Shown here: piece after piece, positions 1 to 64,000 of the stretch
Layout of the letters: every line of letters begins with the position of its first letter
How positions within the stretch are numbered: position 1 is the stretch's first letter
Assembly: GCA_036768485.1 (NCBI GenBank)
Contig: JAVLUZ010000154.1
Span: 36,441,769 to 36,505,768, forward strand
Reading direction: 5' to 3'
DNA from: Mermis nigrescens
Lineage: Eukaryota; Nematoda; Enoplea; Mermithida; Mermithidae
DNA length: 64,000 bases
Translations under genes and position numbers: made by a program
Notes under the pieces: generated by a model
The model's database searches: none
What the model was told of the DNA's origin: nothing
Seen by the model: only the letters and a program-made list of their open reading frames with translations

Positions 1-930
1 GCACACTGGATAGAATTCATTTCTAAATTCTGAGGTTTTACCATAATTTTTGAGGTTTTTTTTTTGGCCAGTGATTTGAGGTTTTTGAAAATTTGGGTTG
101 GCAACATTGTCCCTAGCGTTCGAATAACGAATCTGAGCTTTAAACTTTTCTACATCCGGTGGTTGTTGAGCTGTGAAGAGGCGAAGTTTGAATTACGCAC
201 ATGTTTGCTAACGTCAATATACTCCGTATTGCATATTTTTTGATCAGTTTTTTATTTCAAAGATTTTTGACTCATCTTTAATCATTTTTATTCGCAAGCA
301 TGCACGGTTTTGAAGGTTAAATCGATTAAAACAGTTTTTAAAATACTACCTGCAAATTACTTCATAATGATAATGATTCTCATGCGCGCCTACCGTTGTC
401 ATCTTTCTTTCAATGTCAGCACTTGATATTGAAGCAATAAACTGTTGAAGAAAACGTGAAAACTGTTGCCGTTAATCTTTGCTTATGCAAGCTCTGGATT
501 TAACTTTCCTCGAGAATGAGGATGCAGTGTTTAAGAACAAAATCGTGCTAAGAAAAAGTAGAATACACTAGCAAGAAAAATTGCTACGATGGAGCAAAAA
601 GGTGAGCATACTTGGATTTCTTCATTATGAAGACCCAAAAGTAGAAGACTGGAAAAAAATTTCCTATATGCACAAAAACCATAAGAATGTGTTAAACAGT
701 TACGGTGTAAGTTAAGAATATGGTACTTTCAGAATACTATATAATAAACTTCAGAAGAGCGGATTTTTTCGCTCAGTACTTAGGACATGTTGAAAGAAGG
801 CGCGGAAAAAAATTTTATCCGTCTATGATCAATATTACAAAAGCTATGTGTTTCGGTAATTAGCCTCTTCTCGACCTAGGTATTTGAAGATTCAAACAGC
901 GGAATGCAGAATCACATGTAGATACACAAT
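1..930. other. Gene-free AT-rich sequence with a decayed repeat fragment
   Basis: I see no gene here. Positions about 568-620 resemble, with many changes, the inverted end of the 3' module of the Helitron-like repeat (CTAGCAAAGAAAAATG type), and about 1610-1660 resembles its inner part (ATCGAAGTATATTCTGCGGC). A decayed relative of that module may therefore span about 560-1900. Confidence 0.35.
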
Positions 931-936
931 TTACGT

Positions 937-1161
937 CGACCTAAGCATCTATACATCGACCTAAGCATCTATACATCGACCTGAGCATCAATACATCGAT
1001 CTAAGCATCTATACATCGACCTAAGCATCTATACATCGACCTAAGCATATCGAATCTAAGCATCTATACATCGACCTAAGCATATCGATCTATGCATCTA
1101 TTCATACATCGACCTAAGCATCTATACATCGACCTGAGCGGGAGCGACCACGACCTAAGCA
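937..1161. repeat. 20-bp minisatellite
   Basis: About ten tandem copies of a 20-bp unit (CGACCTAAGCATCTATACAT), with some units truncated or point-mutated. It is plain head-to-tail repetition without spacers and no coding role is apparent. Confidence 0.9.
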
Positions 1162-1169
1162 GCTTTAAA

Positions 1170-2204
1170 CACCTTTTCCGATATACTAAGCCTAAGCCTT
1201 CAGTATAATAAAAGCAAAAACTTAGATTTTCGTAAAACCGAAAAAAACATGCAAGAAATATGAAAATTTTTAAAGTTTTTTCAAAATTTCAAACAGCTTT
1301 CCGCATTTTTTCTTTTTTCTCCTTCATTGCAATGCTTCCTGCCGTAATTTCAGCCCAGATTAGTTATTTCTGACAAATGTGTATATAAGTCCTTGGATCG
1401 AGCCGTTTAACCGTCTCAACACTCAAATCGAGAGTTGCCTGCAACTTTGCAAGTATGGCTCGGATTTTCACCAAATTTTCTTTCCGCGCTTCAATTTATC
1501 ATGTTCTACCAGTTTGCGAAAAAATTTTGGCGTTCCATATTCGTTTTGCTCCTTCTGTAAAAGTACCATATTCTTAACTTTAGCCAACAGTCACTTTCCT
1601 AAACAACGCAAAATCGAAGTATATTCTGCGGCGGCCGTGAAAAATCAAGGTATGGTCACAAAACATTTCTTACTGTTTCACAAAAGCATTGAAAATCATT
1701 CACATGTATTAAATAATCGGTTTATAATCTACTTCACGAAACCTTGACCTTCTACAAATTTCTGATGGAAAAATGAATACTGGAAAAACTTCCACAGAAA
1801 ATTTTTTCGACTGCATGCTCTGGAGTAAATACAGTAAGTATGGTATAAAAGTATTAGGAATAAAACCCTGCAAAGCCTAAAGTAAAAGTGGATACATACC
1901 TGAGTGAATAACATCTTATAATCCTTCGAAAATCAAAACGTCAAAACCTTCTTAGAAAATCAAATTTGTAAGAAATTTCTGGACGTAACCTTTTGTTTTT
2001 AAGATCGTTTGTGGGCAGCAATAGCATAAATAATACGAGTGTGAATGGGACGTTACCTATCTAACCTGTCAGCTAGTCCGATTTCGATCAACCCCTACCG
2101 CCAATAGTATATTGTTCGGCACTCCGACACATATGTAGTTTCATTCAACAGGCAAAAGGCACAATAAATCAAATTTTAAACGCTATTTTACCTGATTCAA
2201 GCTG
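1170..2204. other. Gene-free stretch
   Basis: Short open frames occur by chance in AT-rich DNA, but none has a recognisable domain. Apart from the resemblance at 1610-1660 to the 3' module of the Helitron-like repeat, I see nothing here. Confidence 0.4.
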
Positions 2205-3031
2205 TTAAACTCGATATTGGATAAAACGAAAGGCAAAAGCAAAATTTTGACGTTTCGCCTTCACAAACTCGATTTCAGGCACATAAGGTTGTAACATAAA
2301 AACTTAAAGAAATCCAAAATATTAAGAAGTCATCAATACGAGTAAGAAGCAAATAAAAAAGAGGAAAATGAGAAAAAAAATCAATAAGTAAATAAATTGA
2401 TAAATAAAAGAGCAAATAATATAAAAAGAAAAGAGAAAAAATTGAAAAAAAGAGAAAAAGAGAGAGAAGAAAAAAGATAGATATAGAGGTGCATCATGCT
2501 ATTAGTAAGAAAGAAACAAAAAGGACGTGTGAAATAGCACAAGTGACCTAAAAAAATTATATGATGAGAGATTACATGTTTTATGAGGCGCAAAAGTCTA
2601 ATTGAAAAGAAAAAATAGGTAGGATTATAAAACGAAAACTTACATAGAAAAGAAAAGGGAAAATAGAACGAAAGAAAAAAATCATATTAACAGACGAGGT
2701 CATCAGAGAGGAACTAGGTTGCTAAAGTTTCGTGCATTTAATCTTCTGATTGTCACTGCAACCTAGCGGCACGTTTTGCCTTTTTGAACTCGATTTCGGG
2801 CACACAAGATTGCAACATAAAAATCAAAAAGCCTAGAAAAATTTCGGGAGGGGGGCACGTGCCCTCTGTGCCCTGCCTGACTACTACATGGGGGACGAAC
2901 TTGGGCCTGTAAAATTTTTTTTAAAATAAGGTAAAAGATAAGAATTTTTTGAAAAAAATGTCAGTCTTTTCGACCCAAGATATGTAAGTCGATCATACTA
3001 CTCGCATAAATCTTTTTCCCCTGCCTTTCAC
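2205..3031. repeat. Dispersed repeat, copy A, left part
   Basis: Blocks here match copy B at 46757-47135 in the same order: AAACTCGATATTGGATAAAA at 2210, the GTGCCCT-rich block near 2850-2890, and the T-rich block ending in AACA at 3035. Positions 2301-2740 are an A/G-rich stretch absent from copy B. The LTR retrotransposon starting at 3036 interrupts the copy, which resumes after 16418. No coding capacity is visible. Confidence 0.7.
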
Positions 3032-3035
3032 AACA

Positions 3036-4071
3036 TGTAAATACATGGCCGCCCTATGTCTACAAAGAATCGACACAGGACGGGATGTATTTGCCTTTGA
3101 GACTTACTTAGGTACGTAGGTACTTAGATCTGCTCTTAGCGCTGGTCCCGATCGCTTAGCCTGGAATCGCTTCGGTCTTTGGACCCTAACAGACCTTGCG
3201 GCATCGATCCCCTCGGTCCTAATATTGCTGACCGCTTTCCGTCGGGTGATCTCAGCAGCTACGCGCTAAGACCTAAGGCACACCTACCTAAATCTCGGAA
3301 TTGCCGCGGAGGTCAGTAGACCTATCTCAAAGCTCAAGTTGATGATTTAACTTATTTTCTAGGTTCGATTCGATCAGAAATGTTTTTGGTTCCTAATGTA
3401 GTAGCACAATGAAACTATGAAAACAACACCAACGAGCTCTAGACTGATCAATCATCATTAAAGATTAAATAATATTTTTGACCAATTTTAGGATTGAGGA
3501 AAGTAGTTAAGACTTTTGGAACAAAATAAGTAATCATACGAAATTTCCCTATCCTTCCACTCAGAGTCCCGAAATCCTCGACGTTGGGAACTTCCGACCT
3601 TACCCTCGGTATAACCGAAACCCCTGGGTAGGTTTTCCAATTTATTTCGACCACTATATACACGGCCTAGCTGCCGGACAACAAAATAACGCGAAAAGAA
3701 AAGAAAAACGTACCCACTATACAAGCGTATGACTGCCAACCGAACTAACTAAGATGGCCACGTAGGACCATTACAGTAAATGGAATTAACGTCAAAATAA
3801 CATAATAATGGAATACTTTTATATCAGATCGAATGTTCTCGATTATGATAAGCGGTTATGCATAAAATAATTACTATTATCATATACTTAACTCTATGTT
3901 ACCGGACAAGTATCTTGATGTTTTTTATTATTGAAAATTGGGGAAAAAGTGGGAAGACCGAAGGCATAGCCCACAGTGCACTATCGTAGATAGCTACTAG
4001 TATTGGCTATGTAAGTGGCTACCGCGAACTGCTAAGGCAAGTTCGCCAACACGTGTAACTCTGCGCGGTTA
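3036..4071 (-). repeat. Left LTR (3' LTR of the minus-strand element)
   Basis: It is nearly identical over its length to 15390-16418. It begins TGTAAATACATGG. Its inner end (GGTTA) is split by the GC-rich element inserted at 4072-5882; the last two LTR bases would lie just after 5885. Small indels separate the two LTRs, so the element is not very young. Confidence 0.88.
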
Positions 4072-5882
4072 AGGCCCTGCTATACTTCCCGCCGCGCGGC
4101 GCCGCGCGGCGCCGCGTTGACAAAATGTGCTGCTATACTTCCAAACGCGGCGCCGCGTGGCGCCGCGTGGAAGTATAGCAGCACCGCCGCGGCGCCACGC
4201 GGCGCCGCGCGGCGCCGCGTGGCAGATAAATTGAAGTTTGAACACTGTTCAAACTTTTGCCACGCGGCGGGACGCGGCGGCCTATATTTATCATTTATTT
4301 ATGAGGGAAAGCTTGATTTTAGCATTTTTTATGATGTACTGATGTTTATGCATACGTGAAAGCGTGAAAATTGAATATATAATCGATTTTTAAGATGTCT
4401 GTGTGCAAAAATGTGTGTCTCTATTAGTGATGTAAAAGATCCAGATTTTTACCCAGATCCAGATCCAGATAAAGATCGGGTTCAGATTTTCTGGCAGATC
4501 CAGATCCAGATCAGAAAATAACCAGATCCAGATTCAGATCGTTTTGCCAGATCAAAATTTAAAAAGATCCAGATCCAGATAAAAATAATTTTTGTGCAGC
4601 AATTTGTATTGCTAAAAAGGAAGGCGTAAAACGCCCAAACCCATGTGATTGGGGGGTCTCGGGTGGCGGGACTAATATAACAGCCCCCCAGAGGGGTCTG
4701 GGGCAGAGCCGAGGAAAATTTGCATTTTAGAGCTTTTACATAAAAATGATATCAGTAAAAATTGTCTAAAAAGTAAAAGCTCACAAGTTTAGACTCTTGA
4801 GTCAACCAAAAGACAGTGTAGTCTGCTTTTTACAAAAACGACATTAATCCAAATTACGAATGCAATTTTTTTAAACATTGCTGCTAAAATTATAATCACT
4901 CATGAATACTTATCGTACTATTTGAAAGTTCCTTTCTGTCTCACAGACATCAACAACAATTTTAATCAACAAATAATTCAAATTTAAATAAAATGTTGGT
5001 TAATTTTAAACAAGGTAATATTTTTTTAATTGGTGTCTTTCAATCTGTTCCGACGTCCTAAACATGACAAAAAAATTCAAAATTTTCCCATTTTTAGGCA
5101 AAAAAGTCTCTCAAAGGTCAATTCTGATGATCATTTATGTGAAAAAACAACCTTTAATACATTTTTATCACTTAAGTTACTTTTCTGCAGAGCTTTAAAA
5201 ATTTTTCTAAAACCAAAAAATTATGGGGGGTCAGCGGCACTTTTTGGCCATTCTGAGGGGGTAGCACGGAACTGGGGGTCAAAGGTCAAAACCTCCAGCA
5301 GACGCCCCCCACGTGCATGTAAGGCTAACCTACCTACATTAAATCGTAAAACAGAAAGGATACCATCGCTGAAAAATAACTTCCTGATCTGTTTAACCAG
5401 ATATATCTTGACTAAACAGATACAGATCCAGATCAGATAACCAGATCAGAAAATAACCAGATCCAGATCCAGATTATCTGGATCTGGATCTGAATCTGGA
5501 TAAAAAGATCAGATCCAGATGATCTTTTACATCACTAGTCTCTATGCCTTTCAAAACTTGTTTTCATGATGCTGAAACCGAAAATGAGTTCAGTTTTTAA
5601 TGTGCACAATCGTTGACCTATACTCTTTTCACTTGTTTTCTTGACACAGAATACAGTATACAGTTTACACATGTTTTACTTTTTTGCTGTTTTACTACAG
5701 TTACAACATCAATAAAATTTTTTTCTGCCGCGCGGCGCCGCGTGGAAGTATAGCAGCACAACCCATGTCACGCGGCGCCACGCGGCGCCGCGCGGCGCCG
5801 CGTGGCGCCGCGTTGGAAGTATAGCAGCTACTTCGCCACGCGGCGCCGCGCGGCGGGCCACGCGGCTGGCAAATAGCAGGCC
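4072..5882. mobile_element. GC-rich inverted-repeat transposon nested in the LTR edge
   Basis: Both ends (about 4072-4290 and 5725-5882) are built of iterated GCGGCGCC-type units mixed with GGAAGTATAGCAGC, in opposite orientation. Outer tips read AGGCCCTGC and GCAGGCC. TTA occurs on both sides (4069-4071 and 5883-5885), and joining the flanks restores the LTR end. A 3-bp TTA duplication is what PIF/Harbinger elements make, but no transposase is present, so the superfamily is a guess. The middle is filled by a hAT-like MITE. Confidence 0.7.
4425..5537. mobile_element. Non-autonomous hAT-like element
   Basis: The termini TAGTGATGTAAAAGATC and their inverse are flanked by a perfect 8-bp duplication GTCTCTAT (4417-4424 and 5538-5545), the TSD length of hAT transposons. 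Subterminal regions on both sides are dense in CCAGAT/ATCTGG units, as hAT subterminal binding repeats often are. The interior has no credible transposase; a short frame at 5030-5440 is unremarkable. Confidence 0.85.
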
Positions 5883-5885
5883 TTA

Positions 5886-5894
5886 CCTCCCCAC
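5886..5894 (-). promoter_or_regulatory. Polypurine tract of the LTR retrotransposon
   Basis: Read on the minus strand this is GTGGGGAGG, directly before the 3' LTR once the insertion at 4072-5882 is removed. Position and composition fit the plus-strand primer of an LTR element. Confidence 0.6.
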
Positions 5895-5937
5895 GTATAG
5901 AAAAAGAATTGACACAGGAGAATTTTGGGGTGCAACC

Positions 5938-6022
5938 ATCACTGGCGTCTGCAACGCTTCTACTAATCGGCACTCCGGCGTCCGCAACGCCTCTACTCTG
6001 GCGTCCGCAACGCCTCATCCTG
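5938..6022. repeat. Short GC-rich minisatellite
   Basis: Three imperfect copies of a unit containing GGCGTCCGCAACGCCTCTACT lie in the 3' untranslated part of the LTR element. Nothing coding is seen between here and about 6638. Confidence 0.6.
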
Positions 6023-6659
6023 AGCGAACGTGAAAAACAAAAATAAAATAACGATAATAATAACAAATAGCGATAACAAATAACGGTCAACGCATGACCT
6101 CGTTCGCACTCAGGAACTCTCTGAGCAACACTCTCAATGGCGCTAGGTAAAACTATATTGTTGCCCGAGTAATGATGAACTCCAGTCTTGGACAGCATAG
6201 CATAATATTCGATTATGCTGTCTCCTCAGCCTCCTTCAGTCCCCGGGTAATGAAAGAATTTTGAATTGAAAAAGATTTTTAGATTGGGTTTGAAGAAACC
6301 CCTTGTCCGTTAGAGAGTTAAGATACCATAATAGTAACACCGCTATTGAGCAAAAATTTAAGACACGTAATAATAAGGCAAGATTATGCTGAGCAAAAAT
6401 TAAAGACAATGACGATTTAAAACACGAGGTCACGATAAAACAAGGAATGGCAAATTATGTGAGATAACGAGAAAAAATAAGCACCATCAATCAAAAATTA
6501 CAGCAATAAAATGACAAGAAAAAATTACACAGGAAAATAAACAAAACGCGATGTCCTGGAATCCACATCAGGACGAAAAAACGAAAAAGACAAAAAGCTG
6601 CTGGTCGATTTGACGCCTGTCGCAGAGTTCAAAAAGTTCAGTTCGTCGAACTTGTAAAA

Positions 6660-9650
6660 TTAATAACGATCCTGATAAGTGGGCTTGGAGCCGCGCGGCT
6701 TGCCGCGACGGCGTTGGAAATAGTCACGACGATCCGAGTCGGTTTCGCGACGCGTATTCGAACGCTCATGATATTGATATGGCAAATGCCTACGTCCGTA
6801 CATATGCTGACGTAGGCATTGATGCGGGTCAATGGGTCGACCATCGTCCTCATCTTTGTCCTCCTCATCATAGTCATCCGCGTAACGACGTGGTGTTGGA
6901 GGCACCGGTGTGGAAAATTGTTCCGGATGAAAACCAAATGATTCTTCGCGTGAAGTTTCACGTGACCGCTGTTTTGATTGCGCAGCCAGCCACGGTTTTG
7001 GCAGTAATGGTTCTCGTCAAGGTTGTGGTTGGGCATAGACCCCGATGACTGCTTGATCTTGCCCCGACGGTGATTGATACGATTGATCCCATTGCTGCCA
7101 TTGACGCGATTGCGACCGGCCCCGATGAGTTCCACGATTCGACTGAGGCGGTTGGCGATATTTGTGAGGCTGCTGCTGTCGCGAGCGCGACAGATGACCA
7201 GCATCCGCCTGTGAATATGCCTCGGAACGCGAGCGCGATTCCGTAAATTGTTTTTGCCGCGGTTGGGTCTGCGGTCGTGTGTGAGTCTGTGTGTATGGTT
7301 TTACTTGTGCTTGTGGTTGTGCCTGTGATTGTGAACGTTGATGCATTTGTGCATATCTTTGCCGGGACGACTGCGGATCTTGCCGCCCAGGGCCCCTTTG
7401 GCTTGCACGAGCTTTCAATTTTGCTGCGACTTCTGGCGCGAACAAGCCTTTTGACTCATTCTTTTTCCAAATTTTTCAACCGACGCAAAGCGTGCTCGGA
7501 TTTCGAGTCATAAAATCTATTTACTTTTTTGCGATGCTCATCTTCCGACATCTGGCAAATGCCTGAAGTTTCGGTGAGCAAGCCGGCGCGGCGCAATTTT
7601 GTCACACGCCTTGGCAGCTCACAAGCAAGGTTTTCTCTGATCGCGCTGCTTGATAGTCATGCGTGCTTTGCGCATTTTGATTTGAGCCTCAAGAGATAGA
7701 TCGACTTTGGGCATAGCAAGGCTCGCCGAGGACCCTCGAGAGTCTTGCGAGGATGCCTGTTGTCTCTCTTTACGAATTTTTTCCAAATCACCTTCCAAAC
7801 GGTGTTTAAGGTAAAAGGCCAACTTTTGGCGACCTCTAAAATCGGTCAAACTGAACCGGAACCTCAAGTGGCGGATCGGTTGCCAGCCTAATTTGGCAAA
7901 TCATATTGTGTAATGCGGTTTGATTTTCGATTCGCATGGTCAATTCTGGGAATTCCGGAAAGGCATCTCTTGGCGAAGGTGTGTACGATTCGCCAAGGAA
8001 AGCTACGCGCAACATGCGACGTAACTGTTCCACCATGCGCCAACCTATAGCGGCATTGCCGTAGGCATACGCATAAAAGTGGAACTTTCAGTCCAGAAAT
8101 TCCAAGAGCACTTTTGCATGCATTACATCTATTGTTGAAAAGATAGTCAAAAATCGATACTCCAAATCGTATTCAGCTTGAAACTCTCGGAAGGTATCAA
8201 AAATATCGACCATTTGGCGTGTCAATATTAGTATCGGTGCTAAATGATCGGGCGCCGGGCACATGCGGTGCGGCAAAAATTCTGGTCAAATTTGGTGCGC
8301 AATTCCATCAGTCACCACACTCGGTGGTTTGAGGTGTTGATGAATTACCAAGTATTGTAATGGAACCTCATAAAGCATCATTCCGGTTGTGATAAAGAAC
8401 CGGTTGCGCACAAAAAATTGGTTGGGATAATATAGACGGTTAAAAACGCTCATTTGGCTAATGAATCGAGGCGCTGGCGCACAATCTACATCAGTCAAAG
8501 GTTGTGCAATGGTAGTCCAAACTAGAGGACGCGCAGGTGTGTCAGTCGTGGATGCGTAACTCAAGTGCGCTGCGTATACCCTATCAAAATGCACTTGGGC
8601 AATTTCGAGTAACTGGTCATACAAACGCGTTCCTTTGACTTCACCCAAATAAGTGCGCAAATCGTGCAAAACGTCAGGGACAATATAGCACGGCGCTTCA
8701 CGCGTCATAGTTTCGATCATATTGAAAAAATGTTGGACATAATGCAAGCGATTTTGCACTCTCGCGTTCTCTTCTGCAGTTACGCGTTCGCGTATAGCTT
8801 GTAAGTACGGAGGGACTGTAGCCTCCGCATTCGACGATACAGTTTGAATGCCTTGTGGTTGAATGTTTGCTACAGTTTCCGACACACCCGTCATAGCCAT
8901 AGGTGCCGTAAAACGAGCTTCAGGTGCCGATAAATTCAACACGCCTTGTGGCGCGGTTTGCGACGCGATTTGCGTAGACAACGCAGCTTGCTGTATTTCT
9001 TGTGGTGGTAGCGTGCGTTGTGCTGGCGGAGGCAAGCCTATAATATCCAACATAATGACATCAGGGCCGGGGTGACGTTCTGCCAAATCCGGCTGTGAAG
9101 TCGGTAAAGGTAGCAACGACCCAAAACCCAAGGGTGCCTGCTGCGCCGCCGCAAGCGATTGTGGAGCAATCGGTTGCGAAACGGTGGTGGCCCTCTTTTC
9201 GTGCCAATGCAGTGCGTGTGGTACGCGGTGGCAACAAATTAGCTTGCCTTTTGGCCTCAGAGTCCGATAACGCAATCATTAAACGTTTTGGTGATAAATC
9301 GGGCTCATCCGTGGATACGGATTGTTCAACTCCAACCATAGGCGATTCAATTTGGATATCAGCTTGCGAAGTGGTCGCAGAGGCTGGCGTACTAGTACTG
9401 GTTGGTACAGGTTTAGTGGGCGCTGTGACCGGGCCCGGTTCTGTACCGGCAACGGCCTGCAAACCCTGATCGTAAAATAATGGGTTTTCAAAAACGTTGA
9501 CATGGGCCAACGCATCCGTTACAGAGGCAACGGTGGTAGCTGCGGCTACGGCCGCTTGTAGTTGAGGAGCCGGCCCATAGAACTCATCTGGCGTGAGCAG
9601 CTCACCGCCGTCCAAATCAACGGTGACTTCAGTCGCCGAGCTGGTCGACT
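6660..9650 (-). pseudogene. Unrecognised ~1000-residue coding region fused behind RNase H, broken
   Basis: I do not recognise this protein. Going leftward, coding potential runs without a stop from the RNase H tail (HVKSGG near 9705) into a low-complexity Ala/Thr/Pro/Gln part. It then reaches a predicted helical part (about 8800-7630, with motifs such as MVEQLRRMLRVAFLG at 8036-7990) and a Gln/Arg/Ser-rich basic part (7445-7017). It ends in an acidic/Arg-rich tail closing at 6660. Reading-frame shifts occur near 9190 and 7850, and in-frame TGA codons near 8284 and 8090. Base composition is clearly GC-richer than gag. Integrase should be here, but I found no HHCC finger and no D,D35E pattern. 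A Gag-like or accessory protein is possible because of the basic C-terminus; this is inference. Confidence 0.55.
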
Positions 9651-11250
9651 GGCCCCGTGAAGGCATGTGAGACAACGGCATCGCCGTCTGGTTTTCCAGT
9701 CCGCCAGATTTAACATGCATTTCGTCACCTTCAAAGGAAAATGGTAACATTCATACTCTTGTAATTTTGAGACCCCAACGGCGTAAACGACTTGATGGGT
9801 CTTAAACGTTTACTAACCAAGTTAGCGCTTGATTATCAGTTTCAACAATGAATTTTTTACCGTATAGATAGTGTTAATAATGCTTGATGGCCCACACTAC
9901 CGCTAGCGCTTCTTTTTCCAGTAGCATAATTACATTTGGCAGAATTTAGCACGCGACTAGCGTAGCTAAGAACAAAACGACTTTTTGGATGGTAAGTGTT
10001 TTTGAGTTAAAATAGCACCTAATGCATAATTGCTTGCATCAGTTGTTAAGATAAATTGGTGCTCATTGTCGAATTTTGGTAATTGTAAAATAGGTGGGGA
10101 CGTAAATGCTTTTTCAGCTCAGCAGTTTGGTGTTTGGCCTTCAACAAAATTCGACATCTTCACGAAGATGGAATAAAGGTTTAGCGATTTTGGCAAGATC
10201 TTTAACGAATTTCTTAAACCATTGGACTAAGCCAGGGAATTTTGCAAGATTAGACTGTTTTCGGTATGGGAAATGCTATTAAATCTGCGACTTTAGACAT
10301 GTGAGGAGCGTGTCCTTGCACTTATGCTATGGCCAAGGAATTTTACTTTGGCATGAGCAATATGGCATTTGTCTGGTTTTACTCGTAAGTTTGCGTTTTA
10401 AGAGCAATAAAAACATTTTCAAGATCTTATGTTCTTTAAAAGTGCGCGAAAAAATAATTATGTCATCGATGTAAACGAGACCAGATTTCCAATTTAGACC
10501 TGCGAGCACAAGCTCCATCAGCCTTTGAAATCTGCGGGCGCATTTTTTAAGCCAAAAGGTAAAACTTCAAATTCGTAATGGCCAACAGGGCATATAAATG
10601 CAGTTTTCGCGAGATTTTATTATCAAGAGGAATTTACTTGATAACCAGATTTTAGATCTAACGTGCTAAAATATGCGGCAGAGCCTAAAGTATCAAAATG
10701 ATCGTCTAGTTGAGGAAGAGGATAGACTTGCGTTTTAGTTATGTCATTTAAACGGCGAATGTCGACGGCCGACAAGGGAACCGTCCTTTTTTCCTATGAG
10801 AAATAGTGGACTTGCCCATGGGCTGGTTGTGGGCACATGGGCGTGGGGGGATCTGAAGTGGACCCCCAGAAACAAAAAGACCCCCCCCCAGAAATCAAAA
10901 AGACCCCCCCAGAAATCAATTTTTGAAAATTTTTTTCGTTTTTTCGCAATTTTTGATGCCAATGGATAGTGCTTGATGAGAAACGTCGAAAAATTGTGTT
11001 TTTATCGCCATATCAACATTTTTAAGGCCATTTTTTTGACCTTCAAAAAATCTTGGACCCCAGAATTTTTGCTGCCCACGTATGGTTGTGGGTCGAATAA
11101 TTTTGTCTGCAAGCATTTCATTTATGATTTTTTGCATAGATTCTCTTCTAGAATGTTCAAAACGATAAATTTTCCAACAACGGGCCGGATTATCCCTGTA
11201 TCAATATGATGTTTCATCAAGGGGGTACGTCAAGTGGTTCATTTTAATGC
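9651..11250 (-). pseudogene. pol: Reverse transcriptase - RNase H remnant (pol)
   Basis: The pieces are clear though frame-broken. RT has IIRPTT (near 11095), SPWASPLFLIGKKDGS (near 10810) and the catalytic YIDD at 10462-10473 followed by IIIFSRTF. RNase H lies near 9760-10080, with a DASNYALGAILT-type start and a tail of the HVKSGGLENQTA type near 9700. The family copies element RNA into DNA in the cytoplasm. The RT is split by a 251-bp MITE at 10834-11084, whose 8-bp duplication repeats the Pro-Thr-Thr codons. Confidence 0.85.
10834..11084. mobile_element. Short MITE (CATACGTGGGC family), inserted in RT
   Basis: It is 251 bp with related ends (CACATGGGCG and CCCACGTATG) and an 8-bp duplication GTTGTGGG (10826-10833 and 11085-11092). 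Removing it plus one duplicate rejoins the RT. Typical interior features are runs of C or G beside CCAGAATT, and a hairpin-prone GTCGAAAAATGG block. Further copies lie at 21814, 27436, 27669, 45979, 47476 and 57655. Confidence 0.85.
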
Positions 11251-11929
11251 GAAAATTGAGTCGTATTTTGAGCAAAGTTCACGAATTTGTTGCTGTTGCC
11301 AAGAATCAACGGCGGAGCGGAACCCAAGTTCTATTTATTGATGCAAAAAGTTCAGGTGTCCTATCATCAAAATTTGAGACATGTGACTTGACTTCGGCAT
11401 CAGAGGTTAAAAAACCTATTATTCCACCAGAGTCAATGCGAATTGGCGCTTTAAATCATACAAACGCGAATAGGTATTATAGGTTGTGAAGCATCAACTA
11501 TAGACGGAGCAACAAAAAGTGAAGTTTTTCCATAAAATCATGATTTGGTTAAATAATGCAAAGTCAAAATCGCAAGAACCGTGACTTATATAGCCAGGTG
11601 TAATTACTTCGTGCCTAGGCTGTATTATAACAGGCTCAGATGTAACGAAACTTGCACACACACAACACCAGAGGTAGTCGTGTTGGGTTTCGCGCAAAAT
11701 TGCAATTTTTCGTGAGATGAGAGTAGATTAATCCGTTTATAAAAGCGCAGCGCTCAATAGGATTAACCCATATAAAGTGCGGATTCACAAAAATCGTATC
11801 CCAGAGCATGTCTTCCTGCAAATGATCAATTATAGCTACTGAGGTAGAAATAGATTGTTCCGCGATGGTGAGTCATATTTACTTTATAACGAACTACTGC
11901 AATGATTTCGCCTACGCCATGTACAACTT

Positions 11930-12060
11930 GTGAGACTTGTTTAGAGTGGTAAGTTAAAAATCAAGACGTAAAAATGCAGACGTGGTCATCATGGTGACCT
12001 GAGAACCCATATCTATGAGAGCAGGTACATCTACGCCATGAACTTTAACAAGGATAGTGG
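11930..12060 (-). pseudogene. Aspartic protease fragment of the LTR element
   Basis: On the minus strand the segment reads VKVHGVDVPALIDMGSQVTM. It matches the active-site strand of retroviral-type proteases, where the motif is normally D-T-G. Here the codons at 12005-12013 give D-M-G, so the catalytic Thr is lost. The linker to RT is recognisable near 11600 (IIQPRHEVITPGY). Confidence 0.8.
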
Positions 12061-12283
12061 GCAAATTTGTCCCAGCATGGCTTACGATAGGAATATTAGA
12101 GACCTATGGTTTTAGCTGGAGGCAAGTTGATTTTTTCATAAGTCGCGAGACAGCTGTAGGTGTTCGTACTCTTCGAGAAATTCTTGTGACGAATAAGTTA
12201 GAACGCGCTGGTCTCTGGCCCTTTCGTAGTAACCGTGTTTACATCATGAGGAGATGTAAGGGTTGGTTGTGGTGGGGGCGCAT

Positions 12284-14552
12284 TCATGGTGGGTTATTTA
12301 TCTGCGGTATATGTGACGTATGGGCGATTAAAATTGTTGTCGTTGCGATAATTGGTATTATAATATATTCCACGCTGTTTGTTTGGGAACTGCACAAAAG
12401 GTGCGTTTTGTCGTGGTTGATTAGTGTAGCGATTATCGTAACGCAATTTTGATAATTAGCACACGAATTTTGGTAATAATCGTTACGATTTTGCCTATGA
12501 TTTGATCGTGCTTGCTTAGGTTCAAAGCGGTTATCATTATTCGCATGATTAGAAGAACGATGTTGACTAGAGTTACGATATCGTGATTGAGATTGATGTA
12601 TATTTTGCGAATTCAAACGCGATGGCGAACGATGTCGGCGCAAAAAAGAACGCGACTGGCTGCAATTGCGAGCCTTGAAAAATTGTTATTTCGATCAGAT
12701 TGGGTATTATGATTACTATTATTAGACGCTTCTTGTCTCTGACGCGTAAGACATTCCTCATAGATAGGACCTATGCGCTTGCAAAAGGTACAATATTTAC
12801 AAGAGGAACTTTCTGGCTTTTCAGCATGCGATGAGCAATGAAACGTTTTATAATGCGAACAATCTGACTTGTTTTGGTTAGATGCGCGAGGAGTATCTTT
12901 AGGCACTGTGCTTCCTACAGGAGCAGCTGTTACGTACATATGGCGTTACTGCTTATTTCTCCTCAAATTCCTTATTAGCAAATTCAGCGCTTAGTGCATT
13001 GTCCAAAAATTCAGCTAATGATGCTCTAGGCTTTTTGTGATATACCTCTTTCGAAATGTGCGGTAATAAACCTTGTTTTAATTGATGTTGTATCAAATTA
13101 TTAAAATGGTGCGAGTCAACTTCAAGATAAGGGTCGGATTTTATGTTCTTCATGAAGCCAGATAATAAGCTTTAACTGATTCATTAGGCTGCTGTTTATG
13201 TGTCAAAAAACAATTAAAGAGCGTGCCGGTGTCCATTGGACAAAATTCGGCTATTAGCGCTTGTTTCGTTTGAATAAGATTGTTTTATATCAGCAGGTAA
13301 CGAATGGTATAAGCTAACGTAGCATAGGGATATCAAGAAATCAGTCATAAATTTCAAATGATCAGCTTTGTCGATATCATAGGTATCGGCAAGTGGTTAA
13401 ATTCTGCAAAATATGCTTTTATATCCGTTTTATCGCCATCGAAAAATTTTTTATTTGCAATTGCAATTTGCATTTGCGTTAAATGGTCGCAATTCAAGGA
13501 ATCAGCTGAGATGCGATTTACCACCGCGAGTCTTCGGATGAAGAATCCAAACTATGACGATGACGTCATCGGCGCGATCTACTTCTGTGACGCGAGCGAC
13601 GACTACGCGGGTGATCATAGCTGTTTGACGAGCTTTCATCAGAAAATTTTACACGGCGTCTCCTACTAGATGATTCAACTAGAGGCGCAGATTCATTTTG
13701 CAAATTTGCAGGTTCGTTATTAATGCCAGATAAATTTATCTCTATAGGTTGCATTTCGATATTTGAGGAATGCAAAACAGGATTATTATATGGTATTTCC
13801 ATATTCGCAGGATTAGGTACATATTTATTTGGAAAGATTTCGCCTTGAGGTGGAAAATATTGCAGCGGTGGTGGGTTTAAATTGTTGCTGCGAGTTCGCA
13901 TTTAAAGAATTAGGTACGAAAGAAGGCGCATTACCCAGCTTGAGTTTTGCACTGGTTTGCAAACCCGTGTTTGAAGGGTTTTGAGATCCGTGTAGTTGTC
14001 TCAGACGTACGTTCATTACAACTTTGAACGATATTTTTTCAGGGAACAGTTTCCGAAGGTGAGCGTGAATTAGATGCGCTGTTGCCGGTGGACAACAATG
14101 AAGATGCACGATGCGTACTTTCCGCACGATTAGCACTGCGCATTAAATTCAGAAAAATTTGTGCTATCAATAGAGTGGTTAACGCGCTCAGACGGATTAT
14201 TTTTGATGCGATTCGAAACTGGTTGGGGTTTAAGCATAGTGCTTAGCTCCAGACGCAATTTACGCATTTCATCCGCATTTTCCTTTTTATCTTGATTTAT
14301 GCGCGTAGAAAGGTCCGAAAATTGCAAATGGATAGCTTGTAGCGCTTTTAAAATAAGATCATTAGTCACATTAGCACTAGCACAATCTTTGTCGGCATTT
14401 CTGCTATGACTCTGATTGCTTTCTACATCAGAATCGGCGTTATCGCGCTCCGAACTGGTTTCAGGATGATTTGCCGTGTTAAGAGTAGTCGTATTATCAA
14501 TCATTGTATTATTTGATGAATTATCAATGTTAGGGTCCGATCTAGTTAGCAA
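12284..14552 (-). pseudogene. gag: Gag remnant with damaged zinc knuckle
   Basis: Several frame-shifted pieces follow one another. An Asn/Ser-rich N-terminal part with a helical stretch is at 14552-14130. A Pro/Asn-rich part ending in an Arg/Ser-rich basic tract is at 13901-13566, and a helical capsid-like piece at 13153-12953. A knuckle region at 12939-12613 reads CTFCKRIGPIYEEC. A retroviral knuckle is CX2CX4HX4C; the His position is Pro here. A His/Asn/Arg-rich tail follows to 12284. Gag proteins build the cytoplasmic particle that packages element RNA. No ATG-led intact frame remains. Confidence 0.7.
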
Positions 14553-14559
14553 GTTTGAT

Positions 14560-15389
14560 TAATGCATGCTTGCACGGTAGTCAATAACAGTTCATCATCA
14601 GACTGTGTATTGCTCGCAGCATTTAGTGACGGGTAATTGATCATTATTTGCCTTACTAGTTGCGTTTTTCTTATTCGTGTCATTACTCGCAGAATTACTC
14701 AGCTATTAGAGTCAACAGGCGCGGTGGGTAATTGGCGAGATAAAGTGGAGTGGCGTAAAGGTTTTTTCAATTTAGTGGGCGGTGTCCGCAAAACCTTTTT
14801 CCTGCCATTTTTAGGTATCAAAAACGTCGAAAAATATGACCTTGGGTAAAAGAAATTTCAGTACGTCGAAATTTTGCCCAAAATAAATGTTTTGAATTTG
14901 GCCTTTGTTGTTCCGAAAAACAGGTTTTTTCACGTGAATAGTATTTGCTTACGTGAAGCAAGATATACCTGACGTGAAATGATGAAAAAGGTAGGACTAA
15001 ACACAAGGCGCAAGAAAATGTACGTGGTTAGAAAAAGAGGTAGGTAAATACCTTTTGTGACAGGTTTTTCACCGGGAGAAAAAATGACAAATTGTCGCCT
15101 GAGGGTCAACATTTATAGAAAAATGCAGCGTGATAGCTGCCTTCGTCGATAGAGATCCGACGGAAATAGAAAAATAACGATGACTTTACCACGATACACA
15201 GAATCATCTTTACCACGGATGCTTACTTAAAATGCGCACTGCCACAATCGCGGTCGATACAACAACAAAGGTGAACGAAACGTTACACATATTTAGATGG
15301 CCAAAATAATGATTTTTTTGGATCGAAAAATAAATTTACGATGATTGATCAGTTCGGCTGTAGCTAGCAGCCTAAAGAGGGACAGTCAG
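14560..15389 (-). other. 5' leader of the LTR element
   Basis: This is the untranslated stretch between the 5' LTR (15390-16418) and gag. The first bases after the LTR on the minus strand (CTGACTGTCCCTC) should contain the primer-binding site, but I cannot match them to a particular tRNA by eye. No coding frame is convincing. Confidence 0.5.
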
Positions 15390-16418
15390 TGTAAATACAT
15401 GGCCGCTCTATGTCTACAAAGAATCGACACAGGACGGGTGTATTTGCCTTCGGGACTTACTTAGGTACGTAGGTACTTAGATCTGCTCTTAGCGCTGGTC
15501 CCGATGCGCTTAGCCTGGAATCGCCGGTCTTTGGACCCTAACAAACCTTGCGGCATCGATCCCCTCGGTCCTAATATTGCTGACCGCTTTCCGTCGGGTG
15601 ATCTCAGCAGCTACGCTAAGACCTAAGGCTACCTACCTAAATCTCGGAATTGCCGCGGAGGGTCAGTAGACCTATCTCAAAGCTCAAGTTGATGATTTAA
15701 CTTATTTCTAGGTTCGATTCGATCAGAAATGTTTTGGTTCCTAATGTACGTAGCACAATGAAATTTGAAAACAACACCAACGAGCTCTAGACTGATCAAT
15801 CATCATTAAAGATTAAATAATATTTTTGACCAATTTAGGATTGAGGAAAGAGTTAAGACTTGAACGAAATAAGTAATCATACGAAATTTCCCTATCCTTC
15901 CACTCAGAGTCCCGAAATCCTCGACGTTAGGAACTTCCGTCCTTACCCTCGGTATAACCCGAAACCCCCTGGGTAGGTTTTCCAATTTATTTCGATCACT
16001 ATATACCGCGGCCTAGCTGCGGGATAACAAAATAACACAAAAAGAAAAGAAAACGTACTCCACTATACAAGCGTACGACTTCCAACCGAACTAACTAAGA
16101 TGGCCATGTAGGACCATTACAGTAAATGGAATTATTGTCAAAATAACATAATAATGGAATAATTTTATATCAGATCGAATGTTCTCGATTATGATAAGCG
16201 GTTATGCATAAAATAATTACTATTATCATATACTTAACTCTATGTTACCGGACAAGTATCTTGATGTTTCTTATTATTGAAAATTGGGGAAAAAGTGGGA
16301 AGACCGAAGGCATAGCCCACAGTACACTATCGTAGATAGCTACTAGTATTGGCTATGTAAGTGGCTACCGCGAACTGCTAAGGCAAGTTCGCCAAAACGT
16401 GTAACTCTCGCAGTTACA
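15390..16418 (-). repeat. Right LTR (5' LTR of the minus-strand element)
   Basis: It is complete, 1029 bp, TGTAA...TTACA, followed by the AACA target duplicate. It is nearly identical to 3036-4071 apart from scattered substitutions and short indels. Confidence 0.9.
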
Positions 16419-16422
16419 AACA

Positions 16423-19400
16423 CTAAGAACCTATTTATAGGATGTGCATTAAAAGTAATGTCATATGTAAGGTAGTATGTACCAAATTAACCTTTATTAT
16501 GTTCTACCAACACCGTACCTACACCTTCACGCTAGCCAGTGAACCATTACAATAAAACAAAACTATCATCGATTACTCAACTTTATTTTAATTGTCAAAT
16601 ATCTGGATTGGCATTTTCACACAAGCCAATACGGTCGTCGAAGAATCTTCTACAAGTTCCAAGTTGACGTCTATTGGCTTTTGAAATAGCAATGTATGTG
16701 TATGTCCTACGAAAAAACTGTTACAATTACAGGCGCAACTATGTAAGTGAACCTAAATTTTTGTGTTAATCTACTCTTACATTTGTAAAATTATATGTGA
16801 AGAAACCTACATAATACAAAAATTTCATTTTGATGAGAGCACTGTGTGTTCGAGGATCATTACTTTTGTAGAATATTCCTTCTTTTTTTCGTACTTAAAA
16901 TTTTCCCTAAAACGTTGTTTGCTTCCAGCTCATCGCTTTGCATGGTTCGCAATGCAAATAATAGACTCGAAAATTGTCCTAAGCAGAGGACTTCATCAAC
17001 TCTGCCTCGACTCTTTATGCAGTGTGAAATACATACATGTACCTACTATATCAATGCCAACAGGGTTGTACCCAAGCGATCACTGCACCGTTTTCTCTGC
17101 TATGCTATCGGAGTTCAATTAATCTATAGAGAAGCCAGCTTTGAGATGACAAGATTTTAAATACAGATATAAAACGCTAGATTAAGGTAAAAACTGTATT
17201 CTTTCGCAGTTTCTGATTCACTTGCAGAAAATTTTTGATTGTTATAAATGCTGCCCTTTTTTATCATAATTTTTCCTAACAATATTTCGGTCTATAATCC
17301 CCTAAACTCCCCATGTGCTTGCCTGATTTGACCTTAATCAAAAATTCAGTATTGTCGAATGAAGAAAGCTTATTTTACTATTTTATGAACAACAAATTCT
17401 TTTCGTATTATTCCATAGATTTTTCAAAATTTTGGCCTTCTAATAAACTAAACAGTTTTAACGATATGCATGCTTGAAATTCAAACATAACGTTGTATAA
17501 TGTATAATGCCGTATCGCGCGAAAAGCTTTATTTGTTTGCTCTTATAGCTCAATTTATGAGGAAAGCGGGGACAATTAGAGTGTCTGAAACTGAATCTGA
17601 TTATCCATTGAGTATTTTTTCAGTAATGCCTTCCAATCTGAAAACTGTCTCAAAAACAATTATGCTGCTTGATTTATATTTACAAGCTAATCCCTCTGAC
17701 AAAACATACTAGATATTTAAAAAGAATTTTCTTCATGAAAGCTATAACCGTGAACTCTTTACATAGTCTGTTTTGTAAACAGTTGAATTTATAGGTTAGT
17801 TCAGTAATCTGGCAGCCTATGAACTTATGATAAACATGGATCACGGAATATCCGGAACAATTTTTTCCGACAGCTCAAGTTATATCGTACACGAAGTAGG
17901 ATCTCGAGCACGTAAATTCTCCTTAGGTCCCATAAGCACATATATATTTGCAATCAGACATCGCTCATATTTTCATAAAACACTACTATGTCGAAATTCG
18001 AGTATAGGCAAAATAGCAACGTTGATTAAAAGATGCAAAGGATGCAAAGGAGCCTTACGCATACTGAGAAATTTCTGGGAAATCGTTTAAAAAATATAAT
18101 ACTAGTAAAGCCGCAAAAGGTCGATATTGACTTTTCCAGGTGGTCATAAATGTCCTTTAAAATTTCATGTTGCGCTAGATTATTTTCGATGCAGAAAAAA
18201 TCTTTTGTGTGCTTGGAAGGGGGTCTGGACTGAATCTCCCGAGAATCTGAAAGACTCCCAGACTTGAATTTGTGATACCATTTTTCAGGCGCGCGCGGAC
18301 CATAAGGGCGTTGGGGGACGGCATCCCCCAAAACCCTGTTGTAAATATTTGAGCAGCAGATATATGTACGTTGGAATGCGCCCAAAACTGAGCTAAAAAA
18401 CGCAAAAACAATAAAAAGTTTCCGCCGAATCGTCATTATTTTTCGTTATAGTGTTCGAGCATTGTGTTTAGAATCTCGAACCAGCTAAAATATTCCAGTA
18501 CTTCATTCAGTGATTTAATGTACTATTTATCGGTTGGAATTCGATACGCTGGTTGGACATCTTAATGTGTGAAAATAATTTTTTGTCGGCTCGGCAATTT
18601 TTCTTTTCATTTTTCAGTTCAGTACGCATTTAATTTCCTTTCATTTCATTTCACATTTCACATTTGATTTCATTTCACAGTTTTTACGTATAAATGAGCT
18701 GGTTTACTGTTTTAAGGTTGAGTTTAAGACCACTATTCGGCTTATTTTGTAAAAGTTTTGATGTTACAATTTGATATTTCATTTCACAAAATTTCGGGCA
18801 TTTGGAGCGCCACCTCAAATCCCCAGCTGTAAAAGCGAGTGTGTTTCTTACATTCTCTTAGAATATAAAGCAATCAAATGATCGAGTTTGTATAAATGTA
18901 TAACCTAACCCGTAAGGCGAGACCGCCCCGTGCGCATCCCCTGAATAGAAAAATTTTCTCACAAAAGTCGCCAAAGTAAAAAAATTGAAAAATCCTTAAA
19001 GCGCGTTCAAAACTTCGTCAAAACAGGTTTGTAGTGTACTTTTAAATTTTCTCTGCGCTTCGCGCCGGATTTATTGTTAATATACATACACATATCTAGT
19101 TTTTATTCACTCACACTGCTCAAAAAAAGCTCAAATATCAGTTAAACATAGAGAACATGTCGAATTTGTACGGCGCTTTTCGCGAATTATGCATTTTTCA
19201 TATTGTTTTTCCTCGAAAAACACAAAGATTGATTACAAACATCAAGATTAACATGCTAATCTTGATTGGCTGATCAGAAATCGGTTGTGTTGATAGCTTG
19301 GACGATAGATTTCTGGAAAGTTCGTCGTACTTTTTCGAAATTTTCCTTTGACGATGTTTAGAGCTCGTCGAGAAATGCTCAAAATGCCTTTGTTGTTCTC

Positions 19401-21055
19401 GTCTCTCTCGAATGGTTCTCGAGATGGTAACGTCCCGGGTGACCGACAGTCCCGGGTCACCAACAGTCCCGGGTCACCGATGTCCCGGGCCACCGACAGT
19501 CTCGGGTGACCGACAGTCCCGGGTCACCGACAAATAGTATAAAAATAGACTCTAATCAGGTCAAAAGTCCCGAAGTGACCGAACAGTACCTACTGGCCGA
19601 CTGTTTCAAGTGGCCGACAGTCCCGGTGGCCGACTGTACCGGGTGGCCGACAATCCCGATGGCCGACAAGTACCGGGTGATCGATAGATGGCATGAAAAT
19701 TGCCTAATGACCCGATTGTACTATCAGCAATGAATAAATATGCTTTTCAAATCGAAATACGTAATCTGTTTCATTCTCTTAGAATAGCAATAAAGTTTGC
19801 ACTGTCATAAATGTGAATATAAACTTATTATATGTACATATTGTATTGTGTATAAACTTATCAAATGTGCATATTTACTAACAATTTTGTATCAAATATC
19901 AAATATTCATTTTTGTCTAGTCGTCTTTAAGATCTTAAATTACTTACATTTTTGTGCGCCTTAAATTCGCCTACAGCGTAGGTTTCACATGCGCTATGGA
20001 ATGCATAAGCAATTAATCGCGTTTAGGCACCTTCAGAATCAAAAAATTCTAAAATAAAACCTCATTTGCATTTTGAATCGGGCGGATACTTAATCCTTTT
20101 GTCAAAATAAACATTTTTAAGTGGAGCGTTGCACAGTATTTTCGAAAACTGAGAAAATGGCTGCACAAAAGTCTTGGCTACGCCTCTGTTTTTGGTTAAA
20201 TGGCGAGTAAATCATTTGATGGCACTTTCGCAGCACTGAAGCATTGCAGCCACAATAAGTTTAAGTAGGGTAGCACTAAAATATTACGAAATGTAAATAA
20301 TAGGCCTTTTTTACCAAATCCTGCATGTTTTAAATTTGCTATGAATTCATTTGAGCAATGTTATTGCATTGGTAAAACTATTTATGTGCATAAATAGGTA
20401 CCTACTTGAAAAGGCATTAAGTTTCCGAAATCATTAGTCAGTTAGGAAATTTCATGACAATTTTATTATTATACCACTAGTCGGTCACCCGGGACTGTCG
20501 GCCAGACGAGAATTTTTTGATTGATAGATCTATTCGTAAAACCATTTGTCGGTCACCCGGGACTGTCCGTCACCCGGGACTGTCGGTCACCCGGGACTGT
20601 CGGTCACTCGGGACTGCCGGTCACCCGGGACACAATCCTCGAGATATCTGACTTCAAATTTCCGGAATGCCCTCCCCCAAATTTTTCCTGGATCGGTTGG
20701 GTGGCTATTTTTGTGATCTTGCTAAAAAGGACCTCCAGAAATTGGTTGTTGTCCATTTGTGCTCTCAAACCCTCGTTATATAAAAGAAATCAAATTTGAG
20801 AATATTATTTTTGAAATCCATATTCAGTTGTCTTTATACTAATACGTCGAAGAAATGGACGACTTACTGTCGGATAAATCCTTTTAATTTCAATCTCTGA
20901 ACTAAACGAGTTAACCGAGTTAGCCGTAATTGAGCACGGTCCTTGAACACCATTGCAATTTTTGTTAAGGTTGCCGAATGGATGTTTTGTTGCACCCATT
21001 TTTCCACTTAAATTGAAGTCCACTGTCCTATCGGTCGTTGAAAATTTATTCGATA
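16423..21055. repeat. Dispersed repeat, copy A, right part
   Basis: Ordered matches to copy B run through this stretch: 16440-16740 to 47190-47475, 16740-16990 to 47927-48150, 16965-17110 to 54090-54230, 17766-17830 to 55063-55130, 18105-18200 to 58690-58790, 20765-20866 to 58940-59054 and 20866-21050 to 60100-60275. No protein-coding gene is apparent; frames at 16763-17160 lie in alignable but non-conserved sequence. Positions 18200-20740 include material absent from B, among it the foldback-like element at 19426. Confidence 0.7.
19426..20637. mobile_element. Foldback-like element 1 (iterated CCCGGGTGACCGACAGT ends)
   Basis: Inverted ends (19426-19690 and 20476-20637) consist of repeated 17-bp units of the type GTCCCGGGTGACCGACA. 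The flanking 8-bp duplication is CTCGAGAT (19418-19425 and 20638-20645). Tips read GGTAACGTCCCGGG and, inverted, GATTGTGTCCCGGG; the second resembles the tip of the element at 48151. No transposase is present. Confidence 0.8.
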
Positions 21056-21107
21056 AAAATCACACGAACGTGCGTATCTAATACGGATCATTTTGTGGCA
21101 GTCACTC

Positions 21108-21286
21108 TCGGACATGCGCGTGGGGGTTTTGGAATGGAAAAATATGAAATTTTCAACGAAAAGGAAAATGAGACAAAACGAAGGCCAAAAAGAAAAACTT
21201 CTTTATAAGTGCTTTAAATTTACTAGAAACCCCATGTAATGTAGTTTTAACGCTATACCCCCAGGGCAGTCATGCTGTGCATCTAT
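21108..21286. mobile_element. MITE of the GACATGCACGTG family, shortened copy
   Basis: It starts TCGGACATGCGCG and ends CATGCTGTGCATCTAT. It shares the block AAAATGAGACAAAACGAAGG and the following T-rich block with the copies at 47638 and 56071, but lacks their GACCCCTC segment. The flanks are only weakly similar, so the duplication is uncertain. Confidence 0.65.
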
Positions 21287-21289
21287 GGT

Positions 21290-21627
21290 CACATGCCCCG
21301 TCAGACTTGAATTTTTGCATGAACCGTTCAGCATTATATTTTGTTCATAATTGAATAAAGATAACTTTTTTATCAATGGAAAAGACAACATGCATTGCAT
21401 GCCAGATAATTGTCCCTTTCCATGGTGAATTTACGGGCTGCGTGGGCGGCTGCCTCTTCCCCCTGGCCCAGTTGGCGATATGAAGGAAAACGGCTTTTGT
21501 AGTGATTTTCGGCCACTGTATCGCTATCCTCGAATTTTTCAGGCGCTCTGTGCAACATGAGGCCTATAAGTACATTTATTAACTTTCTTTGCGACCTGGA
21601 ATCCATATTTTTGCACCAGGATATATA
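21290..21627. other. Gene-free stretch
   Basis: There is one short minus-strand frame (21606-21373) without a recognisable domain. I see no other signal between the MITE and the Helitron-like repeat. Confidence 0.3.
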
Positions 21628-21813
21628 TCATAGGTAGCGCGATAGCGCTACCTATAATATACTCGGCCATCCTTTTTTCTTATATGTTTATCAAAGCGAG
21701 TGACTCACAGCAACAACCGCACACATCTGAAGGTGCGGTTTTTTTTAAAAGTAAATAATAAAAAACTTATATACCCTTTTTTTGTTTCCACTCATTACCG
21801 AGCTAGTCGTGAG

Positions 21814-22076
21814 CCATACGTGGGCAGCAAGAAAATTCTGGGGGGTGCAAGATTTTTTTTGAAGGTCGAAAAATGGCCTTAAAAATGGTGGTATGGCGAT
21901 AAAAACACCGAGTTTTCGACGTTTCTCCATCAAGCACTATCCATTGGCATCAAAAAATTGCGAAAAAACGAAAAAAATTTCAAAAATTGAATTCTGGGGG
22001 GTATTTTGATTTCTGGGGGGGTATTTTGATTTCTGGGGGTGCATACCCCAAACTCCCCCCCCCACGCCCAGGTGTG
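21814..22076. mobile_element. Short MITE (CATACGTGGGC family) inside R copy 1
   Basis: It is flanked by GTCGTGAG (21806-21813) and GTCGTGAC (22077-22084), a 7-of-8 match. It starts CCATACGTGGGCAGCAAG and ends CCCACGCCCAGGTGTG. R copy 2 is uninterrupted at the corresponding place near 37310, giving an empty site. Confidence 0.85.
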
Positions 22077-22580
22077 GTCGTGACTCGTGAGTGTGTAAAG
22101 TTTACACCAAAAATATAAATGATCGGCGGAGGGCCAATTTTTTTAAAAATGTTCTCCCTGATTAGTGGTTTACGCTTCTGGTCTTAAAATTTCTTTACAC
22201 TCATTAGTTGTTGCACAGGAGTGTAAATTAGACGCTTTTTTACTGTTTTCACGTGCACAAGCATATCTAACTCAGTTTTACATTCTATGCAGTCTGATTG
22301 GTTTCAAAAGGTAGACGGTTATAAAATCTAGGAGAGACTTTATTTTTTTGAAGTAATATTTTCAAATTTAGAGGCGGTTTATTGCAAAGAGTCTGGGACA
22401 AAAATTTTTTTCCCCGCCATATTCTCCACTTAGTAGACTCAGATTTTTCTTATTTCAGAGGATTTTTGGCTCGTCTTTGACAAATAATAATTTTTATTAT
22501 CATAAATGCACTATTATTAAACTTCAGTAGCATGATGAATATTTTCCAATATAGTATAATCAAGCTGAAATCGGCCGATG

Positions 22581-22665
22581 TGTTGAGTTGGTGCAGTGGC
22601 TGACGTCCGTTCTCGCATGTGGATTTAAAAAAAGAATAATGGGTTCAAGTCTTCTGATCACTAAC
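22581..22665 (+). repeat. tRNA-like (SINE-head) sequence
   Basis: A pol III A-box-like segment (TTGGTGCAGTGGC, 22588-22600) lies about 50 nt before a B-box-like segment (GGGTTCAAGTCTT, 22641-22653), the spacing of a tRNA with a long variable arm. Acceptor pairing is not evident, so a tRNA-derived SINE head or pseudogene is likelier than a tRNA gene. Confidence 0.35.
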
Positions 22666-24228
22666 TTTTTTCATTTTTCCAATTCTTTCGGCAAAACCAT
22701 GCACTTCATTTGACTTATTCATCTATTTAGGTTCTGTAGATCACACTGTTTTTGTTTTTTGAATTTTGTCTCAGTTCTCGAATGGGAGTGTAAAGAGTGC
22801 GAAAATTTGGGTGTGAAAAGACACATTTCGGTCGAGTTTTCGACTTGTTTATGTCTGCTAACAACTCCGGTTATGAGTTTCAAGAAATTTTTTCTGACAG
22901 AAATGTATATACGGAGCAAGGGCTATCTTGTGCTTACCAGCAAACTTTTCTACAATCAATATGCAGTTAGTACCAGGGCTTTAAACTTTACACTCTAGTG
23001 GATGAGTAAAAAAACAGATTTTGTCCAAGATTTCTTTGCCAACTTTTTCGGTTATTAGTTAGGATGAATTGAATAAAATAGAAATGAAGTAACGTCTAAG
23101 CGCTACACGTCGAAGCAAATTGCCTTCAAAAAAACGTAATATTGAGTTATTTAAGGGGGTAAACTTCGAAATATGTGGTGTAAAATGGCCGAAAAATCAG
23201 GTTTTTTCGTATTTTGATTGGTAAATCATATCAAATATTTTGTGGAACATAAGTTTGGCACATAGAAACGTACTACAATTAAAGGGCTACAAACTGGCCT
23301 GAACCGAATTTATTTACACTCAATGGGGCGTTAGGCTCAGATTTTTAAAGTTTACAATGTGGTGGACAGTGGAAAAATACGTGCTTGTCCATTTTTTGTT
23401 CGCCACATTCTCTTATCAGAAGTCGGGCGAGGTCGAATAGGATAAAAATAAAGTCCTTTCTAAGGGGTACGCGTCACAGCGAATTGCGTTTGTTTACATC
23501 AATATTTAGCTTTTTCGATAGGTGTTAAAGTCAAAAAATGAGGGAGTTAAACGCGTTTCTGTCTTGTTTTTTTCTGCCAAGTTCTGGGTTATGAGTCTGG
23601 ACATAATCTCAAGTCTTAAAATGAACCAGAAACCAAATGTGATACGCTAGTTTGTTTGCACTCAACAGTGGTGTAAAGTGGTTTACATCTGATATTTATT
23701 TGTCCTCGAGCTATTGTGGAGACTTAATTTTTTAATAAATGCTGATCACAATATCAGGGTAATACCAGAATTACGAATCCGACTGAAATTTTCTTTACAC
23801 TCCTGTGGTTGTGTAAAGTTTACACTGCATATTAACTTTAGTTCTAGAGCCTTACGGAAGCTTAATTTTTTTCAAAATGTCCTACGTAAAATCAGAATTG
23901 GGAATCTGACTGTTAGTTTTCTCTACACCTAGTAGTTGTGTAAAGTTTGCACTATTCATTTGTTCTTAATATGTAGTTTATACTACAAATTTATTTTACT
24001 TCCAAATCTGAGTGTTAGTGTTCATTACACTTGATATTTGCGTAAAGTTTATGCTGAAAAACTTTGATCTGTTTAAATAATGTAAGGTTGTCTTGTTTAA
24101 AAAGAATAATGCTGATGTTAAGAACAATATTGTTTTCCGCGTTCTTGGACTGCCGTCATTATTGTGGCATGTTACTGTATGTGTTTACTGACTGATGTAC
24201 TCATATCATGCTAATTAAAAGTAGGGTA

Positions 24229-25035
24229 CTAGCAAAGAAAAATGCTCCGATGGAACAAAAAGATGAAAATACTCGGAATTGTGGATTGTTATGGATGTAA
24301 AAGGATGGGACTAGGAAAAAGCTACCTAAAGTCGCAAAATCTGCTAAAGATCACACTTTCTGTAAGCAACGCAGAAAATCGAAGTATATTCTGCGGCCAA
24401 CACATTAAAGTAAATATTCAACCATAAAAATGATTGAAAAAGCAGCACGTTAGCTATGCAGTAGCTATGGGAAATGATATTGAGAAAACTAACAGTTTTT
24501 CTAAGCCAATTGAATGAAATAGCACACAATCGATGCATCCAAGACAATTGAAGAAATTGTTGGTTTAAAAGAGTAGGAAACGCGTAAGTTGACTTGAAAC
24601 GAAACAGAATAAATGTAGGTACACTAGCATGCCCGTAACGATTGTATGCACTAATCAATCGGCCCCTGCTTTGCTTGCTATAATGCTCATAACAAAATAA
24701 AACAACTTTAAATACAATATCACTTAGTTTTCTATCAATCAGGATACGAAGCTAGTCAGCGTTGCTACTTGCCAGCAATTTTAAAAAAAGTAAACATTAA
24801 AGATTTCGTTTATACACTCTTATCTGAAACTTTGAAAATCATTTAAAAAAGACACTTTTTTAGAGGTCGCAGAATATACTTCGATTTTTTGCGTTGCTTA
24901 GAGAAAGTGTGATTTTTAGCAGATTTTGCGACTTTAGGTAGCTTTTTCCTAGTCCCCTCCTTTTACATCCTTAACAATCCAGAATTCCAAGTATATTCAT
25001 CTTTTTTGTTCCATCGGAGAATTTTTCTTTGCTAG
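24229..25035. repeat. Palindromic 3' module of R copy 1
   Basis: Inverted repeats of about 170 bp (CTAGCAAAGAAAAATGCTCC... and its inverse) enclose about 450 bp. The enclosed piece is in the opposite orientation in R copy 2 (40232-40996). TA flanks both sides here, so a separate TA-inserting MITE is an alternative reading. Confidence 0.75.
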
Positions 25036-25039
25036 TAAT

Positions 25040-26810
25040 ATAATATATAATACATTTTTCAAGCAACAAACTTTTTTGTGACCCTTTCAGCGATTTCTAA
25101 AGCACAACCAACTCTACAGATAAAGTTTTTCCATTTCTAGCATTATTCTAAAAATATTCGGTGCTTCGCGCCAAACGCTTCGATGGGCTTACAATGGCGC
25201 TGTGCAACATGCAATCAATCAGTAATTCAAGTCTCTAAAAATTTTTCTGCCTCAATTCCTTAAGTTTTCCGACGCTCTACATAGGATTTTATCTAAAGTT
25301 AATGAAATTCGAGCATTTTTCGCACAAAATAGTCGAAAATGTAGAAAATTTAAAATGGCAAAAAACGGTATTTCACATGTGACTAAGCGGACTTTTTGAC
25401 CTATTTTTGAGTGTTTGAGAAAAATTCGGGGTACCGCTCCTTATGAAAATCGTAGATCTGACTGCAGCTTCTAATTATCCATAGAACTTAAATCCACTAT
25501 TAGCATTCCGCACAATTTAAAAAATCTTTATAAAAAAGGCAAGACAAGCAAGAATCTATGTTGTTATTTCTTGTTGCTCTGTTCGAAAGATTTTGTCCTC
25601 ATTTTGATTTTGGCTTACTCTCTAACTTTTTACAGATATTTGTCTTCTTTCGTAAATTTCAGTTCCCTCGGAAATATTGAAACACAAGGAGAAAAATTGT
25701 CAAAAACAATTGCAACTTCTATGCAAAACAAGCTGCGATGTCTCTTATGATGATCAAAATGGCACAAACCTAAGAATGACGCAACGTAAAATTGACATTC
25801 AGCTAACGAATGAAAACAGAAGCATAATCTGAGATGTTCGACCTTACATAATGCTAATTCTGATGCTGAATAAAAATTAATTATAAATTATTGATAATCA
25901 ATAAATGATTTTATTAAAACCATGCTTAATTATTGATAATTATAGAAAGCATTCTGTCGTTTGGTTACTTTGAGAGTAGTGTCTAACAGAATATTGCACT
26001 TGACTGCAATACACTGATGTAACTCAAATATGCACTGGGGGGTTTGAGGGATCTAGCTAGATTCTCAGAGTGAAAATTGCGAATTTTTCGAGAAAAATCA
26101 GGCAAAATGAAGGCTAGAGACCGATGCAAAGGATAAATTTTCAAGTGCTTGCAGTTGACCGGAAACGAGATTAAGCAATATTGTGCATCTAAAAGGGCGT
26201 TCGTGACGGTTCCGTGCTTACTTGAGTTGAATTGGATAGTCATCTGTTTAGTAGTCCCTTTCTTCAGCCTATACCGATCAGTGAGGCTGTCCTTGCTATC
26301 GTAGTCGATCTCCACTTTTGTGACAGATATATCGTAGTCTTAAATAGAAACAATATAGGCGCCACATGATTCGAGTAAAAATAACATAGTCTGTTTCATT
26401 TAACTTTGTCAATTTTCTTTTGAATTTAATCCGCATGAATCAGACTACAAGAGTGGCCTAAAATTTTGATAAAGTAATGCGGCTTGGCAAGGGCAAATAT
26501 CTCAGCTTAACTCAATATACTGCAGAATATCAAAACTATATCGTTAGTTTAAGACACTTTTGTAGGCACTTCAAATTTTTTTCAAAAACTCCAAATTTTA
26601 ATGAAACGGACTATAGCAAAGATTCGCACGCTCTCCCAACGCGCAACCTATGATGTCTGTTTCAGATAAGCTTAGACTTGTATGTTCATTTAATCTGTCA
26701 ACTGACTGTCGGTAATAATTTCTAAAAATTATGCTCAAACTTACGGGGAAACCATTATAGTTTAATGAATTCTGGGACAAAAACGAATTTCTCCGCCCAG
26801 CGACAATTAA
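25040..26810. other. Gene-free stretch
   Basis: AT-rich sequence with no recognisable coding region or repeat structure that I can support; short frames such as the minus frame at 26315-25983 show no domain. Confidence 0.35.
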
Positions 26811-27278
26811 AGGCGCATTCATACTTCATCCGACTCCCCCGTCCGATTTGGTGTCGGAATGCGAAAATTGACAAAACCGCTCCGACACGCACCGACATGG
26901 GTCCGACATTATCCTGACATCGCGCGGCACGCGTCCGACTTTTTCTTTTTGCGCATGACGTCATAATCTGTTTCGCAATGCGACTTTTTTGTCGGAACGG
27001 ACAAGTTGAGTTGGTTTCAACTTTCGTCCGTCTGACACACGTGAAATTTAAACTACAGCGTGTAAGGAAGGTTGGCGCGACATGTAGCGCATTGCACGCC
27101 CTGTTTATTTTGTACTATTTCATTTTTCAAGCTTAAAAATTTTTGATTAATTTATTGCTCTGTACTAGCCGTATAAAAGCGCTGTGGCATATCGTGTCTC
27201 GTTTATTTGGTACTATTTATTGTTGCAGTCAATTCATTTTATTGTATTTTTCAGGTTTAAAATTTAATCAATTGCAAA

Positions 27279-27371
27279 ATGGCTAATGATGATTTTGACG
27301 ACGTTACTACTGAGTTTTTAATCATAGCTGTTAAAAGAACATCCATATTTGTGGGAAATAAGTTTAAATAA
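27279..27371 (+). CDS. 30-residue leftover of a transposon gene (MADF-like start?)
   Basis: It reads MANDDFDDVTTEFLIIAVKR and then a few more residues to TAA. The part FLIIAVKR resembles the first helix of MADF/SANT-like DNA-binding domains carried by many transposons. It has its own TATA-like box about 105 nt upstream and a polyadenylation signal just after the stop, as expected from internal deletion of a larger element gene. It is too short for a firm assignment. Confidence 0.3.
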   Translation: MANDDFDDVTTEFLIIAVKRTSIFVGNKFK

Positions 27372-27435
27372 ATTAATAAAGTTCAAATAAATTGGCGCAT
27401 GAAACGAACTTCGATATTTTCAGCATTTAATTTTT

Positions 27436-27668
27436 TTATTTCTGGAGGGCGGGGAGGGGGTGAAAAAATTTTTTTAAACGTCAAAAAATGGTCTTTAAAA
27501 GTGGTTGTATGGTGAAAAAAACACCATTTTTCGACGTTTCTCATCGAGCACTATCCAATGGCATCAAAATATTGAGGAAAAGACAGGAATAATTTTTAAA
27601 AAATTGAATTCTGGGGGAGTATTTGGTTCCTCGGGGGTATTCTAGTATCTGGGGGTTACATACCCCCA
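27436..27668 (-). mobile_element. Short MITE (CATACGTGGGC family), decayed copy
   Basis: It shows the family's core (GTCGAAAAATGG inverse, CACTATCCAATGGCATC, GAATTCTGGGGG) in reverse orientation to the next copy, which abuts it at 27669. The left end is degraded. Confidence 0.7.
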
Positions 27669-27940
27669 ACCAAACCTGGGCGTGGGGGATCTGGGGGTAT
27701 GCACCCCAGAAAAAGCAAAATACTCCTCCCCCAGAAATCAAAAATAATTTCCCCCCAGAATTCAATTTTTGAAATTTTTTCGCTTTTCCCCATTTTTGAT
27801 GCCAATGGATAGTGCTCGATGAGAAACGTCGAAAAATGGCGTTTTTTCGCCAAACTCACCATTTTTAAGGCCATTTTATCACCTTTCAAAAAACTTGCAC
27901 CCCATCCCCCAGAATTTTCTTGCTGCCCACGCATGCCCCC
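27669..27940 (+). mobile_element. Short MITE (CATACGTGGGC family)
   Basis: It starts near AACCTGGGCGTGGGGG and ends near TTGCTGCCCACGCATG, with the usual C-runs and GATGCCAATGGATAGTGC block. It lies tail to tail with the copy at 27436. Confidence 0.75.
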
Positions 27941-28199
27941 AACCCCCATGCCCAGTTATGGTAGTTATGGTACAAAACGCTGTTCGACAGAGAGACAATA
28001 TAAAAACATCAACGTTTGCTGCGCTAGAAAATATTGGATTTTCGGACGACACCGCGCATGTCGCGTCGTGTCGGACGCGTGTCGGACAGAGCCGGATGCG
28101 GCTTCTGCCCGACACGCGTGCCGGTACAGGATGCGACATGCGGTGTCGAGTAAATCCGATGTCGGATCGGACAGAAGTATGAATGAGCAGATTTAGAGC

Positions 28200-31100
28200 G
28201 AAGCAATGAGCGTTTGCTGTGTAACCATAACGAAGATAATGTGAAACATATGCAAGCTACCTGCATACATGTGTATTACGATTCATATATATAAATTTTT
28301 GTTGAGAAAATGCGTAAAATCGCTAAGCTACCAATTCCGAATCGAATCAGAGTGTTATTGTAAATTTACATATTATAGTTATAATTCGTTTATTAATTGT
28401 AAGCTTAGTGGCATTTTCAATGAGTTTTCTAGAGCAAATCCGCCTATCCATTGTGCATGCGGTTTTCTCTCTAGAGTTTTTTGCGACATGATAGATCAAG
28501 TATCCATGTAAATGTACGAGTAATTGTTAGAAATCTGTGAGTCTAATACGACGTGTGGAAGTCGTATCTCACAAGAGAGACACAGCCTCAGAAGAAGAAA
28601 TTGGAAGCCGTTTTGTTAGCACGAGGCAAATGGCAAAAAGTGATGGAGAGTCGAAATTGAGAGTTCGAAATCGCCAATCGGCAAATCAAACGATATCTGC
28701 ATGAGTTTTGCAACTGCAGCTGCTTTTTAGAAAGAACCATCTTAGTAAGATATACCCTGAAAATATAAAATTTTCCTTCGAGATCGAAGCTAATTTACAT
28801 TTGCGCTTAAAACATGGACGGAACAAGAAACATTAAGGAAACTCACCTAGCAACTGATAAGCGGAATTTCAAAGTAAAGGCAGCCATTTGCAATGCATCC
28901 TGGGGAACAATACAATTTGGGGATGAATCAATACATACTAGCAGAAAATCTGTACTACTATATTTTTCCATCTCATTTTCTGAATAAAAGAGATCGGCAT
29001 GGGATGAGAGAATGTGTCCGACCGAATCGAGTCCAGAAGCGTTTCAGCGTTCTTGTGATCTTCTACATGAAAAGTGAGAAAAGAAGGAGTAATTTTGTAG
29101 TCCGGGAAAAGGAAAAACAAAGATGGAATCGAATTTTTTTAGTAAAAGTTTGAATCTTTTTAGGCTTAAAATCGAGGCTCTTCCTGCGCTAAGCAAAGTA
29201 CATTTTTCAAAAAGTCCTCAATTTAATTCCCAAACACGTTACACAATTAGCAAGCGATTCAGTGACTACGTTACGTAGAATTTTGGCACGATTCTCAAAA
29301 TGGAACCAGTTGACGTCATCAAAAACAACTCAAAATGCTTGAATAAAAAACTCACTTGCGCTATCATCGCATTTTTCGTATGGAACTTCGCCGCTCATCG
29401 TCTCACGTGCGACTAGAAGGAGGAAAGATGCGCCAATCACGAATGAAAGTTGAGCAATCATTTTTTGCAACACTTGGGTATTTTAATTCCGACGATATAT
29501 ATCGCGAATCAATTTAATTTCCTGAATAAATTAAATCGGCTTTCGTAATTTTTTTTAAAAGTCTAATCCGGATACTACCAAGATTTTAATTATCTATCTC
29601 ATATTTCATTCGAGTATTACGTTGTATATACGAGCTTACACTTTCTCGAAGCATTTTGAAAGAATTTGTCTTGTCTGTCATCAGTTCTAAGCGCTGAGAT
29701 TTTAAAGGACTGTCGTCTGAAAAAATTAAACATACTGTTCTTTTCTCTCTGAAAAAAAATTAAACATACTCTTCTTTCCTCTATTTATTGTATCTTCTTT
29801 TCAGACCCCTCCCGCCCCTTATACATATGTAGGTACGTATATTTAGGGCTTTTACTCGTTATATACCCAGTACATTTCTGATATAGGTATACAAAATGAC
29901 TGCTACTTTCTAAACCAATTCGGAAATTTAAATCATCGTATATCATCTCATGCATTATAAAATGACTAATTTCTGGCTCGCGTTTCCCTACATAGAATGT
30001 CTAATGTACAAGCATGTACATTTACTAAATTCTGCTGACTTTCCTTAACAGAAAACGAATTTTGCTACAAAAAAATACCTATCGTACAAGAGCAGACTGG
30101 CGCATTTTTGGCGGCGTTTATTTTTTAACGTTGTCTGCTCACTCGCAGGCAATTACAAACGTACATACATGGGCATGGGGGAGAGATGTTCTGGACCCTC
30201 CAGAATCTGAAAGACTCCCAAAAGTCGATAGAACTACCATAATTGACTTTTTGATACATATTTTTGACGATTTCACCTCATTTGGCCCCTAAAATTTTGA
30301 GACTGCTGTCCATCTACGGTTACAAAATTCTAAACAAAATTCACTTTTCTGTTTTATGACTCGCAATATGTGCACTACTACATATATGTTTAATTTCAAA
30401 GCAGTTAGGCCCAAAATGGCATTTTTCATAAATACGTGACATAGGTACGATATAAGTAAGTAGGTAGGTAGGTACGTGATGTATAAATGTAATTTTTGAT
30501 TCAAGCATGAACCAACTTGCATAACATGCTTGAAAAAACGAGAACTGAAATAAACCGAATAAAAATCGTTTAAAAGGAATTAGCCCTAGAAATTAATAAG
30601 GATTATTCAGTTTCGATTAATTAAGATCTGTATTACACCGTCTGCTAAAAGCACAAGATTTGAGAAATATGAATCTTAACTTTAAATACAAGAAACTGAG
30701 AATTCGGGCAAAAACGTCACCCTAATCAAAGTCAGATACGAAATAGAATAGCAATCTGTCTTGAGCGACTTGGTCTCGATATACACGAATAACAGCACGA
30801 ATAATGTGACCGGCTTGTGATCGCTACAGCAGCTTAACTTTACCCGCAGCTTATATACCCCAATAGACCTAATTATTGTGCAAATGACCTTTGTCATATG
30901 CAAAAATAAGCTTCGGCGTTCGGGCGCGAAATTAGCATTTTTTTATTTTTTATTTCCTGCATCCTTCCCACAATATGATTTAATGGAGGTTACTGTGATT
31001 CAGCTAAAGCGCTCAACTTTTTCTGCATGAAGCCGCGATACTAAAACTTTACTTTAATAAACTAGGGCGTGCATGCAAGCAGAGGCTTATGCGTGCATCG

Positions 31101-31310
31101 AAAACTCCGATGCGTTTGCTGCATTATTTGCTAAGCGCGTGCGTAATTTGCATATCGGGAAAAATTGAGCTTTTCATAAAAATTAAGCGACGCATATTAA
31201 GTGTCACGTGTCTGGGTTTTGTGGAGCCGAAGTTTTGCAGGAACGAAGGGCTTGTTACTCAATGCTGTGTCACTATATCATGATATCTTTTTTGATGCAG
31301 CGACTAAAAT
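28200..31310. other. Gene-free stretch
   Basis: Three kilobases without a recognisable gene. Positions about 30180-30270 resemble about 18225-18285 (AATCTGAAAGACTCCC), indicating another low-copy dispersed repeat. Otherwise I see only AT-rich sequence and chance frames. Confidence 0.4.
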
Positions 31311-31313
31311 TGC

Positions 31314-31650
31314 CCTTAATTGGAACAAATTTTGCCTGAGACGGGCTGGGAGTGTTCATCATGACGGGCACTACTTGAGAAACCCTAGTTCCAGCACTTT
31401 GAACCACCTTAGGAAGGAGGTGACGGAACTGGGGTGTAGTGTAACATGTAATAATGGGGTACCCGTTTCCGGGCCCTCAAACTGCCATTAAATGGGAGAA
31501 ATTTTGTCGGAAACGGGGCTGGGATATTCACCCTGACAGGTTTCACGCGGGAAACCCCGATTCCAGTACTATGAACCACCTGCAGGCTGGACAAGCCTAC
31601 GTAGGGAAAGGGGAGTAGCGCAACTTGTTATTGTAACTACGGCGGCCCCC
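31314..31650. repeat. Diverged tandem duplication, period 172 bp
   Basis: Two adjacent copies (from 31314 and 31486) can each be translated to a similar stretch (W-x-KFC-x-RRG ... SST-x-NHL). The period is not a multiple of three, so they cannot be read in one frame. The unit may derive from coding DNA, but as it stands it is not a gene. Confidence 0.55.
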
Positions 31651-32110
31651 TTAGCGATACCTACGTACTGACGACAGCTCCGACAATAGCCTACCAACGA
31701 CGCTAACCTAAATACCTGGGTTAAGCTCAGCGCTGTTCTGGTTGTTAATGACTCTCGGTCACGTCCAACCGGATGACGCTAAGGAACTTACGGCTGTGGT
31801 CTCCTCAGTCCTACTTTGCTGACTGTGCGGAGATCGAAAGTAGCTATGCCCTAATCTCTCAAACTGATTACTTAATCTACATAACCCCGGATGCGCTATA
31901 GACCATTTGATCTCCAGCCTCACCCCGGAAAATCTCAAGTTGATAAATTATCTTGTTTTCGATTTATTTAGGTTTCGAAAAGTTTTGGTTCCTAGATGAT
32001 ATGATAAGCACTCGGACTCTAAGTCCCACAACAAAGAGCTCTAGCCAGGCAAGTCATCATTAAATAATTATTATATAAGATTTTGGAATAATTTTGGAAT
32101 AAACAATTAA
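31633..32110. repeat. Diverged partial LTR related to the 3036/15390 LTRs
   Basis: The order of segments follows the LTR: TGTAACTACGGC start, a TTAGCG...GGTC middle, CAAGTTGAT, then AGAGCTCTAG and TCATCATTAAA blocks. It diverges beyond recognition after about 32110. It is probably an old solo LTR of a sister family. Confidence 0.55.
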
Positions 32111-32935
32111 TATGAATTCCCAAATAGGTAATAAACGAAAAACTCACCTTTTAGAAACTCAATCCCACAATAAGAGGGGAAACTCCGCGCCGCTGCACCC
32201 TACGCTGTATAAATCATCTCAGTATAGTGATTTTCTAATTGAACGACGCACGGAAGGGTGTCGCCTCTCTTACAAGACGTCGTTTAACCGTGACGTTACG
32301 TTAAGACTACGCTTTTCGTGCGTCTGTATTGAAGAGCGTGGGTTTCTGGTTAGAATTTTCCGGTTTTTTTGGTGGCAATCGTGAGGGAATTGGAATTTTT
32401 TAATAATTTTTTTAATGTGCAGGCATGAATTGCCCATTATGCCCATATTTCTTTTCTGGATCCGATTAATAAACCCAATGTAACAATGTTTTTTCTTCGT
32501 TTTTTCAATGGATATATCGGTTCACGAAAGCAAATTTGGCCGGATAGCCATAAAATTTATTCCACTAGAAAGAGGAACTTTTTCTTAAAACTCTTTTTTA
32601 AGTCTTATAGTTGAGTAATAAGAAAGTTATTTAGTTTTAGAAAGTAGGTACCTGACCGCACGTATTAATATGCCCCCTAAGTAGTATAGCATGGTTCCCT
32701 AGCCCGCAACACAAAGTATATACGGCTATGTTTTGTGTTATAGGCCCCGCCCACCCTATTGCAGAGAAGCAGCCTCTCCTGTGTTATAGCATAGGCGGAG
32801 AAGCGCCCTGCTTGCGCCCTGGCTTTTTTCTCAGGGCGCAATGATGAGGCATGGGGGAAGGGAAGCTGAGCAAGCCAATGAATTAACATACATATTGTAA
32901 GGTGCATACCTACACGATTAAAAAATTGGCAAAAC

Positions 32936-33125
32936 AGTGTGCGTAATATCGCGCATTGTCGAAGCATTTTTTTGCAGCTGGTAATATCGCGCGTGGAATT
33001 TATAATATCGCGCATTGGCAGCGAATTTATAATAAGCGCATTGGCGAAGCAACGTAGACTGAAACACGATGAATACAATAAGCGCATTGGCAGCGAATTT
33101 ATAATAAGCGCATTTTGTTGACTGG
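32936..33125. repeat. Subterminal iterated motif, left arm
   Basis: Alternating units of GCGCATTGGCAGCGAATTT, AATATCGCGCATTG and GCGCATTGGCGAAGCA. The last recurs alone at 34143. Such arrays could bind element proteins at the ends; this is inference. Frames read across it are repetitive and not credible genes. Confidence 0.75.
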
Positions 33126-33296
33126 AGAAGCAATAGCATTAAATTGATAATTCTCGCGCCTGCCCAAATTTTTCGAACGCGTCCAGCCCACTTTAAGTGC
33201 ATGTGATGAAATATTTATTTATAGTCTAGGTCCACGGTCTACTGCATCTTAATCATTCAAGGGGTAATTTCCAAGCCGTTTTGGACTTGCAAAATC

Positions 33297-33304
33297 TATA
33301 AATA
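33297..33304 (+). promoter_or_regulatory. TATAAATA box, zinc-binding protein gene, left
   Basis: TATAAATA begins 42 nt before the ATG at 33339; the mirror copy is at 44485-44492. Confidence 0.7.
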
Positions 33305-33338
33305 CTAATAATTCTTTCATTAATTTAAATCTTCAAAA

Positions 33339-33662
33339 ATGGAGGAAAATATGGAATTGAGAAAACGTCCTTTTACGGATGAGGAGAAGAAACCTTATGG
33401 GCGGACAATACGACCGCCTATTGAGTTATGTGGGAGGAATCTGGAGCGTCCCATGTACCCTCTCATGATACATTTATGTCATTTTTGTCAAAAAAATTCG
33501 TCTGAAAAAGACGTTTTTGAAACAAATTCAGGAAAATGGTATTTTAACGTTCAAATGTGCCCAAGATGTTGTGAATATAATAGGGCATCCCAGGAGGCTG
33601 GGAACATGGTGATTAAGAAATATGTTGCTCAACAGGTTGAAGAAGCGAAAAATGGCTTGTAA
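33339..33662 (+). CDS. Small CxxC/CxxC protein, left copy (107 aa)
   Basis: I do not recognise the family. The protein has a charged N-terminus (residues 1-20), then two Cys pairs, CHFC (about residues 47-50) and CPRC (about 74-77), some 23 residues apart. This suggests one zinc ribbon or treble-clef finger. A helical Lys/Glu/Gln-rich C-terminus follows. The right-arm copy is identical in protein sequence. It is the outermost gene of the arm, and the 108-residue gene follows 42 nt after its stop. Next to a TBP homologue, a zinc ribbon could suggest a transcription factor, but no general-factor signature is clear. Confidence 0.75.
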   Translation: MEENMELRKRPFTDEEKKPYGRTIRPPIELCGRNLERPMYPLMIHLCHFCQKNSSEKDVFETNSGKWYFNVQMCPRCCEYNRASQEAGNMVIKKYVAQQVEEAKNGL

Positions 33663-33665
33663 AGT

Positions 33666-33673
33666 TATAAATA
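33666..33673 (+). promoter_or_regulatory. TATAAATA box, 108-residue gene, left
   Basis: TATAAATA begins 39 nt before the ATG at 33705, between the two small genes; the mirror copy is at 44116-44123. Confidence 0.7.
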
Positions 33674-33704
33674 TGAGCGATATCTGACAAAAAGTATCTA
33701 CAAA

Positions 33705-34031
33705 ATGAGTTCTCAAGGTGAATTGAGTTTTAATCATTTTGTGACCAAGTTGGCTGATAAAGCCAGTACAAGGTACATCACTTCTCACGATGTACAAAGC
33801 ATTGGCTCCTGCTTTTGGAGTTTGCTTTCTGAAGAATACAAAGAAAATCGCAAAAGCCTCGATAATCGGAAAGCATTTTGGAATTTTGCGCTTTATGTGA
33901 AACGATGCCTAATAAATCGTGAAATCGAGCCTATTTTAGATTTATGGCAAGATTTCGATCAAAATGGCAAAAATACATGGGAAAGCATGTATGAAAATTG
34001 CCTAAACGAGCGAGTTAGTCGTGTATTATAA
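33705..34031 (+). CDS. Unknown 108-residue protein, left copy
   Basis: No recognised domain. Composition and spacing of hydrophobic residues predict an all-helical, soluble protein; aromatic clusters are SCFWSLLSEEY and KAFWNFALYVKR. There is no signal peptide or membrane segment. The right-arm copy differs at one residue (Val to Ala in SHDVQS). It has its own TATA box and so is probably transcribed separately from the preceding gene. It points toward the polymerase-like gene on the other strand, whose stop is about 155 nt away. Confidence 0.7.
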   Translation: MSSQGELSFNHFVTKLADKASTRYITSHDVQSIGSCFWSLLSEEYKENRKSLDNRKAFWNFALYVKRCLINREIEPILDLWQDFDQNGKNTWESMYENCLNERVSRVL

Positions 34032-34187
34032 ACGATTTGATTGAATTGAAAAATAAAAAAAACCAAAAAAATTAGCGCCTCTCAGAGGCATCATGTGTGT
34101 GTGTAAAAAAATGGTGGTTGCCCACCACTAATAACCTGCTAGCGCATTGGCGAAGCAATTTGCTTACAGCATTGATGCCAGCCAAGC

Positions 34188-34961
34188 CTAGGGCTTCTCA
34201 GGCATTTTTGTTATTAGATCATAATGATTATTAGCAGCGTGCAAGTGAATTACTTTCTCAGCCTCAGGCCCTTGAAAGTACAAAATATTGCCATGATAAA
34301 CTTTTATTTGGTAGTCTGGCACCAGACTCTTTTGAATTTTGTCTATAGCTTCAAGTCCATATTTCTCGTCATTAATGCTGAGATCAGCTTTGTGCATCAG
34401 CTTTAATGCTAGTTGCTTTTGCATAGTATGCCTTGCTTTGTCACCTTTTCGAACAGATTCCCACTTAGGGCAGTTGTCTAGCTTTGCTATACCTGTTACA
34501 AGAGCTCTGGCTAATGATAAATTATCGTTTGATGTGATTTTAATATATGCCCCACCATTTTTGCAAAAGTCACCTACTTCAAAGTCATAACCGGTACCCA
34601 TTTGGGGTTTTTTGTCAACCAGAACTACTTTAAAAGTCAAGTCTTCACTTAAACAAAAGTCTTTTTGGGACTGAGCCACCTTTTCTATAATACTCAAAAC
34701 CTTGTCAGCATTTATGTATTGACGTTGAGTGAATGGTACTAACACAGGCGTATAGAGGCTTGGCTGTCTAATTTCAATGCCTACCATACTGTCATAAGGA
34801 CACCCACGCAACATCAGGTTAATAGCTTTTTCAAAAATCTGTTCGAAAATCTCAAAGAGATTAGGGCATTTCTTGAAACGCAACAAAAATGCCTTAGCGG
34901 TTGTCCTAAACCTACGAACAGAAATGTGTGGGAGCTCATGTACTTCAAAGTACTGCTCCAT
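34188..34961 (-). CDS. Polinton DNA polymerase B N-terminal region only, left copy
   Basis: From the ATG at 34961 the product has 257 residues. It resembles the region that precedes the exonuclease/polymerase domains in Polinton protein-primed polymerases. Recognisable parts are QPSLYTPVLVPFTQRQ (early middle), SNDNLSLARALVTGIAK (centre) and HYDLITKMP near the end. In full-length relatives the protein continues past that last motif into a Cys-rich part and the catalytic domains; here it stops within three residues. The right copy ends identically, so the truncation predates the arm duplication. It cannot synthesise DNA. It may be a decayed gene or a retained accessory protein. The integrase gene is divergent, 89 bp away. 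Confidence 0.8.
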   Translation of the reverse strand: MEQYFEVHELPHISVRRFRTTAKAFLLRFKKCPNLFEIFEQIFEKAINLMLRGCPYDSMVGIEIRQPSLYTPVLVPFTQRQYINADKVLSIIEKVAQSQKDFCLSEDLTFKVVLVDKKPQMGTGYDFEVGDFCKNGGAYIKITSNDNLSLARALVTGIAKLDNCPKWESVRKGDKARHTMQKQLALKLMHKADLSINDEKYGLEAIDKIQKSLVPDYQIKVYHGNILYFQGPEAEKVIHLHAANNHYDLITKMPEKP

Positions 34962-34994
34962 TTTCAAATTAAAACTACATACTTACTAATCGTT

Positions 34995-35002
34995 ATTTAT
35001 AG
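34995..35002 (-). promoter_or_regulatory. TATAAATA box, polymerase-like gene, left
   Basis: On the minus strand TATAAATA starts 41 nt before the ATG at 34961. The right-arm counterpart (42788-42795) has mutated to TATCAATA. Confidence 0.7.
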
Positions 35003-35016
35003 ACAGAATGATGTTA

Positions 35017-35024
35017 ATAAATAG
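35017..35024 (+). promoter_or_regulatory. AATAAATA variant box, integrase gene, left
   Basis: AATAAATA begins 34 nt before the integrase ATG at 35051. A second TATA-like string, TATAAATG at 35035, is only 16 nt from the ATG and looks too close. This is the one gene without a perfect box at the usual distance. Confidence 0.45.
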
Positions 35025-35050
35025 ATGGACTGTTATAAAATGTTTAAAAA

Positions 35051-36109
35051 ATGGAAAAAGTGTTAAAGCACATATATTACGACCCTAAAACGGGATATAG
35101 TAGCGTGGAACAGCTATATGAGAGGGCTAAAAAAGTAAAGCCAAAAATAGACCGGTCCTACGTGAAACAATGGTTGGAAAAGCAGCCCACCTACACGTTA
35201 CACAAACCCGCCCTCAAGAGGTATTCTCGAAATAAAGTGTTAGTAAGTAGCATTGATGAGCAATGGCAATGTGATATTGTAGATCTGCAGTCCTTAAGCA
35301 AGTTTAACGATAATTTTAAGTATCTCTTGAATTGCATAGACATATTTTCAAAGTACGCATGGTCCATCCCTTTGAAATCTAAAAGTTCAAAAGATGTTCT
35401 GACCGCTTTTCAAAGCATTTTGCATTCATCAAATCGAAAACCGTACAAGCTGCAAACAGATGCAGGGACCGAATTTACAAACAAAGAATTTCAAAAATTT
35501 CTTAAATCTGAATCTATCGATTTTTTCACGACTAAAAGCGAAATGAAGGCTAGTATAGTTGAACGTTTTAATCGCACGCTTAAAGAACGTATGTGGCGGT
35601 ACTTCACCAAGAGCAATTCATATAAATTTATTGACGTATTACCCGACTTGATGAAAAACTATAATCACTCCAAGCATCGTACGATAGGTACCTCGCCAGC
35701 TAATGTTACCGTTAAAAATGAGACGGAAATTTTAAATAAAGCATTTAGGATTGATAAACAGAACGTTGTTTTTAAATTTAATATTGGTGATAAAGTCCGA
35801 CTGAGTAAAGTTAAGCGCGCTTTTGAAAAAGGATTTTGGCCCAACTGGACAGAGGAGTTTTTCATAATTAAGGAGAGATTTGCTCGCACACCGCCCGTTT
35901 ATGTTTTAGAAGACCAAATGGGCGAAAAAGTTGAGGGTATTTTTTACGAACCTGAACTGCAAAAAATTGATATATCCTCGGATGACTTGTTTATTGTTGA
36001 AAAGATTTTGAAAACGCGTAAGAAAGGCAATAAAACTGATTATTTAGTGCGCTGGCGAGGGTACCCAGAAAAGTTTGATTCCTGGGTCTCAAACCTGATA
36101 AAGTTATAA
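35051..36109 (+). CDS. Polinton integrase with chromodomain, left copy (352 aa)
   Basis: A retroviral-type (rve, c-int) DDE integrase that would insert element DNA into the nuclear genome. The catalytic triad is visible: D75 in WQCDIVD, D137 in LQTDAGTEF, E171 in KASIVERFNRT. A helical N-terminal part (1-60) precedes it. An SH3-like DNA-binding part (about 243-300, starting FNIGDKVRLSKVKR) follows. A chromodomain (about 314-350) has FIVEKIL, YLVRWRGYP and W345 in cage positions; chromodomains bind methylated histone H3 and can steer insertion. Length and order match Polinton integrases. This left copy has no visible damage. It converges on the TBP homologue across a 22-bp tandem repeat. Confidence 0.93.
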   Translation: MEKVLKHIYYDPKTGYSSVEQLYERAKKVKPKIDRSYVKQWLEKQPTYTLHKPALKRYSRNKVLVSSIDEQWQCDIVDLQSLSKFNDNFKYLLNCIDIFSKYAWSIPLKSKSSKDVLTAFQSILHSSNRKPYKLQTDAGTEFTNKEFQKFLKSESIDFFTTKSEMKASIVERFNRTLKERMWRYFTKSNSYKFIDVLPDLMKNYNHSKHRTIGTSPANVTVKNETEILNKAFRIDKQNVVFKFNIGDKVRLSKVKRAFEKGFWPNWTEEFFIIKERFARTPPVYVLEDQMGEKVEGIFYEPELQKIDISSDDLFIVEKILKTRKKGNKTDYLVRWRGYPEKFDSWVSNLIKL

Positions 36110-36133
36110 ACGTCTAAAGGCCAGATTTTTACA

Positions 36134-36418
36134 CTTTGCAATATTTTTTGTAAAGTTTGGGATATTTTTTGTAAAGTTTGGAAATTTTTTTGTAAAATTT
36201 GGAATATTTTTTGTAAAGTTTGGAATTTTTTTTGTAAAATTTGGAATATTTTTTGTAAAGTTTGGAATTAATTTTACGTGCTTAAGCATAGTACTTTTGC
36301 AAAGTTTGGAATATTTTTTGTAAAATTTGGAATATTTTTTGTAAAGTTTGGAATATTTTTTGTAAAGTTTGGAATATTTTTTGTAAAGTTTGGAAATTTT
36401 TTGTAAAATTTGGAATAT
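36134..36418. repeat. 22-bp tandem repeat between integrase and TBP genes, left
   Basis: Twelve units of TTTGTAAAGTTTGGAATATTTT type lie between the 3' ends of the two convergent genes, broken once near 36270 by about 35 bp. The right arm has only four units (41562-41655), so the array expanded or shrank after the arms were duplicated. Confidence 0.9.
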
Positions 36419-36936
36419 TACGTATCTAAGTTGCATTTCTCAAGCATTGTTGAAACTATTTTATATGCTATATGCAACTCATGCTTGTGTTTTGCACCTG
36501 TGAGAATCATTTTTCCACTTGTAAAGAGTAAAAAGGTCACTTTTCTAAATTTGTATACTAATCCGGGAAATAATTCTACTTCATACATGCATTTCCTTTT
36601 CACCAGCTCATAAAACTTACAAAGATCAATGCGGAATCCCAAGTTAGCTGAGCCAACAAACAGCACTGGCTTTATTTTCAACATGAAATTCTCCATCTTC
36701 AGTATATCAATGAATGTCTTTATCGTATTTTCGCCTTCTTGCGTAGTTTTAGCTCCAACACATACAATTTTACCCGACTTGAAAATCAGCAATGTTGCCT
36801 GAGGTAATCGAAATATGATGCCTGGAAATTTTGAGCGATTGTATTGCGCAGTATTTGGCAATTTAGGGTAGATATCATCTAGATTCAGCGTATTTGGTAG
36901 TGCTGTAGTCAGCACAATGTTCTGTATAGTTACCAT
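36418..36936 (-). CDS. TATA-binding-protein homologue, left copy (172 aa)
   Basis: The protein consists of the two direct repeats of the TBP saddle. Repeat 1 (about 1-83) contains FPGIIFRLPQATLLIF and SGKIVCVGAK; repeat 2 (about 84-172) contains ELFPGLVYKF and SGKMILTGAK. All four phenylalanines that TBP wedges into the minor groove have counterparts: F37, F52, F123, F138. The loop between each pair is two residues shorter than in eukaryotic TBP. There is no long N-terminal extension. TBP nucleates transcription complexes at TATA boxes in the nucleus. Giant DNA viruses have such homologues, but TBP is not in the usual Polinton gene set as I know it. The start is the ATG 36 nt after a TATAAATA box. 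Confidence 0.92.
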   Translation of the reverse strand: MVTIQNIVLTTALPNTLNLDDIYPKLPNTAQYNRSKFPGIIFRLPQATLLIFKSGKIVCVGAKTTQEGENTIKTFIDILKMENFMLKIKPVLFVGSANLGFRIDLCKFYELVKRKCMYEVELFPGLVYKFRKVTFLLFTSGKMILTGAKHKHELHIAYKIVSTMLEKCNLDT

Positions 36937-36940
36937 TTTC

Positions 36941-36948
36941 TATAAATA
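36941..36948 (+). promoter_or_regulatory. TATAAATA box, ATPase gene start
   Basis: TATAAATA on the plus strand begins 41 nt before the ATG at 36982 that opens the ATPase remnant. With the box at 36965 it forms a back-to-back promoter shared with the TBP homologue. Confidence 0.65.
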
Positions 36949-36964
36949 CTTCATGATAAACTTA

Positions 36965-36972
36965 TATTTATA
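36965..36972 (-). promoter_or_regulatory. TATAAATA box, TBP homologue, left
   Basis: On the minus strand TATAAATA starts 36 nt before the ATG at 36936; the mirror copy is at 41007-41014. Confidence 0.7.
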
Positions 36973-36981
36973 CATATAACC

Positions 36982-37149
36982 ATGATGTTCCAACATCCTT
37001 TCACCTGCCTTGTTTCAGGACCACCAAATCGTTTTGATTTTAATATCAATCAAGTGTGCTCTTTTTTCGATTAATCGCGTGACAAACGTTGTTTTGCCAG
37101 ACATGGTTGGTCCTGAAACAAGGCAGGTGGAAAGGATGTTGGGACATCA
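36982..37149. pseudogene. Folded-back 5' fragment of the packaging ATPase gene
   Basis: On the plus strand the frame from 36982 opens MMFQHPFTCLVSGP, the start of Polinton/adenovirus-type FtsK-HerA packaging ATPases, then becomes nonsense at 37024. On the minus strand the same start recurs from 37149, carries one extra base, and continues into the Walker A loop GPTMSGKTT (37087-37113) before a stop. The two starts are inverted arms of about 40 bp around an 85-bp loop: this is the turning point of the palindrome. The ATPase would pump element DNA into capsids; this fragment cannot function. Confidence 0.82.
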
Positions 37150-39837
37150 TCTTAGGTAGCGCGTTAGCGCGTACCTATAATATGCTCGGGTACCCCCAAC
37201 ACCTGTGCACCCCTACAGCTATAACGGGACACTTCTGGAAGGTGCGGATTTTTTTAAAAGAAAGATAATAAAAAATTTCGCTGCCCGTGTTTTTTGTTTC
37301 TCGAAACTCAAAATTCACTGTGTAAAGAAGGTGTAAAGTTTTTGTGTAACGTTATAACATAGGACAGATTTTGGGACCTTTTTACTGCGGCATGTGGACA
37401 ACTGAGTATTGATGACTCGAAGGATTGAACAGGATAGGATAATAGAGGGATGAATTCTACAGATGGCACTTTTTTTGTTTTTTTGAAATTCACATTAGTT
37501 ATCGAATGGCAGTGTAAAGAGTGCGAAATTCTGGGGGTGAAAAAGCACTTTTGGTCGAGTTTTCAACCTGCCTATGTCCGATACTAACTCGGTTATGAGT
37601 TTTTTAAAATGTTTTCTGACAGAAATGTAGAGCGGATCAAGGGCTACATTCTGCACATAAGCAAAGTCTTCTATGCTCTATGGTGAGTTAGATCCTGGGG
37701 TTTAAAGTTTACACTCTGACGGATGGTGTAAAAACGGATTTTAAGTAAGATTTCTCTGCCAAATTTTTCCGCTTATGAGTCAGTGTTAATAGGAGACAGC
37801 ATTAATAAAGTGCCTCTCAGGGGCTAAAGCATCGCAGCAAACCGCATTCAAAAAAACGCAATATTGAGTTATTTATGGGGGTGTAAAGTTCGAAATCAGA
37901 GGTAAAAAATGGGCGAAAAACACGTTTTTTCCGAAGTTTGATTGATAAATCATACCAAATAATTTTTGCAACAGAATTTTGGCACACAGGAATGTACTAC
38001 GATTCAAAAGCTACAAATTGTACCAAATCGAATTTCTTTAAACTCAATGGGAGTTCGGTACGGAATTTTAAAGTTTACAGTGTTCTAAATGATGGAAAAT
38101 ACGTTTTTGTTGCGTTTTTTGTTCGCCACTTTCTCCGTCCAGAAGTCGGGATAAGTCTAATAGAATAAAAATAAAGTGCTTTATATCGGGTGCATGTCAA
38201 AGCGAATTGTCTATACATTAATATTTAGCCAGTGTAAAGTCAAAAATTTGGAGTTTAAAATGCGTTTCTGTCTTGTTGTTTCTGCCTGCTTCTCCGGTTA
38301 CGATTCAGGGACACGTTTATCAAGTCTAGAAATGGACCAGGAACCAAATTTGATATGCCAGTCTGGCGCATATGTTTACACTCTGCGGTGTTGTAAAGTA
38401 GTTTACACCAATTGTTAGTTTGCCCATAGAACATTATGTAGACTTAATTTTTTCATAAATATTAATCGTAATATCGGAACAATATCAAAATTACGAATCT
38501 GACTAAAATCTTCTGTTACACTAGGTGTTTACATGAAGTTTACACTACATATGTATTTATCTTCGTTTTTGAGCATTCCAGAAACCTAATTTTTTCCTGG
38601 AGTCTAGAAGTTTTCAAAGGATCAAATGTGAGACGTCAACAGTGATGTAAAGTAGTTTACACTCATTGTTTATATGTCCTCAGACCATTGTAGAGACATA
38701 ATTTTTTCATGGCAATGTTGATCATAATATCCGAGTAATTTTTTACACTGCATGTTAGCCTTTGTTCTAGAGCATTGCACAAACCGAAATTTTTTCCTGA
38801 GATATAAAAATGTACAGGGAATGAAATATATACGTCAGTTGAGCGCGCTTGCTTACACTCAACAGTATTGCAAAGTGGTTTAAACCTAATGTTTATTGTC
38901 TTTAAAACATTATGGAGACTCATTTTTCCATAAATGTTGAAAGTAATATCGGAGCAATAATCAAAATTACGAATCCGACTAAAATATTCTTTACGCTATG
39001 TGTTCGTGTAAATTTTACATTACGTGTTAACCTTAATTCGATAGACTTGCAGAGACTTTGTAACTGAAGTCAAGAAATTTTCAATGATTCATATGTGAGA
39101 CATCAATTAAGTGAGTTTGTTCACTCCTCAAAAGTAATCTAAAGTGATTTAAAAATTATGTTCAAGTGTCCTTAGATCATTGAAGAGATGTAATTTTGTC
39201 TTAAATGGGTTGCATTAAAGTTAAATCCTTCTTAGCCGTGTTTATAATATGTTTCACAAAATCTTGCACATGGAGAGCTATCGTTTAATTGATGTAAATT
39301 GCCTGCAAAAGTGGTTTAAAATGAATCCAGCAATCACACTACTGTGCACAGAAGTCGACAAAGATATGCAGCTTTATTGTAATCATGTACATTAATAAGC
39401 CGTAAACTGTTAGTATTCTCTACACCTAGTAGTTGTGTAAAGTTTGCACTATTCATTTGTTGCTAATATGTAGTCTATACTACAAATTTATTTTACTACC
39501 AAATCAAAGCGTTAGTGTTCCTTACATTTGATATTTGCGTGAAGTTTTTGAATTTTTGCCGAAAAACTTTGCTTTCTAATGTACCAACATCCCGCCTTTT
39601 CCATTTTCTTAAAGTTTAAAATCTTTTATAATTCTCTTAATAATTTAATGGTAGGTTTTAACTTTAAATTTCTCTTGAGTTTACAACTCTGGCTTAGCAA
39701 GCTCATTTTTCAAAACTTTTTCATAGTGATCAGATTAGTCGCGTTTAGTTTGGAATTGGTGGACGGTCGTTATTTTATTACTCGGCTTAAATAAACCAAG
39801 TGACTATCTTTTGATTATTTTCTTTATCGCAAATTCA

Positions 39838-39920
39838 AACACCCAATTTTCAATTTGAAAATTGACCCAATTTTCAATTTGAAAATTGATCCAATTTTCA
39901 ATTTGAAAATTGAAAATTGG
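39838..39920. repeat. Tandem short palindromes in R copy 2
   Basis: Three copies of CAATTTTCAATTTGAAAATTG, each self-complementary, at a period near 24 bp. They are absent from the matching part of R copy 1. Confidence 0.85.
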
Positions 39921-40231
39921 GTGTTTTCAATTTCAAAAGTCACAACACATTGTGCTTGTGTATTGATTGAGTGAGGATTTGCAATGTGAATCCGTTGGTT
40001 AAATATTTGTGCTTGATTATAAGTGAACTGCACATTAAGAAGAAATAACTTAATGGAGTTTTAATTTGAAAATGGATGGTGTCAATAAGGTTGTCTTGTT
40101 TAAAAAGGATAATGCTGATGTTAAGAACAATATTGTTTTCCGCGTTCTTGGACTGTTGTCATTATTGTGGCATGTTACTGATTGTGTTTACTGACTGATG
40201 TACTGAAATCACGCTAATTAAAAGTAGTGTA

Positions 40232-40996
40232 CTAGCAAAGAAAAATGCTCCGATGGAACAAAAAAGATGAATATACTTGGAATTGTGGATTATTATGGAT
40301 GTAAAAGGAGGGGACTAGGAAAAATCTACCTAAAGTCGGAAAATCTGCTAAAAATCACACTTTCTCTAAGCAACGCAAAAAATCGATGTATATTCTGCGG
40401 CCTCTAAAAAAGTGTCTTTCTTAAATAATGTTCGAAGTTTCAGATAAGAGTGTATAAACGAAATCTATCAAGGTTAATTTTCTAAATTGCTGGCACCTGA
40501 TTGATAGAAAACTAAGAGGTATTGTATTTAAAGTTGTTTTATTTTGTTATGAGCATTATAGCAAGCAAAGCAGGAGCCGATTGATTAGTGCACACAATCG
40601 TTTCGGGTATGCTAGTGTATCTACATTTAGTCTGTTTCAAGTCAACTTACGCGTTTCCTACTGTTTTAAACCAACCATGTCTTCAATTGTCTTCGATGTT
40701 TGCTATTTCATTCAATTGGCTTGAAAGACTGTTAGTTTACTTAATATCATTTCCCATAGCTACTGCATGGCTAACGTGCTGCTGTTTCAATCATTGTTAT
40801 GGTTGAATATTTATTTTAATCTGTTGGCCGCAGAATATACATCGATTTTTTGCGTTGCTTAGAGAAAGTGTGATTTTTAGCAGATTTTCCGACTTTAGGT
40901 AGATTTTTCCTAGTCCCCTCCTTTTACATCCATAATAATCCACAATTCCAAGTATATTCATCTTTTTTGTTCCATCGGAGCATTTTTCTTTGCTAG
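40232..40996. repeat. Palindromic 3' module of R copy 2
   Basis: The same inverted ends as at 24229-25035, but the central part runs the other way, as expected after recombination between the inverted ends. The module's right end is the right end of R. Confidence 0.8.
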
Positions 40997-41006
40997 TGGT
41001 TATATG

Positions 41007-41014
41007 TATAAATA
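41007..41014 (+). promoter_or_regulatory. TATAAATA box, TBP homologue, right
   Basis: Begins 36 nt before the ATG at 41043. An opposed TATAAATA at 41031-41038 (minus strand) now points into the inserted repeat, the orphan promoter of the second ATPase start. Confidence 0.7.
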
Positions 41015-41042
41015 TAAGTTTATCATGAAGTATTTATAGAAA

Positions 41043-41561
41043 ATGGTAACTATACAGAACATTGTGCTGACTACAGCACTACCAAATACGCTGAATCTAG
41101 ATGATATCTACCCTAAATTGCCAAATACTGCGCAATACAATCGCTCAAAATTTCCAGGCATCATATTTCGATTACCTCAGGCAACATTGCTGATTTTCAA
41201 GTCGGGTAAAATTGTATGTGTTGGAGCTAAAACTACGCAAGAAGGCGAAAATACGATAAAGACATTCATTGATATACTGAAGATGGAGAATTTCATGTTG
41301 AAAATAAAGCCAGCGCTGTTTGTTGGCTCAGCTTACTTGGGATTCCGCATTGATCTTTGTAAGTTTTATGAGCTGGTGAAAAGGAAATGCATGTATGAAG
41401 TAGAATTATTTCCCGGATTAGTATACAAATTTAGAAAAGTGACTTTTTTACTCTTTACAAGTGGAAAAATGATTCTCACAGGTGCAAAACACAAGCATGA
41501 GTTGCATATAGCATATAAAATAGTTTCAACAATGCTTGAGAAATGCAACTTAGATACGTAA
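41043..41561 (+). CDS. TATA-binding-protein homologue, right copy (172 aa)
   Basis: It has the same length and two-repeat structure as the left copy, with only two visible residue changes: V91A and N98Y at the start of repeat 2. The four minor-groove phenylalanines and both SGK...GAK motifs are intact. It is transcribed away from the inserted repeat toward the integrase gene. Two intact copies in an otherwise reduced element suggest either youth or use. Confidence 0.92.
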   Translation: MVTIQNIVLTTALPNTLNLDDIYPKLPNTAQYNRSKFPGIIFRLPQATLLIFKSGKIVCVGAKTTQEGENTIKTFIDILKMENFMLKIKPALFVGSAYLGFRIDLCKFYELVKRKCMYEVELFPGLVYKFRKVTFLLFTSGKMILTGAKHKHELHIAYKIVSTMLEKCNLDT

Positions 41562-41655
41562 TTTTCCAAATTTTACAAAAAAATTTCCAAACTTTACAAA
41601 AAATATTCCAAACTTTACAAAAAATATTCCAAACTTTACAAAAAATATTGCAAAG
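41562..41655. repeat. 22-bp tandem repeat, right arm
   Basis: Four units of the array that has twelve units at 36134-36418. Confidence 0.88.
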
Positions 41656-41679
41656 TGTAAAAATCTGGCCTTTAGACGT

Positions 41680-42738
41680 TTATAACTTTATCAGGTTTGA
41701 GACCCAGGAATCAAACTTTTCTGGGTACCCTCGCCAGCGCACTAAATAATCAGTTTTATTGCCTTTCTTACGCGTTTTCAAAATCTTTTCAACAATAAAC
41801 AAGTCATCCGAGGATATATCAATTTTTTGCAGTTCAGGTTCGTAAAAAATACCCTCAACTTTTTCGCCCATTTGGTCTTCTAAAACATAAACGGGCGGTC
41901 TGCGAGCAAATCTCTCCTTAATTATGAAAAACTCCTCTGTCCAGTTGGGCCAAAATCCTTTTTCAAAAGCGCGCTTAACTTTACTCAGTCGGACTTTATC
42001 ACCAATATTAAATTTAAAAACAACGTTCTGTTTATCAATCCTAAATGCTTTATTTAAAATTTCCGTCTCATTTTTAACGGTAACATTAGCTGGCGAGGTA
42101 CCTATCGTACGATGCTTGGAGTGATTATAGTTTTTCATCAAGTCGGGTAATACGTCAATAAATTTATATGAATTGCTCTTGGTGAAGTACCGCCACATAC
42201 GTTCTTTAAGCGTGCGATTAAAACGTTCAACTATACTAGCCTTCATTTCGCTTTTAGTCGTGAAAAAATCGATAGATTCAGATTTAAGAAATTTTTGAAA
42301 TTCTTTGTTTGTAAATTCGGTCCCTGCATCTGTTTGCAGCTTGTACGGTTTTCGATTTGATGAATGCAAAATGCTTTGAAAAGCGGTCAGAACATCTTTT
42401 GAACTTTTAGATTTCAAAGGGATGGACCGTGCGTACTTTGAAAATATGTCTATGCAATTCAAGAGATACTTAAAATTATCGTTAAACTTGCTTAAGGACT
42501 GCAGATCTACAATATCACATTGCCATTGCTCATCAATGCTACTTACTAACTCTTTATTTCGAGAATACCTCTTGAGGGCGGGTTTGTGTAACGTGTAGGT
42601 GGTCTGCTTTTCCAACCATTGTTTCACGTAGGACCGGTCTATTTTTGGCTTTACTTTTTTAGCCCTCTCATATAGCTGTTCCACGCTACTATATCCCATT
42701 TTAGGGTCGTAATATATGTGCTTTAACACTTTTTCCAT
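41680..42738 (-). CDS. Polinton integrase with chromodomain, right copy (352 aa)
   Basis: Full length with the D75, D137, E171 triad and chromodomain. It differs from the left copy at five visible positions: T14M, P46T, V63E, W104R and T280R. W104 lies in the KYAW stretch of the catalytic core, an aromatic position I expect to be conserved, so this copy may be impaired. The changes suggest the left copy is nearer the ancestral sequence. An AATAAATA variant box lies upstream at 42766-42773. Confidence 0.9.
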   Translation of the reverse strand: MEKVLKHIYYDPKMGYSSVEQLYERAKKVKPKIDRSYVKQWLEKQTTYTLHKPALKRYSRNKELVSSIDEQWQCDIVDLQSLSKFNDNFKYLLNCIDIFSKYARSIPLKSKSSKDVLTAFQSILHSSNRKPYKLQTDAGTEFTNKEFQKFLKSESIDFFTTKSEMKASIVERFNRTLKERMWRYFTKSNSYKFIDVLPDLMKNYNHSKHRTIGTSPANVTVKNETEILNKAFRIDKQNVVFKFNIGDKVRLSKVKRAFEKGFWPNWTEEFFIIKERFARRPPVYVLEDQMGEKVEGIFYEPELQKIDISSDDLFIVEKILKTRKKGNKTDYLVRWRGYPEKFDSWVSNLIKL

Positions 42739-42787
42739 TTTTTAAACATTTTATAACAGTCCATCTATTTATTAACATCATTCTGTC

Positions 42788-42795
42788 TATCAATA
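42788..42795 (+). promoter_or_regulatory. Mutated TATA box (TATCAATA), polymerase-like gene, right
   Basis: It occupies the position of the TATAAATA at 34995-35002 in the other arm, 40 nt before the ATG at 42828, with one A-to-C change. Confidence 0.55.
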
Positions 42796-42827
42796 ACGAT
42801 TAGTAAGTATGTAGTTTTAATTTGAAA

Positions 42828-43601
42828 ATGGAGCAGTACTTTGAAGTACACGAGCTCCCACACATTTCTGTTCGTAGGTTTAGGACAACCGCAAAGGCAT
42901 TTTTGTTGCGTTTCAAGAAATGCCCTAATCTCTTTGAGATTTTCGAACAGATTTTTGAAAAAGCTATTAACCTGATGTTGCGTGGGTGTCCTTATGACAG
43001 TATGGTAGGCATTGAAATTAGACAGCCAAGCCTCTATACGCCTGTGTTAGTACCATTCACTCAACGTCAATACATAAATGCTGACAAGGTTTTGAGTATT
43101 ATAGAAAAGGTGGCTCAGTCCCAAAAAGACTTTTGTTTAAGTGAAGACTTGACTTTTAAAGTAGTTCTGGTTGACAAAAAACCCCAAATGGGTACCGGTT
43201 ATGACTTTGAAGTAGGTGACTTTTGCAAAAATGGTGGGGCATATATTAAAATCACATCAAACGATAATTTATCATTAGCCAGAGCTCTTGTAACAGGTAT
43301 AGCAAAGCTAGACAGCTGCCCTAAGTGGGAATCTGTTCGAAAAAGTGACAAAGCAAGGCATACTATGCAAAAGCAACTAGCATTAAAGCTGATGCACAAA
43401 GCTGATCTCAGCATTAATGACGAGAAATATGGACTTGAAGCTATAGACAAAATTCAAAAGAGTCTGGTGCCAGACTACCAAATAAAAGTTTATCATGGCA
43501 ATATTTTGTACTTTCAAGGGCCTGAGGCTGAGAAAGTAATTCACTTGCACGCTGCTAATAATCATTATGATCTAATAACAAAAATGCCTGAGAAGCCCTA
43601 G
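42828..43601 (+). CDS. Polinton DNA polymerase B N-terminal region only, right copy
   Basis: 257 residues from the ATG, ending right after HYDLITKMP as in the left arm, without exonuclease or polymerase domains. Two residues differ from the left copy (Asn to Ser in AKLDNCPKW; Gly to Ser in VRKGDK). Its TATA box carries a mutation. The stop is followed by a GCGCATTGGC-type motif and a GT-rich block that also occur, inverted, in the left arm. Confidence 0.78.
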   Translation: MEQYFEVHELPHISVRRFRTTAKAFLLRFKKCPNLFEIFEQIFEKAINLMLRGCPYDSMVGIEIRQPSLYTPVLVPFTQRQYINADKVLSIIEKVAQSQKDFCLSEDLTFKVVLVDKKPQMGTGYDFEVGDFCKNGGAYIKITSNDNLSLARALVTGIAKLDSCPKWESVRKSDKARHTMQKQLALKLMHKADLSINDEKYGLEAIDKIQKSLVPDYQIKVYHGNILYFQGPEAEKVIHLHAANNHYDLITKMPEKP

Positions 43602-43757
43602 GCTTGGCTGGCATCAATGCTGTAAGCAAATTGCTTCGCCAATGCGCTAGCAGGTTATTAGTGGTGGGCAACCACCATTTTTTTACACACACACATGATG
43701 CCTCTGAGAGGCGCTAATTTTTTTGGTTTTTTTTATTTTTCAATTCAATCAAATCGT

Positions 43758-44084
43758 TTATAATACACGACTAACTCGCTCGTTTAGGCAATTTTCATAC
43801 ATGCTTTCCCATGTATTTTTGCCATTTTGATCGAAGTCTTGCCATAAATCTAAAATAGGCTCGATTTCACGATTTATTAGGCATCGTTTCACATAAAGCG
43901 CAAAATTCCAAAATGCTTTCCGATTATCGAGGCTTTTGCGATTTTCTTTGTATTCTTCAGAAAGCAAACTCCAAAAGCAGGAGCCAATGCTTTGTGCATC
44001 GTGAGAAGTGATGTACCTTGTACTGGCTTTATCAGCCAACTTGGTCACAAAATGATTAAAACTCAATTCACCTTGAGAACTCAT
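43758..44084 (-). CDS. Unknown 108-residue protein, right copy
   Basis: As the left copy at 33705-34031, with one visible residue change (SHDAQS). No recognisable domain; predicted helical. Its TATAAATA box is at 44116-44123, 39 nt upstream. Confidence 0.7.
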   Translation of the reverse strand: MSSQGELSFNHFVTKLADKASTRYITSHDAQSIGSCFWSLLSEEYKENRKSLDNRKAFWNFALYVKRCLINREIEPILDLWQDFDQNGKNTWESMYENCLNERVSRVL

Positions 44085-44115
44085 TTTGTAGATACTTTTT
44101 GTCAGATATCGCTCA

Positions 44116-44123
44116 TATTTATA
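44116..44123 (-). promoter_or_regulatory. TATAAATA box, 108-residue gene, right
   Basis: Mirror of 33666-33673; starts 39 nt before the ATG at 44084. Confidence 0.7.
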
Positions 44124-44126
44124 ACT

Positions 44127-44450
44127 TTACAAGCCATTTTTCGCTTCTTCAACCTGTTGAGCAACATATTTCTTAATCACCATGTTCCCAGCCTCCTGGG
44201 ATGCCCTATTATATTCACAACATCTTGGGCACATTTGAACGTTAAAATACCATTTTCCTGAATTTGTTTCAAAAACGTCTTTTTCAGACGAATTTTTTTG
44301 ACAAAAATGACATAAATGTATCATGAGAGGGTACATGGGACGCTCCAGATTCCTCCCACATAACTCAATAGGCGGTCGTATTGTCCGCCCATAAGGTTTC
44401 TTCTCCTCATCCGTAAAAGGACGTTTTCTCAATTCCATATTTTCCTCCAT
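44127..44450 (-). CDS. Small CxxC/CxxC protein, right copy (107 aa)
   Basis: Protein sequence is the same as the left copy at 33339-33662, with both Cys pairs intact. It is the outermost gene of the right arm. The complete lack of change, where other genes differ, may reflect constraint, recent conversion between arms or chance. Confidence 0.75.
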   Translation of the reverse strand: MEENMELRKRPFTDEEKKPYGRTIRPPIELCGRNLERPMYPLMIHLCHFCQKNSSEKDVFETNSGKWYFNVQMCPRCCEYNRASQEAGNMVIKKYVAQQVEEAKNGL

Positions 44451-44484
44451 TTTTGAAGATTTAAATTAATGAAAGAATTATTAG

Positions 44485-44492
44485 TATTTATA
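44485..44492 (-). promoter_or_regulatory. TATAAATA box, zinc-binding protein gene, right
   Basis: Mirror of 33297-33304; starts 42 nt before the ATG at 44450. Confidence 0.7.
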
Positions 44493-44663
44493 GATTTTGC
44501 AAGTCCAAAACGGCTTGGAAATTACCCCTTGAATGATTAAGATGCAGTAGACCGTGGACCTAGACTATAAATAAATATTTCATCACATGCACTTAAAGTG
44601 GGCTGGACGCGTTCGAAAAATTTGGGCAGGCGCGAGAATTATCAATTTAATGCTATTGCTTCT

Positions 44664-44853
44664 CCAGTCAACAAAATGCGCTTATTATAAATTCGCTGCC
44701 AATGCGCTTATTGTATTCATCGTGTTTCAGTCTACGTTGCTTCGCCAATGCGCTTATTATAAATTCGCTGCCAATGCGCGATATTATAAATTCCACGCGC
44801 GATATTACCAGCTGCAAAAAAATGCTTCGACAATGCGCGATATTACGCACACT
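44664..44853. repeat. Subterminal iterated motif, right arm
   Basis: Inverse of the GCGCATTGGC-type array at 32936-33125 with the same unit order. Confidence 0.75.
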
Positions 44854-45375
44854 GTTTTGCCAATTTTTTAATCGTGTAGGTATGCACCTTACAATATGTA
44901 TGTTAATTCATTGGCTTGCTCAGCTTCCCCTTCCCCATGCCTCATCATTGCGCCCTGAGAAAAAAGCCAGGGCGCAAGCAGGGCGCTTCTCCGCCTATGC
45001 TATAACACAGGAGAGGCTGCTTCTCTGCAATAGGGTGGGCGGGGCCTATAACACAAAACATAGCCGTATATACTTTGTGTTGCGGGCTAGGGAACCATGC
45101 TATACTACTCCCCTATAACGTTCGAATATTATAACGTTGGGCTATACGTGATAGAGGCTAATTTAAGCAATAGGCTGAATCCATACGCACTTGCGTGCCT
45201 AACGTAAGTATGCATTTATCCTATCTACGTGTATGCTATTTAGCGCGTTTTTAGGTACGCATTTAATACAGCGCATAGCTAGACTCACGGAAAAAATATG
45301 GCTACAAGACTCAATATATCAATCCACCCACCAAGAAAAATCTCATTCGACCCACCGGGTCACCGGAGCCCAGCG

Positions 45376-45835
45376 GGAGTAAAATTACTCCTACCCTAGG
45401 AGTCTCCTAAATCAGGTTGCACAACTGACTCCTGAAGTAGGAGTAATTTTTGAGCAAAACCTAGGAGTAAACCCTCCTTTTACTCCTAGCAGGAGTTAAA
45501 ATTTTAGTAATGTAGGAGTGTTAAAGTTTAGGAGTTTAAGGGTACAGGTATTAAAATTTTTTTTTGTTCAAAGATTTTTTTCTTCAATTTTGTTGCTAAT
45601 AGCGGATCGCTAATTCATTGTCATATTACGGGAAAAGAAGACCGTCCATAGAACGATTAACTCAATAAGACTGGAAAAAAGAACAATGAAAGTTTACTCC
45701 CAATTGTTCAGGAGCAAACAAACACTCCTTGATTTTGTGTGCACTTGTAGGAGTAAAAAACTCCTACAAATAACACTCCTAAACTACGTGCAAGAGAAAG
45801 AAAATTTGCTCCTATAATTGCTCCTAAATCAACCC
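45376..45835. repeat. Foldback-like repeat with iterated TAGGAGT units
   Basis: AGGAGTAA/TTACTCCT units recur in both orientations at each end (45376-45490 and 45670-45835) around a unit-poor centre. Structurally it is like the larger foldback-like elements of the window, but I found no clear target duplication. Confidence 0.5.
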
Positions 45836-45854
45836 CTTTTGCATGTTTGCCAAA

Positions 45855-45965
45855 ATAAATATCGTTATACTTAACTACGACTTTCAAAAAATATCGTTTT
45901 CCTTAACGACGGCTCAAAAACACGTCATTAACGATATTTTTCGTTAAAATATCGTTAAGTGTAAC
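45855..45965. repeat. ATATCGTTAA palindromic block
   Basis: TATCGTTA/TAACGATA units are repeated in both orientations, forming a likely hairpin just left of a MITE. Confidence 0.5.
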
Positions 45966-45978
45966 AACGCCACTGAGG

Positions 45979-46222
45979 TGCATACCTGGGCGTGGGGGGT
46001 TTGGGGGTATGCACCCTCCAGAAACCAAAATACCCCCCCCCCAGAAACCAAAATAACCCCCAGGATTCAATTTTTGAAAATTTATTTTTTTTTCTGCAAT
46101 TTTTAGATGCCAATGGATAGTGTTCAATGAGTAACGCTGAAAAATGGTGTTTTTCTCGCCATACCAAGATTTTTAAGGCCATTTTTTAACCTTTGTAAAA
46201 ATCTTGCACCCCCTTCCAGAAC
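45979..46222 (+). mobile_element. Short MITE (CATACGTGGGC family)
   Basis: It starts CATACCTGGGCGTGGGG and has the C-runs, the GATGCCAATGGATAGTG block and a degenerate right end near 46220. Confidence 0.75.
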
Positions 46223-46756
46223 TTTAGTGGCACCCATCTATGCTGGAGTGACGCCCTCAAGCACTCCATCGGGATCCTGGGCAAAGCAATGGAAAATTTT
46301 ATAAAAAGAGCCCTTGAATCGTAAGATTAAGATTTCCACAAAATGAACCGAATCTTGATTTCTGAATTCAGCCTAAATCAGCTGAAATGCGTTTTTCGAC
46401 CTGGTGAAGCAGCAACGAGTCATGTCATGTATATTAAAATTTATAAATAAAAATTTTGCTCTTCTAGTTTTCAGGTCACATTTGCGGCCTGTGGAGAAAA
46501 CAACAAGCGCAAAACACAGAAAAACTTGGTCATTCTTGCCAATTAAAATATAATATTGTGTATTAAAAATCAATAAAACAGAAACATTTTCAAACTGGCC
46601 CAACATTTTTCACCATGATGTTATAGTCTGTTTGATATATATTTTGGCATATATTTCAAGAATTTTTATCGACAAAGCTGATAGATATCCGATCAATGTA
46701 ATCGCGATCTATCATCGTATTGTCGGTAAAAGTTTTTAAAAGTGACTAGAAATCTT

Positions 46757-47475
46757 CTAAACTCGATATTGGATAAAACAAAACGCAAAAAGCAATATTT
46801 TGACGTTTTACCTTTTTGAATTCAATTTCGGGTACGTGAAATCGAAAAAAATGTAAGAAAAATTTCGATGATCACGTGCCCGCACCCTGTGCCCTCCCTG
46901 ACTATGGCCTCTTGTCAGCCAATGGGGGAGAACATCAAACATCAATTTCAACAGTGACGAAGTGACAAACAGTTTTTCAAAAAAATATTATCTTTCGTCA
47001 TTTTATCTTAGAAAAAATCATTCTTCAAAATGACGAAAGATAATATTCGTTTGAAAAACTGTCAGTCACTTCGTCACTGTTGAAATTGATGTTTGAGAGG
47101 GCAGAAATCTTTTTTTCCTTAATTTTTCCAACACTAAGATACATACCGACTCATTCATGAAATCTGCATTGAAAGTACGTAGGTATACGTGGTAGATATT
47201 TATGTAGGTAAGGTACTGCTAAATGATCTTTATTATAATCAACCAACACCGCACTTTTCACCTTCACGCCAGCAAGAACCATTACAATAAAACAAAACTA
47301 TCATCGGCCACTTATTTTAGTTTTCGTCAATTATCTGAACTGGGATTTTAACACGAGCCAATACGGCCGACGTCGAATTTTCTACAATTTCTAAGTTGAC
47401 GTCTATTGGAATCTAATAATGAAATAGAAAAGTTGGTGCATATATCTGAGTACACATACGGAAAAACTGTTACAA
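46757..47475. repeat. Dispersed repeat, copy B, first part
   Basis: It matches copy A at 2205-3035 (46757-47133) and then at 16419-16740. The junction near 47130 reads straight through AACA, whereas copy A has the 13.4-kb LTR element there. It contains the hairpin MITE at 46935. Confidence 0.72.
46935..47096. mobile_element. Near-palindromic hairpin MITE
   Basis: Arms of about 70 bp (starting TCAAACATCAATTTCAACAG) are almost exact inverses around a short spacer. Copy A lacks it at the matching place near 2895. No coding content. Confidence 0.75.
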
Positions 47476-47629
47476 CCATATATGGGCAGCAAGTAAATTC
47501 TGGGGAAGTGTGGTTGGGTGAAATTGCCAAAAATCGCAAAAAATGTTATTAAAAATAAAATTCTGGGGTATACAGTAATCTGCAGGGGGTTTTCAACTTA
47601 TAGGGGTGCAACCCCTCCACGTCATGCGT
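47476..47629 (-). mobile_element. Short MITE (CATACGTGGGC family), deleted copy
   Basis: It starts CATATATGGGCAGCAAG and has TTCTGGGG and C/G runs, but lacks most of the core. Forms of TTACAA flank it on both sides. Confidence 0.65.
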
Positions 47630-47637
47630 GCTTACAA

Positions 47638-47918
47638 TCAGACATGCACGCGGGGGTTGGGAGTCTAGACCACCAGAATGGGGAAATGGAAAATTTTGTG
47701 GGGGAAAACGAGACAAAATGAAGGCCAAAAATGGAAGAAAATATTCAATTTTCTCCAAAAGTGCTTCAAATTGACCAGAAACTGTGTAATAACGTAGTTT
47801 TAACACTATTTTAGCGCTTATAACAGTTTTTCAGGTCATTTTGGCCCTAAAAAGCTCAATGTTTGACCCTCCCCCAGAACGGCTGACCCGACTCACGTTT
47901 GCCATGCTGCGCACCTAT
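47638..47918 (+). mobile_element. MITE of the GACATGCACGTG family
   Basis: 281 bp, TCAGACATGCACG start and a TGCGCACCTAT end, flanked by GCTTACAA (47630-47637) and GGTTACAA (47919-47926). Copy A has a single TTACAA at this place (near 16722). Confidence 0.8.
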
Positions 47919-47926
47919 GGTTACAA

Positions 47927-48150
47927 CTACTTAAGCGCGCAACTAAAGGACTACCTAGTACCTACTCAAAAAGTTATGAAATTCTGTTGAGGATCCTATA
48001 CAATTATGCAATACAAAAATTTCACTTCAATGAGTGCACTGTGTGTCCTGGCTCATTGCGTTCATAAGATCTTTCAACTTGAAATTTTCTCTAAAACTTC
48101 GTTTGCCCCCGGCTCATAAATTATCAGTCTGCAGGTTTGCAACGCAAAAG
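47927..48150. repeat. Dispersed repeat, copy B, second part
   Basis: It matches copy A at about 16735-16985 and ends in CGCAAAAG, the target site of the following element. Confidence 0.7.
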
Positions 48151-51100
48151 GATTGTGACCCGCTTGACCCACCGTCCCGCTAGACCCATCGTCCCGCTAG
48201 ACCCACCGTCCCACTAGACCCACTTTTTCGTCCCGCTAAACCCACCGGAAGTCTCGCTAGACCCACCAAGTGCATAATGAGGTGTCCCACTAGACCCACC
48301 ATTTTGCGACCGTTTCGCTAGTCCCACCCCACTGTCTCGGAAGACCTACCCGAAAAAATGAAGACATACATATTACGTACATGTGAAATGAAAAGTAGTT
48401 ATCAAGACGCTTAAGTGAATTCTGCAAAAATTTTTGTAATCATTAATTTAAAGCATGCTTGAGGTGTGTGACAGTCAATAACAAGCGGTTAGTTTGTTTT
48501 CACGAATGTGCAATTGTATATAATTACCATGAGTACTTAATTCGAATATGACAAGTCGATAGTTACATTAAAAATCAGCAACTGATTAATAAGGATCAAT
48601 GACTAATAGTTTATAAGCCTTAAAAATCAGCAACTAATTAATAAGGATCAATAATTAATAGTTTATGCATTCATTAATTAGAAGTTGATTATTCAAGTTG
48701 GTTTTAATTAATTAATTATAAGTTTAATTATTTAGGAGTCAATTAAGATTAATTAATTAAGAATTAAATTAATTAATAAAGATTTAATTAATTAACACCT
48801 AATTGATGAATCAAGAGGCAAATTATCAGTAAATTAAATAATTAATTTTTATTAAATAACTAGGAGCACTCAATTAATTAAGAGTTACTTAATTAATCAA
48901 TTTTGATCATTAATTAGTCAAAACTATTTAATTAGTAAAAAAGATTAATTGAGGTCTTATTCCTATAATAAGTAATTAATGGGAATAATTAATTGAGAGT
49001 AATTTATTACTTAATTTAACTTAATTTACCATATGAGTGCAATTGATTCAGATTTAATTAATTAATTATTAAAGAAATAGATTAATTAATCACGTAATTA
49101 AAGGTTTAATTAATTATTTGATTTTAATTAATTACTTAACGGTAATTGATTCATTAATCAAGAGTCAGTTGATTAATTAAATGAGAGTTTAATGGATTGA
49201 TGAGTTAATTAATCAATTTTAGTTGATTATTTTACGATAATTAAATGATTATGACTTAGTTAATCAATTAAGTAGGAGTTTATTTAATCGGGCAATGATT
49301 AATTTAATTTTGATTCATTAATGAGGTATTTAATTAATTATGACGTACTTAATTAGTTAGGCTTAATAAATTAGAACTAATTAAAATTTTTAAAATCTGA
49401 AAATGATTAAAAAATTAATGTAACGAAGTTAAAAATTAATAAAAGAAAAATGAATCAAGGGATTTTAAAATAAATTAATAAGCATTAACTACATACAGTC
49501 TGAGTCTTAAAAATAATCAAGACGCTTAAATGAAAAACATTTTGCGATGGCTGGTTACTTACCATTGCCAAACACATGCACGCACGCACGCACGTATCTT
49601 CTTTGCATGTTATAATTTGTAATGTACACAATTTCATGCAATAATATACAAAATTTATTTATTTATTAATTAAATTAAATGTAGTTATTTTTTAATTAAT
49701 TATTTGATTTTAATTAATTACTTAACGGTAATTGATTCATTAATCAAGAGTCAGTTGATTAATTAAATGAGAGTTTAATGGATTGATGAGTTAATTAATC
49801 AATTTTAGTTGATTATTTTACGATAATTAAATGATTATGACTTAGTTAATCAATTAAGTAGGAGTTTATTTAATCGGGCAATGATTAATTTAATTTTGAT
49901 TCATTAATGAGGTATTTAATTAATTATGACGTACTTAATTAGTTAGGCTTAATAAATTAGAACTAATTAAAATTTTTAAAATCTGAAAATGATTAAAAAA
50001 TTAATGTAACGAAGTTAAAAATTAATAAAAGAAAAATGAATCAGGGATTTTAAAATAAATTAATAAGCATTAACTACATACAGTCTGAGTCTTAAAAATA
50101 ATCAAGACGCTTAAATGAAAAACATTTTGCGATGGCTGGTTACTTACCATTGCCAAACACATGCACGCACGCACGCACGTATCTTCTTTGCATGTTATAA
50201 TTTGTAATGTACACAATTTCATGCAATAATATACAAAATTTATTTATTTATTAATTAAATTAAATGTAGTTATTTTTTAATTAATTATTTGATTTTAATT
50301 AATTACTTAACGGTAATTGATTCATTAATCAAGAGTCAGTTGATTAATTAAATGAGAGTTTAATGGATTGATCAGTTAATTAATCAATTTTAGTTGATTA
50401 TTTTACGATAATTAAATGATTATGACTTAGTTAATCAATTAAGTAGGAGTTTATTTAATCGGGCAATGATTAATTTAATTTTGATTCATTAATGAGGTAT
50501 TTAATTAATTATGACGTACTTAATTAGTTAGGCTTAATAAATTAGAACTAATTAAAATTTTTAAAATCTGAAAATGATTAAAAAATTAATGTAACGAAGT
50601 TAAAAATTAATAAAAGAAAAATGAATCAAGGGATTTTAAAATAAATTAATAAGCATTAACTACATACAGTCTGAGTCTTAAAAATAATCAAGACGCTTAA
50701 ATGAAAAACATTTTGCGATGGCTGGTTACTTACCATTGCCAAACACATGCACGCACGCACGCACGTATCTTCTTTGCATGTTATAATTTGTAATGTACAC
50801 AATTTCATGCAATAATATACAAAATTTATTTATTTATTAATTAAATTAAATGTAGTTATTTTTTAATTAATTATTTGATTTTAATTAATTACTTAACGGT
50901 AATTGATTCATTAATCAAGAGTCAGTTGATTAATTAAATGAGAGTTTAATGGATTGATCAGTTAATTAATCAATTTTAGTTGATTATTTTACGATAATTA
51001 AATGATTATGACTTAGTTAATCAATTAAGTAGGAGTTTATTTAATCGGGCAATGATTAATTTAATTTTGATTCATTAATGAGGTATTTAATTAATTATGA

Positions 51101-54081
51101 CGTACTTAATTAGTTAGGCTTAATAAATTAGAACTAATTAAAATTTTTAAAATCTGAAAATGATTAAAAAATTAATGTAACGAAGTTAAAAATTAATAAA
51201 AGAAAAATGAATCAAGGGATTTTAAAATAAATTAATAAGCATTAACTACATACAGTCTGAGTCTTAAAAATAATCAAGACGCTTAAATGAAAAACATTTT
51301 GCGATGGCTGGTTACTTACCATTGCCAAACACATGCACGCACGCACGCACGTATCTTCTTTGCATGTTATAATTTGTAATGTACACAATTTCATGCAATA
51401 ATATACAAAATTTATTTATTTATTAATTAAATTAAATGTAGTTATTTTTTAATTAATTATTTGATTTTAATTAATTACTTAACGGTAATTGATTCATTAA
51501 TCAAGAGTCAGTTGATTAATTAAATGAGAGTTTAATGGATTGATCAGTTAATTAATCAATTTTAGTTGATTATTTTACGATAATTAAATGATTATGACTT
51601 AGTTAATCAATTAAGTAGGAGTTTATTTAATCGGGCAATGATTAATTTAATTTTGATTCATTAATGAGGTATTTAATTAATTATGACGTACTTAATTAGT
51701 TAGGCTTAATAAATTAGAACTAATTAAAATTTTTAAAATCTGAAAATGATTAAAAAATTAATGTAACGAAGTTAAAAATTAATAAAAGAAAAATGAATCA
51801 AGGGATTTTAAAATAAATTAATAAGCATTAACTACATACAGTCTGAGTCTTAAAAATAATCAAGACGCTTAAATGAAAAACATTTTGCGATGGCTGGTTA
51901 CTTACTATTGCCAAACACATGCACGCACGCACGCACGTATCTTCTTTGCATGTTATAATTTGTAATGTACACAATTTCATGCAATAATATACAAAATTTA
52001 TTTATTTATTAATTAAATTAAATGTAGTTATTTTTTAATTAATTATTTGATTTTAACTAATTACTTAACGGTAATTGATTCATTAATCAAGAGTCAGTTG
52101 ATTAATTAAATGAGAGTTTAATGGATTGATCAGTTAATTAATCAATTTTAGTTGATTATTTTACGATAATTAAATGATTATGACTTAGTTAATCAATTAA
52201 GTAGGAGTTTATTTAATCGGGCAATGATTAATTTAATTTTGATTCATTAATGAGGTATTTAATTAATTATGACGTACTTAATTAGTTAGGCTTAATAAAT
52301 TAGAACTAATTAAAATTTTTAAAATCTGAAAATGATTAAAAAATTAATGTAACGAAGTTAAAAATTAATAAAAGAAAAATGAATCAAGGGATTTTAAAAT
52401 AAATTAATAAGCATTAACTACATACAGTCTGAGTCTTAAAAATAATCAAGACGCTTAAATGAAAAACATTTTGCGATGGCTGGTTACTTACCATTGCCAA
52501 ACACATGCACGCACGCACGCACGTATCTTCTTTGCATGTTATAATTTGTAATGTACACAATTTCATGCAATAATATACAAAATTTATTTATTTATTAATT
52601 TAATTAAATGTAGTTATTTTTTAATTAATTATTTGATTTTAATTAATTACTTAACGGTAATTGATTCATTAATCAAGAGTCAGTTGATTAATTAAATGAG
52701 AGTTTAATGGATTGATCAGTTAATTAATCAATTTTAGTTGATTATTTTACGATAATTAAATGATTATGACTTAGTTAATCAATTAAGTAGGAGTTTATTT
52801 AATCGGGCAATGATTAATTTAATTTTGATTCATTAATGAGGTATTTAATTAATTATGACGTACTTAATTAGTTAGGCTTAATAAATTAGAACTAATTAAA
52901 ATTTTTAAAATCTGAAAATGATTAAAAAATTAATGTAACGAAGTTAAAAATTAATAAAAGAAAAATGAATCAAGGGATTTTAAAATAAATTAATAAGCAT
53001 TAACTACATACAGTCTGAGTCTTAAAAATAATCAAGACGCTTAAATGAAAAACATTTTGCGATGGCTGGTTACTTACCATTGCCAAACACATGCACGCAC
53101 GCACGCACGTATCTTCTTTGCATGTTATAATTTGTAATGTACACAATTTCATGCAATAATATACAAAATTTATTTATTTATTAATTAAATTAAATGTAGT
53201 TATTTTTTAATTAATTATTTGATTTTAATTAATTACTTAACGGTAATTGATTCATTAATCAAGAGTCAGTTGATTAATTAAATGAGAGTTTAATGGATTG
53301 ATCAGTTAATTAATCAATTTTAGTTGATTATTTTACGATAATTAAATGATTATGACTTAGTTAATCAATTAAGTAGGAGTTTATTTAATCGGGCAATGAT
53401 TAATTTAATTTTGATTCATTAATGAGGTATTTAATTAATTATGACGTACTTAATTAGTTAGGCTTAATAAATTAGAACTAATTAAAATTTTCAAAATCTG
53501 AAAATGATTAAAAAATCAATGTAACGAAGTTAAAAATTAATAAAAGAAAAATGAATCAAGGGATTTTAAAATAAATTAATAAGCATTAACTACATACAGT
53601 CTGAGTCTTAAAAATAATCAAGACGCTTAAGTGAAAAACATTTTGCGATGGCTGGTTACTTACCATTGCCAAACACATGCACGCACGCACGCACGTATCT
53701 TCTTTGCATGTTATAATTTGTAATGTACACAATTTCATGCAATAATATACAAAATTTATTTATTTATTAATTAAATTAAATGTAGTTATTTTTTAATTAA
53801 TTATTTATATATTTGACTAAACATATATACTTGAATGGATACACTTTGCAAGTGCAAGCGTTTCTGTTTTTGCTTATAAGCGGACTGGTAGGTCTTCCGA
53901 GACAGTGGGTCTAGCGGGACGGTCGCAAAGCGGTGGGTCTAGCGGGACACCTCATTATGCACGTGGTGGGTCTAGCGAGACTTCCGGTGGGTCTAGCGGG
54001 ACGAAAAAGTGGGTCTAGTGGGACGGTGGGTCTAGCGGGACGGTGGGTCAAGCGGGATGGTGGGTCTAGCGAGACGGGACC
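48151..54081. mobile_element. Foldback-like element 3 carrying a satellite array
   Basis: Inverted ends of about 200 bp (48151-48356 and 53884-54081) are made of iterated GTCCCGCTAGACCCACC units and interrupted identically on both sides. The target duplication is CGCAAAAG (48143-48150 and 54082-54089); copy A has the empty site (GCAAATAATAGACTCG near 16965). The left tip GATTGTGACCCG resembles a tip of the element at 19426. The interior is 0.75 kb of TTAATTAA-rich DNA and then a 4.7-kb satellite. No transposase is present. Confidence 0.85.
49105..53806. repeat. 586-bp satellite array, eight copies
   Basis: The marker GCGATGGCTGG occurs at 49544, 50129, 50715, 51301, 51887, 52473, 53059 and 53645, a period of 586 bp (585 once). 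Units differ at only a few bases each. Each has a TTAATTAA-rich half, a short CACG run (GCACGCACGCACGCACG) and a TTATTTATTTATTAATT run. High identity means recent amplification or homogenisation. No open frame of note. Confidence 0.95.
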
Positions 54082-54089
54082 CGCAAAAG

Positions 54090-55157
54090 TTAGACTCGGA
54101 ATTGTTCACGCAGAGGCACTGGACTGCATTTGCTCAGTTCGCCCTGACTCTGTATGCAGATGCCAATGCCACAAGGTTTCCCAATTCCAAGCGAGCACTG
54201 TGCTGTTTTCTCTGTTAACGTGTCTTGAGATAAGTGTTGTGATTATAGATGCATAGCACTTTTTGTTTTATTTCATCGATTTTTAATTTCGATTTAGGCC
54301 TTTAGTAATACAAAGTTTTCACATATAAAACATTATGATTACTTGAACATCATGCAGATTATCCATTGTTGTATCGCGTAAAAGTATCACAGCGCAAAAA
54401 GCTTAAAGTTTTTTTCGTTATCTCATTATCCTTTGATTATTTTTTTTCATCAATACCTATTTTCTCGGAAAACAGTTTCAAAAACCGTTATTATGCTGCC
54501 TGAATTATGCAGGTATAGGCTAATCCCCATATTCTACAAAACGCGCTAATTCATGTTTTATGTATAAAAAGAATTTCCTTCAAAAAATCTCAGCTACCGT
54601 GAACCATAGCAGAGGCGTCGAGGAGGTTCGAAGGGGCCAACTGACCTCTCCCAAAATGAAAAAGTTGAGAAAAAGTGCAAAGGGGAGAAAATGAAAATTA
54701 GCTTTTCTGATGTTGAATTCGTAAATTTTTGAATTTCTATGTAAGTTTCACGAGCAATTTTAATCTAAAAGTGCAAAATTTTTGGCGCTGTACGCCTGCT
54801 AAATTTGGATTTCTCAACACTAAGTTGTTTGCTTCATAATTAAAAATTCGCTCTGTGCCTTCAAACCTCGCCATATTATCTTAAATTGTACAACTAATAA
54901 CTTAAAAATCTTCTGTTGAGCTCAAAATGATGCCTTTGATTGACCATTGGCCATTTACTTGTACATTGCGTTTTTAAGTCACAAATTCAGAACGAGGCTT
55001 TTTAAAAATATACTTCTTTTTTGACCTCTAACCCCAAAAGAAAATAAAATCCTCGCGCTTGCATAGTCTGTTTTGGAAGGACTTGAAGTGTAAGTAATGT
55101 GCAGTAATCTGGCAGCCTCTGAACTTAAATAAACAAGTGAGTAGGTAACATTTGCGT
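54090..55157. repeat. Dispersed repeat, copy B, third part
   Basis: It matches copy A from about 16965 (TAGACTCG) to about 17830 (CAGTAATCTGGCAGCCT). No gene is recognised. Confidence 0.65.
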
Positions 55158-56070
55158 CTTAAATTCGGTGACCAGACAACTCGACAGATCCAACTCGCCT
55201 CGAGACAACTGGACTCAGACTTCTCGACTCGAAGACTACTCGACGCAAGAATAACTCGACCCAAGTCAACTCGACTCAAAGACAACTCGACGCAGACAAC
55301 TCGCCGTAGGACAACTCGCCTGAAGATAACTCTGACGCAGACAATTGGCTTGAAAACAACTCGCCTTCATATAACTCGACGCAGACAACTCAACGCAGAC
55401 AACTTGCCTCGAGATAAATCGACGCAGATAGACAACTCGCCTCAGATAACTCGCCATAGACATGTGAAATGTGCAATCCTGGGCATCAAGCAATTTCATG
55501 TTTTCTATTAAAAAATCTCATTTAGACGCATTTTTAGCCATTTTTAGACACTTTTTGGTAAAAAACGCAATTTTTTCCAACGATCTTAGATTAATCCCCT
55601 TTCAGGACCAACTGCCCTACAGTCAATCTGCCACTGATCATGAGGATTATGTATACAATAGACCTAAAGTGCTCAAAAAGTTAAAAACAACTGGGAAAAA
55701 GTGAAATCCTGAAACGGAAGTTGAAACGGAAACGATCGGTAGAAAGCAGAAAAGGGAATATGTCGAGAACATCCCTAACCTCTATTTTTGGCAAAATAGA
55801 ACCCACTTAGCTGGGATCGGGGGTCCGAAATGGGTTTGACAGAATGAAGCTAACACTGGTTCTGTCGGGGGTTTCTCTGCCCTGGGGTGGTCCAAAGTGC
55901 GGGGACCAGGGTTTCCCGAGGCAAGTCCTATCAAGGTTAAAATACCCAAGCAAGTTTCCAGCGAAATGTCTGCCGCAGGATTCAGCAGCCTGAAAACGAG
56001 GTACATATACCCCATTATTCACTATACCAGAAGTTCCGTCGGGGATTTCTTTACCCTGGGGTGGTCCAGA

Positions 56071-56344
56071 TCAGACATGCACGTGAAGGGGTCGTGACCC
56101 CTCAGAATGGGAAAATTGAAAATTTTGTCGGGAAAATGAAGCGAAATGAAGGCCAGAAATGGATGAAAATTGAAAATTTTCTTTAAAAGTGCTTCAAATT
56201 GACCAGAAACTGTGAAATAACGTAGTTTTAACGCTATTTTAGCGTTTATGCACGTTTTCGAGCTCATTTTAGCCCAAAAAAGCTCCATTTTTGACCCCTC
56301 AGATGCCGACTGACCCCTCCAGATCGGCCATGCTGTGCATCTAT
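56071..56344 (+). mobile_element. MITE of the GACATGCACGTG family
   Basis: 274 bp with a perfect 8-bp duplication GGTCCAGA (56063-56070 and 56345-56352). Ends are TCAGACATGCACGTG and CATGCTGTGCATCTAT. It has the family block GACCCCTC...GATCGGCCATGC near the right end. Confidence 0.88.
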
Positions 56345-57654
56345 GGTCCAGACCGCCGGAAATTGGGTTTTCCGAGAGGGCAGGTCCCATCAAGATTGAG
56401 ATATCTAACCTCGTTTCTGGCAAAGCATCTCCTGCTTTAGGAGGGCTCAGGGGCTCTAAAACGGGGTATTCATTATTTACAATGTTAAGCTAACCACGAG
56501 TTTCGTTGGAAGCTTCTCATCCTGTAGGGTGGTCCACATTGTCTAAACCAGGGTTTCCCGAGCAGACCCCATCAAGATGGACGTACCTAAGGCCGTTTAA
56601 AATATCTCCCGCTTAAGAAGGGTTCATGACTCGAAAACCCATCGTTTCTGTTTCCGGATTATACCCATCGTTTCCGTTTCAGGATTTCACCAATCCCCCT
56701 AGAACAACACTCGGCACCAGCTGACTGACGCAACCCAATGAATGCTCTGCTAATAAATCTAATTGTCACGACAGGCGCACGGACAGCACCAAAATTCTGC
56801 GGGTGCAAAATACTTTAAAGGTAAAATTGTCGTCCAAGAATGATGCAATAGCAAAAAACAATTTTTTAACGTTTCTTGTCGAGCGCTACCCACTTTTTCT
56901 AAGAATTGCTTAATGAACTGTATATTTATGACCATGCATGCACAGTATGGGATTTCGGGGGTTGAAAACCTAAAGTGCCTTTTTTGGGCCCAAAATGGCC
57001 GGTACGCGTTAAAAAACATCGTTTTTTGGCGTTTCTGACGATACTCTATCCTTCTAGAGCATGAAATCATGAAAAAAATTTCGAAAAAAGTCGAATTAAT
57101 TGACCAATATATCGCTTAAAACATGAACATATGGCGCGAAGCGCCGAAAATCTGGCGATTTTTGAGCAAATAGATAGCCAAAAACCGACAAAAAGACACT
57201 TTTTCTACCAATTTTCAGGTAAGTTTAGGAAACTTTTGAAAAATCGCTAGTTCTGGGGGGAGTGGAAATTTTTAGCGGGGGGGGGGTAAAAAATGATTCT
57301 GCGGGGAGTGAAACCCCCCAAACCCCCCAAGATCATATATGTTTATGACTAAGACTTTCTTTGCTCAGATACTTCAAACTAGATCGTAAGTAAATTTGTG
57401 TATCTTTTGGACATTGCGATAACTAATAATTATTTCTTCAATTTGTCAATGACAACCTTTTGCTTAGTACAAATGTCTTTAAGAAAATGTAATATGAAAA
57501 AGAGGCCTTGTGTGTCTGCGAATAATCAAAGTTAGATTTTCTTTCAATCAATCGTATAGCCGTAACCATTGTCAATTACTCCCAAGCAGACGTGTACTTG
57601 GAGGGTTAACCCCCAGAATGGCAAGCAACTGACCCCCGCAAAATGGCTGCGACC

Positions 57655-57911
57655 ACACCTGGGCGTGGGGGTATGCACCCCCTCCCCGAGAAATCAAAAT
57701 ACCCCCCGCCCTGGAATACGAAATAGCCCCCAGAATTCAATTTTTGAAAATTGTTTTCGTTTTTTCGCAATTTTTTTGATGCCAATGAATAGTGCTTGAT
57801 GAGAAACGTCGAAAAATGGTGTTTTTTCGCCATACCACCGTTTTAAGGCCATTTTTTACCTTCAGAAAATCTTGCACACCCACCCCAGAATTTTCTTGCT
57901 GCCCACATATG
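57655..57911 (+). mobile_element. Short MITE (CATACGTGGGC family), best-preserved copy
   Basis: 257 bp with a perfect 9-bp duplication GCTGCGACC (57646-57654 and 57912-57920). It starts ACACCTGGGCGTGGGGG and ends TTGCTGCCCACATATG. Confidence 0.88.
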
Positions 57912-58536
57912 GCTGCGACCCCTCCTGGAATTGTGGATTTTTGTAAAAATTGGTAAAAGTTGTAAAAAAAGTGCTTTTTCTGGCGTTTTTAGCTCATTTT
58001 TGGCTCAAAAATCTCAAATTTTCGGCCCTTTATACACATTTTTTGACTATATTCTGTTCAATTTACTCAATTTTTTCAAATTTTTTTGAGATATTTTTTA
58101 CATTTTTATTTTTTAGATAGAGCAGGCATTGCTTGAAACGTCAGAAAACAGTGTCTTTGACGTGTACCCATCGTTTTTTAGCCCCACAAAGGCACTATTT
58201 AAAATTTTTTTGGGCCTGCCCCCCAGAATTTCCATGCTGGCTAAGAATAGTGTTGCATCGAGTTGTCTGTGTCGAGTTGTCTACGTCGAGTTGTCTGCGT
58301 CGAGTTGTCTACGTCGAGTTGTCTTGAGGCGAGTTGTCTGCATCGAGTTGTCTGCGTCGAGTTATCTTGAGGCGAGTTGTCTGGAGGCGAGTTGTCTTGA
58401 GGTGAGCTGGCTTTGTGTCGACTTGTCTCTGTGTCTAGTTGTCATGCGTCGAATTGTCATCGTGTCGAGAAGTCCGCGTCCAGTTGTCTTGAGGCGAGTT
58501 CTCTTGCGTCGAGTTGCCATAGCGCCCTTAAATTCG

Positions 58537-59054
58537 TATGCCTTTGTTATCAACAAAATTGAAAAATTTTGTGCAAGGCGTTATTATCTTGGGTTTTTAA
58601 AATCTAACGGTGTTACTTAAAAGATGTAAAATAGCTTTTACCCTAACTATAAAATTTATAGGAAGACGTAAAAATATTCAATATTAATAAAGACGCAAAG
58701 GGCGACATTGACTTTTTTATGTGGTCATAAACGGCCTCTAAAATTCGCTGTTGCGCTAGAAATAATATTTTCTTTACAGAAAAATCTTAAGCGCAATAAA
58801 AATTCTGCATATCTAAGATAGGTGCTAATATATGCATAAGAAAATGAAAGAAATATGTGTTAGTAACTTAATTAACAAAGAATATAACAAATAAATAAAT
58901 ATAAATAAATGAATGAAATCAATGAAATAATAACCCCCTTCAATTAAAATCCCTTGCAAACCTCATTGTAAGCATAAAAGATATCAAATTTTAGAATATT
59001 ACCTTTAACATTTATATTAAGTTGTCTGCCTGCATTAAAGCAATATCAAATGAC
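58537..59054. repeat. Dispersed repeat, copy B, fourth part
   Basis: Positions 58690-58790 match copy A at 18105-18200, and 58940-59054 match 20765-20866. Between them the two copies differ. No gene is seen. Confidence 0.6.
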
Positions 59055-59257
59055 CTAGGGCCGGATGACAGAAGGCGATTTAGCATTAAGTCGAGTTTAA
59101 AGTCGACTTAAACGTGATTTAAAAACTCGATTTAATTTTTGTGGTATGACAGAAAGCGATTTAGGCTAAACTCAATTTAAAAGTTGACTGTTTTAAATCG
59201 AGATTTCAAGCCTGGCAGGAGGCAGGTTTATCTTCGATTTAACTGGATGAAACACAT

Positions 59258-59757
59258 TCATATTATGATTTCGCAAATCATGAATGCAGTCGAGTTTGTA
59301 GAATTTGTCGAGCTTTTAAGCGATTTTGATTTAGAAATTGATATTGCCCAAAATGTTATCAGTCGGATGAACCCATTTGAAAAGTATTCGGATACAAAGT
59401 TCATCGAAAGATACTTCTTTAAAGGTATTATGTATATTGTAGTTTTACGACATGGGTTTCGTTTTTGAGCCACCTTGTATATTAACTTATAATAATTAGG
59501 TAAGTGAAAAATATTTCTTGCTGCCTTCATGTTCTTACACTTCGATTCGAGTTGTGCTGGAATCCGTGTTTTACAATCCGGATTTTCTTTAAAAGCTTCG
59601 GCTATAGCGCTCCACGATTTCTTTTTCGAATTTGTTTTATTACTGTCTGTTTTCTTGTTTTCGAGTACAATCAAATGTTCTGAGACGCATTCGATAAGAT
59701 AATTGATTTTCAAAAGTGAAAGTTTCTATCCCGATCCTTTTTCTTATCCGTACTCAT
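59258..59757 (-). pseudogene. Myb/SANT-like protein of the Harbinger element, frame-shifted
   Basis: The ATG at 59757 opens a Lys/Asp-rich start (MSTDKKKDRDRNFHF), and a one-base shift near 59712 moves the reading. The next frame has the trihelix/Myb-type domain: LIECVSEHLIVLENKKTDSN, then KKKSWSAIAEAF and AQLESKCKNMK with the Trp and hydrophobic spacing of the family. In this superfamily the Myb-like protein brings the transposase to DNA and into the nucleus. The remainder runs into antisense of the transposase fragment. Confidence 0.75.
59280..59468 (+). pseudogene. Harbinger transposase N-terminal fragment
   Basis: About 62 residues from the ATG at 59280, with SRMNPFEKYSDTKFIERYFF matching the region before the catalytic domain of HARBI1-like transposases (RxNPFE...D..F..R). 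The DDE domain is gone; a stop follows GFRF. Confidence 0.65.
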
Positions 59758-60099
59758 TTTATTTAAGCAGCACAAATAGCAGTACTTGAAAAAGGCACCC
59801 AGTAGTCTTACCTAACAGGTGGAGACAACAACACGAACTTTACAAAAATGAGGTTGTAATATGAAAATCTTATTACAAACATGAAATATTGTGTACAATG
59901 ATTCCAAACTGTCACCTTAAATTGAGTTTAAGCTAGGTTTACGGAAATCGACTTTAAATCGCCTTCTGTCATACCAAGTCGATTTAAACTCGACTTGACT
60001 TAAATCGAGATTTAAGCTAGGCTTCGGTAAGCGGAGTTTAAATTCGATTTGCAGCTAAATCGAACTTAAACTAAATCACCTTCTGTCATCCGGCCCCTA

Positions 60100-60275
60100 C
60101 TGTCGGATAGATTCTTCGTATTTTAATCTGTGAACGGAATGAGTTATCGGAGTTAGCCGTAACTGAGCACAATCCTTGAACGCCTGTGCAATTTTTTTCA
60201 AGGCCGCTGAATTTGTATTTTATCGAACGAAATATTCCACTTAACTTGAAGTTCGTTTGACACTTTACGACCAGT
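60100..60275. repeat. Dispersed repeat, copy B, last part
   Basis: It matches copy A at 20866-21050 (ACTGTCGGATA, AGTTAGCCGTAA, GAGCAC, CCTTGAAC blocks). Confidence 0.7.
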
Positions 60276-60455
60276 GGCGGATCTAGAATTTTCCTAAAGG
60301 GGTACCCCAACTAATCAACAAAAGTCAAAATTAGGTTAGTAGTACTACCTGGCACTCTGGGTGGCAACCCACGCATTTGAAGTGCAAATTGCGTGGGCGG
60401 CACCCCTGAACGCTACATATGCGCCAATGCTATATGATTAATGGTAGTGTAAACA

Positions 60456-60805
60456 ATGTAAGGCCATCCCACCGGTCACCTACTGGTCATCCAACTGGTC
60501 ATTTAATGGTCAGAAAAACAGAGGAAATGCATTTTTTAATCGATTTTGAGGTACCATTCGCGAGCTATCTATCAGTGTAAAGTGGAGGATCTAGAATTAT
60601 CTGAATACCTAAAGAGATGCGGCCATCTCACCGGTCACCTACTGGTCATCTAACTGGTCATTTAATGGTCAGAAAAACAGAGGAAATGCACTTTTTAATC
60701 GATTTTGAGGTACCATTCACGAGCTACCTAAGAGTGTAACGTGGAGGATCTAGAATTATCTGAATACCTAAGGGGGTGCGGCCATCCCATCGGTCTACAC
60801 CTGGT
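60456..60805. repeat. Tandem repeat, period about 158 bp
   Basis: Two full copies and a partial third start at GGCCATCCCACCGGTCACC (60461), its variant at 60619 and a degraded start at 60779. Each contains GGTCA-type units and GAGGATCTAGAATTATCTG. Confidence 0.85.
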
Positions 60806-60957
60806 TATATCACTAGTGAATTTACATGTACTCTAAAATAAACTTATGTACCTCATTAACTTGCTATTGCAAATATCTGTTTGTTGGTAAATAAACGAAT
60901 TTTTATTTTGAATTTAGAATTTTTAGCATAAAATCAAAGTAGGATCCTAATTAAATA

Positions 60958-60959
<2 letters not shown>

Positions 60960-61046
<87 letters not shown>
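60960..61046. repeat. (TA)n microsatellite
   Basis: An uninterrupted TA dinucleotide run of about 87 bp. Length is likely variable between individuals and uncertain in an assembly. Confidence 0.97.
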
Positions 61047-61048
<2 letters not shown>

Positions 61049-61049
61049 T

Positions 61050-61970
61050 TAAATAAAAATACATTAAATTGTCATAACAATTTTTCGTACGTGAATCCGT
61101 TATATTCTGAATAAACTCGTCATCTTCAGACGAATATTTATAAAATATTCAACAAGTAGTGCACAATCGTCGTAAGAATCCAAATAAGTAGGTATACATT
61201 CAGCAAATAGAATCAATATTTCTGTTCATCTATTTATTTATTTTAATTAAGCGTATGGAGACTTTATATATGCAAACTTAATAATGTATATCCGAAACAG
61301 CGCCAGCTAATAAGTAAAACGCAATGCAAAAAAGCAGGCACCTGAAGAACTGGATTTTAAGCAAAGACCACTTACCTACCTTAGCAGCCTACAAAAGTTT
61401 TTGTACGTATTTTTACATAAAATAGCAAGGAAAAGCTCTATCTAATAACATGATCAGGTTTTTGAGGAAATCGCGTGTTAGAAATCGAATTCCAGACACG
61501 CAAAATTGGGAAACATAGCAAATGCTACCGTGGAATGAAAAATAAAATTATAATAGGTATTTTGCATTTTTCTCAAAGGATTATCAACAAAGCCTTTCAA
61601 GAAAACAGTATATTCTTCGGTACCTTAAGCTAAGCGTTTTACCAACAAAATTTTAGGAAGACAAATTTTTACTAATAACTTTGGGAAGATATAGTATGCT
61701 TCTTCTTCAGCAGGGGGCCGTCAATATAATAAAAATAAACAAAATACAAATTAAGGCAATTAATACAAAGAAATTGTGAACATTACGCTGGAAAAGTAGT
61801 AAATAGGGTGTAATTTTTATTCAAAATGATGCATGTTCACTAAGTTATCAACTGGCCTAGATTCGAGCGTGTTATTGCCCATCATTACAATACTAATACT
61901 GTAGTAAGCATAAAAGGGCAGCGATCAAATTCTGGGGGTTCTGCTTAAGGCATAAGAAAATACAAAAAAT
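61050..61970. other. Gene-free stretch
   Basis: AT-rich sequence without recognisable genes or repeat structure. Confidence 0.35.
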
Positions 61971-62019
61971 AACATGCCGCACAGCACACTGCCCAACTAC
62001 CAAGTGTGTGTAAGTGTAG

Positions 62020-62044
62020 CGCACTGTGCAACACAGTGCGCTTT
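62020..62044. repeat. Perfect short hairpin
   Basis: Eleven-base arms (AGCGCACTGTG and its inverse) around CAA, within a GCACA/TGTGC-rich stretch (61978-62085). Confidence 0.8.
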
Positions 62045-62356
62045 AATAATCGCACATTGTGGCACATTAGTGCACAAAGTGTATGCAAAGAAGATGTATT
62101 CTATGGAGCTGTACCGGGGCCTAGAAACGATTATTACTTTGAGAATGTTATCTTTTTCGTGTGTGAATAATCTTAAGTTCATTATCATGACATTTGTCAC
62201 TTTCTCTACCTAGGTTTTTTTACTTTTCAGCAAAGTAATGGAACGTTACACAGTAAAGTGAATGGTACATACGATCGTGCAATCAGCCATACATTTCATA
62301 GACGCAGGAATAACACCTTTTGATAATTTATCCTGTTGATCGAAAATCTTTAGCTA

Positions 62357-63223
62357 TCAATATCTTTTTAGCATATCGTTGTAGTCTTGGACTGACATTG
62401 TTTCTCGACTGTTTGGTATTTCATTCGTATCTTCATTATCTTCTTGCCTTTCTTGTAATTCATCAGACAGGATATCAGCATTTTTACTAATTAGTTTCTT
62501 GAATAGAAGCTTTCGAGAATTCCATGCCATCTTTGTTGCTTCAGTACCCCCAAAGTTCAGCTTTGATTTAAAAAAGTCTGCCAATGCAGACAGTTTTGTA
62601 CCTAGATCACTTTCTTAGCAATGCTTTTTGCAGGAAAACATGTTTGTCTTAATTTTCGTGAAGCTTTGACAAAAAGCGTTGAAGAAGGGTTGGCTGCTCA
62701 GTTTTTCAGCAGTGTCTGGAATAACTGCCATATCTTGTATGGCATTTTCCATCATTGCACGCCAGAATTCGTTCTTCCAACCACTTTTGATATCAGGCTC
62801 ATCATCACTATCCGAGATATTGTCCGATGTTTCTTCATCCTCAGAACCCTCTTGGTCTTCCTCTTCCTCCTCTACTTCTCGTTTTTCCTGTTTGTCTTCT
62901 TCCTCACTTTCTTCCTCTGAAGTAACGGTTTTGTCATCTTCTGTATCACTGTTTGCTGTATCCACTGAGGGATGTAATAGCTGATTATGCCTCTTTAATG
63001 TAAAATTATTTGACAATGTTTTGTTGCACAATGTGCATAGAACAACCATGTCTAACTCGGCCAAAGACACTAAATGACTGCCGTGCTTAGATCCGATGTT
63101 TTTATAAATACACGTTACATGTGTTGCACAGTGTGTCCGTGTACTCGGCCGCCATTTTTTAAAATTTGTCGTTTTTACTGCACGAACCTCCGCATTTCGA
63201 AATTTTCGGTTCGCGGAATGCAT
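62357..63223 (-). pseudogene. C2H2 zinc-finger protein gene with an in-frame stop
   Basis: Read from a possible ATG at 63223, a C2H2 finger (CTLCNKTLSNNFTLKRHNQL, pattern CX2CX12HX4H) lies near 63035-62970. A strongly acidic Glu/Asp/Ser region (about 62950-62790) follows, then a helical part with GWKNEFWRAMMENAI. A TAA near 62615 interrupts, but the same frame continues for about 85 codons, with ALADFFKSKLNFGG, to a stop at 62357. One stop between two coding-like parts suggests a recent pseudogene or a read error. Start and family are uncertain; it could be a transposon-derived or host nuclear protein. Confidence 0.5.
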
Positions 63224-63377
63224 GGTGCCTGTGCTGCACTTGCAGACTTGTATTTCATGTTTTAACGCGAGACAATTGAGCACGAGTACATAAGGAAAAT
63301 CCACTGTGTACTCGTACTCCGTGGTCAAAGAGCTAAAAGTAAGGCAGAGCGCGAACAACGAGTACACAGTGTAAATT

Positions 63378-63715
63378 CCTTATGTACTTTTGCTCCGCGC
63401 TCCGTGAACTTTGATGCAGTCCGCGGAATGCGAGTACACAGTGATTTTCGCTTATGTACTCGCACTGCGCACACCGTGTCAAACGTATCAAAGGTGTAAA
63501 GAAGTGCGGAGCAAAAGTACACAAGGAAAAATCCTTATGTACTTTTGCTCCGCGCTCCGGGCAACTTTGATGCAGTCCGCGGAATGCGAGTACACAGTGA
63601 TTTTCGCTTATGTACTTGCACTGCGCACACCGTGTCAAACGTATCAACGGTGTAAAGAAGTGCGGAGCAAAAGTACATAAGGAAAAATCCTTATGTACTT
63701 TTGCTCCGCACTTGC
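63378..63715. repeat. Tandem repeat, period 155-156 bp, with hairpins
   Basis: Units start at 63378, 63533 and 63689 (CCTTATGTACTTTTGCTCCG). Each unit ends in GCGGAGCAAAAGTAC, the inverse of its start, so every junction can form a hairpin. Related CGAGTACACAGTG pieces continue left to about 63280. Confidence 0.85.
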
Positions 63716-63950
63716 TCGTCATTTTCTGTGTTGTAATCGAAGCAGTGCGGAGCGCGGACCTAAAGTACATCTCAGAAGAATAACAGAAAATTCGTACAGC
63801 ATGAACAGTATTGATTTTATCTGATAATAATCGTGAGATAGAAAACAACGATTATTGATCTATTATCATTAAAATTTGAGTCAAAAATTCTCCTTTTGTG
63901 ACCATACAGCACGATCGGTAAGGTTAACGGGTCGGTCAGTGGTCACCATA

Positions 63951-64000
63951 GATATAAAGCATGGCCGATCTGGAGGGGTCAGCCAGTATGGGGGGACAAA
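63951..64000 (-). mobile_element. MITE of the GACATGCACGTG family, cut by window end
   Basis: It starts ATAGATATAAAGCATGGCC and continues GATCTGGAGGGGTCAG, the inverse of the right end of the copy at 56071. It is truncated only because the window stops. Confidence 0.7.

Follow-up and report, generated by a model that had tools for sequence, protein, structure and literature searches.

How does a virus-like mobile element come to lie in a eukaryotic genome with its left half present twice, as two mirrored copies? The question is raised by a locus in a 64,000-nucleotide stretch of the nematode Mermis nigrescens (the window, whose positions are used throughout). The element spans 32680-45109, a total of 12430 bp, and consists of two inverted arms around a short loop, with a Helitron lodged in one of them. 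Its parts are as follows.

32674-32679, no strand: left copy of the target-site duplication (TSD) CCCCTA, from flank comparison
32680-37023, plus strand: left arm, equal to the parental left half from terminus to ATPase start, from arm alignment and the parents
33339-33662, plus strand: 107-aa gene (second copy 44127-44450, minus), with only sub-threshold Pfam matches
33705-34031, plus strand: 108-aa gene (second copy 43758-44084, minus)
34188-34961, minus strand: 257-aa gene, a stand-alone relative of the N-terminal region of DNA polymerase B (PolB) (second copy 42828-43601, plus)
35051-36109, plus strand: integrase of 352 aa, rve and chromodomain (second copy 41680-42738, minus)
36126-36417, no strand: tandem repeats of about 21 bp, the longer block, in the left arm (right-arm counterpart 41562-41663)
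36418-36936, minus strand: TATA-binding-protein-like (TBP) gene of 172 aa (second copy 41043-41561, plus)
37020-37023, plus strand: switch microhomology ACCA (partner TGGT at 37108-37111)
37024-37107, minus strand: loop of 84 nt that continues the right arm and codes for the Walker A motif of the ATPase
37108-37149, minus strand: stub of the right arm, holding the ATPase start and flanked by loop and Helitron, with two changes from the parents, one a 1-bp insertion
37150-40996, plus strand: Helitron insert of 3847 bp, TC...CTAG, A^T target, in the right arm only
40997-45109, minus strand: right arm, inverted copy of the left half, from arm alignment
45110-45115, no strand: right copy of the duplication CCCCTA, from flank comparison

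Is this one insertion? An earlier note on this DNA had argued so from AG...CT ends and a perfect CCCCTA duplication, and both are there: the ends read the same at the two termini and the 6-bp duplication flanks them, a match expected by chance about once in 4096. Mirror symmetry ends exactly at the termini and the host flanks are unlike each other, which together count against folding back within the chromosome. The arms (32680-36225 against 41564-45109) are 99.4% identical over 3546 nt, with no gaps and 21 mismatches, 14 of which fall within 32680-36109, outside the tandem repeat. Beyond 36225, similarity is 98.7% across the TBP gene up to the ATPase start, and the tandem-repeat block is of unequal length in the two arms (about 308 bp on the left versus 119 bp on the right). 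The Helitron, already taken by that note for a later arrival, matches the genome at 39 or more other places, and all seven other copies examined are preceded by an A. It shares with known Helitrons the TC...CTRR-type ends and the insertion between A and T, and is here a mere passenger; subtracting it leaves 8583 bp, close to the palindrome of about 8.6 kb first proposed.

Each arm carries the same five genes and all ten reading frames are open, so that the two complete sets claimed at the outset do exist. The integrase has 3912 relatives, and its rve (8.4e-14) and Chromo (4.6e-9) domains both score above cut-off. The TBP-like gene is matched by Pfam TBP at 6.7e-43 and by PDB 1mp9 at 1.3e-30. 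The 257-aa gene is matched in every one of the 12 PolB loci examined and resembles the PolB N-terminus at 8.5e-65, a far better fit than the relationship to I-MsoI (2e-6) that was considered and dropped. The viral contigs searched held no relatives of the integrase or the TBP, and a PHROGs search of the element gave no useful match.

Where does the palindrome come from? The same genome harbours Polinton-like parents of 9.5-10.4 kb, a length taken from 17 TBP-bearing pairs among 27 pairs of terminal inverted repeats (TIRs), built from 100 of 182 TIRs; the TBP marker occurs at 55 loci. TIR pairs with neither TBP nor g108 include C731, C90:1.28 Mb, C45:551 kb, C51:11.4 Mb and C61:16.5 Mb, as well as C161 and C312 at 11.7 kb. 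The genome was searched, as had been suggested, for copies that read past the ATPase start, and with 40 of 1115 candidates scored at the fold, all 38 other copies scored kept the parental order straight through fold and loop; of 29 copies fetched, 18 had the sequence itself read. At the loop position the parents carry a 220-aa gene with a Walker A motif and a weak Pox_A32 match just under threshold (1.1e-4; 22.2 bits, cut-off 22.8). The right-arm loop translates as GPTMSGKT, the parents as GPTKSGKT. The halves do meet within the first ATPase codons, around a loop of 84 nt where about 85 bp had been estimated, and the fold is an exact 4-nt microhomology, ACCA/TGGT, bracketing that loop. Found in the parents only are an adenain-like protease (Peptidase_C5 at 2.9e-5, 24.2 bits, above the cut-off of 21.3) and a weak double-jelly-roll-like match (0.019, under cut-off). 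C48b, the only other copy with comparable and matching flanks, has the 6-bp duplication TTTGTA.

What the parental pieces do not offer is a polymerase: no polymerase domain was seen in those read, the biggest frame listed being 437 aa, and of the 80 PolB places scored, not one fell within 25 kb of a TIR among the 100 listed out of 182. TIRs in common with PolB elements were looked for and not found. Judged by its genes and ends, the family is best described as Polinton-like and the palindrome as a defective derivative rather than a complete Polinton, because no protein-primed PolB was found, only the 257-aa N-terminal relative. Protein-primed replication, which the earlier note had invoked for Polintons in general, is thereby weakened for the element itself, with no polymerase-sized frame in the parental pieces and no PolB place near the TIRs listed.

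Is the palindrome itself mobile? The 40-mer across the fold junction occurs once in the 524 Mb genome (control, 0), also when up to three mismatches are allowed. A search for inverted gene pairs within 20 kb, from 56 TBP sites and 69 g108 sites, returned besides the palindrome only C255, a second near-palindrome whose fold lies about 100-130 bp away, with diverged arms and no TSD; the probes address left-end palindromes and miss diverged copies (the left TBP of C255 was itself missed). The pair at C48 was rejected as a palindrome: its two elements are complete, have separate ends and lie about 18 kb from each other. Of the two interpretations left side by side in the earlier note, a lineage that propagates as a palindrome finds no support in these searches and was set aside, and a defective snap-back genome fixed in a host chromosome is the better supported, given that parents exist and that there is one insertion with one TSD.

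The reading that we favour, at somewhat better than even confidence, is that a small Polinton-like family gave rise to a defective derivative when replicating DNA folded back into a linear molecule with two left ends, which then integrated once. During copying of one linear element, the 3' end of the DNA would have switched strand at ACCA/TGGT across the 84 nt, in the first ATPase codons, and copied the left half back as far as the terminus. The product would be a linear palindrome with two left ends. It would have terminal repeat, integrase gene and TBP gene in duplicate, but would lack a complete gene of the ATPase, capsid-like or protease kind. The integrase of the element may have inserted it once, as it would an ordinary element, leaving the 6-bp duplication; a Helitron would later have inserted into the right arm, and mutation, probably with some conversion from other copies, would have set the arms apart. 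The arms, the duplication, the microhomology, the parents, the single occurrence of the junction and the common terminal variant are observed; we infer a switch within a single molecule, at the time of replication, and a polymerase supplied by another element. Several observations sit uneasily with a clean history or with a fold-back: foreign alleles in the left arm, a left integrase equal to that of the copy C37, denser changes in loop and stub, a family in which the pieces read show no polymerase domain, and the existence of C255 as a near-palindrome lacking a TSD.

Do the arms stem from one parent? A 37-nt terminal variant present at both ends is exact at only three genome sites, these two ends and C45:464017, whereas a neighbouring TIR probe has 182; this shared rare variant traces both arms to one parent lineage. 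Within 32680-34990 the arms also have in common most of their differences from C37, the nearest copy. The left arm carries alleles of other sublineages at 32857, 32859, 33793, 33953 and one TBP site, where the right arm equals C37, so the arms are not simply one sequence decayed twice. Different parents had been considered from these five alleles alone, a case weakened by the shared terminal variant and the common differences from C37. Changes number 5 in the left arm and 12 in the right, and 11 of these 12 are seen in no copy read at the position concerned; the difference falls short of significance (p 0.14, in a test that assumes a C37-like ancestor), and the idea of a significantly more changed right arm was rejected after this polarising. 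Loop and stub (126 bp together) hold 5 further changes, a density above that of the arms, one of which, the right-arm loop allele, recurs in copies C69 and C366.

How do other histories fare? In one, the right arm is what remains of an older full-length element with CCCCTA flanks, whose right half broke and was repaired from the left arm of another element, copying beginning by terminal-repeat homology and closing at the ACCA microhomology. Repair of this kind accounts for the single TSD and the shared terminal variant, for a left integrase with 0 of 1059 differences from a living copy, and for the foreign left-arm alleles along with a more changed right arm, loop and stub; yet it gives no reason why the two sides should meet within 84 nt of mirror symmetry, nor does it sit well with the differences from C37 that the arms share, and we regard it as unlikely but worth keeping in view. 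The five allelic differences and the loop allele seen in C69 and C366 could also arise had template switching or end joining linked two different extrachromosomal copies head to head before one integration with its one TSD. Against this stand the terminal variant, present at both ends though exact at just three sites, and a near-symmetry that requires aligned partners, so that we think it rather unlikely.

Fusion of two separate, oppositely oriented chromosomal insertions by deletion of the DNA between them has available precursors, the two inverted full copies at C48 for example, and C255, with diverged arms and no TSD, resembles its outcome. It would turn the outer CCCCTA match into a coincidence, and the shared terminal variant favours one parent; we hold it improbable. 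Palindromic reads are a known type of artefact and the judgement here rests on the assembled sequence, but the arms are told apart by SNPs, repeat length and the one Helitron and are therefore not one molecule read twice. The mirror symmetry ends at element termini flanked by a TSD, a 4-nt microhomology marks the junction and the whole is embedded in a 48.8 Mb contig, all of which makes an assembly or library artefact very hard to credit.

What would a fold-back before integration mean? Polinton replication has so far been inferred mainly from gene content. An integrated fold-back with readable parents, microhomology and an integration scar would give physical evidence on the copying of such DNA and indicate that two left ends are no bar to the element integrase. 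Helper dependence becomes testable as well, since the genome houses, beside full Polintons, a compact family that has a TBP gene and, in the copies read, no polymerase domain. A doubtful extension makes this small family a satellite, dependent on full Polintons of the same genome for its polymerase and repeatedly yielding fold-backs at the ATPase start as it replicates. The palindromes, at 8.6 and 9.1 kb, are near the parental 9.5-10.4 kb. Were the satellite idea true, a need for molecules to be nearly full-length in order to be packaged or to survive would lead one to expect such sizes, and the palindromes would be a heritable record of defective-interfering genomes.

The element resembles Polintons/Mavericks in its rve integrase with chromodomain, AG...CT ends, TIRs and 6-bp TSD, and its parents do so in their adenain-like protease; the parents also give weak matches to an A32-like ATPase and to a double-jelly-roll protein. 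It differs in the parental length of 9.5-10.4 kb, the TBP gene, the lack of a polymerase domain in the pieces read and, for the palindrome, in having the left half only, twice. No palindromic Polinton was found by title in a literature of partial coverage, and publication elsewhere is possible. TATA-binding proteins have been reported sporadically in mirusvirus-like elements of Cymbomonas, which are described as having no DNA polymerase, packaging-ATPase or double-jelly-roll genes (PMC10675990). Unlike in those elements, the TBP gene is placed here between integrase and ATPase genes. In form the element is much like the left-end palindromic (snap-back, symmetric) defective genomes of adenovirus, in which two inverted copies of one end surround a short loop and the rest is lost. 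The palindrome shares this plan, and full-length parents are present in the same genome; it departs from it in being chromosomal, with a TSD, and in belonging to a family with no polymerase domain in the pieces read.

The arms of the Polinton-like insertion at 32680-45109 are inverted copies of each other; comparing the window with itself aligns 3546 bp gap-free with 21 mismatches, and beyond this block arm identity is 98.7% up to the ATPase start. The insertion lies on a 48.8-Mb contig (C61) of a 524-Mb, 860-contig assembly.

Layout of the palindrome (window positions)
up to 37023: left arm
37024-37107: loop, 84 nt
37108-37149 and 40997-45109: right arm, split by a Helitron
37150-40996: Helitron, inside the right arm
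each arm: 107-aa gene, 108-aa gene, 257-aa gene, integrase, TATA-binding-protein-like (TBP-like) gene

The Helitron has an exact 172-nt inverted repeat close to its 3' end (40231-40402 and 40826-40997), and its 5' part has at least 39 further matches in the genome.

How could such a structure arise? The best reading, towards which we lean, takes the insertion for a fold-back product, defective and integrated, whose element family is still living. Could the chromosome itself have folded back? CCCCTA is present directly outside both ends, and the mirror symmetry stops precisely at the element termini, with this target-site duplication and with unlike host flanks left and right, which makes a folding-back of chromosomal DNA unlikely. 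Descent of the arms from two unrelated parents also seems unlikely, because both ends share a terminal variant found exactly at only three sites genome-wide, these two and C45:464017 on another contig (four additional sites have it with 3 mismatches). At the fold, parental sequence reads ...CAGGACCAACCAAGTCTGG...GATTTGGTGGTGCTTTGC..., and the palindrome joins GGACCA to CCAAAT, with ACCA common to both; TGGTGGT could possibly have paired with ACCAACCA, one base bulged.

Is the family to which we attribute this fold-back still represented by intact parents? The earlier note proposed that copies continuing past the ATPase start would be the parent, and all 38 other scored copies read through the loop in parental order (40 scored of 1115 candidates). 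Its alternative, a mobile palindrome with the same fold at several loci, gained no support: the junction 40-mer occurs once in the genome (up to 3 mismatches). A TBP 40-mer matches 56 sites at 55 loci (genome search, up to 3 mismatches) and a 40-mer from the 108-aa gene (g108) 69 sites. The TBP-like gene, at 36418-36936 and 41043-41561 in the window, is family-wide, with the probe at these 55 loci. Terminal inverted repeats (TIRs) number 182, and the 100 listed form 27 pairs: 17 contain one TBP and span 9487-10437 bp, one is the palindrome itself, and nine (3.2-11.7 kb) hold neither the TBP nor the g108 probe. Two pairs of equal length (11.7 kb), C161:1265340-1276976 and C312:118847-130483, have family ends without either probe, and a copy at C634:311367-312655 has a short tandem duplication spanning the TBP-ATPase junction. 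The parent at C61:10.74 Mb gives weak, below cut-off matches for its ATPase (Pox_A32, 1.1e-4) and DJR-like (0.019) genes, and adenain-like frames at 2.9e-5 and 2.5e-5.

Over window positions 32680-34990 the arms share most of their differences from the nearest copy, on contig C37. Other differences tell against an uncomplicated history. The arms are unlike each other at 32857 and 32859; the left arm carries T,T at 33793 and 33953, as do 7/11 copies, where the right arm carries C,C, as do 4/11; at one TBP site the left has G (22/29 copies) and the right A (7/29). Of 12 changes confined to the right arm, 11 occur in no copy read at that site, and the remaining one, 35091, is found in 2/30. Loop and right-arm stub (37024-37149) hold five further changes in 126 bp, denser than in the arms, one of them common to copies on C69 and C366. 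The left-arm integrase is identical to that of C37 (0/1059 differences). This pattern would be explained either if another family copy had converted the left arm, or if a resident element had been repaired from a template.

Another near-palindrome occupies 9110 bp at C255:290631-299740 and has g108 facing both ways. Its left arm, 90.9% identical to the palindrome's, continues through the loop region and switches to the reverse strand at a shared TTGCA ~120 nt further on (a ~120-nt loop); its fold lies ~100-130 bp beyond the palindrome's. In each of the two known cases the fold is nearly symmetrical and falls in the start of the same gene. Between its arms the TBP 40-mer has 4 mismatches, the g108 40-mer none and the TIR several (right arm read in minor part). 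No target-site duplication was seen, the flanks AGTATG and CATGCC mismatching; it may be two fused insertions, or very old.

What do the arms encode? All ten reading frames, five per arm, are open, and residues differ between arms once in the 108-aa protein (V30A), twice in the 257-aa protein, five times in the integrase and twice in TBP. The integrase has rve (8.4e-14) and Chromo (4.6e-9) Pfam domains and 3912 relatives in a protein search, the best at 73%. A protein search gave the TBP-like protein (Pfam 6.7e-43; top solved structure 1mp9, 1.3e-30) only 3, at 31-36% identity. The 257-aa protein (34188-34961) resembles the N-terminal region of DNA polymerase B (PolB) in 12/12 PolB loci examined (best E 8.5e-65, 39%); it has Ser where these PolBs have the Cys of 'LCLARA', which may be an OTU-like motif. 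PolB places are many in the genome (80 scored of 1060 candidates), and two PolB-bearing families have integrase DNA 65-70% identical to the palindrome's. None of the 80 scored places lies within 25 kb of the 100 TIRs listed of 182, the closest being 61 kb away, and no polymerase-sized frame appears in the parental pieces whose frames were listed. A stand-alone relative of the PolB N-terminus, in a family with no polymerase domain seen in those pieces, points to possible helper dependence. For the defective fold-back that we favour, a literature search of partial coverage found no palindromic Polinton; palindromic fold-back defective genomes are known from adenoviruses.
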